Source of the DNA: Verrucomicrobiota bacterium
GTDB taxonomy: Bacteria > Verrucomicrobiota > Verrucomicrobiia > Limisphaerales > JACDHS01
Reading direction: 5' to 3'
DNA: 42,739 bases
Assembly: GCA_013820875.1 (NCBI GenBank)
Contig: JACDHS010000030.1
Span: 1-42,739, forward strand
How positions within the stretch are numbered: the first letter of the stretch is position 1; each line of letters opens with the position of its first letter. Positions 1-42,739 of this stretch are shown here, piece after piece. The notes under the pieces are model-generated. The model saw only the letters and a list, made by a program, of their open reading frames with translations, searched no databases and was not told the DNA's origin. The position numbers and the translations under genes were made by a program.

Positions 1-234
1 GCCTGGATGGTCTCCAGCCCACGTCCGGATGATCTTAAAAGACAGCGCTTTCGGGCGCATTTAAGCACCAGAAATTGAAAACCCCGCATTGTGCGTCCGA
101 AAGCGGTGTCGCGCTTCGCTTGCCACCTGAGGTGTTTTAATGAGGTAAAAAGCATAAATCCTCTGCGCCTTTGCCTCTTTGCGCCTCTGCGTTGAAATTC
201 AACTGCCGGAATAAGGTTTATTTCCTCGCACGTC
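1..234. other. Upstream region of mgtE with short purine/pyrimidine repeats
   Basis: No gene is supported here. Positions 161-193 hold a run of near-hexamer repeats (CTCTGCGCC, TTTGCC, TCTTTGCGCC, TCTGCG), which on the other strand reads as the CGCAGAGG/CGCAAAGA type of short dispersed repeat seen between genes in many bacterial genomes. The last in-frame stop before mgtE is the TGA at 193-195. I see no convincing promoter. Confidence 0.5.
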
Positions 235-1560
235 TTGCAGAACAATTTCGCTCAGGTCATTGTTCCCGCGTTCATGCCATCTGAAGAACAGCACCTTCAT
301 CCTGCGGATGTAGCCGATCAATTGGAGCGTTTGCCGATTGAGGAGGCGCAAGAACAGCTTCGTCAAATGTCCCATGAGGAAGCGGCTGCCGTTCTCGCGG
401 AAGTGGATGAAGAAGCGCGGCCTGAATTGTTGCACGGTTTGTCGGCGCCGGAACTCGCGCATGTCATCGATGAAATGGCCAACGATGACGCCGCTGACGT
501 CATTGCGGAATTGTCGCCTGAGCACGCCAAAGACGTTGTCGAAGAGCTTTCGCCGGAAGCCAAAAGTCGGGTCACCGCACTGCTCCACTACCCTCCCGAT
601 ACCGCTGGCGGAATCATGAGTGATCAATTCATCGCGTTGCGGAGCGATGAAACAGTGGAGGACGTTTTGCTTACCTTGCGCGCGCAAAAAGACGAAAGCC
701 CCGCCATTTCATATCTTTATGTCACCAATGCTCGACGACAACTGATCGGCATCATTTCGTTGCGCGACCTGGTTTTCAGTCCGCCATTCCGACGACTTGC
801 TGAGATCATGAATCCGGATGTCAAACAGGTGCTGGTGACCGATGACCAGGAAAAAATTGCCCGCCTGTTCGAGCATTACCATTACATGGCCCTGCCAGTG
901 GTGGATGAACATCGGCACCTGCACGGAATCGTCTCCTCCCAGCAAGTCATGGACGTTCTGCGCGAAGAAGCGACGGAAGACATGCAACTCATGGTGGGGT
1001 TGTCCGGGGAAGAACGCGTCTTGACGCCATGGCAACGATCCCTTCGCAACCGTCTTCCCTGGTTGTGCGTGAATCTGGCAACCGCTTTCCTGGCAGGCGC
1101 GGTCATCGCCATCTTCGAAAGCACGATTGCGAAATGGGCGGCATTGGCTGTTTTCCTGCCGATTATTGCCGGGCAGGGGGGCAACGCGGGAATGCAAACC
1201 TTGACGGTTATCATTCGGGAAATGGCCTTGGGCGACATGGCTCCCGGGGATGGATGGAAAGCGCTTTTTAAGGAATTGCTTTTGGGAATACTCAATGGCC
1301 TGGCCATCGGTATCATTGTTGGAGTCGTCGGTTACATGTGGAAGGGAAACATTGTTTTGGGTGTGATTGTCGGTGTGGCGATGCTGCTCAACATGGTGGC
1401 CGCTGCGCTATCCGGGGTGCTGGTCCCTTACACCCTGAAATGGTGTAAAGTTGATCCCGCTCTCGCCTCCAGTATTTTCGTCACAACGGTTACCGATGTG
1501 GGTGGATTCTTGTTCTTCCTCGGGTTGGCGACTCTTGCGCTGAAGTGGTTCCCGCTTTGA
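235..1560 (+). CDS. mgtE: Magnesium transporter MgtE
   Basis: Mg2+-gated magnesium channel of the inner membrane. The 441-residue length is typical for MgtE. The N-terminal part (about 15-130) is the Glu/Ala-rich helical MgtE N domain. A CBS pair follows (about 135-260; LIGIISLRDLV and LHGIVSSQQVMDVL are typical CBS strands). The C-terminal part (about 275-441) has five hydrophobic segments, including the pore-helix stretch GQGGNAGMQTL and the final TDVGGF motif, both diagnostic of the family. The start is uncertain: the open frame begins with TTG at 235, and an ATG at 274 would shorten the protein by 13 residues. Neither has a good ribosome site. The gene ends just before a secreted protein gene on the same strand. 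A second Mg-type transporter (CorA) lies at 27.3-28.3 kb. Confidence 0.95.
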   Translation: MQNNFAQVIVPAFMPSEEQHLHPADVADQLERLPIEEAQEQLRQMSHEEAAAVLAEVDEEARPELLHGLSAPELAHVIDEMANDDAADVIAELSPEHAKDVVEELSPEAKSRVTALLHYPPDTAGGIMSDQFIALRSDETVEDVLLTLRAQKDESPAISYLYVTNARRQLIGIISLRDLVFSPPFRRLAEIMNPDVKQVLVTDDQEKIARLFEHYHYMALPVVDEHRHLHGIVSSQQVMDVLREEATEDMQLMVGLSGEERVLTPWQRSLRNRLPWLCVNLATAFLAGAVIAIFESTIAKWAALAVFLPIIAGQGGNAGMQTLTVIIREMALGDMAPGDGWKALFKELLLGILNGLAIGIIVGVVGYMWKGNIVLGVIVGVAMLLNMVAAALSGVLVPYTLKWCKVDPALASSIFVTTVTDVGGFLFFLGLATLALKWFPL

Positions 1561-1634
1561 TGCGGAGTGGTTCAACTTTCTGTTGTCCTTGCTGCTGGAG
1601 ATGTCAACCCGTACGCTTCCATCTTTCTCTTACG

Positions 1635-4049
1635 ATGAAAGACCTGTTCCGCGCGACTCTATCACTGTTGATTGTTTCTGCATTGCTCATTGCGTCTGAA
1701 ATTGGCGCCGCGGAAATTTCCAAAACTCCAACGGCTACAAACAATGCACAAGAGTTGAGCGCCACTGTTTTGATGGGCGGTGTAGGTGGTGTTTATTTCT
1801 ATGCCCAACCGGGTGAGTTGATCATCGAAGTGGAAAAGCGCGATCGCAATCGGCGCAACGTTCGCACCGAACTGCGCGCCATCCTGGCCGGACCAGACCG
1901 GCGTGTGTTGCAGGAACAAATTATCCCTGGGGATGGACAATCGAGCGGAAGTGGAGTGGGACCTGTGCAGCGTTGCCGGTTCGTAACCCGGGTGGAAACC
2001 GCCGGAGTTTATGTGTTGAACATTACCACATCGAGGGATCGCTATGGACTTGAAGCGTTCTGGGGTTTTCGCTCCAACTGCAAACAATACCTCATCGAAA
2101 CAGCGCGCGGTCACCGGGATGCAGCACATGAAGAACCCATTGTGCTTTTGAGTCCGGAGCGCCCGACCAATATCTGTTTTCTTCCGCGCGAGGGATCATT
2201 TTCTGTTGAGATCTCTGATTTGCCGAAAAGCGCAGCCTCTTTAGAAATGTTTGATGGGAACGGCAAGCTGATTGCCACGCTGCCAGCGACGGCGGGTCGC
2301 GTCTCGCATCAATTCGCTGCCGATATCGATCGGAATGCCACTCCATGGAGGCTACACTTCCCGTCTGCGGAAGCGGTAGTGCATATCGATGGCCTCACAC
2401 GATGGAACAACGATGATTCATTTCCGAACATGACGGTTTGGACGCCTGATCCGGATTCCTGGTTTTCGTTTCTGGAGAATCGCTGGATGTTGACACCTTA
2501 CAATCGCACCACTTATGGAACGCCGGGCGGGCGTCGGGAGATTGCATTCCAAGTGCATAACAACTCAGACCGGTCGAGGGCATTTGACCTTGCCATTGAG
2601 TTCCCGGAAAAAGAGTGGCCCGCGCATTTGGAAACGGGACGCGTGCTTGTGAATGCCCGTAGCGCCACGAATGTTACCCTCCATTTCACAATGCCGAATC
2701 GCAACCAAACGCGATCGGCGCGAATTCGTTCCACCCCGGTGGATGATCCGCAATTCACAACCTATTCAACATTGACGGCAAAGGCCGGCACTGCGCCTGC
2801 CGCAAAACCATTGGCCACGCCGCTTCTGCTAAAACCTTACGAGCACGAGAACCAACGGTTCGGTTACCTGCCAGACTATCCAGTGGAGAGGCAGATGTAT
2901 TTTGATTTGCATAATCGTCCCTTTGTTTCCATCGGTGATCGCGTAATGACTTTGCGGGACAAGGAATGGAGCAATTCATTTCTCAGCCCAGTGCTCGGTG
3001 TGGGTGCTTCGGCTTATCCGGCGGCGAAGATTGCTTTTGATAAGGAGAACGACATTTACCTTCTTGCTTCCACTCCATCCACTCCCACGCTGCAACACTC
3101 TACCGATGGTGGAAAAAGCTTCACTGCGTATCCGATTCCTGGAAGACCTGCCGTTTACGACATTGAACAATTCTCAGGCCACAATGTTCCCGATGGTCCG
3201 CCACCTTTTCTGCGCTACACATTCATTGCGCGGGACGAAACGGTTTTTTGGCGCAAAGTCAATAAGCTGGAATTGTTCCTGCCGAGGAAAGAAAACGGGC
3301 GGATAGTGATCGGCGACCCCATTCCAATTTCGGATGAATGCATCGGCCTTTCAGTTCATTCAGGCAACCCATCCAGTATCGTCTCCAGGGGGAGCAAAGT
3401 GCATGTGACCTGGGGCGAAGCGACCGATCCCAAAGTAGAGGTTCCCGGCGTGCCCGTCTATGTTGCCACATACGATCGTGAAAGCGGTAAACTCGGCAAA
3501 CCGACGTTGGTCGCTCACGGAGCGCCCGCGAATGACTCTCATAATACACCGAGCATCACGATGGATAAGAAAGGGTATCTCCACGTTCTGGGCGGCACCC
3601 ACGGGCGACCGTTTCCTTATGTTCAATCGCTTAAACCAAACGATGCGGGTTCCGGTTGGACTGAACCAACGTTTCTCGGAGAGTTGAACCAGACCTACAT
3701 CGGTCTGGTCTGTGGTCCGGACGATACGCTCCATTGTGTTTTCCGTTTGTGGAGGCATGAGACCGATCCACACCCTGCCAGCACGCATGCCACCCTGGCG
3801 TATCAACGGAAACCACCGGGCAAACCATGGGAAAAACCGCAGGTCTTGATCGCGTCTCCTTTTTCTGAATACAGCGTTTTCTATCATCGGCTGACGATTG
3901 ATCGCAAAGGGCGACTATTTCTGTCCTACGATTATTGGTCCACTTTCTGGTTTTATCGCAACGATCAACCCAGCCGGGAGCGTTCGGTGTTGATGTCCGC
4001 AAACGGAGGGAAGACATGGAAATTGGCGGAAGGAAAAGACCTGCGGTAA
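1635..4049 (+). CDS. Secreted BNR-repeat (sialidase-like propeller) protein
   Basis: An 804-residue exported protein. The start at 1635 is chosen because it gives a clean signal peptide (MKDLFRAT, hydrophobic core SLLIVSALLIAS, then GAAE); an open frame extends upstream to 1545 but overlaps mgtE and lacks signal features. The N-terminal half is beta-rich with no family I recognise. The C-terminal half (from about 2840) resembles the BNR_4 group of BNR-repeat proteins. It has Asp-box-like STDGGKSF near 3100 and SANGGKTW near 4000, and a long NTPSITMDKKGYLHVLGG segment typical of those propellers. Relatives act on, or bind, polysaccharides outside the cytoplasm. The neighbouring sulfatase supports a role in processing a sulfated or uronic-acid polysaccharide, but the substrate cannot be read from sequence. 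Confidence 0.85.
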   Translation: MKDLFRATLSLLIVSALLIASEIGAAEISKTPTATNNAQELSATVLMGGVGGVYFYAQPGELIIEVEKRDRNRRNVRTELRAILAGPDRRVLQEQIIPGDGQSSGSGVGPVQRCRFVTRVETAGVYVLNITTSRDRYGLEAFWGFRSNCKQYLIETARGHRDAAHEEPIVLLSPERPTNICFLPREGSFSVEISDLPKSAASLEMFDGNGKLIATLPATAGRVSHQFAADIDRNATPWRLHFPSAEAVVHIDGLTRWNNDDSFPNMTVWTPDPDSWFSFLENRWMLTPYNRTTYGTPGGRREIAFQVHNNSDRSRAFDLAIEFPEKEWPAHLETGRVLVNARSATNVTLHFTMPNRNQTRSARIRSTPVDDPQFTTYSTLTAKAGTAPAAKPLATPLLLKPYEHENQRFGYLPDYPVERQMYFDLHNRPFVSIGDRVMTLRDKEWSNSFLSPVLGVGASAYPAAKIAFDKENDIYLLASTPSTPTLQHSTDGGKSFTAYPIPGRPAVYDIEQFSGHNVPDGPPPFLRYTFIARDETVFWRKVNKLELFLPRKENGRIVIGDPIPISDECIGLSVHSGNPSSIVSRGSKVHVTWGEATDPKVEVPGVPVYVATYDRESGKLGKPTLVAHGAPANDSHNTPSITMDKKGYLHVLGGTHGRPFPYVQSLKPNDAGSGWTEPTFLGELNQTYIGLVCGPDDTLHCVFRLWRHETDPHPASTHATLAYQRKPPGKPWEKPQVLIASPFSEYSVFYHRLTIDRKGRLFLSYDYWSTFWFYRNDQPSRERSVLMSANGGKTWKLAEGKDLR

Positions 4050-4086
4050 TTCTGCTCGGCGCATCTGCGCTGAAGTGATGTTTGAT

Positions 4087-5325
4087 TTAAAGACTCTTCA
4101 CCCGGTAAAAACTTCGCAAGCTGTTCGTTGGTGTGTGCAGGTATTCGAAAATCCCATTGGTGCCGATGGCGGTGTTCTCCAGGGCACTCCAATCATTCAA
4201 TGATGATGATATTTCCAAAAGGTAATTGCCCGGCCACCCTCGTCCCTCCAACAGAATCTGTCCTCCGGTTTGGACGCTGATGCTTTCAAACGTTAGTGGT
4301 GGAGGCACGATGCGCACGGCCATTAAACCGTTGTTTGCATCCAGCGCATAAACCGTGTTGGTTCCAAACTCAACCGAGCCCCCGGCCGTGTGAGTATTCG
4401 GGTTATCGCTCGGAAAACTGGTTGAACCGATAAGAACTGGAACACCGTTGGTTGGGCTCAGGTCATAGACGCGCAGATGGTTCGGACTAAAAACATGAAT
4501 GCCGGCCAACAGTTTCAAACCCGGATTAATCCCGATCGGCGAAATCGCGGTGGGGATCTCCGCGTTGTTATAGAGGCGACTCGTAATGCCGGTGCCGGCT
4601 CCGATGTCGAATGTGATCTCGCGCAGCGGATTCGTGTGCGTTGTTCCATAGAACGTGTTGCCCGGTCCAAAGGCCAATCCCAGCGCGCAATATCCGGATG
4701 GAGTGTCCGTCAGGTTGATGGTGCTGGAGGTAAAGTTTAAACCGTCCGCCGTGGTGAGTAATGCCGCAAGACTTCCGTCGCGCGGAGTAAGGAGCACCTG
4801 CGTGTTCGTTCCCGCACCACGCAAAGTGAGAGAATCGCCCCACCGTTTGTTAGACCCGGGACTCGGATCGCCGGAGAAGGCCAGGGTGGGGATTGTGTCG
4901 GGATTATCATTCGCCCAACGATAAAGCCGGAACTTTGGATTCGCCGTTGAAGTGTTCAGATTACCCGCATAGATCGCGCCGTCGTCCGCAGCTTTGATAA
5001 GAAGGATAGGATAATGTCCATTACCGGCACCGCCGACCCCAGTCATGTTCAATTCGTGAAGATCCGAGCCGTTCGCGGCATTCACCACATGAACACGGTT
5101 CGACCAACTCGCAATCAGCACGCGATGTGTGATCGGGTTGTATGCCATCCCGCGTTCGAACGGTAATTCGTTGGTGGTGAGATACGGGCGCGAAAACGGC
5201 GCCAATTGCCACAATAACTCCAACCGACTCGATGATTGCGCCAGGGCATTACCGCCAAAGATAAGAATCACCGCCAACGTCAACAAATTCACGACGAACC
5301 GGTGCAATGTTTGGGTCGAAAGCAT
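4087..5325 (-). CDS. Secreted beta-propeller-like protein of unknown function
   Basis: A 412-residue exported protein. The start at 5325 (MLSTQTLHRF) precedes a hydrophobic segment (LLTLAVILIFGGNALAQ) with a likely signal peptidase site after ALA; an in-frame ATG 14 codons earlier is possible. The body has repeated short strands of propeller type with phrases such as HRVLIASWSNRVHVVN, but no catalytic motif I can name. The last 70 residues form the small beta module common at the ends of secreted verrucomicrobial proteins (YLLEISSSLNDWSALE, then SFYRVKSL at the terminus). It is divergent from the sulfatase, with about 84 bp between their starts, so the two may share a regulatory region. Confidence 0.8.
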   Translation of the reverse strand: MLSTQTLHRFVVNLLTLAVILIFGGNALAQSSSRLELLWQLAPFSRPYLTTNELPFERGMAYNPITHRVLIASWSNRVHVVNAANGSDLHELNMTGVGGAGNGHYPILLIKAADDGAIYAGNLNTSTANPKFRLYRWANDNPDTIPTLAFSGDPSPGSNKRWGDSLTLRGAGTNTQVLLTPRDGSLAALLTTADGLNFTSSTINLTDTPSGYCALGLAFGPGNTFYGTTHTNPLREITFDIGAGTGITSRLYNNAEIPTAISPIGINPGLKLLAGIHVFSPNHLRVYDLSPTNGVPVLIGSTSFPSDNPNTHTAGGSVEFGTNTVYALDANNGLMAVRIVPPPLTFESISVQTGGQILLEGRGWPGNYLLEISSSLNDWSALENTAIGTNGIFEYLHTPTNSLRSFYRVKSL

Positions 5326-5409
5326 AAAACTGCATTTGAAATAGCCGCGAAAAAACGCAAAGAACACAAAAAAATTTTCTGCTCGTCTAGTTTTCCTGAT
5401 AAATTCATT

Positions 5410-6810
5410 ATGGCACCGATGAACTCCATTCTTCGTCTTTCCTTTTTTCTCTTGTTGCTGATTTTAGTCTCATTTGGGACATCGAACAGCTTCGCCGCCG
5501 TTCGTCCGCCTAATATAGTGATCATTTTCGCCGACGACCTTGGTTACGGCGACCTTGAGTGTTACGGACATCCCAGCATTAAGACGCCGCATTTGGATCG
5601 TATGGCGGCGGAAGGGATGCGTTTTACCGATTTCTATGTCGCCGCTTGCGTTTGCACTCCGAGTCGCGCCGCGCTTTTGACCGGTCGTTTGCCAATTCGC
5701 AATGGAATGGCAGGAGGACAGGGGCGTCATGTTCTTTATCCAAACTCTCCCGGCGGTCTGCCTCTCGAAGAAGTGACCATCGCGGAGGCGTTGAAAACCA
5801 AAGGCTACGCCACCGCCTGCATCGGTAAGTGGCATCTGGGACGGCCGAAGGAATTTCTGCCACCCGCACATGGATTCGATTATTTCTTCGGAATCCCATT
5901 CTCCAATGACATGGAGCCGGAAGGTAAACTGCCGAGAAACGCTTCGGGGCTGACCGAACCTGATCCAAAATGGTGGAATGTGTCTCTCATCAACGGCAAA
6001 GAAGTGATCGAAAAACCGACTGATCAAGCCACCTTGACCAAGCGTTATACGGAGGAAGCGATTCGTTTTATTCGTGAAAACAAAAAAAAGCCGTTCTTTC
6101 TCTATCTGCCACACACCTTTCCCCATGTTCCACTGTTCGCTTCCCGCGATTTTTACGGCAAAAGCGCGCGCGGCATCTATGGCGATACCGTGGAAGAGCT
6201 CGATTGGAGCACCGGCCAGATTTTGCAAGCCTTGCAGAAAGAGAAACTGGACAAAAATACACTGGTGGTTTTCACGAGTGATAACGGACCCTGGCTGGTC
6301 AAAGATTTGACGGGCGGGTCCGGTGGTTTGTTGCGCGACGGCAAGGGCGGGACCTGGGAGGGCGGCATGCGCGTGCCTGCCATCGCGTGGTGGCCCGGAA
6401 AAATCAAAGCGGGAACAGTGAACCGCGAACTGGCTGGCACGATGGATCTTTTCAGCACCGCTTTAAGCCTTGCCGGTGTTGAAGAACCGAAAGATCGGAT
6501 TATGGACGGCGTGGACATGACTCCCATGCTGCTGGGTAAGGGAGCGAGCAAGCGTGATATGCATTTCTTCTATTATGGGGATGAGCTGTATGCGATTCGC
6601 AAAGGCCAGTTCAAAGCCCATTTCGTGACGCACGACGGTTACAGCAAAGAACCACCGCAACGTCATGATCCGCCTGCGCTCTATCATCTGGGGCATGATC
6701 CTTCGGAGAAATTTAACGTCGCCCCACAATATCCCGAAGTCATTGCGCAGATCCTCGAGGAAAGAGAAAAACACGAGGGCGCGATGGTGAAACGGGAACC
6801 GGTTTATTAA
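5410..6810 (+). CDS. Secreted formylglycine-dependent sulfatase
   Basis: Hydrolyses sulfate esters, probably on a carbohydrate, outside the cytoplasm. The 466-residue protein starts at 5410, where a signal peptide begins (hydrophobic FFLLLLILV, cleavage near SFAA). The active-site signature is complete: Cys82 in C-T-P-S-R-A-A-L-L-T-G-R is the residue converted to formylglycine. The metal-binding Asp pair is in IIFADDLGYGD near residues 39-48, the conserved Lys/His lie in GKWHLG, and SDNGPW supplies the late Asp-Asn pair. The length is normal for the family. No sulfatase-maturating enzyme is in the window. The neighbouring BNR and propeller proteins suggest joint attack on a sulfated polysaccharide. 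A hairpin-rich inverted repeat follows the stop and separates it from the convergent queG. Confidence 0.95.
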   Translation: MAPMNSILRLSFFLLLLILVSFGTSNSFAAVRPPNIVIIFADDLGYGDLECYGHPSIKTPHLDRMAAEGMRFTDFYVAACVCTPSRAALLTGRLPIRNGMAGGQGRHVLYPNSPGGLPLEEVTIAEALKTKGYATACIGKWHLGRPKEFLPPAHGFDYFFGIPFSNDMEPEGKLPRNASGLTEPDPKWWNVSLINGKEVIEKPTDQATLTKRYTEEAIRFIRENKKKPFFLYLPHTFPHVPLFASRDFYGKSARGIYGDTVEELDWSTGQILQALQKEKLDKNTLVVFTSDNGPWLVKDLTGGSGGLLRDGKGGTWEGGMRVPAIAWWPGKIKAGTVNRELAGTMDLFSTALSLAGVEEPKDRIMDGVDMTPMLLGKGASKRDMHFFYYGDELYAIRKGQFKAHFVTHDGYSKEPPQRHDPPALYHLGHDPSEKFNVAPQYPEVIAQILEEREKHEGAMVKREPVY

Positions 6811-6882
6811 AGTAAGGCATCTTGCCTGTTCCGACTTGTCGAGTTGTATTGCGCTGGGACAGGCAATTGCCTTCCCTACTTT
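6810..6882. repeat. Inverted-repeat hairpin element between convergent genes
   Basis: The 66-bp gap between the sulfatase stop (6808-6810) and the queG stop (6876-6878) is almost filled by two inverted, imperfect copies of the same 24-28 bp sequence. The left copy contains GGCATCTTGCC; the right copy, read on the other strand, contains AAAGTAGGGAAGGCAATTGC. Each copy also has its own small stem (GGCA/TGCC). The queG stop codon TAG lies inside the right copy. It may act as a bidirectional terminator. Confidence 0.6.
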
Positions 6883-8072
6883 GTTGCCTTCATCCGCCGC
6901 TCAATCTCACGGATCGCCCATTGGGCATGTTCGGAGATGAGCGGTTCGGGATCGGTGGCTGCCCTTTCCAACGCTGGAAGCGCGGATTCATTTCCGATGT
7001 TCCCGAGTGCAACGCAGACATTGCGCAAAAGTCCGCGGCGTTTGGTGCGGACAATAGGAGTGCCGGCAAAACGTTTTTTGAAAGCCGGGCCATCAAGCGA
7101 GAGCAATTCAATCAGGTCAGACTGCTGCAAATCATCGCGCCGATTCGGAGCCATCATGGATCCCACTTGCGCGAACTTGTTCCAGGGACAAGCGGCGAGG
7201 CAATCGTCACACCCATAAATGCGATCGCCAATGAGCGGACGCAGTTCCACCGGGATGGCGCCTTTCAATTCAATTGTGAGGTATGAAATGCAACGACGCG
7301 CATCGAGATCAAACGGCGCAACAATCGCCGCCGTCGGGCAGGCCGAAATACAGCGGGCGCAGGAACCGCACCGGTTCTTTTCCGGTTCATCCGGCGGCAA
7401 CTCCGTAGTGGTGATGATCTCCGATAAAAATATCCAGTTGCCCAGTTGTCGGCTGATGAGGTTGGTGTGCTTTCCGACGAATCCCAAACCGGCGCGCTGG
7501 GCGAGGTCACGTTCCAGCAATGGACCTGTATCCACATACCAAAGGGAGCGCTGTTCATTTCCGGCAAGCTCATCAACGAACCGGGTCAAAGTTTTCAATC
7601 GTTCGGCAAAGACATCGTGGTAATCGGTGAATTGAGCATAGCGCGCTACCACTCCAGGAAACTGTGGGATATCGGATTGGGCGGGTGGCAAGGCCAATCT
7701 GGCTGGGATCGGCGGTAATCTGCCGCCAAGGTCTTTGGCATCCGATAACTCGCCAGTTGGTGTGCGTTGTTCACTTTGAACTCGGCGGGCTGGCAGCCCG
7801 CCGTCACGGGCAGGTTGCCCGTGCCACCCGGAACGTAAATCCTTCTCCCCCGCATAACTCACCGCCAGAACGATGAGCGTTTTTGCACCGGATAGAACCT
7901 GTTGTGGATCCACGCGTTTGTGCGCGTTGCGCTCGAGCCAGGCCATTTCACCGTTTTTGTTTTCGGCAATCCACGATTCGAAGTTCCGGGCATGGTCCGG
8001 CGGTAGTGCCGTGGTAAAACGACACGCATCAAACCCCAGTTCCAACGCTTTTTGGCGGATGACCTCCTTCAT
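6876..8072 (-). CDS. queG: Epoxyqueuosine reductase QueG
   Basis: Cobalamin-dependent last step of queuosine synthesis, reducing epoxyqueuosine to queuosine in tRNA. The 398-residue protein carries the family signature D-T-G-P-L-L-E-R (catalytic Asp181), two 4Fe-4S cysteine clusters (Cys235, 238, 241, 245 and Cys288, 291, 295 with a fourth nearby), and a C-terminal HEAT-like helical tail (RTKRRGLLRNVCVALGN onward). The oddity is an extra segment of about 60 residues (about 78-138) rich in Gly, Pro, Arg and Gln, placed before the conserved VARYA motif. Its DNA is a dispersed hairpin repeat. The gene overlaps aroK by one base (TAATG junction), so the two are probably co-transcribed. Confidence 0.93.
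   Translation of the reverse strand: MKEVIRQKALELGFDACRFTTALPPDHARNFESWIAENKNGEMAWLERNAHKRVDPQQVLSGAKTLIVLAVSYAGEKDLRSGWHGQPARDGGLPARRVQSEQRTPTGELSDAKDLGGRLPPIPARLALPPAQSDIPQFPGVVARYAQFTDYHDVFAERLKTLTRFVDELAGNEQRSLWYVDTGPLLERDLAQRAGLGFVGKHTNLISRQLGNWIFLSEIITTTELPPDEPEKNRCGSCARCISACPTAAIVAPFDLDARRCISYLTIELKGAIPVELRPLIGDRIYGCDDCLAACPWNKFAQVGSMMAPNRRDDLQQSDLIELLSLDGPAFKKRFAGTPIVRTKRRGLLRNVCVALGNIGNESALPALERAATDPEPLISEHAQWAIREIERRMKATK
7784..7823. repeat. Twin-hairpin repeat inside the queG coding sequence
   Basis: Two perfect GC-rich hairpins lie back to back: GGCGGGCTGGCAGCCCGCC at 7784-7802 and CACGGGCAGGTTGCCCGTG at 7805-7823. The layout matches the intergenic twin-hairpin elements elsewhere in the window, but this copy sits in frame within queG and is translated as part of the extra segment. 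Confidence 0.85.
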
Positions 8073-8605
8073 TATCGGCTGCGCGCGAACTGGAGTTGAT
8101 GAACCACATGCTGCGCCACTTCTTTGATGGAGCGTTGCTCTGTGTTCACCAGCACGTCAGCCTGCCGATAAAAAGGTTCGCGGCGGCTTAGCAGTTCGCG
8201 GATTTTCGCCAGCGGATCGGGCCCCTGCAAAAGGGGGCGGTGTGCCTGTCCTTTCACGCGGTCCCAAATCGATTCCGGCGACGCCCATAAACAAACCACA
8301 AGTGAATGAGATTTCAAACTGGCGAGGTTTTCCGCATCAGCGGCCAGTCCGCCGCCGGTGGAGATCATCAGATGTTCGCGTGTGGCCAGCTCGTTCAATA
8401 AATCTTTTTCGAGCGCCCGGAAGACCGGTTCGCCATTTTGTGAGAAAATCTGGCTGATCGATTTGCCGGTGCGTTCCTCGATCATTTCGTCTGTATCAAG
8501 AAAAGTGAACCCCAGTTGATCGGCGGCGAATCGTCCCACGGACGATTTGCCGGTGCCCATGAACCCAATAAGAGAAAGGTTCACAATTTTGCGTGGCTTG
8601 TTCAC
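8072..8605 (-). CDS. aroK: Shikimate kinase
   Basis: Phosphorylates shikimate with ATP in the pathway to chorismate and aromatic amino acids. The 177-residue length is normal. The Walker A motif is G-F-M-G-T-G-K-S (residues 14-21). The shikimate-binding Asp is in FLDTDEMIE, a GGG motif lies in ISTGGGLAAD, and the lid Arg region is in KGQAHRPLL. The product is cytoplasmic. The stop overlaps the queG start by one base. No other aromatic pathway gene is nearby, so this looks like a housekeeping pair of convenience with queG. Confidence 0.95.
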   Translation of the reverse strand: MNKPRKIVNLSLIGFMGTGKSSVGRFAADQLGFTFLDTDEMIEERTGKSISQIFSQNGEPVFRALEKDLLNELATREHLMISTGGGLAADAENLASLKSHSLVVCLWASPESIWDRVKGQAHRPLLQGPDPLAKIRELLSRREPFYRQADVLVNTEQRSIKEVAQHVVHQLQFARSR

Positions 8606-8873
8606 TGGAAAGGTTTACCGAAAAAAAAGAAGCGGAGCTATCAAAAGCGAACGCCAGGTTTCGAAACGTGCGCATCTCACCTTTCTTGCTGGATACTCGA
8701 TTGTGACCTGAACTGGCCGTCCTCGGCTGCGAGTTCAACGGGGGGGCGCCCGGTGTTCAGGAAATTGAGATGCACTGCAAAGAAACTGAAATGCGCCCTT
8801 TCCAAACCGGAAACGCTTGAGCCGCGCTGTTCTGAGACTAGTATCCATTGCAGCCGATCAACCTCGAACCGAT

Positions 8874-10040
8874 ATGAAACTGAACTACGGCCTTCACCTG
8901 GCTTACTGCACCAATATTCATCGCGGCGAAAGCTGGCAGCAAACCTTCGAGGTGCTCCAGCAATACACGCTCGCAGTGAAGGAACGTGTTTGCCCAAAAG
9001 GACCTTACGCCATCGGGTTGCGTTTGAGTGATCTGGCATCGCGCGAATTGAATGATCATCAGACCCTGCTGAGTTTCAAACGGTGGCTCGACCAGAATCA
9101 TTGCTACGTTTTCACGATCAACGGTTTTCCTTATGGACGTTTCCATGGCGGGCCGGTGAAGGAGAAGGTTTATTGGCCGGATTGGACCACACCCGAACGG
9201 CTCGCCTACACCAACCGGCTTTTCGATATTTTGGCGCAACTATTGCCCGTTGGAGTAGAGGGGAGTGTCAGCACGGTGCCCGGATCGTTCAAGGAGTTCA
9301 TCAAAACCCCGGACCAACTCAAGGCGATCCGCGGCAACATCTGGCATTGCGTGGAACATGTCGCACGGGTCAGTCAACAGACCGGACGCACAATGCACCT
9401 TGGCCTGGAGCCTGAGCCTCTCTGCCTGTTGGAGACCTCGACGGAAACGGTTTACTTCTTTGACAGGTTGCGTGCCGAGCACAATCGGGATCCCCGGTTG
9501 TTTGAGTTTCTTGGCGTGAATTATGACACCTGCCATCTCGCTGTTGAATTCGAGGAACCGGCCAACGCGCTTTACAACTTTCAACAGCACCAAATCAAAA
9601 TCAGTAAACTTCACCTGAGTTCAGCTTTGAAAGTTGTTCCGACTCCGGAAGCTTGTGAAGAGCTGAAGAAGTTTGTGGAAGATGTTTATTTTCACCAGGT
9701 CATCGTGCGTGAAGAAAACGGTCAACTGCTGGCGTATCGTGATCTTCCTGACGTCTTGATGCAACGCGCTCCCAATCCGGCTGAAGAGTGGCGCATTCAT
9801 TTCCATGTTCCATTGCACTCGCCGGCGAATGCACTGTTCGGGAACACCACCGATCATTTAACCGGGGTGCTGGATATCCTGGCCGGGAATCCGCAACTCT
9901 GTTCCCATCTCGAAATGGAAACCTACACGTGGGAAGTGATGCCGGACGAAATGAAAAACCGGAACGTGGTGGATCAGCTTGTTGGCGAGTACGACTGGTG
10001 TTTGGATCAACTCGCCCAGCGCGGCCTGGCACAACGGTGA
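8874..10040 (+). CDS. eboE: EboE-like metabolite traffic protein (TIM barrel)
   Basis: The 388-residue protein resembles EboE, a xylose-isomerase-like TIM-barrel protein of the ebo cluster. That cluster is implicated in moving or preparing prenylated or indole-type metabolites in the cell envelope of cyanobacteria and other bacteria; the exact reaction is not known. Recognisable family segments are LAYCTNIHRGE near the start, TINGFPYGRFHG, VEGSVSTVPGSFK, LGLEPEPLCLLET, NYDTCHLAVEFE and LEMETYTWEVMP. The His, Glu and Asp residues in these segments would line the barrel and could bind a metal. The start at 8874 is preferred over an upstream GTG because the conserved region begins right after it. 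The next gene, eboC, starts 8 bp after this stop. Confidence 0.88.
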   Translation: MKLNYGLHLAYCTNIHRGESWQQTFEVLQQYTLAVKERVCPKGPYAIGLRLSDLASRELNDHQTLLSFKRWLDQNHCYVFTINGFPYGRFHGGPVKEKVYWPDWTTPERLAYTNRLFDILAQLLPVGVEGSVSTVPGSFKEFIKTPDQLKAIRGNIWHCVEHVARVSQQTGRTMHLGLEPEPLCLLETSTETVYFFDRLRAEHNRDPRLFEFLGVNYDTCHLAVEFEEPANALYNFQQHQIKISKLHLSSALKVVPTPEACEELKKFVEDVYFHQVIVREENGQLLAYRDLPDVLMQRAPNPAEEWRIHFHVPLHSPANALFGNTTDHLTGVLDILAGNPQLCSHLEMETYTWEVMPDEMKNRNVVDQLVGEYDWCLDQLAQRGLAQR

Positions 10041-10047
10041 TTCACCT

Positions 10048-10920
10048 GTGACCCAAACATCACCACCCTCCAAGCTGCGCGGATTTCTCGTGCTGGCGCG
10101 CGCCTCAAATCTGCCAACCGTCTGGTCGAATTGCCTGGCTGGCTGGCTGCTCGGTGGCGGCTACGATTGGCCGACCTGGGGATTAGTGGTGGTCTGCTTC
10201 GGCGCTTCCTGTCTCTACACTGGAGGCATGTTTCTGAATGATGCTTTCGACTTGGATTTTGACCGGCAGTTTCGTCCAGAACGACCTGTCCCATCCGGGC
10301 TTATTTCCGCGCGAACTGTCTGGGTGTCGGGCAGTCTCCTGTTATTGATCGGCACGTCTGCCCTGGCGTGGTTCGGCCCGGTGACCGCTCTCCTCACGGT
10401 GTTGCTGGTTGCGATGATTCTCGCCTACGACGCGGTGCATAAAAAAACGATCCTCTCGCCGTTGCTGATGGGCGCCTGCCGATTCCTGCTTTACCTCGTG
10501 GCAGCATCCGTCGTGACGGCCGTTAGTGGCTTCGCCATCTGGAGTGCCCTGGTTCTTGCTCTGTACATTGCCGGCCTCAGTTACATCGCCAAAGCGGAAA
10601 GCGCGCCCGGTCCATTGCGTTATTGGCCACTGATTCTGCTCGCAGGCCCCATCGTGCTGGCGTGGATTGTGAATGATTTTAATTATCGGCAAAACGGGAT
10701 CATTTTGTCCTGCATCTTCGCCGCCTGGACGGTCTGGAGTTTACGTCACATTTTCTGGGCTAAAACCAAGAACATCGGTGCGACCGTCTCGGGTTTGCTG
10801 GCGGGAATTGTTTTGGTTGACCTGCTCGCGGTGGGCGCGTTTCAACTAGAGGTCGTCCTGCCTTTCGTCGCGTTCTTCGTGATCGCTCGTCTCTTTCAAA
10901 AAGTAATTCCGGCGACGTAA
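10048..10920 (+). CDS. eboC: EboC-like UbiA-family prenyltransferase
   Basis: An integral membrane prenyltransferase of the UbiA superfamily, 290 residues with about eight to nine membrane segments. The first Mg-diphosphate motif is N-D-A-F-D-L-D-F-D, followed by the RPERPVPSG stretch typical of the family. The second aspartate region is reduced to AYDAVHKKT. These features and the tight link to eboE (8-bp gap, GTG start) point to EboC rather than a quinone-pathway UbiA. A frame open upstream to 9979 overlaps eboE and is unlikely to be used. The eboA, eboB, eboD and eboF genes are not in the window. Confidence 0.85.
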   Translation: MTQTSPPSKLRGFLVLARASNLPTVWSNCLAGWLLGGGYDWPTWGLVVVCFGASCLYTGGMFLNDAFDLDFDRQFRPERPVPSGLISARTVWVSGSLLLLIGTSALAWFGPVTALLTVLLVAMILAYDAVHKKTILSPLLMGACRFLLYLVAASVVTAVSGFAIWSALVLALYIAGLSYIAKAESAPGPLRYWPLILLAGPIVLAWIVNDFNYRQNGIILSCIFAAWTVWSLRHIFWAKTKNIGATVSGLLAGIVLVDLLAVGAFQLEVVLPFVAFFVIARLFQKVIPAT

Positions 10921-10969
10921 GCGCCTGGATTGCCGGGGAAACCTTGCAGAAGAATCACGAATACGCCGA

Positions 10970-12994
10970 CTAAGAACCGGCCAATAGGGCTTTCGCGGCT
11001 TCGAGTTGGGTTCGATTCCCGAGAAGCAGCACCTGGTCATCAGCGTGGAGTTCTTCGCCTGGACCGGGATTTATAATGCTTTCGTCACCGCGTTCGATGC
11101 CGACGATGCTGGCGCCAGTTTCTGCGCGTAGATGGATTTCACTGATGCGTTTTCCGACGGCAGGTGAATCACTGTTGATTACGATGGTTTCCAGATCTGC
11201 CTCCCGCAACAAGGGCGGAAGATGCTTGGGTGCATGGTCTTCGTGAACAGCGGGAGGTTGCGAGAGCGTTTCATGCAGCGCTATCTGTGCTTTGGAATAC
11301 ACTTTGATGAACGAACGCCAAAGCAGCCCGCCAATCAGAACGACAAGGAACAGAAGAACGACAAACACTTTCATGGGAGGCAGCAGCGCCGAACTGAGCA
11401 AGAGCACATAGATTCCCAAGCCGATACTGCCGACCACCGGAACGGTCTGCGATACGATGGATCGAATCGCTTTTGTTCGCTCACCAGCAGCGGCTACGGT
11501 TACTTTGGCGTCCGCGACGAGCATTCCCAAAGCCTGTAGTTTTCGGAAGGTGGCGATAAACATTGGGAGTGAGAAGATGGTGGCTGCCAGCCACAGAAAA
11601 GCGCGGATCCCATCAGCATCAAAACCCATGTTTCTCAAAAATTCGGGAGGATTTTGCCCAAGGAAAACGGCTGTAATGAATACCGCCGTGATCAGCGCGG
11701 TGTTCAGGGAGATCTGCAGGATCCAGCGCCGCGTCAAAACTTTCACCATGCTGGGCCGATGCGTGCCTAATTTTCCGACCCAACGGGTATAAAGTTCCAG
11801 CAGATTCACCAGAGGGCGTGGCGCTGCGCGGTCGAAGCGGTTGACCAATGCATCTGAACTTTTGATGAGATACGGGGTCGTGAGAGTCGTGAGCACTGAC
11901 ACAGCGACAGCAATCGGATACAAAAATCCGCTGGTAACCTTCAGCGTGAGACCGAGAGAAGCGATGATGAATGAGAATTCTCCAATTTGCGCCAATCCCA
12001 TTCCGACTCGCAGGGAGGTGCGGGTGTCATTGCCGCCAGCGAACGCGCCCAAAGAACAGGCGAAAACCTTGCCGACAATAACGGCGATAGTGATTACCAA
12101 AATCGGCAGCCAGTATTCCACCAGCATCTTGGGATCGATCAACAAGCCGATCGCCACGAAGAAAATGGCGCTGAACATATCGCGAACCGGGGCTGTGAGG
12201 TTTTCAATGCGGTGGATTTCGCGGGCTTCCGCGATAACGGCACCGATGATAAAAGCGCCGAGCGCCACACTGTAGCCGAGTTTCGCCGCCAGCAACGAAA
12301 CGCCAAAGCAAAGTCCCAGTGAGGTAATCAAAAGCATTTCATTGCTCTTGAATTTTGCTACATACCCCAGTAGCCGGGGAACTGCTATCAGCCCGACCAC
12401 CAGGACGGCGACGAGGAAGATCGTGAGTTTGCCAATCGTCAACCCGACGTCCCCGATGCTCAACGTTCCCGTCATGGCGATACCTGAAAGCAACGCAATC
12501 ATGGCAATGCCAAGAATGTCTTCGATGATGAGAATGCCGAATATAAGCTGCGCGAAATGTTCCCTCGTTTTTCCCAGTTCCCCCAGCGCTTTGATAATGA
12601 TCGTGGTGGATGAAATGGAGAGAATGGCTCCGAGAAAAATACTGTCCATCGTGCCCCAGCCGAAAAGACGTCCTATTTCGTAGCCGACCCAGACCATCAG
12701 CACAATTTCCAGAAGCGCCGCGATAATGGCTGGCGCCCCGACCTGTTTCAGCTTCCGCAAACTGAATTCAAGGCCCAAACCAAACATCAACAGAATAACA
12801 CCCAGTTCCGCGAGGGTGTTAATCGTCTGTTCGTCGTGAATCAGTGGAAAAGGGGGAGTGTACGGTCCGACGATAACGCCCGCGACGATGTATCCCAGCA
12901 CCACGGGTTGCTTAAAGCGGTGGCAGATGATGGCGACCAGCGCAGCCACCATCATCACTACCGCCAGATCCTGCAGGAACACAACACCGTGCAT
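10970..12994 (-). CDS. CPA2-family cation/proton antiporter (KefB/KefC-like)
   Basis: Exchanges K+ or Na+ for protons across the inner membrane. The protein has 674 residues. The N-terminal 390 residues form the Na/H-exchanger fold with about 12 membrane segments (GVILLMFGLGLEFS, then FLGAILSISSTTIIIKALGE, and ALGAFIIGAVIAEA are typical CPA2 motifs). A further set of hydrophobic segments lies at about 430-560. The C-terminal 85 residues form a TrkA-C/RCK-C regulatory domain (ETIVINSDSPAVGKRISE, then DQVLLLGNRTQLEAAKALL). No TrkA-N nucleotide-binding domain is present. A small membrane ORF begins 236 bp upstream on the same strand and could belong to the same transcript. Confidence 0.93.
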   Translation of the reverse strand: MHGVVFLQDLAVVMMVAALVAIICHRFKQPVVLGYIVAGVIVGPYTPPFPLIHDEQTINTLAELGVILLMFGLGLEFSLRKLKQVGAPAIIAALLEIVLMVWVGYEIGRLFGWGTMDSIFLGAILSISSTTIIIKALGELGKTREHFAQLIFGILIIEDILGIAMIALLSGIAMTGTLSIGDVGLTIGKLTIFLVAVLVVGLIAVPRLLGYVAKFKSNEMLLITSLGLCFGVSLLAAKLGYSVALGAFIIGAVIAEAREIHRIENLTAPVRDMFSAIFFVAIGLLIDPKMLVEYWLPILVITIAVIVGKVFACSLGAFAGGNDTRTSLRVGMGLAQIGEFSFIIASLGLTLKVTSGFLYPIAVAVSVLTTLTTPYLIKSSDALVNRFDRAAPRPLVNLLELYTRWVGKLGTHRPSMVKVLTRRWILQISLNTALITAVFITAVFLGQNPPEFLRNMGFDADGIRAFLWLAATIFSLPMFIATFRKLQALGMLVADAKVTVAAAGERTKAIRSIVSQTVPVVGSIGLGIYVLLLSSALLPPMKVFVVLLFLVVLIGGLLWRSFIKVYSKAQIALHETLSQPPAVHEDHAPKHLPPLLREADLETIVINSDSPAVGKRISEIHLRAETGASIVGIERGDESIINPGPGEELHADDQVLLLGNRTQLEAAKALLAGS

Positions 12995-13039
12995 GCGGGC
13001 AAGATATTGCCTGTTTTTCGACAGGAAATATCAAAACGA

Positions 13040-13231
13040 TTATTTGTCGTTCTCGGTATTGTCCTTCGATGTTTCTTTTGGGGCTTTTTTGGTGAAAAGA
13101 GCCGACGCGGCGAAAACTAAACTCATGAAGCCCACAATGGCTCCAAAGAGTAATAAATCTTTGAGTATATACATATAAATTTGTTCAATAAGTGGGAGTT
13201 GGAAGGCCCGAAGCAATTCCACAAAGTTCAT
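13040..13231 (-). CDS. Small single-pass membrane protein
   Basis: A 63-residue ORF I do not recognise. The N-terminal half is amphipathic (MNFVELLRAFQLPLIEQIY), one membrane helix follows (LLLFGAIVGFMSLVFAASAL), and the tail is charged and Lys-rich. The start at 13231 is chosen because the frame upstream has no membrane or signal features; no ribosome site is visible. It lies 45 bp upstream of the antiporter start on the same strand and may be a small accessory subunit, but that is inference from position alone. Confidence 0.5.
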   Translation of the reverse strand: MNFVELLRAFQLPLIEQIYMYILKDLLLFGAIVGFMSLVFAASALFTKKAPKETSKDNTENDK

Positions 13232-13286
13232 GGAATCGTCGGATTGGAAGTGCGGTTTACCCAGCCAGGCAACCGAAGTGAACAAA

Positions 13287-13649
13287 CTATGCAGAAGGGG
13301 CGCGCGGGAACTCTGTCGGATGTAAAATATGCCAGTGTGTGGAAGTTGGATTTGGTGGAGAAGCGACAAGAAGTTTTCCGAACCCAAATGGCTTCCGAGA
13401 CTTCGTCAGGCTCTCTCGGATCAATCCGAGTTGGGTCGTCGATTGTTCATACCCCGACGTGTTTTGCAGTCTGAGTCTGAGCTCATGAAACGTCTGCCCG
13501 TCACAAAGTGACTTCGCCTCGGTGAGTGAGGATCCTGCCAGTGCCTTCGAATAGTGTGCATACCGAATCGAAGCTGTGCCGCTGACAAATAGCCCGGGCA
13601 ACCAGAGTGCCAGCAGGAGGGCAAAACCAATGAGTTTAACGCTGCGCAC
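13287..13649 (-). CDS. Possible small secreted protein
   Basis: A 120-residue frame with a GTG start and a plausible signal peptide (VKLIGFALLLALWLPGLFVSG) followed by a polar, Ser/Thr-rich region without recognised motifs. It lies on the same strand as the two downstream membrane genes. The C-terminal half looks low in structure, so the gene may be spurious. Codon composition was not calculated. Confidence 0.33.
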   Translation of the reverse strand: MRSVKLIGFALLLALWLPGLFVSGTASIRYAHYSKALAGSSLTEAKSLCDGQTFHELRLRLQNTSGYEQSTTQLGLIRESLTKSRKPFGFGKLLVASPPNPTSTHWHILHPTEFPRAPSA

Positions 13650-14510
13650 GCCGTCAGAATAGGTGAGTTCCTGAAAAACTCAACTGGATGTGAGTGGGGT
13701 GGTGTGAATTCAAACTGGCGGTCACGAATGCGCAAGTTTCAAATGTTCCCGAGGGACAACTTCTATTCCACCCGAAAACAGCAAGGAACCGCCCTGTTCA
13801 CCGTAAAAACCACCTAATCAACAGGTTAGAACCCGGGAACAGCAGAAATATTCTCCTGTAGCGGATGACCGGATGAAAACGAGAGTCTTCTCGGGTGAAG
13901 CGATGCGACGGAATGAGTCGGTGAGGTACAAAAAAGATCGTTCCCGGCGGACGGTTCGGCGAGCTCGAAAAACACGTATTTCTCGTCTTTTGTGAGTCAC
14001 GGAAGAGGTGAATTACGTAATTCAGTTGTTTTGCAGAACCAAAATTCCGTGAAATACGTATTTCACTGCTTTTGTGGATCACAAATTCCGTGAATTACGT
14101 AATTCACGTCGTCCGTGACTCACGAAGGTGCTGAAATACGTAATTCAGGTGTTCCGTGACTCACGGGAGTGGTGAATTACGTAATTGCGTTGTTTTGTGG
14201 ATCACAAACTCCGTGAAATACGTATTTCACCGCTTTTGCGGAGTCAAAATTCCGAGAATTACCTAATTCACTACCTCCGTGACTCACAAATCTCGTGAAT
14301 AACGTTGTTTGCTCCGATGTAAGTAGCTGGGGAAGAGGAGTTTGGGAGGGGGGTGCAGATTCTTTTTGAGCAACCGGTAATCCAAATGCAACCCTCTGCA
14401 AAACAGCCACTTGGAACGACTCTCCTCCGATGCGTGCCCGTCTTGTGCAGGCGTCTCTGCGGTTCCCACCGAGTGACCATTTGAGATCAAAAGGTATGCG
14501 GAAAGTCGGG
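13650..14510. other. Gene-free region holding the 41-bp palindrome array
   Basis: No supported gene lies in these 860 bases. Short open frames exist on the minus strand but run through the repeat array and have the repetitive composition of the array. Positions 13650-13960 show nothing recognisable. The array at 13965-14311 is listed separately. Positions 14312-14510 up to the dmeF stop hold nothing I can name. Confidence 0.6.
13965..14311. repeat. 41-bp tandem array of two alternating palindromes
   Basis: Two palindrome types alternate at a fixed spacing. Type P is GTGAAATACGTATTTCAC or TGAATTACGTAATTCA, with centres at 13975.5, 14016.5, 14057.5, 14098.5, 14139.5, 14180.5, 14221.5, 14262.5 and 14303.5: exactly 41 bp apart. 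Type D is GTGACTCAC or TTTGTGGATCACAAA, with centres at 13996, 14037, 14078, 14119, 14160, 14201, 14242 and 14283, also exactly 41 bp apart and half-way between the P sites (20.5 bp, about two helical turns). Bases outside the palindromes vary, but the spacing never does. Within P sites the inner arms change together (AATT with AATT, AAAT with ATTT), keeping symmetry; 14139.5 and the two outer units are imperfect. All strong units share GTGA...TCAC ends. Confidence 0.92.
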
Positions 14511-15449
14511 CTAAACCGGGTGATCGTCACAGTGATGCACCTCGACGGTGACGTGGACCAGTTCTTCGTGTTCGCGGAGAAGTTGCTTGTACCAATCAGG
14601 TGATTTTGGTTCATGCGTCACCACGGAAATGATCGCGGCGAATTTGTTTACACCGACCTGCCAGATATGTAGGTCACTGATTTTGGTGTCAGGCACGCCT
14701 TCGATCGCCTTGTAGATTTCTTCGTTGAGATCGGAATGCTCGGGTTCTTGATCCAGCAGGATGACTACCGTTTGGCGCACCAATCCATAAGCCCAACAGG
14801 CAATCACAATGCCGCCGACGATTCCCATCGCTGGATCGAGCCAGTTCCAACCGAAAAACTTTCCTCCAAATAAAGCGCCAATCGCCAGCACCGAGGTAAA
14901 CGCATCGGCAATGACATGAATGTATGCGGCCTTGAGATTTACATCCTGGTGGGTGTGAGCGTGGTTGTGCCCTTCATGGCTATGCCCATGGTGATGATGA
15001 TCCTTCAATATGAAGGCGCTGACGACATTCACAGCAAGCCCGACACAGGCCACAAGAATCGCTTCATTGAATCGGATTGGGGCTGGTTCCAAAAAACGGT
15101 GCACCGATTCCACCCCCATCATCAAGGCGACACCCGCAAGCACAATGGCGCTGGTGAACGCACCAAGCACACCGATTTTGCCGGTGCCGAAACTAAACCG
15201 TGCGTTGTTGGCATGACGGCGGGCCAACGAATAAGCCCATGCGGTGATCATGAACGCGGCCACATGCGTGCTCATGTGCCATCCATCGGCCAGCAGCGCC
15301 ATGGAATTGAATTTTATGCCAGCAGCGATTTCCACCACCATCATGGTGGCGGTCAAAGCGATCACCCGTTTGGTGTTGCGTTCAGCAGTGGAGAAGTCGC
15401 CCACAAAATTGTGGTGATGTTTCCAACGTGAAATGTCTGGGATGTGCAT
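14511..15449 (-). CDS. dmeF: CDF-family Co/Ni(/Zn) efflux transporter DmeF
   Basis: Exports divalent metal ions from the cytoplasm by proton exchange. The 312-residue protein has six membrane segments. The transport-site ligands are visible: Asp55 and His58 in ALLADGWHMSTH and His178/Asp182 in IHVIADAF. Between helices 4 and 5 is a His-rich loop (about 150-168, DHHHHGHSHEGHNHAHTHQD). The N-terminal RWKHHHNFVG and the ADGWHMSTHVAAF segment match the DmeF subgroup, whose known members favour Co(II) and Ni(II). The C-terminal cytoplasmic domain (about 235-312) has the usual metal-sensing fold and ends with VEVHHCDDH. The 41-bp palindrome array lies just downstream of the stop. No RcnR-type regulator is in view. 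Confidence 0.93.
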   Translation of the reverse strand: MHIPDISRWKHHHNFVGDFSTAERNTKRVIALTATMMVVEIAAGIKFNSMALLADGWHMSTHVAAFMITAWAYSLARRHANNARFSFGTGKIGVLGAFTSAIVLAGVALMMGVESVHRFLEPAPIRFNEAILVACVGLAVNVVSAFILKDHHHHGHSHEGHNHAHTHQDVNLKAAYIHVIADAFTSVLAIGALFGGKFFGWNWLDPAMGIVGGIVIACWAYGLVRQTVVILLDQEPEHSDLNEEIYKAIEGVPDTKISDLHIWQVGVNKFAAIISVVTHEPKSPDWYKQLLREHEELVHVTVEVHHCDDHPV

Positions 15450-15821
15450 AGATTAGTCAGGTCGGGTAATCATACCGACGTTCAGCCTCTTGCACAATTT
15501 CACGGTTTCTCGCTGTCTTCGGGTGGAATAGATATCAGGCTTACCCAGTTACGCAGAGCAGCACCCCGATTGCGATTCGCAATTTCTACTCCTGGTGCAG
15601 TTTACAAGACCCGTGCTCTAAAATCCGCCATTTCTCCTCCGTTACCGAGCCATGTTTCCGCGAAAACATGACTCGGAAAGGAAAACCGAGAGGCTGTGGG
15701 CACATAAAGAAAACGGGGCAGCTCTCGTTCAGGCGTGAACTTTATTGAACGCCAAGCGGCCAATTGCACTCCTAAATGAAGAGCCCGATTCGCCAGCAGA
15801 AAAGAACCTGGGTTCACCCTC
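15450..15821. other. Gene-free region with one strong hairpin
   Basis: No supported gene. The main structure is a 13-bp stem with one mismatch at 15645-15676 (CCGAGCCATGTTT and AAACATGACTCGG around a 6-nt loop). It lacks a T-run on either strand, so it is not a standard terminator. A minus-strand frame through the region has no start context or domain and was not called. Confidence 0.5.
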
Positions 15822-16580
15822 ATGAACGCCAACGCAAAACCCAAACTAACCGGCAGAAGATTCTTAATTCTGGCCTGTCGCCTGGCGTTCCTGGCGTGGC
15901 TGGTGCTGACACTTTGGCCTGTGAGTTACGGCATTACCCGCCTCGCCCAGGTTCTGCTGGTTCTCGCGTTGTGGACGGGCGGGATGATTCTCTGGTGGCA
16001 GATCAAGTTGATGCGTTGGGGCCTGGTTGCTGCTGCTGTGTTTTGCGCAGGACTGGTGTTGTTACCCGGTCGCGCTTCATCCGCTTCTGAGCTGCGCGAA
16101 CGCTATGTGAACGAACTCCAGAATTACGAGGGGGTTCGCTACGTGTGGGGAGGAGAAAACGGTTTCGGCATCGACTGCTCCGGATTGATCCGTCGAGCCA
16201 TGATCCAGTCGTTATGGAAACACGGTCTGCAAACCGCCAACGCCGGCCTGGTTCGCGCTGCCGCCCGGCTGTGGTGGCATGATGCATCTGCGCGTGCGAT
16301 GGCAGCCGAATATCGGAACGACACGAAAAAGTTATTCGAGGTGAGCAGCATCCAGGCCCATGGTGCAGACGGCTTGCTTCCAGGTGATCTCGCCGTTACA
16401 TCCGACGGAGTTCATGTGCTCGCTTTTCTCGGCGGCAATCAATGGATTGAGGCAGATCCGAGCGCCGGGAAAGTTTTGAAGCTTGAAGCGGGCACCACGG
16501 TAAACCGTTGGTTGAACCTGCCGGTCATGTTTGTGCGTTGGCGGTTATTGGATCAGCAACTGGAGCCGCAGCCCTTCTGA
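15822..16580 (+). CDS. Membrane-anchored NlpC/P60 cysteine peptidase
   Basis: A 252-residue protein with two to three N-terminal membrane segments (about 14-80) and a C-terminal NlpC/P60-like domain. The catalytic Cys119 is in G-I-D-C-S-G-L-I-R-R and the catalytic His198 is in S-D-G-V-H-V-L; the third polar residue would be in QWIEADPS. Such enzymes cleave peptidoglycan stem peptides or related amide bonds in the envelope. An unusually long helical insert (about 125-180, with WWHDASARAMAAEY) lies between Cys and His. No operon partner is visible on the plus strand. Confidence 0.85.
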   Translation: MNANAKPKLTGRRFLILACRLAFLAWLVLTLWPVSYGITRLAQVLLVLALWTGGMILWWQIKLMRWGLVAAAVFCAGLVLLPGRASSASELRERYVNELQNYEGVRYVWGGENGFGIDCSGLIRRAMIQSLWKHGLQTANAGLVRAAARLWWHDASARAMAAEYRNDTKKLFEVSSIQAHGADGLLPGDLAVTSDGVHVLAFLGGNQWIEADPSAGKVLKLEAGTTVNRWLNLPVMFVRWRLLDQQLEPQPF

Positions 16581-16610
16581 CGTCGCAAGCACGTCTTGCG
16601 GAAATAGTCA

Positions 16611-16714
16611 GAGCCTCCTCACGTCGAGCTGCTACCAGAGAGAGGCTCGCGCACAAGCGTGCGTTGCAGTCGGCGACGGATCAAAATCTCGTAGCAGACG
16701 ACGTCAGGAGCCTC
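16611..16714. repeat. MITE-like inverted-repeat element
   Basis: Imperfect terminal inverted repeats of about 25 bp (16611-16635 and 16691-16714) flank about 55 bp. The right arm reads GTAGCAG-AC-GACGT-C-AGGAG-C-CTC and the left arm, reverse-complemented, reads GTAGCAG-CTC-GACGT-G-AGGAG-G-CTC. There is no coding capacity. Total length is about 104 bp, similar to the element at 42530-42636. Confidence 0.7.
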
Positions 16715-16858
16715 ATTTCCTTTCTGCGAGACAGGCATGCGAATTCAGTTTGAGCCGATTTGATTGTTGCGTTTACGAAGAGTGGTTAAGGTGTAGGCGC
16801 ATGGGCGCGTTGATGGATACGTTGAAACAACGGGTCACCTTTTTCACTAAACAATTCT

Positions 16859-17059
16859 TTAATCGCCAGCATGGAGGGCACGCGCTGGATGATCTGCATC
16901 TGAACCAGGCGCGGCGGGTTTTTCAATTGGTGTGGCTTTTTGCGATTTGTTGTGCAGCACGGCTCCAATCGCTGCAAGACCCAACAAAAACCCGATCAAC
17001 AAGCTCAACCATCCCTTCCACTCACTCTCTTCTGGGGCTTTATTCTTCCCGCGTGCCAT
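16859..17059 (-). CDS. Possible small membrane protein
   Basis: A 66-residue frame: charged N-terminus (MARGKNKAPEESEWKGW), one hydrophobic helix (LSLLIGFLLGLAAIGAVL) and a polar tail. I do not recognise it and there is no ribosome site. The layout is that of a real single-pass protein, but the surrounding DNA shows no homology signal. It lies downstream of the anchor-M gene on the same strand. Confidence 0.4.
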   Translation of the reverse strand: MARGKNKAPEESEWKGWLSLLIGFLLGLAAIGAVLHNKSQKATPIEKPAAPGSDADHPARALHAGD

Positions 17060-17217
17060 GTGCGATCATCTTTTCTTTCACTTCGTTCATACGAAGTTCA
17101 ATGCTGAGAGGATTGGGGTAAGTGGAAAGGCGGCCACTGGCAACCGTAGCGACACCAGCGACCGCCGTGAACTGTGGGCTTAGCTCATCAATTCTATGCG
17201 CACAGAGAGTTACGTTA

Positions 17218-19437
17218 TTATTCGCCTGCGGGTTGCAACAACACGGAGCCTGTCTGATCCGAGCCACGAAACACACCGGCGGCTATGTTTTCACTTTGCA
17301 ATGCGGCGCCGACGAATTTGGTTTTCTCGCTGGTGACCGGATGAATGAACGTGCCGCTGAACCCGCCGGTTTTTGGATTCAGCTTTCCGGCAACAACATT
17401 GACGTTATTTGATATCAGCAAGGAATTATTGGAGCGCAGGAGGACGCTGTTTGAAAGCGGTTCAACCAGGTTTCCACCGTCGAAGGTCAATGTTCCTTCT
17501 TCGAATGCGAGGGCGGCAATGCCTTTCTCCGGAGCCGTGTAGAAGGAACCGGTGATGTCATTTTCAAGGGTGAACCCCCCGTCGTAGAATCCATTGGTCC
17601 ATCCTGTCTTGTTCCATTTCAAGTGGCCGGTCAGGTTGCCTTCCGCGAATGTAACCCAATCGATCACTGATCCATTGTAGGATTTGATGGTTTTACCGTT
17701 GATCTCTTCGGAGACGATGTAGAGCCGAACGTAAAGCGGCCAGCGGCCGTCCTTTGAAATGGCCACCGATTGCTTTGCTGGATTCCCATCCGGCATGGCG
17801 CCTGCCAATTTGATTGCTCCATTGGTCATCATTTTCACCAGGCCGTAGCCATATCCCGCTGGTCCTTCGGAAGAATCTTCGAAGCCGGGGAAGAGGAAGG
17901 TGTAATTACCGACATGCTCGGTCGCGGGGTTTGCCTTGCTGTAGATGGCTTTGTCCGCCTCCAGGTCGGCTGTCCATTCGCTGCTGGCCACAGTGCCGGT
18001 GACCATGTCGGTTTCACCAGTGAAGTCCAGTGCGAGGGTGATGTTAAGTAGTTCTTTGCCGAACTTGGTGCGAAGTACCTGGCGGTTAGCTGTTCCATCC
18101 AGATTGAATTTGCCACTGACGGAAAAGGCGTTGCCATCGAGCTGAATCTTGCCGCTGTAACCAAAGTTGGTGGCGACCTTCAGTGTAATGAAACCAGCGT
18201 TGTCGTGCCGCACTACTTCGTCTTCACGGAACAACCCGTTGTAAACGCCAGCAACCGGGATGAATGGATTGGGAATAAAGTTCGCTTCCAGAACCATGTT
18301 CGACTCCATAATGAAACTCAAAACGGGGCTCGTGCTGGTAACGCTGCCGGTCCAGTTGCTGAATACGTGGTGTGCGCCTGGGATTGCCTGCACTTTGTAA
18401 GGACGACCAATTTCCAGGGTGGCACCGTCTTCGGCTGTGCCGAGTGGGGTGGCAAAGGTTTTGAAACTGCCGGAACCGTTGGCTGTGAGGCTCAATTGCT
18501 CGGTCACAACGTAGAAGAAGGTGCGTTTCACCACCGATGATTCATTGCCAGCGGCATCAATTGCTTTGACCTGCACGACATTGGTGCCGGGAGTCAGGTC
18601 GGCTTCGTAGGACCAGCTTACGAGGGTGGTGTTGCTGCCGAGGGTCAACGGTTGGAAACCGCTGCCGTTGAAGTCGAGCAATACTTGTTTCACCTTGCCG
18701 TTGTCCTTGGCAGTTCCGGAGACGGTGAAGATCGGAGTGTTTGTCCGGAGGTTGCTTGCAGGTGTTGCCACCGACACCGATGGCTTGGCTGTATCTGCAA
18801 TGACTTGGAAGGTATATTCCACTGCTCCGCTGGTGGTAAAGGTGTTTTCCCCGTCGTCCAATGTACCGGAAGCTTCGAAGCTCACCGTGTAGATACCAGG
18901 AGCCGAAAACGCCCAGTTGGCGTGACTGTGGCTGGTTGCCTGCAAGTTGATGAAATCAGTTTCATCACTGATGCCATCGCGGCTGTTCATTCGCACGGTA
19001 GGTGTACCAAAACCACCAATGGTATAAACCGCAAAATGTCCGGGACCATTTACCTCTTTCAAGGTCAACTTCACCTGGTTGCCGACAAAGACACCGGGTT
19101 CGATCTCTTCTGTGCCCAAACCGAGAAACAGCAGATCAGGGTCTTCCACGGCGGGAAGAATCCAGATCGGATCGCCTTCGTTGCCCAGGAAGCTGAAGGA
19201 AGGATTGCTTGGAACAAAGGTTTGTGAGGCAGGATTCAACCGCAGCACGGCGTCATCCGGCTCATACTCCTTGTCGTTTGCTTCGTTATGAACGTGCAAA
19301 TCCCACTCGCCATCTTCATAGGCGACACCGACATCCACATGGCCCTTGCTTAAGGTTGCAGCCGACGCGCTGACACTCAGTCCGGCCACACAGCCAGCGA
19401 GCAACGCGTTTTTAAATACGGATTTCAAATTTTTCAT
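17218..19437 (-). CDS. Secreted choice-of-anchor-M-type protein with a novel C-terminal domain
   Basis: A 739-residue exported protein (signal peptide 1-26, cleavage near ASA-A). Residues 27-213 match the choice-of-anchor M / TIGR03769-type domain: GHVDVGVAYEDG, EYEPDDAVLRL, FLGNEGDPIWILP, GPGHFAVY, RMNSRDGI and HSHANWAF. His33, His48, His50, His134 and His170/172 could bind a metal. In actinobacteria this domain accompanies ZnuA-type zinc ABC transporters. Residues 216-311 look like a bacterial Ig-like domain and 313-389 like a divergent InlB B-repeat (HHVFSNWTGSVTS). Residues 396-739 form a beta-rich domain I cannot name, shared with the LamG protein at 40.6-42.4 kb. A small secreted His/Cys protein gene lies 162 bp upstream on the same strand. 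Confidence 0.85.
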   Translation of the reverse strand: MKNLKSVFKNALLAGCVAGLSVSASAATLSKGHVDVGVAYEDGEWDLHVHNEANDKEYEPDDAVLRLNPASQTFVPSNPSFSFLGNEGDPIWILPAVEDPDLLFLGLGTEEIEPGVFVGNQVKLTLKEVNGPGHFAVYTIGGFGTPTVRMNSRDGISDETDFINLQATSHSHANWAFSAPGIYTVSFEASGTLDDGENTFTTSGAVEYTFQVIADTAKPSVSVATPASNLRTNTPIFTVSGTAKDNGKVKQVLLDFNGSGFQPLTLGSNTTLVSWSYEADLTPGTNVVQVKAIDAAGNESSVVKRTFFYVVTEQLSLTANGSGSFKTFATPLGTAEDGATLEIGRPYKVQAIPGAHHVFSNWTGSVTSTSPVLSFIMESNMVLEANFIPNPFIPVAGVYNGLFREDEVVRHDNAGFITLKVATNFGYSGKIQLDGNAFSVSGKFNLDGTANRQVLRTKFGKELLNITLALDFTGETDMVTGTVASSEWTADLEADKAIYSKANPATEHVGNYTFLFPGFEDSSEGPAGYGYGLVKMMTNGAIKLAGAMPDGNPAKQSVAISKDGRWPLYVRLYIVSEEINGKTIKSYNGSVIDWVTFAEGNLTGHLKWNKTGWTNGFYDGGFTLENDITGSFYTAPEKGIAALAFEEGTLTFDGGNLVEPLSNSVLLRSNNSLLISNNVNVVAGKLNPKTGGFSGTFIHPVTSEKTKFVGAALQSENIAAGVFRGSDQTGSVLLQPAGE

Positions 19438-19567
19438 TTAACTTTTAAAACAAACTTCGGGTTAATCTTTTCATCGGTGCATGAACCAACGTAGAAGGCC
19501 ATGCACCAGTTCTGCGTTTCTCCCGCACAAGCGGGATGGCAGCAGAGCGCCTTTTTATTTTGAGAAC

Positions 19568-19583
19568 GGCTCATCATTGAGCC
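19568..19583. terminator. Hairpin after the small His/Cys protein gene
   Basis: GGCTCATCATTGAGCC is a perfect 6-bp stem with a 4-nt loop, 17 bp beyond the stop of the minus-strand gene at 19600. No T-run follows on the minus strand, so termination is only a weak suggestion. If it reads through, the anchor-M gene would be in the same transcript. Confidence 0.3.
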
Positions 19584-19599
19584 ACGGTTGAAGCAGCGT

Positions 19600-19926
19600 T
19601 CAGACGGGAGGGCCCCGGTTGGGCAGAAGTTTGTAGTGGATGGGGAGAAGAAGCACCGGTGCAGGAGTTTTGAACTCTGCATAAACGACATCGGACCTGA
19701 CCGGGATGGATTGTCCTTCCGAGCAATTTACCTGTCCCTGCGACAGGAGCGTCGCTGCGCACTGATGAGCGCTGGTTTCGGCATCTTCATGGAAATGTTC
19801 GTGCAACCAGTGTGACGCGGCGAGTGTTTGGACGAAGAGAAACAGCGTCAGCGCAAAAACCGAACAGGCCGCGTTAAACGAGAAGGTGAGTGAGCCCCTT
19901 ATACGTCCAAAGTCTTTCCGCCCCAT
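19600..19926 (-). CDS. Small secreted His/Cys-motif protein (copy 1)
   Basis: A 108-residue protein of unknown function. The start at 19926 (MGRKDFGRIRG) precedes a hydrophobic segment ([16 protein letters not shown]), a signal peptide or anchor. It is followed by a dense ligand motif, WLHEHFHEDAETSAHQCA, with five His and one Cys. A middle TLLSQGQV and a terminal L-P-N-R-G-P-P motif follow. The same pattern occurs in the protein at 22263-22580, so the two are paralogues. The ligand motif suggests Zn, Co or Cu binding in the envelope, by analogy with small His-rich proteins found beside metal receptors. It is followed on the same strand by an anchor-M gene and is divergent from the His-rich gene at 19971. 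Confidence 0.75.
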   Translation of the reverse strand: MGRKDFGRIRGSLTFSFNAACSVFALTLFLFVQTLAASHWLHEHFHEDAETSAHQCAATLLSQGQVNCSEGQSIPVRSDVVYAEFKTPAPVLLLPIHYKLLPNRGPPV

Positions 19927-19970
19927 TGCATAGGAGCGTTCACTGGCGGAAATTAACCGAGGAGGATTAT
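19927..19970. promoter_or_regulatory. Divergent promoter region of two metal-ligand genes
   Basis: Only 44 bp separate the starts of the small His/Cys gene (minus) and the His-rich gene (plus), so both promoters must overlap here or lie within the neighbouring coding sequences. I looked for a Zur-like palindrome and found no convincing one. Confidence 0.45.
19961..19965 (+). promoter_or_regulatory. Shine-Dalgarno site of the His-rich gene
   Basis: GGAGG five bases before the ATG at 19971. It fixes that start over an upstream in-frame ATG at 19890. It stands out because most genes in this window have no recognisable ribosome site, which fits an acquired gene or one with high expression. Confidence 0.8.
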
Positions 19971-20312
19971 ATGGCATGTAACCAACACCAAAATCACCCC
20001 CACAAGCACGGGCCCGGCTGCGGACATACTGCGGTGGAACACAATGGTCACACAGATTATCTGCACGATGGTCATCTGCATCACACGCATGAAGATCACG
20101 TGGATGAACATGTGATTGATGTGGATGAACAACATCCGAATCGCTGTACCCAGGGCGCGCCTGGCCACGATAAAGATCATGTGCATGGTCCGGAATGCGG
20201 GCACCCGGCCGTACCGCATGGAGATCATGTGGACTACCTGGTGGATGGGCATCTGCACCATCATCATGGCGATCACTGCGACGACCACGGGCCGCTGGCA
20301 GTGAAATCCTGA
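19971..20312 (+). CDS. His-rich metal-binding protein with two internal repeats
   Basis: A 113-residue cytoplasmic-type protein (no signal peptide), extremely rich in His, Asp and Cys. It is two imperfect copies of one unit. The first contains HGPGCGHTAVEHNGHTDYLH and the second HGPECGHPAVPHGDHVDYLV, each followed by DGHLHH and a His/Asp tail. Between them lies DVDEQHPNRCTQ. I recall near-identical layouts in proteobacterial proteins, often labelled zinc-related without evidence, so horizontal transfer is possible. The likely role is zinc (or Ni/Co) buffering or storage. Its start is fixed by a strong GGAGG site. The neighbouring anchor-M genes and dmeF support a metal role. Confidence 0.85.
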   Translation: MACNQHQNHPHKHGPGCGHTAVEHNGHTDYLHDGHLHHTHEDHVDEHVIDVDEQHPNRCTQGAPGHDKDHVHGPECGHPAVPHGDHVDYLVDGHLHHHHGDHCDDHGPLAVKS

Positions 20313-20336
20313 CGTTATGTCGGGTTTGAATCATTT

Positions 20337-21401
20337 TTAAAAGCAGCCGCAGCCATAGTTGGGCGGGCCTACAAGCTGCACCTGCAATCGCAGGAAGCGT
20401 TGTGCCGTACCGGCAACAGCGACGCTGTCCCGAATTACCACCGTTTCAGTTGTTCCATTGTCGGTTGTGCTCACCAGATGGTTTACCGCACTCCATGGTC
20501 CGGTGACACTGGACGCAGCCAACACTTCGTAATTCACATCGGATGCATTCTTCCGTCTCGTAAACTGTAATGCCCCATAATCTGTTCCGCCGCTGTTGAC
20601 GATTACCGCTTTCGGCAGGCCGTTGGTATCGGCTGAGACAGGGTTCAATCCAAGGGCGTATTCCATCGCGTTGGAAATGCCGTCGTCATCAGGATCCGCG
20701 TTGGGATTAATCACGCTATCCGGCGTGCCGAAAGCCCAGTGATTGCTCTGCCAGGTTTCGAACGGTCGCAAGGGGAGCACGTTGAACTGAAACGTGGATG
20801 GCAAACTGGCGGTGTTGGTGGACTGACCTTGCAGCACGCCGCTCGCCTGGAATGTGACGCAATAAACGCCATTGGTGGAAAATCCCCAGTTAAAGTGCGC
20901 ATGGCCGCCAGCAGAAGCGGCGTAATTATCGGCAGAGGTAATCCCATCGCGTGAATTCATCTTCACCTCGAAATCACCGAAACCCACTGTCTGCCAAACC
21001 ACAAAGTGCCCCGGTGCTTTCAAACCTGTTAGTTCAAGATTGACGATGTTACCACTGAATGTTCCGCTGCTCATGCCCTCCGTCGAAACACCCAGGTAAA
21101 GCAACTGAGGATCCTGCGATTGGGGGAGAATCCAGAGGGGATCCCCTTCATTACCAAATGGCGTGCCGGCGGGGAGCGGTTCATACTTCGCCGATTCGCT
21201 CACGATGAGAAGCACCGCATTGCTTTGGTAAGCCACCTGGGTGTCAATATTGCGCACCACCACACTCAATTTCTCCTCGGCGCTCGGTGCGTAAACGATC
21301 CGAACATCAGCATGTTGCCGGTCCAGCACGGCATTGGTTTGCGAAAGAACAGCTTGCGATGCCAGTAATCCACAAAACAGGGTCAGAAATTCTTTTTTCA
21401 T
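20337..21401 (-). CDS. Secreted choice-of-anchor-M-type protein (copy 2)
   Basis: A 354-residue exported protein. The start at 21401 (MKKEFLTLFCGLLASQAVLS) gives the signal peptide. Residues to about 205 are a divergent copy of the anchor-M domain seen in the 17.2-19.4 kb gene. FGNEGDPLWILP, APGHFVVW, KMNSRDGI and GGHAHFNWGF are kept, but the early His-x-His and the EYEPDDA acidic motif are lost. Next comes a calcium-type linker (DPDDDGISNAMEYALGL), then a terminal beta module common in verrucomicrobial secreted proteins (SSVTGPWSAVN, ending RFLRLQVQ). The last five residues are GCGCF, an unusual Cys-containing terminus. It starts one base after the pseudopilin gene stop. Confidence 0.85.
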   Translation of the reverse strand: MKKEFLTLFCGLLASQAVLSQTNAVLDRQHADVRIVYAPSAEEKLSVVVRNIDTQVAYQSNAVLLIVSESAKYEPLPAGTPFGNEGDPLWILPQSQDPQLLYLGVSTEGMSSGTFSGNIVNLELTGLKAPGHFVVWQTVGFGDFEVKMNSRDGITSADNYAASAGGHAHFNWGFSTNGVYCVTFQASGVLQGQSTNTASLPSTFQFNVLPLRPFETWQSNHWAFGTPDSVINPNADPDDDGISNAMEYALGLNPVSADTNGLPKAVIVNSGGTDYGALQFTRRKNASDVNYEVLAASSVTGPWSAVNHLVSTTDNGTTETVVIRDSVAVAGTAQRFLRLQVQLVGPPNYGCGCF

Positions 21402-21402
21402 T

Positions 21403-22107
21403 TTACTGAGGGGGCAAGGCGAAGTTATCGCCTGATTCAATTCGTTTCTTCAACGCCTGGGCCTTGTAGGCGCAGGCATGGCCATCGGCATGGAGGTAAT
21501 TAGCATTGCCCACCGAGGCATCCGGTAGTTTTGGGCTGGAATGCCGGTCCGGCTGAATATCGCTGATGACGGCTTCCCAACTGGACCAATTGCGTGAATG
21601 GGTGTGATCCGAAAACACGGAAGGATTCAAATTTTCCGCTCCGATGAACATCGTGAACGTATCTGCCGGTTTTCGCAGCCGGCTAACGTTGCGAAAGGTC
21701 TCCAGCACCCGGCCAAATGGATCCCGGCGGTCCACTGCGGTGTATTCGTTGAGGATATAGCTTGTGCCATTATTCGTGAGCCGTTCCTGTCCCTTGGGAT
21801 CGGCCGGGCAAATGCGAATCTTATCCACATTTCCGACATAGTTTTTGAAAGTGAAGATCCAGGACCGGTTGGTATCGCCGGAATGGGTCGTTTCCGGCAT
21901 CCAGCCCTCGTGATCATCCGCATACATGTGCAGTCCAAGACCGATCTGCCGCATGTTGGAAAGACAGGCGGTTTGCAGCCCTTTAGCTTTGGCTTTCCCT
22001 AAAACCGGCAGCAGCATTCCAGCGAGGATTGCGATAATCGCAATCACCACCAGCAGTTCAATCAACGTGAAAGCACGTCGAGGGCACGAGGCCCGATTGG
22101 TTTTCAT
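21403..22107 (-). CDS. Pseudopilin-like protein with prepilin N-terminal methylation signal
   Basis: A 234-residue protein beginning [20 protein letters not shown]. This is a type IV prepilin/type II pseudopilin signal: cleavage would fall after Ala, before Phe-Thr-Leu-Ile-Glu, followed by the hydrophobic helix ([14 protein letters not shown]). The C-terminal region has NYLHADGHA, matching the H-x-DG-type terminus common in the many pseudopilin-like proteins of planctomycetes and verrucomicrobia. An in-frame upstream extension to 22251 has no signal and is unlikely. The gene lies between a small His/Cys gene and an anchor-M gene on the same strand, so it may be part of the same metal-related cassette. 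No type II secretion machinery genes are in the window. Confidence 0.9.
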
Positions 22108-22262
22108 GTGTGAGCGTTTGCTATTCGCACTGCAATCTTTTCGACTGCAATACAGGCTGCAAACAGGCCTTATCCAGATAATGAAACGGAATGGTTCGAA
22201 GGAACATGAGTCAGGTCGCATCCGTGCGACTGAGGCAATTCTCTCGAACAACTTTGCGGGAA

Positions 22263-22580
22263 TCAGGCGAGCGACGGTGGGCCGCGGCCGTGTGGGATCA
22301 GGTAAGCAGGTGACGAAACGAAGGAAACTTCAGGCGGCATCACCTCGGTGAAGGTGATTGTTACCGGGACAAGGTCGGTGGCAATTTGCGGAACATCCAC
22401 CTGACCGTTCTGTAACAGGGTAACGGCGCACTGATGATCTTCATGGTCAGCCTCCTCATGAAATTCATGATGCAACGAAGATGACCAGCTCAGAAGATGA
22501 ACAAAGAGAAAAAGCGTGAGGGCAAAAGCAGAAACACCTGATTTGATCAGCGGATTTCGAATGGAAAACGTTTTCCTCAC
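22263..22580 (-). CDS. Small secreted His/Cys-motif protein (copy 2)
   Basis: A 105-residue paralogue of the protein at 19600-19926. A GTG start is followed by a hydrophobic segment ([16 protein letters not shown]), then a ligand-dense motif, [20 protein letters not shown], with five His and one Cys. Shared features with copy 1 are [10 protein letters not shown]-x-x-x-H-Q-C-A, TLL-x-x-GQV and a terminal RGPP. Likely metal binding in the envelope is inferred from the ligands and the neighbours. It heads a minus-strand run with the pseudopilin and the second anchor-M protein. Confidence 0.75.
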
Positions 22581-22722
22581 AAGCGCTATTGAACCTTTAC
22601 CTGATTTCGTTGACGCAGTTCAAGGTATATTTGGCTGTAGTTAACATTGTGAACAGGATTCCGCGAATCCTGGTCACGCAACGTGAACTGCTGAACTTGA
22701 TCTTCGACGAAACTGGTTTCGC

Positions 22723-24486
22723 TTACCTCCAACGTTCCCAATCTGCGAGGAACAGGTGGTCCGGTAACAGGTCGGCGCGGGCATGTTTCAGTGGGAAGTC
22801 TCCGGGAATTTCACCGCGCGAAAGCGATTCCAGCGCGAAACGTTCCCAGCTCTCATCTTTCTTGAGCAGTGGACGATACATTTGCAGCAAAAACGGTTGA
22901 TTCAAAGTTCTGGGGCTGATGTAGAGCGCATTGATTGTTTTGAAATCATCATTCAACTGGAGGAATCCAGTCTTGTAAGTCAGGGTCAATATTGTGCAGG
23001 GCCGGTCCCCATACCACGCGACCGCAGCCGGAATGTCGCTCATCATCAATTCGTTCGATTTGAGATATTGGCTGATGTGCTGAATCAGTGGGGGATGGTA
23101 CGGAGGAAAGGCGCCGGGATGTTTTCGCGGTGGCAACAGTTCGAAGATCATCGGGAGAGAAATGACCAATGTAAACATCGTCACCATTGCCGAGCGCACT
23201 CCGAAACCAAACAGTTCGAGGCGATCCAGCAGGATAAAAAACAATCCCACCCCAAAGATGAAGATCAGCGGTGCGAGCACGATCAGAAGATTCTCACCAG
23301 ATACGTCTGGCATGGTGGGAGTGGTATGGGTTGCTCCTGCGGATTGCACAAACAGCAATACCAGCAACGCCATCAAAATAAAAATACGCGACGCACTCAG
23401 GATGGTTCTCTGGAATGGGATCAACAAGCCGACCAGGAAAAAGGCTGTCAACCAGTTGCCGCCAAGCAGCGGAAGTTTCGAGAATGCTTCGCGCGCATTC
23501 GTGACCACCTTTCGGCCGACCTGTTTGACCTCGAAATTGCTGAACTGCCGGTCGGGGTTGAGCGTGCGTTCGATGGTATCCCCCGGGAAACCTGCGGTCT
23601 GTTGATACACAGCATAACCGGCTGTGCCGAAAAGTGTGCCGCTGGCCGAGTAGTTTCGCACCAGCCATGGAGTGATCGTGAGAAGAAAAACGAACAGAAC
23701 CGCGATGCAATTGCGAATTTGTGCTTGTCGCAAGGAAAGGCCGATGAAGAAGAGCACCGGCAAAACGAGCCAACCGAAACTGTAGCGGGTGAGAAAAAGC
23801 AAGCCGAGCAGCAATCCCGCGAACAGGGTCTTGGTAAGAAGCTTTTTATTGTTGGGAAAATCGGCCTCACCCAGTTCATGAATTCGCAGCAACACACGGA
23901 CCAATCCCAGGAAAAGAACCAGCGCCAGCATTGTGGAAACTCCAGCAACACTGAATTGCCAGAACAGTTCTGTGAGCGCGAAAAGAATGGCAGCCAACCA
24001 GCCGACACGCGGGTCGAATAATTTCTTGCCGAGGGAATAGACCAGCAATACCGCGATGAAGAACAAAAGCTGGTTGAAGATCGCAATCCAGATTTCCGGA
24101 TGGAACGTGCCGAAATATTTTGTCGTGCTGATCTCGTAGTCGAACGGCGCAATTTTCATATAACCGGCGAGCAACAATGGATACGCGGGGGCGTTGGCGA
24201 GGTCAGGATGTGGCCCGGCCAGTGTCCTGCCATCTTCACGATGCTTCTCGACCAGGTGCAAACTGAGCGGACGGATGTAGTCAGTGGTGAACCCATGCCC
24301 CTCCGAAATATTCCGGGCAACCTGTGACACATCCATCGCTTCGGATGTGGAGAAATTATTGAAGCAGCGCATGTCATAAACCAGCGCAAGAACGGCGAAC
24401 GCGAGTATCGCGACGGTTATCTTAACGACCCGGGAACCTTTGCCTTCTTCCAGGGTATGAATCCATTTCTGTAGCGTTGTGGACAT
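22723..24486 (-). CDS. PMT/ArnT-family membrane glycosyltransferase
   Basis: A 587-residue polytopic membrane protein of the dolichyl/undecaprenyl-phosphate mannosyltransferase (GT39/PMT-like) superfamily. These enzymes transfer a sugar from a lipid-phosphate carrier to a protein or lipid at the outer face of the inner membrane. An early acidic loop motif (STSEAMDVSQVARNIS) corresponds to the catalytic Asp/Glu loop, about 11-12 membrane segments follow, and the last 130 residues form a periplasmic domain (DVSGENLL region and beyond). Substrate is not predictable. The gene starts 12 bp after the regulator gene on the same strand and is probably co-transcribed with it. Confidence 0.82.
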   Translation of the reverse strand: MSTTLQKWIHTLEEGKGSRVVKITVAILAFAVLALVYDMRCFNNFSTSEAMDVSQVARNISEGHGFTTDYIRPLSLHLVEKHREDGRTLAGPHPDLANAPAYPLLLAGYMKIAPFDYEISTTKYFGTFHPEIWIAIFNQLLFFIAVLLVYSLGKKLFDPRVGWLAAILFALTELFWQFSVAGVSTMLALVLFLGLVRVLLRIHELGEADFPNNKKLLTKTLFAGLLLGLLFLTRYSFGWLVLPVLFFIGLSLRQAQIRNCIAVLFVFLLTITPWLVRNYSASGTLFGTAGYAVYQQTAGFPGDTIERTLNPDRQFSNFEVKQVGRKVVTNAREAFSKLPLLGGNWLTAFFLVGLLIPFQRTILSASRIFILMALLVLLFVQSAGATHTTPTMPDVSGENLLIVLAPLIFIFGVGLFFILLDRLELFGFGVRSAMVTMFTLVISLPMIFELLPPRKHPGAFPPYHPPLIQHISQYLKSNELMMSDIPAAVAWYGDRPCTILTLTYKTGFLQLNDDFKTINALYISPRTLNQPFLLQMYRPLLKKDESWERFALESLSRGEIPGDFPLKHARADLLPDHLFLADWERWR

Positions 24487-24497
24487 ATATTAAAACT

Positions 24498-25862
24498 TCA
24501 AAAATCTTCCAAACCGTATTTGCGCAGTCTTCGATGGAATGTGCGGCGGCTCATCCCGATTTTCTTCGCTGCTTCGCTCCGATTGCCGTCACATTCTTTG
24601 AGCGCACGCATCATCATTTGCTTTTCTGCCTCTCCCACAGTGGTTGGTTCGGCAGTGAGCGGGGAAGTTGAGTTGCCAAGTTTACTGAATCCAGTGCGGA
24701 CATTTTGTGGCAGATCGCGCAGAATGATTTTGTTTTCGCGACAGAGGACAACCGCATGCTCAATCGCGGTGCGCAGTTCGCGAACATTGCCCGGCCAGCA
24801 ATAATGCATTAACGCTTCCATGGCTTCCGGCGAGAATTCGTTGATCTTCTTTTCATTCTCCCTGGCGAACTCGCGCAGGAAAGTATGTGCCAGCAGCGGA
24901 ACATCCTCCATTCGTTCGCGCAAAGGAGGCATGACTAGCTCCACCACTTTCAGGCGGAAATATAAATCTTCCCGGAAGGTGCCGGCATTCACCATTTCTT
25001 CGAGGTCTTTATTCGTGGCAGTCACGACGCGCACATCTGCTGTGAGCGTTTTATTGGAGCCGACCCGTTCAAAGGTGCGTTCGCTCAGGAATCGCAACAG
25101 TTTCACTTGCGTCGCCTGGTCAATCTCCCCGATTTCATCCAGGAACAATGTGCCGCCCTGGGCCTGCTCGAACCGGCCAATCCGACGTTCATGAGCACCG
25201 GTGAAAGCGCCTTTCTCATGCCCGAACAATTCGCTTTCGAGCAATGTAGGCGAAAGGGCGGCGCAATGGACCGTGACCAGCGGGTGTTTGGCGCGCGGGC
25301 TGAGTTGATGGATGGCTTTGGCGATCAGTTCCTTGCCGGTGCCGCTTTCGCCCAGGATCAAAATGGTGGCGCGAGTAGGCGCGACCTGTTGCACAATCTC
25401 AAGAATCTCCCGAATGCGCGGTGATTCGCCAATGATGTTTTCTACCCCGAACTTTTTGCTGAGCTGCTTCTTGAGTGAGACGTTTTCCGCCTCAAGATTC
25501 TGCTGCTTGAGCGCGCGGTTGATGCGCATTTCCAATTCATCGATCTGCATGCGCCCCTTGGCAATGTAATCATCGGCTCCCTTTCTCATGGCTTCAACGG
25601 CGAGCTCTTCGGAGCCGTAAGCCGTCATCAGGATGCAGATTGGCGGCTTGGGCAATGACTTGGCCCGGGCGATCAGTTTCATCCCGTCTTCGTTTGGCAA
25701 ACGGAAGTCGGTCAACATCACATCGAAATGTTCCTGCTCAAGAAGGCTCATCGCGGTTGCGGCATCTTCGGCGATGTAAACGTCGTAATGATCTTCCAGC
25801 GCGGCGCGCAAACCTTCGCGTGTCGGTTTTTCGTCATCAACAATGAGGAGAGTTGGCTGCAT
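24498..25862 (-). CDS. NtrC-family sigma-54 response regulator
   Basis: A 454-residue transcription activator. The receiver domain (1-120) has acidic Asp9/Asp10, phospho-acceptor Asp52 (TDFRLP) and a Lys near 102. The AAA+ domain (about 140-380) has Walker A G-E-S-G-T-G-K-E (171-178), the GAFTGA sigma-54 contact loop (218-223) and Walker B GGTLFLDEIG (236-245). The Fis-type helix-turn-helix is at about 415-454 (GNRSEAAKKIGMSRRTFHR). It activates sigma-54 promoters of unknown targets. The partner kinase is the gene just upstream at 26041-27288. The start ATG (25862) lies at the edge of an inverted-repeat element and has no Shine-Dalgarno site. Confidence 0.95.
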   Translation of the reverse strand: MQPTLLIVDDEKPTREGLRAALEDHYDVYIAEDAATAMSLLEQEHFDVMLTDFRLPNEDGMKLIARAKSLPKPPICILMTAYGSEELAVEAMRKGADDYIAKGRMQIDELEMRINRALKQQNLEAENVSLKKQLSKKFGVENIIGESPRIREILEIVQQVAPTRATILILGESGTGKELIAKAIHQLSPRAKHPLVTVHCAALSPTLLESELFGHEKGAFTGAHERRIGRFEQAQGGTLFLDEIGEIDQATQVKLLRFLSERTFERVGSNKTLTADVRVVTATNKDLEEMVNAGTFREDLYFRLKVVELVMPPLRERMEDVPLLAHTFLREFARENEKKINEFSPEAMEALMHYCWPGNVRELRTAIEHAVVLCRENKIILRDLPQNVRTGFSKLGNSTSPLTAEPTTVGEAEKQMMMRALKECDGNRSEAAKKIGMSRRTFHRRLRKYGLEDF

Positions 25863-26040
25863 TTTGCGATTTACGATTTGGGATTTACGATTGACGAGCG
25901 GCGCTCCATTCGTGAGTGCGCTCGCATAGCCACCTTTTCTCCCTGTCCCCGCGGGTGGGAGAATCTCGAAACTGCCTGCGATCCCAATCCACCCAGCGCA
26001 CCGCGTAAATCCCCAATCGTAAATCGTAAATTGAAACTAA
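25863..26040. repeat. MITE-like inverted-repeat element between kinase and regulator genes
   Basis: The whole 178-bp gap between the kinase stop and the regulator start has inverted ends. The left end (25869-25893) reads ATTTACGATTTGGGATTTAC and continues with GATTG. The right end (26005-26033) reads GTAAATCCCCAATCGTAAAT and continues with CGTAAATTG; reverse-complemented it matches the left end except for one base and a partial duplication. Both carry tandem copies of TTTACGA. No coding sequence is present inside. Confidence 0.7.
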
Positions 26041-27288
26041 TCATTTTGGAGGGGCCTCCAGCAATCGGGTGCGTCGTTCGTGGCGTGGCAGCCAGATGCG
26101 AAAACTGGTTCCTTCGCCCACGCGACTTTCCAGTTCGATGCGTCCACCGTGTTCGCGCACGATTCGTTGCACGATCATCAACCCCAGCCCGGTGCCCTTG
26201 CTCTTAGTTGTGTAGAACGGTTCGAAGATGCGGTTGATCTGCTCCTGGTTGATGCCGCCGCCCGTGTCGCCCACGCGCACCCAGACATTTTCGGGACTCT
26301 CGCCTGTCTCGAAAGTGAGTGTGCCGCCGGTTGTCATGGCTTGCATCGCGTTCTTCACGAGGTTTACCAGGGCTTGCTTGATTTGAGCCGCATCGATCGG
26401 GCTCTTGGGCAAACTGCGCGCCAACGTTTGTTCGATGCTGATCCCGCGGTTTCCAAGCTCTGGCTGGAGCAGTTCTGATGTTTCTCGCACGACATCATTC
26501 AAGGACGCCATCTTGATCTGTGGTTTCGATGGGCGGATTGCCTGGAGAAATTGCGTGATGATGTAATCAAGACGCGCGATTTCGCCCTTGGCGACATCCA
26601 GGTAATTTTCGAGACGCCGTGCAATTTCCTCGGTGTCGGGCCCGGTGGAAACAGGGTTGGTCCTGGCGCGACGTGACAGCCTGCCGACTTTTACATCCTG
26701 CGTTTGCTGGCGCAGTTTGCGCACTTCACGTTCCATCAATTGCAGGTGAATGTGCAGCGCATTCAGCGGGTTGCCGATTTCATGGGCGACACTGGCCGCC
26801 AGCAACGTGAGCGAATGCAACCGTTCGCTTTCAATCGCTTCATACGTTTGCTGCCGCGCTTCCGTGGCATCGTGTAAAATCAAGGCCACGCCGGTGCTGC
26901 CGGTTTTTTCTGCTTCAAGAGGCGCGGCATAAAGTCGGATGAACCGATGTTTCGGGTAATCAATCTCAAACTCGTGTCGCACCACGCGTTGGACATCTTT
27001 GTTGTCGAAGGTCGAAATGCGTTCCCAGTCGATGTCCGGCAGAAAACGTTTGATCGGTTGCCCTTCCGCGACATCGGCCGGCCACTGGAGAAGATTGGTC
27101 ACCGCGTTATTAAAATAAAGAATCCGCCCGGCCTCATCGATGACGAGCACGCCGTCTTCAATGGTGTTGAAAAGCATTTCCAGGAAATTGCGTTCGCGGG
27201 CGAGGCGTTGCACCACTGTCTGCAATCCTTCCGCATCGAGCCGGCTGATCCGGCCCAGCACTTTTTCCAGAAAGCTCGACTTCGCCAT
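26041..27288 (-). CDS. PAS-domain sensor histidine kinase
   Basis: A 415-residue soluble kinase without membrane segments. An N-terminal PAS domain (about 35-150, with NTIEDGVLVIDEAGRILYFN) precedes the DHp domain, where the phospho-acceptor His169 is in A-A-S-V-A-H-E-I-G-N-P. The HATPase domain has the N box (NLVKNAMQAM), a D-T-G-G-G motif and G-T-G-L-G-L. It pairs with the downstream sigma-54 regulator. The gene starts 6 bp after corA, suggesting co-transcription. An odd basic insert (about residues 198-219, VGRLSRRARTNPVSTG) interrupts the DHp helices compared with the family pattern I remember. Confidence 0.93.
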   Translation of the reverse strand: MAKSSFLEKVLGRISRLDAEGLQTVVQRLARERNFLEMLFNTIEDGVLVIDEAGRILYFNNAVTNLLQWPADVAEGQPIKRFLPDIDWERISTFDNKDVQRVVRHEFEIDYPKHRFIRLYAAPLEAEKTGSTGVALILHDATEARQQTYEAIESERLHSLTLLAASVAHEIGNPLNALHIHLQLMEREVRKLRQQTQDVKVGRLSRRARTNPVSTGPDTEEIARRLENYLDVAKGEIARLDYIITQFLQAIRPSKPQIKMASLNDVVRETSELLQPELGNRGISIEQTLARSLPKSPIDAAQIKQALVNLVKNAMQAMTTGGTLTFETGESPENVWVRVGDTGGGINQEQINRIFEPFYTTKSKGTGLGLMIVQRIVREHGGRIELESRVGEGTSFRIWLPRHERRTRLLEAPPK

Positions 27289-27294
27289 AACGGG

Positions 27295-28293
27295 TTAGAA
27301 CCAGTTCTTCTTCTTGAAATAAAAGTAGGTCGCGCCAGTGGAAACAGCCGTGATCAACGCAATCAGGCTATAGGCATGCGTCCATTCCAGTTCTGGCATA
27401 TTGGTGAAATTCATTCCATACCACGTTCCAAAAATCATCACCGGCGTCGTGATCACGGTGATCAGCGTGAGTAGTTTGACCACTTCTCCCGTTTGATTCG
27501 AAGACATGTTCAGGTACACCTGCAAAATGCCGGTGAGCGAATCTGTGTAATTATGGGCCAGTTCGCCGATGTGAAATAATCCATCGTAAACGTTGCGGTA
27601 ATAAGGAACCAGATGCGCGCGGATCAATTTGAATTCACCCCGGGCAAACCGGCCGATCACTTCCCGTTGCGGACCGATGATCTGCCGCAGGTGAACCACT
27701 TCCTTTTTAATCTGGATAATTTTATTGAGCGTGGACTTGCTGGGGCTTTGCAAGACTTCTGTTTCGAGGTCGGCGATTTCTTCCGCCAGTTCCTCCAGGG
27801 CCGGTTTATAGTTGTCCACGATTGAGTCGAGTAACGTGTGGGCAACCCGATCCGGTGCTCGCGCGATGTGTACCGTGCCTTTCAGACAGCGTTCCTCCAC
27901 CACCTGGATACTTCGCAACGGCACATCGTGGTAGGTGACGAGGAAGTTTTTGCCCAGGAAGAAGTTCAATTCCTTCGTCGCAAACACCCCGTCCTTGCGG
28001 CTGTAATCCACCGCGTGAATCACCATGAACAGGTACGGCAGGAATCTGTCCTCGTTCTTGGGGCTATATTCTTCGACCTTGGGCGATGGGCTCACCATGA
28101 CGCAATCTTCGACGGAGAGCGGGTGAAAATGGAAAATGTCTTCCAGGATCAACTTCGTTTCTTCAGGCGTGGGATGTTCCAGGTCAACCCAGAGAAACAA
28201 ATTGGTATCCGCCAACAACGTCGGCATGAGGAACGTTTGGATGTTTTGGCTATGCAGCTTGCCCTGATTTGTAAAAGCAAAGGAACGAATCAT
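27295..28293 (-). CDS. corA: CorA-family divalent cation transporter
   Basis: A 332-residue inner membrane Mg2+/Co2+ channel. A large cytoplasmic N-terminal domain (about 1-265) is followed by two C-terminal membrane helices with the signature Y-G-M-N (GTWYGMNFTNMPELEW). The final helix ends in KKKNWF, typical of the family. Given dmeF nearby, cobalt is a possible second substrate. It heads the run corA, kinase, regulator, glycosyltransferase on the minus strand, with only 6 bp before the kinase. Confidence 0.93.
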   Translation of the reverse strand: MIRSFAFTNQGKLHSQNIQTFLMPTLLADTNLFLWVDLEHPTPEETKLILEDIFHFHPLSVEDCVMVSPSPKVEEYSPKNEDRFLPYLFMVIHAVDYSRKDGVFATKELNFFLGKNFLVTYHDVPLRSIQVVEERCLKGTVHIARAPDRVAHTLLDSIVDNYKPALEELAEEIADLETEVLQSPSKSTLNKIIQIKKEVVHLRQIIGPQREVIGRFARGEFKLIRAHLVPYYRNVYDGLFHIGELAHNYTDSLTGILQVYLNMSSNQTGEVVKLLTLITVITTPVMIFGTWYGMNFTNMPELEWTHAYSLIALITAVSTGATYFYFKKKNWF

Positions 28294-28501
28294 GCGTAAT
28301 AGTGACCAAAGACGAACGCATCGTGTGCGTCAACTTGGCACAAGATTAAGGTGCGTCATCAAAATAGCAAGAATGCTGGGCGCGTGAACGCCTTCGTGGG
28401 CAACTTTTTCTGGGCAGTTCAAAGCTTTTTGACCGTTTTAACGGGCGACCCAGGGCAAAAATGGCCTTTTCACCTGATTTGCTTCCCGTGCCAAGGGTAA
28501 A

Positions 28502-28577
28502 CTCGGGACTGGAAAGTCCCGAGAACTGGCACCCTGGAAAGCGTGCCACTACGTAGTGGCAGGTTTTCCAACCTGCC
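28502..28577. repeat. Cluster of three perfect hairpins
   Basis: CTCGGGACTGGAAAGTCCCG plus the closing AG at 28502-28523, TGCCACTACGTAGTGGCA at 28544-28561 and GGCAGGTTTTCCAACCTGCC at 28558-28577. The last two overlap by four bases. The design resembles the twin hairpins inside queG and looks like one dispersed repeat family. Confidence 0.8.
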
Positions 28578-28828
28578 ATCCATTTTCCTCGGCTATCGCA
28601 ATTTGATGCGCATTGATCTCATCCACTTTTAATCACACTCCCTTCTCTCTGGGCGCATCTCGATACTGCTACGGATACCCTCCGTAGCGGGTGTAAAAGG
28701 GCTGAGTTATCACAAGCGATGCAGCGTGTCGATTTGCTATGTTTGAGACCCGAAGAGAAAATTGGCCTTTTTCCACCCGAAATTCCCGCGAAAATACCAA
28801 AAAGTAAGGAAAACGGGCTGTTTATCCA

Positions 28829-29110
28829 TTTTTTCGTTCTGTTTTAGAACCCTGGTTGGCCAACTTGCCGTCAAAACAGAACGAAAAAGTAGGTAGGTTG
28901 GCCAACGAGGTATCTAAAACAGAACGAAAAAGTAGGTAGGTTGGCCAACGAGGTGTCTAAAACAGAACGAAAAAGTAGGTAGGTTGGCCAACGAGGTGTC
29001 TAAAACAGAACGAAAAAGTAGGTAGGTTGGCCAACGAGGTGTCCAAAACAGAACGAAAAAGTAGGTAGGTTGGCCAACGAGGTGTCTAAAACGGAACGAA
29101 AAAGTAGGTG
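28829..29110. repeat. 43-bp tandem array with an inverted lead unit
   Basis: A 43-bp unit starting AAAACAGAACGAAAAA and containing the palindrome TTGGCCAA begins at 28873, 28916, 28959, 29002, 29045 and 29088. Units are nearly identical and the last is cut short at about 29110. Just upstream, 28830-28845 is the exact reverse complement of the first 16 bases of the unit, so a 16-bp stem can form with 28873-28888 around a 27-nt loop that also holds TTGGCCAA. The array ends 75 bp before the next gene. Confidence 0.92.
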
Positions 29111-29184
29111 GCAGGCCCCGAGCGGCCTTGAGCCACGGGAATTTTATCCACTTGCGAAAGTTTATATCCTGCTAAACTCCGTCA

Positions 29185-30912
29185 GTGGCAACTCATACCA
29201 CATCGCCCTTTCTGCTCCTGTTGCGAACGAATCTGCTGTTCGCGTTGCGGAAAATTAAAGGTGTCCGGGATCAATCCCGGTTTCTTTCCGCGCTCATTTT
29301 CCTGTTTATTCTCGGATACTCAGTCCTGGCGTTTTGGCTTTTCCGGCTTGGACTCACCTTTCTGACCAAGTTTCCGGGATTGGGTGTGCTCCTTACGGAA
29401 CGATTGATCTTCCTGTTATTCGCATTTCTTTTTGGTCTTTTGCTCCTGAGTAACTTGATCATTAGTTACACGAACTTTTTCCGGAATCGAGAGACGGACT
29501 TTCTCCTTTCGCTGCCGGTTTCACCGCAGACCATTTTTCGATGGAAATTTGTTGAATCCATTTTGCTGGCCTCATGGGCGTTTGTTTTCTTAATCGCACC
29601 GTTACTGGCGGCCTACGGGTTGACGCGTGCGGTGCCGTGGCATTTTTACTTTTTCACATTGTTTCTAATCAGCCTCTTCATCGTGCTGCCGGGAGTCGCC
29701 GGCGCCTGGGTGGCGATCAATATCGCTCGCTTCCTCGACCGACGCGCTTTTCAGGTTCTTGTCGTCGTTATTGGCGGTGGGTTGCTTTGCTCGGCTTTTA
29801 TCTGGCTGCGCGCGGAACCTATTTCGGATGAGATGGTGGAGACGCGTGTTTTGGCCGTGCTCGACCGGTTGCTGATGAAAACGCAATTCTCCCAGTTTCC
29901 TTTTCTGCCGAGTTATTGGTTGTCGCAAGGGGTGTTGCAGTGGTCGGATGGGGCTTTGGCATCGGCGGGATTTTTTGCCCTCGTGTTGTGCAGTAACGTT
30001 TTATTTTTTGGCTATCTCAGTTTCACGCACATGGGAAACTGGTTCTACGATTCGTTTTCGATGGTGCATAGCCGGGCGAGTATTTTGGGAGAATGGAAAT
30101 GGTTTCAAGCACTGCAAAAGCGCGGCACGGTGTTCAAGTATTCACGAGGGATTCCCGATCAGACGCTGGAAAGGATTAAAGGGATGTCGTCTGATGTTCG
30201 GGCGTTGATCATCAAGGATGCCCGGATCTTCTGGCGGGACACGACGCAATGGGGGCAAACATTGGTGCTGTTCGGTTTGCTGGCGGTTTACATTGTCAAT
30301 CTGCGTCACTTTTCCCAGCAATTGACCAATCCATTTTGGATTAACCTGGTTTCGTTTTTGAACCTTGGCGCTTGCGCGTTGAACCTGGCGACTTTGACGA
30401 CACGGTTTGTTTATCCGCAATTTTCCCTGGAAGGAAAGCGGCTTTGGATCGTCGGGATGGCGCCGCTGGGACTGGTCAATGTGGTGAAGACAAAGTTCTG
30501 GATGGCGAGCCTGGCCTCGCTGGCGGTGACCATGAGCTTGATTTGGCTTTCGTGTCACATGTTGAGGATGCCATTCGAGCGCACCCTGTTTTTTGCGGCG
30601 GCGATTGCGATTATGACGTTTACCCTGAATGGATTGGCGGTCGGGTTGGGGGCGCTTTATCCGAATTTCAAAGAAGACAATCCGAGCAAAATTGTGAGCG
30701 GTTTTGGCGGTACGTTTTGTCTGGTGCTCAGTTTTCTTTACATCGTTTCGTCGGTGCTGCTGCTGGCCTATGGCTCACCCTGGGGATGGCGCGGAGTTCC
30801 TCTGTATCGTGATGCGCTTGGGAGTTGGCTCGGTTTCGTGCTGTTGTCCCTTGTGCTTGGGCAACTGCCGTTTCAACTGGGCCTGCGCCGGGTGAAAAAC
30901 TTCGAGATGTGA
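29185..30912 (+). CDS. ABC-2-like multi-pass membrane permease
   Basis: A 575-residue protein with about 12 membrane segments, resembling the putative ABC exporter (ABC-2-like) permease group. Soluble loops carry FRNRETDFLLSLPVSPQTIF near residues 98-117, a motif typical of such permeases just before a coupling helix, and IIKDARIFWRDTTQW near 345-360. Start is GTG 29185. No ATP-binding subunit is next to it, so its partner must be elsewhere. It is convergent with ubiX, separated by 13 bp, and is preceded by the 43-bp tandem array. Confidence 0.75.
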   Translation: MATHTTSPFLLLLRTNLLFALRKIKGVRDQSRFLSALIFLFILGYSVLAFWLFRLGLTFLTKFPGLGVLLTERLIFLLFAFLFGLLLLSNLIISYTNFFRNRETDFLLSLPVSPQTIFRWKFVESILLASWAFVFLIAPLLAAYGLTRAVPWHFYFFTLFLISLFIVLPGVAGAWVAINIARFLDRRAFQVLVVVIGGGLLCSAFIWLRAEPISDEMVETRVLAVLDRLLMKTQFSQFPFLPSYWLSQGVLQWSDGALASAGFFALVLCSNVLFFGYLSFTHMGNWFYDSFSMVHSRASILGEWKWFQALQKRGTVFKYSRGIPDQTLERIKGMSSDVRALIIKDARIFWRDTTQWGQTLVLFGLLAVYIVNLRHFSQQLTNPFWINLVSFLNLGACALNLATLTTRFVYPQFSLEGKRLWIVGMAPLGLVNVVKTKFWMASLASLAVTMSLIWLSCHMLRMPFERTLFFAAAIAIMTFTLNGLAVGLGALYPNFKEDNPSKIVSGFGGTFCLVLSFLYIVSSVLLLAYGSPWGWRGVPLYRDALGSWLGFVLLSLVLGQLPFQLGLRRVKNFEM

Positions 30913-30925
30913 ATCGTTACCAGGC

Positions 30926-31483
30926 TCACTCCTTTTCGGCCTGCCAGCGGGGCACCAGTTTTTGGGCGATGCCCATGTGATCGAGCACGCGGCCGACGAC
31001 TGTGTCCACCACGTCCTGGATGGTTTTTGGTCTGGTGTAGAAGATCGGGTTGGCTGGCAGGATCATCGCTCCGGCAAGCAGCAGGAGTTCAAAATTTTTC
31101 ACGTGAATCAGGCTGAGCGGCATTTCGCGAGGAACGAGGATGAGTTTTCTTCGCTCTTTCAAAACCACATCGGCAGCGCGCAGCAAAACATCTTCGCTCA
31201 AGCCGTGGGCAATCCTTCCCAGGGTTCCCATGGAGCAAGGGATCACTACCATGACGTCAGGCGGATTGGAACCGCTCGCGAAGGGCGCGTTCATGCTTTT
31301 CAAGTTGTGCATTGCGACGCCGGGAGGTAGCTGCAGCCCTTCGGGTAATTCTTCCGCCACCACCTGGTGGGCGTAATTGCTCATGACGACGTGGATTTCG
31401 TGCTCGGCAGGATCGAGGTTATCCAGCAACCGTTGTGCGTAAAGCGCCCCGCTGGCTCCGGTAATGGCGACAACTATTTTCAC
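30926..31483 (-). CDS. ubiX: Flavin prenyltransferase UbiX
   Basis: Joins dimethylallyl phosphate to reduced FMN to make prenylated FMN, the cofactor of UbiD-type decarboxylases. The 185-residue length is standard. The flavin-binding N-terminus (VAITGASGALYAQRLL), the VVIPCSMGTLGRIAHG segment and the LVPREMPLSLIHVKNFELL segment are all diagnostic. GTG start at 31483. No ubiD is in the window. Confidence 0.96.
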   Translation of the reverse strand: MKIVVAITGASGALYAQRLLDNLDPAEHEIHVVMSNYAHQVVAEELPEGLQLPPGVAMHNLKSMNAPFASGSNPPDVMVVIPCSMGTLGRIAHGLSEDVLLRAADVVLKERRKLILVPREMPLSLIHVKNFELLLLAGAMILPANPIFYTRPKTIQDVVDTVVGRVLDHMGIAQKLVPRWQAEKE

Positions 31484-31563
31484 TGGGGCGAACTATGGCG
31501 AGCCGGGGGTGCAGGAGCAAGGATGCTTGGAACTAAAGGGGATGAATAGGGAGGGGGAGAACC

Positions 31564-31599
31564 CTCTTAATCCTACTCTCCCCGAAAACAGATTAAGAG
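31564..31599. other. Hairpin downstream of rsmB
   Basis: CTCTTAATC at 31564-31572 pairs with GATTAAGAG at 31591-31599 across an 18-nt loop. It lies just past the minus-strand rsmB stop. The stem has no following T-run, so terminator function is uncertain. Confidence 0.35.
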
Positions 31600-31616
31600 A
31601 AGGAATTAAAACGCCT

Positions 31617-32942
31617 TTACACCGGTTCCCGCAATTTCAGTTTTGCGACATACGCGCCATCCACATGTTCCACGAAGGGCAGAAGCTCCCGCTCGTTTTG
31701 GAGATCGAATTGCGGTTGTTCTGCGATGAATTGGTGGACGAGGTCTTTGTTTTCTTCCGGTTCGAGGCTGCAGGTGCTGTAGATGAGTGTTCCGCCGGGT
31801 TTCAAACGAGGCGCGGCCAATCGCAACAATTGAAGCTGCGTTTTGCTGAGACGTTCCAGTTCTTCGGGGCGAATGCGCCAGCGGAGGTCAACGCGCCGTT
31901 TCAAAACGCCGGTGTTGGAGCAGGGTGCATCAATAAGAATTCGATCGTAGCGAAGAGTTGGGGCGGCTTCGATTTCCTGCGGGGTGATGGAGGTTTCGAT
32001 GCAGGTGATGCCGAGCCGGGTATAGTTATCGCGAATTAATTCCAGGCGTTGCGGTTCGATATCTTCTGCCGCGACTTTGCCGCGATTCTGCATGAGCTGG
32101 GCCATGAAGGTAGCTTTCCCTCCGGGCGCGGCGCAGAGATCCAGGATGGTTTCGTCCGGGCGGGGATCCAGTTCCTGCACAGCAAGCAAGGTGCTTGGAT
32201 CCTGCACGTAGAACAAACCCTGTTGAAAACTCTTCAATCTTCCCAGCGGTGGATGCACATCGAGTTGATAGATAAGCCCATCTGGTATCCAATCGAACTT
32301 CTTCGCCGTAAATTCCACTCCTTCCTCCTGCCATTGTTGCGCGAGCTTTTCGGCATCGGTTTTCAGTGTGTTCACCCGTGCGAAGGTGTTGGCCGGAATA
32401 TTGTTCCACTCGAGCAGTTCACGGGTTTTTTGAGGGCCGTATCGTTCTTTCCATCGCTGCACCAGCCATGAAGGTTGGGAAAAGGCGAGGGCTGGATCTT
32501 TTATTTTTAGCTCTTCAAGCAGTTTGTCCGTTTCACTTTTTTCCCGCGTGTAACCGCGGAGAATGGCATTAAGAAAACCGGCCTGGGTATTGAAGCCCAT
32601 GCGTCTGCCGACCTCCACTGTTTCGAAGACGGCAGCGTGGTCCGGGACGCGTCCGAGCCAGAACAATTGATAGAGCCCGAGGCGCAGCAGCACCATTAAA
32701 CCAGCCTTTTGGGGACGTTCCTTCGTCTTGCGTGAAATGAGCCAATCGAGAGTTCTTTGCCAGCGAACAGTGCCGTAAACCAGCTCCGTGCAGAGGCCTC
32801 GATCGACGGGCGACATCGTCGAAACGTTCAGCTCTTCTTCGAGCAAAGTTTCGACATATTCCTTCCCACTTTCCCGGCGCAATAAAACGCGGGCGGCAAT
32901 TTCTCTTGGTTTTTGGGCACTCACGATTCTAAATAAACGCAC
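31617..32942 (-). CDS. rsmB: 16S rRNA (cytosine967-C5)-methyltransferase RsmB
   Basis: Methylates C967 of 16S rRNA. The 441-residue length fits. The N-terminal part (to about 150) is the NusB-like RNA-binding domain and the C-terminal part the Rossmann methyltransferase. SAM-binding motif I is LDLCAAPGGKATFMAQL, motif IV with Cys is DAPCSNTGVLKRR, and motif VI with the catalytic Cys is YSTCSLEPEEN. An alternative GTG start 6 codons in (32924) is possible. The gene is divergent from greA with only about 35 bp between starts. Confidence 0.95.
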   Translation of the reverse strand: MRLFRIVSAQKPREIAARVLLRRESGKEYVETLLEEELNVSTMSPVDRGLCTELVYGTVRWQRTLDWLISRKTKERPQKAGLMVLLRLGLYQLFWLGRVPDHAAVFETVEVGRRMGFNTQAGFLNAILRGYTREKSETDKLLEELKIKDPALAFSQPSWLVQRWKERYGPQKTRELLEWNNIPANTFARVNTLKTDAEKLAQQWQEEGVEFTAKKFDWIPDGLIYQLDVHPPLGRLKSFQQGLFYVQDPSTLLAVQELDPRPDETILDLCAAPGGKATFMAQLMQNRGKVAAEDIEPQRLELIRDNYTRLGITCIETSITPQEIEAAPTLRYDRILIDAPCSNTGVLKRRVDLRWRIRPEELERLSKTQLQLLRLAAPRLKPGGTLIYSTCSLEPEENKDLVHQFIAEQPQFDLQNERELLPFVEHVDGAYVAKLKLREPV

Positions 32943-32977
32943 TGGTTCTGTAACACGCGAGCAATTAAGGTGAATTT

Positions 32978-34852
32978 ATGAGAGAAGAATTTGAAAAACA
33001 GGCGGCCTCCGGAAAAATACAAAATAAACATGTTGAACCCCTTGTCGCCCTCTACGAGAGCGGCTTCTGTTCCCACAAGAGCTGGGGCTTTGGTAGAATC
33101 ACTGCGGTGGACACTGTGTTCTGCCGTGTTTCAATTGATTTCCCAAGCAAAGCCGGCCACCAGATGGACCTGTCTTTTGCCGCTGAATCATTGAAGCCGA
33201 TTCCCAAGGATCACATCCTGGCCCGCAAGAGTTCTGATCTCCAAGCGCTGCGGCAGATGGCCGCATTGAACCATCTTGACCTGATCAAGTTGGTTCTGCA
33301 GAGCTATGATGGACGTGCCACAGTGGATCAGATTCAACAGTTACTCGTCCCGGACGTCATTCAGGAGGATTGGAAAAAATGGTGGGACACCGCGAAGAAG
33401 GAGCTGAAGAAAGACGGCCATTTCCAAATGCCTGGCAAGAAGTCGGAACCGATCATTTACCAGGAACAAGAAATCTCCTTGCAGGAACGTTTGATGGCGG
33501 AGTTTCGCGCCGCGAAAGGTTTGAAGAACCGATTGAACGTCGCAAACGAGATCAACAAGAACATTGCCGACCTGACCGATAAAGAGGCAGCGGTGCGGGA
33601 GATCGTGCAGGCGTTGAATGCAGAAATCGCCTCGCATCAACGGACGCAGCCGACTGTTGCGTTGGAAGCCATTTTCGTTCGTGACGAATTGCGGGAAGCT
33701 ACTGGGGTTGTAGCTGGGGATACCGATATTCCTTCGGAGACAGTCTGGAATCAGGAAACGAAGCTCGCGCCTCTCCTCGAAGCGCTTCCCGCCGCGAAAT
33801 ATCGTCGTTCATTGCAATCGTTCAAAGCATCGAACCCGGCCTTGTGGCACGAAGCCCTTCTGAACGTCATCAATAATGTTTCCGCCAAACTCGCAAGCGA
33901 AGTGGCGCATGCCTTGATACAGGGCGACAAGTTTCAGCAGCTTAAAGAAGTGATTTCACGGCTCATCGGGCATCACCAGGCGAGCAGCGAACTGCTCCTG
34001 TGGCTGGCGCGCGAGCGTTCGGATGAATTCGCCGATATCCTCGGGCCGGAAGTGTTTCGTGCCATGTTGACCGCGATGGAACGCGATCAATTCAACGAGA
34101 AGCGCTCGAACAAATTGCGCGACTACATCCTGGATGATCAGAAGCTGATAGTTGAACTGTTGGCATCGGCTGATCTTGAAGTGATTAAGGATGTGACGCG
34201 CACCCTGCAGCTTTCTCCATGCTTTGATGACATGGACAAGCGTTCCCTGCTCGCCCGCATTGTGAAAAGTTACCCGGCGGTTCAATCACTGATCAGCGGT
34301 GAACAAACGCGTCAGGACACCACCATGCTGGTCTCGTGGGAAAGTCTCGAGCGCCGCAAGAACGAATACACCGAACTGGTGCAGAAAACGATCCCTGCCA
34401 ACTCAAAAGAAATCGCCATTGCCCGCAGCTATGGTGACTTGCGCGAAAACCACGAGTACAAAGCAGCCAAGGAAATGCAGAAATTTCTCATGCGCCGCAA
34501 ATCTGAATTGGAACAGGATCTCAGTCGGGCACGCGGCACGGATTTCGCCAATACAAAGACGGATGAAGTGGGCCCCGGCACCAAAGTGTCTGTCACGGAT
34601 ACGAATGCCAACCAGCGCGAGGTCTTCACGATTCTCGGTGCATGGGATTCTATTCCTGAGGATTACGTTGTCAGTTATCTCACCCCGATTGCCCAGGCAT
34701 TGATGAACAAAAAGGTGGGCGAGGAAGTTGAGTTTGAGATGGACGGGCAGAAGAAGCGTTTTCGTATCGATTCCATCGAAGCCGCGCAGGTTGCCGCGCC
34801 TGCGGCATCTGCCGCACCTGAAGTGCCGGCTCCGGCAACTCCTGCGGCGTAA
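32978..34852 (+). CDS. greA: Long GreA fusion: transcript cleavage factor with a large N-terminal domain
   Basis: A 624-residue protein whose C-terminal part (about 450-605) is a complete GreA: coiled-coil with the tip motif G-D-L-R-E-N-H-E-Y (486-494), including the acidic residues that reach the polymerase active site, and a C-terminal FKBP-like domain (YVVSYLTPIAQALMNKKVG). It rescues backtracked RNA polymerase by stimulating transcript cleavage. The first 449 residues are mainly helical and unlike normal GreA (about 158 residues). Chlamydial GreA has a similar large N-terminal extension, which supports the PVC assignment. The last 19 residues are Ala/Pro-rich. Ribosome site AAGG lies at 32967-32970, eight bases before ATG 32978. 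Confidence 0.93.
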   Translation: MREEFEKQAASGKIQNKHVEPLVALYESGFCSHKSWGFGRITAVDTVFCRVSIDFPSKAGHQMDLSFAAESLKPIPKDHILARKSSDLQALRQMAALNHLDLIKLVLQSYDGRATVDQIQQLLVPDVIQEDWKKWWDTAKKELKKDGHFQMPGKKSEPIIYQEQEISLQERLMAEFRAAKGLKNRLNVANEINKNIADLTDKEAAVREIVQALNAEIASHQRTQPTVALEAIFVRDELREATGVVAGDTDIPSETVWNQETKLAPLLEALPAAKYRRSLQSFKASNPALWHEALLNVINNVSAKLASEVAHALIQGDKFQQLKEVISRLIGHHQASSELLLWLARERSDEFADILGPEVFRAMLTAMERDQFNEKRSNKLRDYILDDQKLIVELLASADLEVIKDVTRTLQLSPCFDDMDKRSLLARIVKSYPAVQSLISGEQTRQDTTMLVSWESLERRKNEYTELVQKTIPANSKEIAIARSYGDLRENHEYKAAKEMQKFLMRRKSELEQDLSRARGTDFANTKTDEVGPGTKVSVTDTNANQREVFTILGAWDSIPEDYVVSYLTPIAQALMNKKVGEEVEFEMDGQKKRFRIDSIEAAQVAAPAASAAPEVPAPATPAA

Positions 34853-34859
34853 GGCTCAG

Positions 34860-35822
34860 TCATTTATTTTGGGAATAACGCTGCTTGCCTGTCACAAAGC
34901 CAAGCAGCGTTCCCCAAAATCCTGCCAGGAACAGAATCGGATTCGCCAACAACAGCAAAGGTGTTTTTGGATCGCGCACGCGCCACGATTCCATGTTTGT
35001 GAACTGAGTCAAAACCAGGAGTGCCAGCCCAATTGCTCCAGCGCATTTCAGCGAAAAGAAGGCTGTGACGACTGCCAGCGGGAGCAATGGGTAAAGATAC
35101 TTCGAGAGATGATGGGTCCAATGCCCGCTGTAAGGAATCTGTTTCAGTTTCAATCCCCAACGACGGAACAATGCTCCGAACGATTCTGCCAATTGATAAT
35201 GTTTGGTCAGCATATCGCGAAATCGAAGCGGGCGTTTCTGTGAGTGGTAATGGAATATTTCTGCGTTGCTGACGAAGACTTCTCCTTGTTCGCTCAAGCG
35301 TAGAAACAAATCCATATCTTCGCCGGCGAAGCTGAATCGTTCTGTATCGTAGCCGCCGATCTTCAGGAAAACATCTCGCCGGATCAGGTCCAGTTTGCCG
35401 CTGATCCCCTGCTGCACACGACCGATCCAGCGGGCCATCATCACCTTGCCCCAGAAATTATATTGTTCCCAATTCTCGCGGGGCAGAGTGACCAGCGGAA
35501 CAGCCGCCACTCTTTTATTGGTGAGCGAGTTGTAGAGAGTCTCCACAGCCTGCGGATCTTCCGGGACGCAATCCTGTTGCATGTTCAGGAGAAAATCGCC
35601 GGTGGCTTGCTGCGCGCCGTAATTATAGTCCCAACTCAACGCGTTACCTTCCGGGTTGCGCACGTACTTCACGCCGGGCGGAGGTGTCAGTGAAGATTTT
35701 GGACTGCTATCCACGAGGATGATCTCGTGCGGGTGAATGGTTTGTTTCGCCAGACCATCGAGGAGCCGATCCAAGTCACCCAGGTTTCCGTAAACCGGAA
35801 TGATGACTGAAATTGTTGGCAT
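34860..35822 (-). CDS. Family 2 glycosyltransferase
   Basis: A 320-residue transferase with a GT-A fold. The start at 35822 (MPTISVIIPVYGN) is chosen because the family N-terminus begins there; an ATG 5 codons earlier is possible. Motifs: SVIIPVYGNLGDLDRLL, the nucleotide/acceptor region NPEGNALSWDYN, and AGEDMDLFLRL (the ED motif). Two membrane segments follow in the last third (LLPLAVVTAFFSL and LLLLANPILFLAGFWG), placing it at the inner membrane. It is the last gene of the minus-strand polysaccharide cluster and adds a sugar to a lipid-linked glycan. Confidence 0.9.
   Translation of the reverse strand: MPTISVIIPVYGNLGDLDRLLDGLAKQTIHPHEIILVDSSPKSSLTPPPGVKYVRNPEGNALSWDYNYGAQQATGDFLLNMQQDCVPEDPQAVETLYNSLTNKRVAAVPLVTLPRENWEQYNFWGKVMMARWIGRVQQGISGKLDLIRRDVFLKIGGYDTERFSFAGEDMDLFLRLSEQGEVFVSNAEIFHYHSQKRPLRFRDMLTKHYQLAESFGALFRRWGLKLKQIPYSGHWTHHLSKYLYPLLPLAVVTAFFSLKCAGAIGLALLVLTQFTNMESWRVRDPKTPLLLLANPILFLAGFWGTLLGFVTGKQRYSQNK
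34867..34919. terminator. Long hairpin between convergent greA and GT2 gene
   Basis: AACGCTGCTTG (34877-34887) pairs with CAAGCAGCGTT (34901-34911), and outside it TTTTGGG (34867-34873) pairs with CCCAAAA (34913-34919). The stem is partly inside the GT2 coding end and lies 15 bp past the greA stop. No T-run follows on either side, so a Rho-independent role is only a suggestion. Confidence 0.4.
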
Positions 35823-35888
35823 GAGCGATGTTGGCATTTGTGTTGGTAAAGGAATCGCGCAGCAATTCCAGCCCGGCAAGCTGAAATG

Positions 35889-36830
35889 CTATGCTAAGAA
35901 AGTATTGCTACAAAACCTGAGACACTCGTCAACTTCCTCCGCGTAATCATCAGCAGGAATAAATCCCACCGCTTCTGCCCGACTAACATCGAAATGCAAA
36001 GAAGCGGAAACAGTATCGCCACTGGGGCGATGAATAGTGGGGCGAAACCCAAGCACTTGTTCGCAACGATCAGCAATCAACTCGGTCATGGCTAGAACCG
36101 TCATAGACTTGTGACTGCCGATATTAAAGATGCCGTCACCCAACTGTTCGCGTGGCAACTGCAAAAAGTGGGTTATCGCGTTTGTAACATCAGTTGAGGT
36201 AATGAAATTCCGTTGCTGCATCCCAGTCGATTTGAGCACCAGCTTGCGAGATGTTACCGCCTGTCGGCAGAGATCGTTCGCCAGCAGCATCCAGCAGTTG
36301 ACCTGTGCGTGAACTGGTGCGCCGAAACCGTTGGCCAGTCGAATTACTACGCCTGCCATCCCCTTTGTATCGGCCAATACAAGATCCTCTGCTGCTTTGT
36401 GTGTGATTCCGTAAATGTGTGCCGGCCGCGGCAACGTTTCTTCCGTCAATGTTCCGACCAGCGGAGACCGGTAAACATGCGCTGTGGATAAATACAGAAA
36501 CCGCTCAATCCCAGCGCAACGGGCTGCTTCCATAAGCCGCAGGGTTCCGAGAACATTGATTTCAAACGCCTTTATCGGGTCGAGAGCACAATCAGCATCG
36601 TTCAATGCGGCAAGATGAACGATTTGTTTGATACCAGCACAGGCATTTTTAAGAGACTCTACAGAGGCAAAATCCGTTTTGACCGGCTCTGCCCCAGCGA
36701 GTTGTTCTGGAACAGGCTGTTCGGAATGGCGGGTTCCTAATCGGACCTTGGTACCTGCTTTGAGCATTGCACAAGCCAGTCGGCTTCCGATGTAACCCAT
36801 ACCCCCGGTTATCAACACCGGGTTGCTCAT
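35889..36830 (-). CDS. SDR-family NAD(P)-dependent epimerase/reductase
   Basis: A 313-residue extended SDR. The Rossmann motif is G-G-M-G-Y-I-G-S (9-16) and the active-site Ser/Thr are in YLSTAHVY (115-116). The Tyr140 motif reads Y-G-I-T-H-K: a His occupies the usual Lys position (Y+4) and Lys145 comes one later. In this cluster it probably acts on a CDP-4-keto-6-deoxy sugar as a 4-reductase. It overlaps the cupin epimerase by 4 bp (ATGA), so the two are translationally coupled. Confidence 0.85.
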   Translation of the reverse strand: MSNPVLITGGMGYIGSRLACAMLKAGTKVRLGTRHSEQPVPEQLAGAEPVKTDFASVESLKNACAGIKQIVHLAALNDADCALDPIKAFEINVLGTLRLMEAARCAGIERFLYLSTAHVYRSPLVGTLTEETLPRPAHIYGITHKAAEDLVLADTKGMAGVVIRLANGFGAPVHAQVNCWMLLANDLCRQAVTSRKLVLKSTGMQQRNFITSTDVTNAITHFLQLPREQLGDGIFNIGSHKSMTVLAMTELIADRCEQVLGFRPTIHRPSGDTVSASLHFDVSRAEAVGFIPADDYAEEVDECLRFCSNTFLA

Positions 36831-37276
36831 CGATGCTTCAACTCCCAGTCATACGGAATGGTGGGATCATTCGGATCCCGACGTTGGATTTCATTTGCAT
36901 CATGCGGAATGTCAGAGCAGTTGGCGACCATGGCGGGAACGACACCGACGCCTTTGAAACCATTCCAAACCATCGGTGGGATAGTAACAAGTTGATAATT
37001 ATCCGGGCCAAGGAAAATTTCCTGGACTTGCCCCCGTGTAGAACTATCGGGACGCTCATCATAAAGGACCAATTTTATGTTCCCCAAAGGCACAGCATAA
37101 TTGAGCGTCATCTCGAGATGGATGTGCCAGGCCTTTACTACTCCAGGATTGACCCACGAAAAATAGACCTCTCCAAATCGGGAAAAACCAACGGAATCGC
37201 ACCGCAGCATGTGCATGATTTTTCCGCGCTCATCGACAATTTGCCGCAAAGGTCGGATTTGAACTCCATTTATCAT
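36827..37276 (-). CDS. RmlC-like cupin sugar epimerase
   Basis: A 149-residue cupin of the dTDP-4-dehydrorhamnose 3,5-epimerase family, probably acting on the CDP-4-keto-6-deoxyhexose made by RfbG. The family core is clear: GVVKAWHIHLEMTLNYAVP with His51 and His53, IKLVLYDERPDS, and IPYDW near the end. The usual P-x-G-x-A-H-G-F motif is here PPMVWNGFKGVG, so one His is missing; the reaction may be limited to one carbon. It starts 4 bp after the rfbG stop and overlaps the SDR gene. Confidence 0.8.
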   Translation of the reverse strand: MINGVQIRPLRQIVDERGKIMHMLRCDSVGFSRFGEVYFSWVNPGVVKAWHIHLEMTLNYAVPLGNIKLVLYDERPDSSTRGQVQEIFLGPDNYQLVTIPPMVWNGFKGVGVVPAMVANCSDIPHDANEIQRRDPNDPTIPYDWELKHR

Positions 37277-37280
37277 AAAG

Positions 37281-38348
37281 TCAGGGTTGAAGGAACTGCT
37301 GAATTTGGCGGCGGCTTATTTCGATAGCGGGTTTGTTTTCGAAAAAATCTTTATACCAGGCGGTTGTTTCTGCGATAGCGCGTTCGAAGGTCCAGTGCGG
37401 ATGCCAGCCGAGTTGCAGATGAGCTTTGTCACAGTTGAGATGCAGCAGGCCTGCTTCTTTGGGTGCTGTCGCGTCCGGGGTTACCTCTATATTTCCCGAA
37501 CCCCACAATCGGACAATCTGCTCGGCAACTTTGATTACCGGATGGGAAGCATCAGAGCCCGGGCCGAAGTTCCACGAACACGAAAAACGCTTGGGCTCCT
37601 GCAACAACCGTGCGGCGAGAAAGATGTAGCCTGCAAGTGGATCCAGCACATGTTGCCATGGCCGGGTCGCTTGTGGATTGCGGAGCGTGATAGGTTGCCC
37701 GGCTGATAATGCCTTGATGCAATCGGGTATTATTCGGTTTTCTGACCAATCTCCACCACCGATCACGTTGCCAGCCCGAACACTGGCAGCGCCAAAATTT
37801 TCCCGTGAGTGAAAGAAAGATTGCAGGTAGGACGAGAAAACCAATTCCGCTGCGGCTTTGGATGCGCTGTAAGGATCGTATCCTCCCAATTCGTCCGACT
37901 CACGGTAGCCCCAGATCCATTCCTTATTGCGATAACACTTGTCCGACGTCACATAAACGAGCGCCCGCACGGACGGTGTTTTTCGAATAGCTTCCAATAG
38001 ATTGACTGACCCACCTACGTTGGTGTCGAACGTTAACTTGGGTTCAGAATAACTCCGCCGCACCAGTGGCTGTGCAGCCAGATGGAAGACCACTTCAGGT
38101 TCGAAGCTGTTTAACGCGCTGTGCAAAGTAGCGGCATCGCGAATATCTCCACGAGTATCACGCATTACTTCATGCAGGCCCAACAGATTGAAGTGGTCGT
38201 TGGCTTGGAGGGGATCCAGGGCAAACCCAGCGACCTCCGCCCCAAGTTCCCGCAACCAGAGGGTCAGCCATGAGCCTTTAAAACCGGTATGACCGGTGAC
38301 AAACACCTTTTTGCCGTGCAATGTTTCAATTATTTCCAGGAAATCCAT
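37281..38348 (-). CDS. rfbG: CDP-glucose 4,6-dehydratase
   Basis: Converts CDP-glucose to CDP-4-keto-6-deoxyglucose using bound NAD+. The 355-residue length is standard. Family signatures are the Rossmann motif G-H-T-G-F-K-G (19-25), TSDKCYRNKEWIWGYRE, and the catalytic Tyr160-x3-Lys164 in Y-D-P-Y-S-A-S-K. It overlaps rfbF by 19 bp and lies 4 bp before the cupin epimerase gene. Confidence 0.96.
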   Translation of the reverse strand: MDFLEIIETLHGKKVFVTGHTGFKGSWLTLWLRELGAEVAGFALDPLQANDHFNLLGLHEVMRDTRGDIRDAATLHSALNSFEPEVVFHLAAQPLVRRSYSEPKLTFDTNVGGSVNLLEAIRKTPSVRALVYVTSDKCYRNKEWIWGYRESDELGGYDPYSASKAAAELVFSSYLQSFFHSRENFGAASVRAGNVIGGGDWSENRIIPDCIKALSAGQPITLRNPQATRPWQHVLDPLAGYIFLAARLLQEPKRFSCSWNFGPGSDASHPVIKVAEQIVRLWGSGNIEVTPDATAPKEAGLLHLNCDKAHLQLGWHPHWTFERAIAETTAWYKDFFENKPAIEISRRQIQQFLQP

Positions 38349-39115
38349 GGAGCATTCCCTTCTTTAATCATTGAATTGAGCAGGGAGTAATCCCTGTAGG
38401 TGTCCATCGGATGCCAAAAGCCTTCGTGCGAAAACATCACCATTTCCCGATTTTCGGCCAGCTTCCTCATCGGTTCCACCTCCAACATCTGGTTGGCTTT
38501 AGGATCCAAATAGGAAAAAACTTCCTTCCGACAAACGAAAAAGCCGCCGGAAATAGTGCCTCCGCTCGCCTGGGGTTTCTCGTTGAATTCCGTGACACAC
38601 CCATTCGCGTCGCTGACCAATTCGCCAAACCGGCCAGGCGGTCTGACGCCGGTAACGGTCATTGCCTTTTTATGATTAAGATGAAACTCGACAAGAGCAT
38701 TTATGTCTACATTCCCGACGCCATCCCCGTAAGTTAAAAGGAAGTTTTCATCCTCTGCCAGATAGGGTTGCACCATTCGCAAACGTGTAGCGGTTAAGGA
38801 CTCCAGCCCGGTATCCGCGAGTGTCACGGTCCAATCCAGCTCTGTGTGTTGGTTGTGATAACTGATTGCCCGGTTCTTGCCCAGGGCAAGGGTGAAATCC
38901 TGACGCTGGGTATCATAATTCAAAAAGAACTCTTTGATGATCTGCCCTTTATAACCGAGGCACAGGATAAATTCTTTATGCCCGAATTTGGCATAATGTT
39001 TCATAATATGCCATAGGATCGGTTGGTTTCCCAAGGGAATCATCGGTTTGGGCAGGTCATCAGCCACATCCCGGATACGTGTGCCATAGCCACCACAGAA
39101 AATTACAACTTTCAT
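38330..39115 (-). CDS. rfbF: Glucose-1-phosphate cytidylyltransferase
   Basis: Makes CDP-glucose from glucose-1-phosphate and CTP. The 261-residue protein has the nucleotidyl transferase N-terminus G-G-Y-G-T-R (8-13), then DDLPKPMIPLGNQPILWH, and the RfbF-specific CLGYKGQIIKEFFLNY and TYGDGVGNVDI segments. The last part (EGFWHPMDTYRDYSLLNSM) is the family C-terminus. It overlaps rfbG by 19 bp and starts 50 bp after the GT61 gene. Confidence 0.97.
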   Translation of the reverse strand: MKVVIFCGGYGTRIRDVADDLPKPMIPLGNQPILWHIMKHYAKFGHKEFILCLGYKGQIIKEFFLNYDTQRQDFTLALGKNRAISYHNQHTELDWTVTLADTGLESLTATRLRMVQPYLAEDENFLLTYGDGVGNVDINALVEFHLNHKKAMTVTGVRPPGRFGELVSDANGCVTEFNEKPQASGGTISGGFFVCRKEVFSYLDPKANQMLEVEPMRKLAENREMVMFSHEGFWHPMDTYRDYSLLNSMIKEGNAPWISWK

Positions 39116-39164
39116 TCGTTATTTGAACCTCATTTCAACAAGTCGCGGCTCGTTAGGACAGTTT

Positions 39165-40382
39165 TTATTCAAAATGGAATTCTTTCAAAGCCTTTTCCAA
39201 CGCCGATATATCCACAAGCAGATCTTTCTCCGGAGCGTGAGGATCACGCCCTTCCTTCGGTTGCTGCCCAACTCCGGTCATGTAGCGATAGCTCAAACCC
39301 GCCGCATCAGACAATGCCCAGAAGCAGCCATTCACATAATCTGGTGAGAAAATCTCCAGAACGGGTGTGCCGGGCCGACAGAACGCCAAATGGGTAAGTC
39401 CGGCCCCATGCGCCGAGACGACAGCTTCGGCTGAAGAAAACAAATTCACTTTCTGCCGAAAGGAGAGATCTTCGCAGTGAACATTCTGGAATCCGAACCT
39501 TTCCAATAGTTCAACTACTTCCGGCTCATTTAAGACGTGACGGTAACCCGCTTTATTGCGGGCTATATAAATCCGGGATTTTGTGCTGGTCTTCGACCGT
39601 ATTGACGAAAACGCCTGCTGCAGAAATTCCACCATCCAAGGCTGAAATCCGTCCGGCGCGCAAACATACGAAGGCACCAGCAAAGTTTCGCATTGCAGAT
39701 GATCGCCCGCATTCAGGTACACGCGCTTATTCTTCGGGATGCCCAACAAGTCGAGCATCTCCGATTTCCAGTCGTTCCTGGGGCCATTGAGGATCAGCCC
39801 ATCCAGGCTGCGCCAATCAATGCGGGCCTGTTCCAGCAATGCCAGTCTCGGAATCAGTTCCAGAACCCAATGTGCGTAGTTCCATCCCGAGAGCCGGGCC
39901 AGGCTCGCATAAGTGCCCTTCAATTGTTTTATCTCCGGCAGTTTGGGCCGCCAAAAGAGCGGGTGCTGCCGTGGCTTTAAAAACCAGTCCGGAGATAGAT
40001 CCGCTAGTAAGACATCGTCGGCTGTTATCACCGCTCCCGATGGCCCAACCACCCGGCCTTGCGGTAAGGTGACCACAAACCTTGCAGGGTTGCTAATTCG
40101 CAAGCCGTGTTGCATGCGCCAGTCCGACGCGGACTGAATCGGACAAGCCATCGAACGCTCGACAACATTGGCCGGGCTCAATTCCTGATATTGATGCGCA
40201 TTCGCCACCGTTTCCCCTGCCCAATCGCCGGTATGTAAAAGGACTCGCTGCGGAGGCAATGGCGCGAAACCTAATATCTTGCCAAACCGTCGCGGCAATC
40301 CAGCGAATGCTGGATGCAGTAAACGTTGGCAAACCGGGATGGCGGTACGCCGGGCCAGGACTCTTAAAAAGCGGTTTTGCAC
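39165..40382 (-). CDS. GT61-family glycosyltransferase
   Basis: A 405-residue enzyme of the GT61 (DUF563) family, found in bacterial capsule and O-antigen clusters. The domain covers about 150-390, with RLSGWNYAHWVLELIPRL, TKSRIYIARNKAGYRHVLNE and AVVSAHGAGLTHLAFC (an invariant stretch of the family), and GTPVLEIFSP. GTG start at 40382. It is cytoplasmic or peripheral and starts the run of CDP-sugar genes. The region 40383-40628 upstream has only one stem (CCGCGAA/TTCGCGG at 40498-40517). Confidence 0.92.
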   Translation of the reverse strand: MQNRFLRVLARRTAIPVCQRLLHPAFAGLPRRFGKILGFAPLPPQRVLLHTGDWAGETVANAHQYQELSPANVVERSMACPIQSASDWRMQHGLRISNPARFVVTLPQGRVVGPSGAVITADDVLLADLSPDWFLKPRQHPLFWRPKLPEIKQLKGTYASLARLSGWNYAHWVLELIPRLALLEQARIDWRSLDGLILNGPRNDWKSEMLDLLGIPKNKRVYLNAGDHLQCETLLVPSYVCAPDGFQPWMVEFLQQAFSSIRSKTSTKSRIYIARNKAGYRHVLNEPEVVELLERFGFQNVHCEDLSFRQKVNLFSSAEAVVSAHGAGLTHLAFCRPGTPVLEIFSPDYVNGCFWALSDAAGLSYRYMTGVGQQPKEGRDPHAPEKDLLVDISALEKALKEFHFE

Positions 40383-40628
40383 AAGAAAGGTTTAGCCTTT
40401 TAACCAATTTGTTCTGCTGGGATATCAGCACGGATACAACGTTTGGTAGCGGTAGCATGGCCTTTCCTCAGATGTCCTGCAAACAAATGCTTACCTGCCG
40501 CGAAATCAGATTCGCGGTTAGAATCCTTCAATAGCCGACAGTTCTGGAGTATTGCAACTGCCAAGCTTGCAGTATAAGCGTTCAACCCCTCGCCTTAAGA
40601 AAAAAGTCGGTAACTTCTCATCGAGCAA

Positions 40629-42446
40629 TTAGTCCCGCCTGAATAGCATTAGGCCGACTTGGTTGGTGCTCATGAAAAATCCTCCCCCACAGTTCTGTTC
40701 CTGCAGCAGGGCACCGTTAAATGTTCTTTTATGATTCAGATTGTCGGGATGTGAAAATGAACCTTTGAACAAACCTGATTTCGAGTTAAACGACACTAGT
40801 GCAGAATCGGCATTTGTGCTGCTGGCGTTTGTAGAGCATAGGACTTGGTATGCACTTAAATCACCATGCTCAAAAAAGAAGGTGCCACTCTCCAAATCAG
40901 GGGCTCCGATCATCCGGGTCACCAGAGGTGTGTAAACCGAACCCAACACGTCAGTCTGGTTAGTAAATGGGACATTATAATACTTACTTGCCGGAGTGAC
41001 TGCTGTTTTGATCCAACTGACAGATCCAGCGGGAGCATTGTTTGTTGTGAAATTGCTGTTTGTAAATGTCAGCCAACCAAGTGTTGAGCCGTTGAAATTG
41101 ATGGCATTCCTATTCTCAACCTGTGGATACAGTCGAGAGAAAAAGGGCGTATGGCGATTTTTGGAAATTCGAACACTTTGCCTTACAGGAGATGCATCTG
41201 CTAACCTTCCAGATAACTTTACTCTGCCGTCATTGCTGATAGAAATGGTCGCATACCCGTAACCAGGAGGGCCGTCCTGTGCCTCCGTCGCCCCCGGCAA
41301 CAGCATGGTGTAGCGTCCGGAGAGATTCGTGGCGAAGTTTTTCGGATGGACGGCGCGATCTGCTATCAACGTGGCTGTCCATTCACCGTCGCTCACCGTG
41401 CCCAGAATCTGATCGGTTGCGCAGTTAAGACTCAAAGCCAACGTTAAGTTTGGTTTCCCAGATTTCTTCCGGGAAACGGAGAAACTTGCCGTTCCATCCG
41501 TTTCGAATCTGCTAGTGAAGGGGAGAGCGTCGCCATCCAGAGACAGTTTTCCGGTGAAGCGAGCGTTTTTGTTTAAAACCATCGAAACAAATCCAGAGCT
41601 GTGGTGACGCACTTCGTCCGATTCATGGAACAGTCCGTTATACCGACCGGCAGCTTGCACAATGCAGGGCGTTCCTGCGCCATCTCCAAAAGATTCAAAT
41701 GCAGGAGGCGTTCCATTGCCGTAGAGAGTTGAGATTTCTGCAGAGCTTAAACTGCGACCCCAGTAACCAACTTCATCAATCGAACCATTCCATGGCCAGC
41801 CGTTCTTTTCCATTCCCACCCAGAAGTCCCAGCCGCCATTTTGCACACTATTTGTAAACGTCACATTTTCTTCAAACTGCCCATCAACATAGAGTTCGAT
41901 GCTGTTGCCGTTGCGTTGAAGGAGCAAATGTCGCCAGACATTCGTCGGCATTACATATGCAAACTGATGATTCAACAAAAGCGAGTGATTCGCCGTGCCG
42001 CTCATCATTAACAGGTGCAACCGATGCGGTCCTGTGTAGTTGTCCACGTAGAAATGGATCTCGCCCCATTTATTGAAAATATGGTCGGCGTCATACCTCA
42101 TCGCCTGATGGTTCACCCAACTCGAGACTGCCCAATCACCCGAGAACGTTAGCGGAACTCTCGCATCGGTGTTTGCCACATATAATCCCTGGTCTCCCTG
42201 GAAGGCATTGAACAATGCCGCTCCATTCAATTTCCCATCCGGGTTGAGCTGGACGCCGTTATGTGGGGTCAAATGAAACTGATTTGTTGTAGAATCGAAG
42301 CGGGTACTATTCGTCTCATCCAGCTTCCAGTAAGCTTTCAATCCTTCCGTGAGTGGAACGTCGTTTAGAGGAGAAACGGGCGTTTGACCTTGCGCAAACG
42401 GGAAAGTTAAGAGTCCGAAAATCCCGACGATCAGAGTTGTTTTCAT
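40629..42446 (-). CDS. Secreted LamG-domain protein with the shared C-terminal domain
   Basis: A 605-residue exported protein (signal peptide 1-20, cleavage near AQG-Q). Residues 33-243 form a LamG/concanavalin-like domain (AYWKLDE, AWAVSSWV-type strand at GDWAVSSWV, SIELYVDGQ, WNGSIDEVGYWGRSLS), which usually binds carbohydrate. Residues 265-605 are a beta-rich domain closely similar to the C-terminal part of the anchor-M protein at 17.2-19.4 kb (RYNGLFHESDEVRHH, GPPGYGYATI, FKGSFSHP). No cell-wall anchor is visible. It is upstream of the polysaccharide genes on the same strand and may bind that surface glycan or an external one. Confidence 0.85.
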   Translation of the reverse strand: MKTTLIVGIFGLLTFPFAQGQTPVSPLNDVPLTEGLKAYWKLDETNSTRFDSTTNQFHLTPHNGVQLNPDGKLNGAALFNAFQGDQGLYVANTDARVPLTFSGDWAVSSWVNHQAMRYDADHIFNKWGEIHFYVDNYTGPHRLHLLMMSGTANHSLLLNHQFAYVMPTNVWRHLLLQRNGNSIELYVDGQFEENVTFTNSVQNGGWDFWVGMEKNGWPWNGSIDEVGYWGRSLSSAEISTLYGNGTPPAFESFGDGAGTPCIVQAAGRYNGLFHESDEVRHHSSGFVSMVLNKNARFTGKLSLDGDALPFTSRFETDGTASFSVSRKKSGKPNLTLALSLNCATDQILGTVSDGEWTATLIADRAVHPKNFATNLSGRYTMLLPGATEAQDGPPGYGYATISISNDGRVKLSGRLADASPVRQSVRISKNRHTPFFSRLYPQVENRNAINFNGSTLGWLTFTNSNFTTNNAPAGSVSWIKTAVTPASKYYNVPFTNQTDVLGSVYTPLVTRMIGAPDLESGTFFFEHGDLSAYQVLCSTNASSTNADSALVSFNSKSGLFKGSFSHPDNLNHKRTFNGALLQEQNCGGGFFMSTNQVGLMLFRRD

Positions 42447-42529
42447 GTGATTCCCTTGTTGAGCAATCCTGTTGTGGCGAAAAGAGAAAAGCCAGCAATA
42501 AATCAGCTATGAAACGCATGCACAAGATT

Positions 42530-42636
42530 CCGCCAGTCTTGGAGTAGACCGCCACGCGGTCAGTAACTCTATAGTTCTGGCAGGTAGTCCTCTACCTGTC
42601 GTTGACCGCGTGGCGGTCTCGTCCAAGACCTGACGG
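42530..42636. repeat. Inverted-repeat element of about 107 bp
   Basis: Near-perfect terminal inverted repeats of 33-34 bp (42530-42562 and 42603-42636). The inner 17 bp pair exactly (AGACCGCCACGCGGTCA with TGACCGCGTGGCGGTCT); the outer parts (TCTTGGA/TCCAAGA) have a few mismatches. The 40-bp loop has its own stem (CAGGTAG/CTACCTG). No coding capacity. Confidence 0.85.
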
Positions 42637-42641
42637 AAATT

Positions 42642-42739
42642 CCTCATCCACTTTTAATCACACCGCAGCAGCCGATGAAGCTGGCGAGTTCCTGGGTGAA
42701 AGTCCCAGCCGTCGAATTGGTCGGTTCACGACGGAACGA
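42642..42739. mobile_element. Possible 5' part of a group II intron (cut by window edge)
   Basis: The last 100 bases contain CCTGGGTGAAAGTCCCAG (a short stem around GTGAAAGTC) and GTCGAATTGGTCGGTTCACG near the end. A GGTGAAAGTCC-type loop is typical of domain I of bacterial group II introns. The window ends before any reverse transcriptase could be seen, so this is only a candidate. Confidence 0.35.

What the first reader, a model, noticed from the sequence alone, without database searches (positions are those of the whole stretch)
13965..14311. Phase-locked array of two alternating palindromes with an exact 41-bp repeat
Seen directly: nine type-P palindromes (GTGAAATACGTATTTCAC and variants) alternate with eight type-D palindromes (GTGACTCAC or TTTGTGGATCACAAA). 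The P centres are exactly 41 bp apart, as are the D centres, and D lies 20.5 bp (about two helical turns) from P. Sequence between sites varies but the spacing never does, and paired changes keep most P sites symmetrical (AATT/AATT versus AAAT/ATTT). That suggests selection on symmetry and phasing, as expected for a polymerising DNA-binding protein on one face of the helix, a centromere-like or chromosome-organising site, or an enhancer. It is not a CRISPR: no constant repeat with unique spacers and no cas genes. I know of no described element with this alternation.
Basis: partly seen in the sequence, partly recalled or inferred. Interest (0 to 1): 0.87.

Follow-up and report, generated by a model that had tools for sequence, protein, structure and literature searches.

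The report
Genome-wide helix-phased palindrome repeat arrays
In one lineage of uncultured Verrucomicrobia the genome carries roughly 250 short repeat arrays whose sequences are often unrelated but whose repeat unit is always 41-43 base pairs (about four turns of the double helix), usually with two mirror-symmetric sites per unit, which suggests that a rigid, regularly spaced DNA platform is being kept while the letters change.

Summary
The array is real. Nine P sites sit exactly 41 bp apart with D sites midway; P1, P9 and two of the eight D sites are degenerate. It is not unique. It lies in a ~413-bp dispersed element (13931-14343) with five paralogues in the same genome (65-94% identical), all in 41-bp register; the four with complete arrays have nine units, one is shortened to five. 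Beyond these, sampling gives about 250 arrays per genome. They have period 41, 42 or 43 bp, usually 7-10 units, many different unit sequences, and are intergenic. A same-family relative of another genus (RYN_621) has about as many, also 41-42 bp, with essentially no sequence in common. About 1.5 Mb from other relatives has virtually none. Units carry two discrete ~18-20-bp dyads half a period (two turns) apart. AA/TT steps are enriched at the 10.4-bp harmonic. Several unit-sequence families share one oriented right end, TTGTAAGTSGCTG.

Best reading: a mobile, non-autonomous, modular repeat (analogous to BOX or BIME) whose array is a helix-phased double-stranded platform for a cooperatively binding dimeric protein. 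The protein and the mobilising enzyme are unknown. A cruciform or RNA hairpin role, or pure selfish amplification, is not excluded.

The parts
13931..14343 (+). Whole dispersed element: left end, nine-unit array, right end; homology to paralogues stops sharply at both sides
   Evidence: 93-94% to C83 over 403-415 bp; also 84% C113, 65% C126, 67% C103, 90% C150
13941..13966 (+). Left end module (TTCCCGGCGGACGGTTCGGCGAGCTC)
   Evidence: Shared in recognisable form by the six P/D paralogues and by C226
13967..14312 (.). Array of nine P dyads (18 bp, centres 13975.5 + 41k): 13967-13984, 14008-14025, 14049-14066, 14090-14107, 14131-14148, 14172-14189, 14213-14230, 14254-14271, 14295-14312
13989..14290 (.). 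Eight D dyads (about 15 bp, centres 13996 + 41k): 13996, 14037 (degenerate), 14078, 14119, 14160, 14201, 14242 (degenerate), 14283
13956..14325 (.). Full-length quasi-palindrome centred on P5 (axis 14139.5), 66% Watson-Crick over 184-bp arms
14317..14343 (+). Right end: ATGTAAGTAGCTG followed by GGGAAGAGGAGTTT; the oriented terminus TTGTAAGTSGCTG is shared by arrays of unrelated unit sequence
28787..29202 (.). Second array in the window: 43-bp period, unit GGTTGGCCAACGAGGTGTCTAAAACAGAACGAAAAAGTAGGTA, member of another multi-copy family
   Evidence: 97% to C9 copy

Best explanation
The array is the core of a dispersed, oriented, non-autonomous repeat element. Shown by computation: the element has a left end, normally 7-10 tandem units of 41-43 bp, mostly with two discrete dyads per unit about two helical turns apart, and in one superfamily a conserved right end (TTGTAAGTSGCTG). 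Copies sit in intergenic DNA all over the genome. Unit sequence differs between families while the period and the dyads are kept, within the genome and between two genera. Inferred: selection or the making process acts on the B-DNA geometry. The array serves as a helix-phased, slightly curved double-stranded platform, on one face of which a dimeric DNA-binding protein (transposase-like or nucleoid/partition-like) assembles side by side, one dimer per dyad, about 16-20 dimers per array. Copies spread by transposition by an enzyme supplied in trans. The identity of both proteins is unknown.
For: Period 41-43 (or a multiple) in 53 of 58 tandem arrays in 1.08 Mb of own genome; the others are one CRISPR (61 bp), two of 24 bp, one of 132 and one of 138 bp. 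TRF units are 41 (26), 42 (15), 43 (7) and 40 (4, imperfect consensus); the mean of the 41-43 set is 41.6 bp = 4 x 10.4. RYN_621 (G001) has 16 such arrays in 421 kb and almost no shared sequence. 79 other relatives' loci (1.16 Mb) and 19 further contigs (325 kb) have essentially none. Two dyads half a period apart: complementarity 0.61 and 0.44 against 0.25; each dyad spans about +/-10 bp with unconstrained junctions. AA/TT power at the fourth harmonic (10.25-10.75 bp) is 2.43 +/- 0.27 against 1.36 intergenic and 1.21 shuffled; predicted curvature is 138 against 94 degrees for shuffled units. Paralogous pairs have sharp ends. Six of seven exact TTGTAAGTSGCTG sites have an array directly upstream, with 41- or 43-bp units of unrelated sequence. 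Neighbour-gene orientation equals background.
Against: No binding protein or transposase is identified; RAYT numbers are ordinary (7 in G000), and ISL3 and Y2 transposases are absent from G000. Unit sequences differ so much that one sequence-specific protein cannot read them all. About 30% of arrays show weak dyads or folding. The curvature model is crude. No clear target-site duplication was seen. All data come from fragmented draft assemblies.
Confidence: 0.45

Rival explanations
1. The elements act as folded single strands: transcribed RNA, or ssDNA during replication or transposition. The dyads are hairpins and the whole array is a ~185-bp long hairpin recognised by a structure-specific enzyme (HUH transposase, RNase III or similar).
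For: 69% of 36 full arrays fold with z < -4, P/D copies at z about -13. Global palindrome centred on P5 in all five nine-unit paralogues. Modest excess of compensatory pairs at dyads. Ten arrays have loop-like centres.
Against: Strand asymmetry of folding and the G.T over A.C excess (88:26) are largely reproduced by dinucleotide shuffles, so no strand is singled out in the P/D family except possibly C103. 21 arrays are symmetric down to near the centre, where a loop could not pair. A hairpin does not explain a strict 41-43 bp period or the 10.4-bp A/T phasing. No Rfam match.
Confidence: 0.27
2. Selfish satellite-like amplification: the 41-43 bp period and two dyads per unit are a by-product of how units are made, for example rolling-circle copying of a ~42-nt two-hairpin circle, as proposed for RAYT-made BIMEs. 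The arrays have no host function.
For: Fast sequence turnover, homogenised units in some arrays, random intergenic placement. Rolling-circle production of tandem palindromic modules has been proposed for BIMEs (PMC2817692).
Against: RAYT numbers are ordinary, and the Y1 genes of G000 are flanked by other repeats that match array flanks, not array units. Diverged arrays (60-77% match) still hold period and usually 7-10 units with few indels, which suggests continuing constraint.
Confidence: 0.2
3. Classical partition or replication site (parS/parC-like or iteron) or chromosome-organising site.
For: Regularly spaced palindromes on one helix face resemble iteron and partition arrays in form.
Against: About 250 copies per genome of many sequences, scattered without bias; no partition or replication gene beside the window array.
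Confidence: 0.05

Closest known systems
BOX elements of Streptococcus pneumoniae (boxA-(boxB)n-boxC; PMC3049150)
   Same: Dispersed element with distinct left and right modules flanking a tandem array of a short module in variable number; predicted to fold when transcribed.
   Different: One boxB sequence family per species; here many unrelated unit sequences share only the 41-43 bp length and symmetry, copy number is usually 7-10, and the arrays are helix-phased dyads.
REP/BIME elements and RAYT (Y1) transposases (PMC2817692, PMC3733652)
   Same: Abundant extragenic palindromes in regularly spaced, alternating arrays; lineage-specific; BIMEs bind IHF and gyrase.
   Different: Units do not match the repeats beside the Y1 genes of G000, RAYT number is ordinary, and the period is fixed across unrelated sequences.
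HINE/Helentron elements with satellite-like cores (oyster; PMC7492417)
   Same: Non-autonomous oriented elements whose core arrays differ in sequence between families but share a narrow unit-length range.
   Different: Eukaryotic, 140-180 bp units; no Y2 transposase found in G000 or G001.
Tandem operator boxes such as ARG boxes (18-bp palindromes, ~21 bp between centres; from memory)
   Same: 18-20 bp dyads tiled about two helical turns apart on one face.
   Different: 17 dyads rather than 2-4, not tied to a promoter, not one consensus.

Membership tests
REP/BIME mobilised by RAYT | Abundant extragenic palindromes in regular arrays | tested here: met
REP/BIME mobilised by RAYT | Palindromes match repeats flanking a cognate Y1 transposase gene | tested here: not met
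   Seven Y1 hits in G000; their flanking repeats match array flanks, not array units. Only about half of the arrays could be compared.
BOX-type modular element | Conserved left and right modules around a variable number of tandem modules, dispersed | tested here: met
BOX-type modular element | Sequence of boxA/boxB/boxC | not tested
   No direct comparison made; Rfam, phage and plasmid searches gave no match
MITE of a known IS | Terminal inverted repeats and target-site duplication of an IS present in the genome | tested here: inconclusive
   Sharp ends but no clear TSD or TIR seen at the boundaries printed; ISL3 transposase absent
CRISPR | Constant repeats with unique spacers and cas genes | tested here: not met
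   The whole unit is repeated; no cas family among the window proteins scanned
Helitron/HINE-like element | Oriented element with 3' hairpin and Y2/HUH transposase in the genome | tested here: not met
   Oriented right end present, but Y2_Tnp absent in G000 and G001
Partition/centromere or iteron site | One or a few sites beside par/rep genes | tested here: not met
   Neighbours are an Na/H exchanger and a cation efflux gene; about 250 arrays per genome

The most novel reading that the evidence does not exclude
A class of genome element defined by geometry, not sequence: hundreds of mobile arrays per genome in which unit letters are free to change but the four-turn period, two dyads per unit and 7-10 units are conserved between genera, forming scaffolds for a shape-reading nucleoid or transposition protein.
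Probability: 0.3. Interest if true: 0.9.

Novelty: new variant of a known kind. Interest (0 to 1): 0.75.

Why it matters
Bacterial dispersed repeats are normally defined by sequence. Here the conserved quantity is the helical phase: unrelated arrays in two genera keep 41-43 bp (4 x 10.4) and paired dyads. That makes the question of whether proteins read DNA geometry rather than sequence directly testable on about 250 natural variants per genome, and points to an unknown mobiliser or nucleoid protein in this lineage.

Tried and rejected
RNA family: no Rfam hit. Strand-specific RNA fold from MFE differences and G.U excess: explained by composition. RAYT: ordinary numbers, flanking repeats unrelated to array units. 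ISL3 and Y2 transposases absent in own genome. Phage or plasmid origin: no match; the single viral contig hit is an isolated palindrome, not an array. The single P match in G004 is a lone site, not an array. Within-array covariation over 18-bp arms in single arrays: too noisy; pooled test used instead. Empty-site comparison by synteny: gene order not conserved. Protein-coding repeat: excluded, since 41 and 43 are not multiples of 3. Gene-orientation bias (terminator or enhancer role): none. Literature searches found no description of such arrays, but only open PMC papers were searchable.

Full report
OBSERVATION. The array is as described: P centres at 13975.5 + 41k and D centres at 13996 + 41k, with no indel over nine P sites. 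Terminal P1 and P9 and D2-3 and D7-8 are degenerate. The whole 370 bp is also one quasi-palindrome centred on P5.

NOT A SINGLE SITE. The P motif (two mismatches allowed) occurs 28 times in the genome, against 0 for the motif read backwards, and falls in six loci: the window and C83, C113, C126, C150, C103. All are in 41-bp register. Four of the five paralogues have nine units like the window; C150 is shortened to five. Pairwise identity to the window element is 65-94%. The window-C83 pair aligns over 403-415 bp with unrelated flanks, which defines an element at about 13931-14343. In C126 most D palindromes are replaced by GCCCGACGGGC, and in C103 most P sites are GTGAAAAATATATTTCAC, yet spacing is unchanged.

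GENOME-WIDE CLASS. BLAST of the element turned up further arrays of different sequence but the same period. In 1.08 Mb of own genome 53 of 58 tandem arrays have period 41-43 or a multiple; the remainder are one CRISPR (61 bp), two of 24 bp, one of 132 and one of 138 bp. Counting only contigs taken without regard to arrays (C1-C41 and C9/C20; hand count) gives 33 arrays in about 741 kb, or about 250 per 5.7-Mb genome. Thirteen BLAST clusters were found among 55 arrays, several of them loosely chained through flanking repeats. Most intact arrays have 7-10 units and none exceeds 9.6 by TRF; diverged arrays (60-77% match) mostly have 7-9.6. Several of the shortest arrays are cut by contig ends.

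RELATIVES. The relative G001 (same family, another genus) is RYN_621, JAQGOU01. 421 kb of it hold 16 arrays with period 41-42 or multiples and almost no sequence shared with G000 arrays (two hits of E about 1e-3). In 79 other named Verrucomicrobia loci (1.16 Mb) and 19 more contigs (325 kb) noncoding 41-43-bp arrays are essentially absent; at lower thresholds 1-4 weak 42-bp hits appear, and the one inspected from the second set (L267, 21/42 bp) looks like a coding repeat. So phase and symmetry persist where sequence does not.

GEOMETRY. Mean unit length of the 41-43 set is 41.6 bp, i.e. 4 x 10.4. At the best axis complementarity is 0.61 and at the axis half a period away 0.44, against 0.25. 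Selecting axes only on outer pairs, symmetry extends about 10 bp from the axis and drops to background at 11-13 bp, so each unit holds two discrete ~18-20 bp dyads; even-type dyads remain partly symmetric to the centre and odd-type ones have an unconstrained centre. AA/TT steps are enriched at the fourth harmonic, 2.43 +/- 0.27 against 1.36 in intergenic 42-mers, and predicted curvature is raised (138 against 94 degrees). Compensatory excess at dyads is small but about 3.7 standard errors. Palindromy is not universal: z > 3 in 38% of units, fold z < -4 in 69% of arrays.

ELEMENT ANATOMY. Several families with unrelated units share an oriented right end TTGTAAGTSGCTG a short distance after the last unit. 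Of seven exact matches in the genome six have a 41- or 43-bp array directly upstream; among 30 inspected matches with up to one mismatch 12 do, and three more lie at contig ends. No clear target-site duplication was seen. Arrays are intergenic and flanking-gene orientation equals background (22/9/6 against 138/71/43 codirectional/divergent/convergent).

MECHANISM. Shown: dispersed, oriented, fast-evolving elements with conserved helical period and, in most, dyads. Inferred: the duplex geometry is the constrained feature, best explained by side-by-side dimers on one DNA face, with spread by an enzyme in trans. Folding as RNA or ssDNA remains a serious rival, but strand asymmetry gave no support. 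RAYT-driven BIME formation was tested and not supported; ISL3 and Y2 transposases are missing.

KNOWN KINDS. It works like BOX elements or HINEs with satellite cores in modular design, and like BIMEs in palindromic tiling, but fails the cognate-RAYT test and is defined by period rather than sequence. Hence new variant of a known kind, with a 0.3 chance of being a new class.

LIMITS.

Noticed in passing
L234:13546-16620 (C160): CRISPR array with 61-nt period, repeat GGACCATCCCCACGTGTGTGGGGAGAAC, about 0.4 kb from a 41-bp array.
   Followed up: no
window 13790 (-), 15504 (+) and many loci: Another dispersed repeat, GGTTCCTCGCTGTTTTCGGTGGAATAG, resembling an IS terminal repeat, often near arrays; ISL3 transposase is absent from this genome.
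   Followed up: partly
L316, L317, L318 (C145, C73, C54): Y1 (RAYT-like) transposase genes flanked by inverted 43-100-bp repeats also found near, but not within, the 41-bp arrays.
   Followed up: partly
window 28787-29202: A 43-bp array ending just upstream of an ABC_tran_2 gene; its first unit is inverted, making a ~60-bp palindrome around TTGGCCAA.
   Followed up: partly
contig starts and ends, e.g. L057, L062, L068, L202, L204, L210, L236: Many contigs break inside these arrays, so the assembly is fragmented by them and array counts are lower bounds.
   Followed up: no
L218:5024 (C39), L301, L307: Right-end motif without a recognisable array upstream; possibly decayed or array-less copies.
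   Followed up: no
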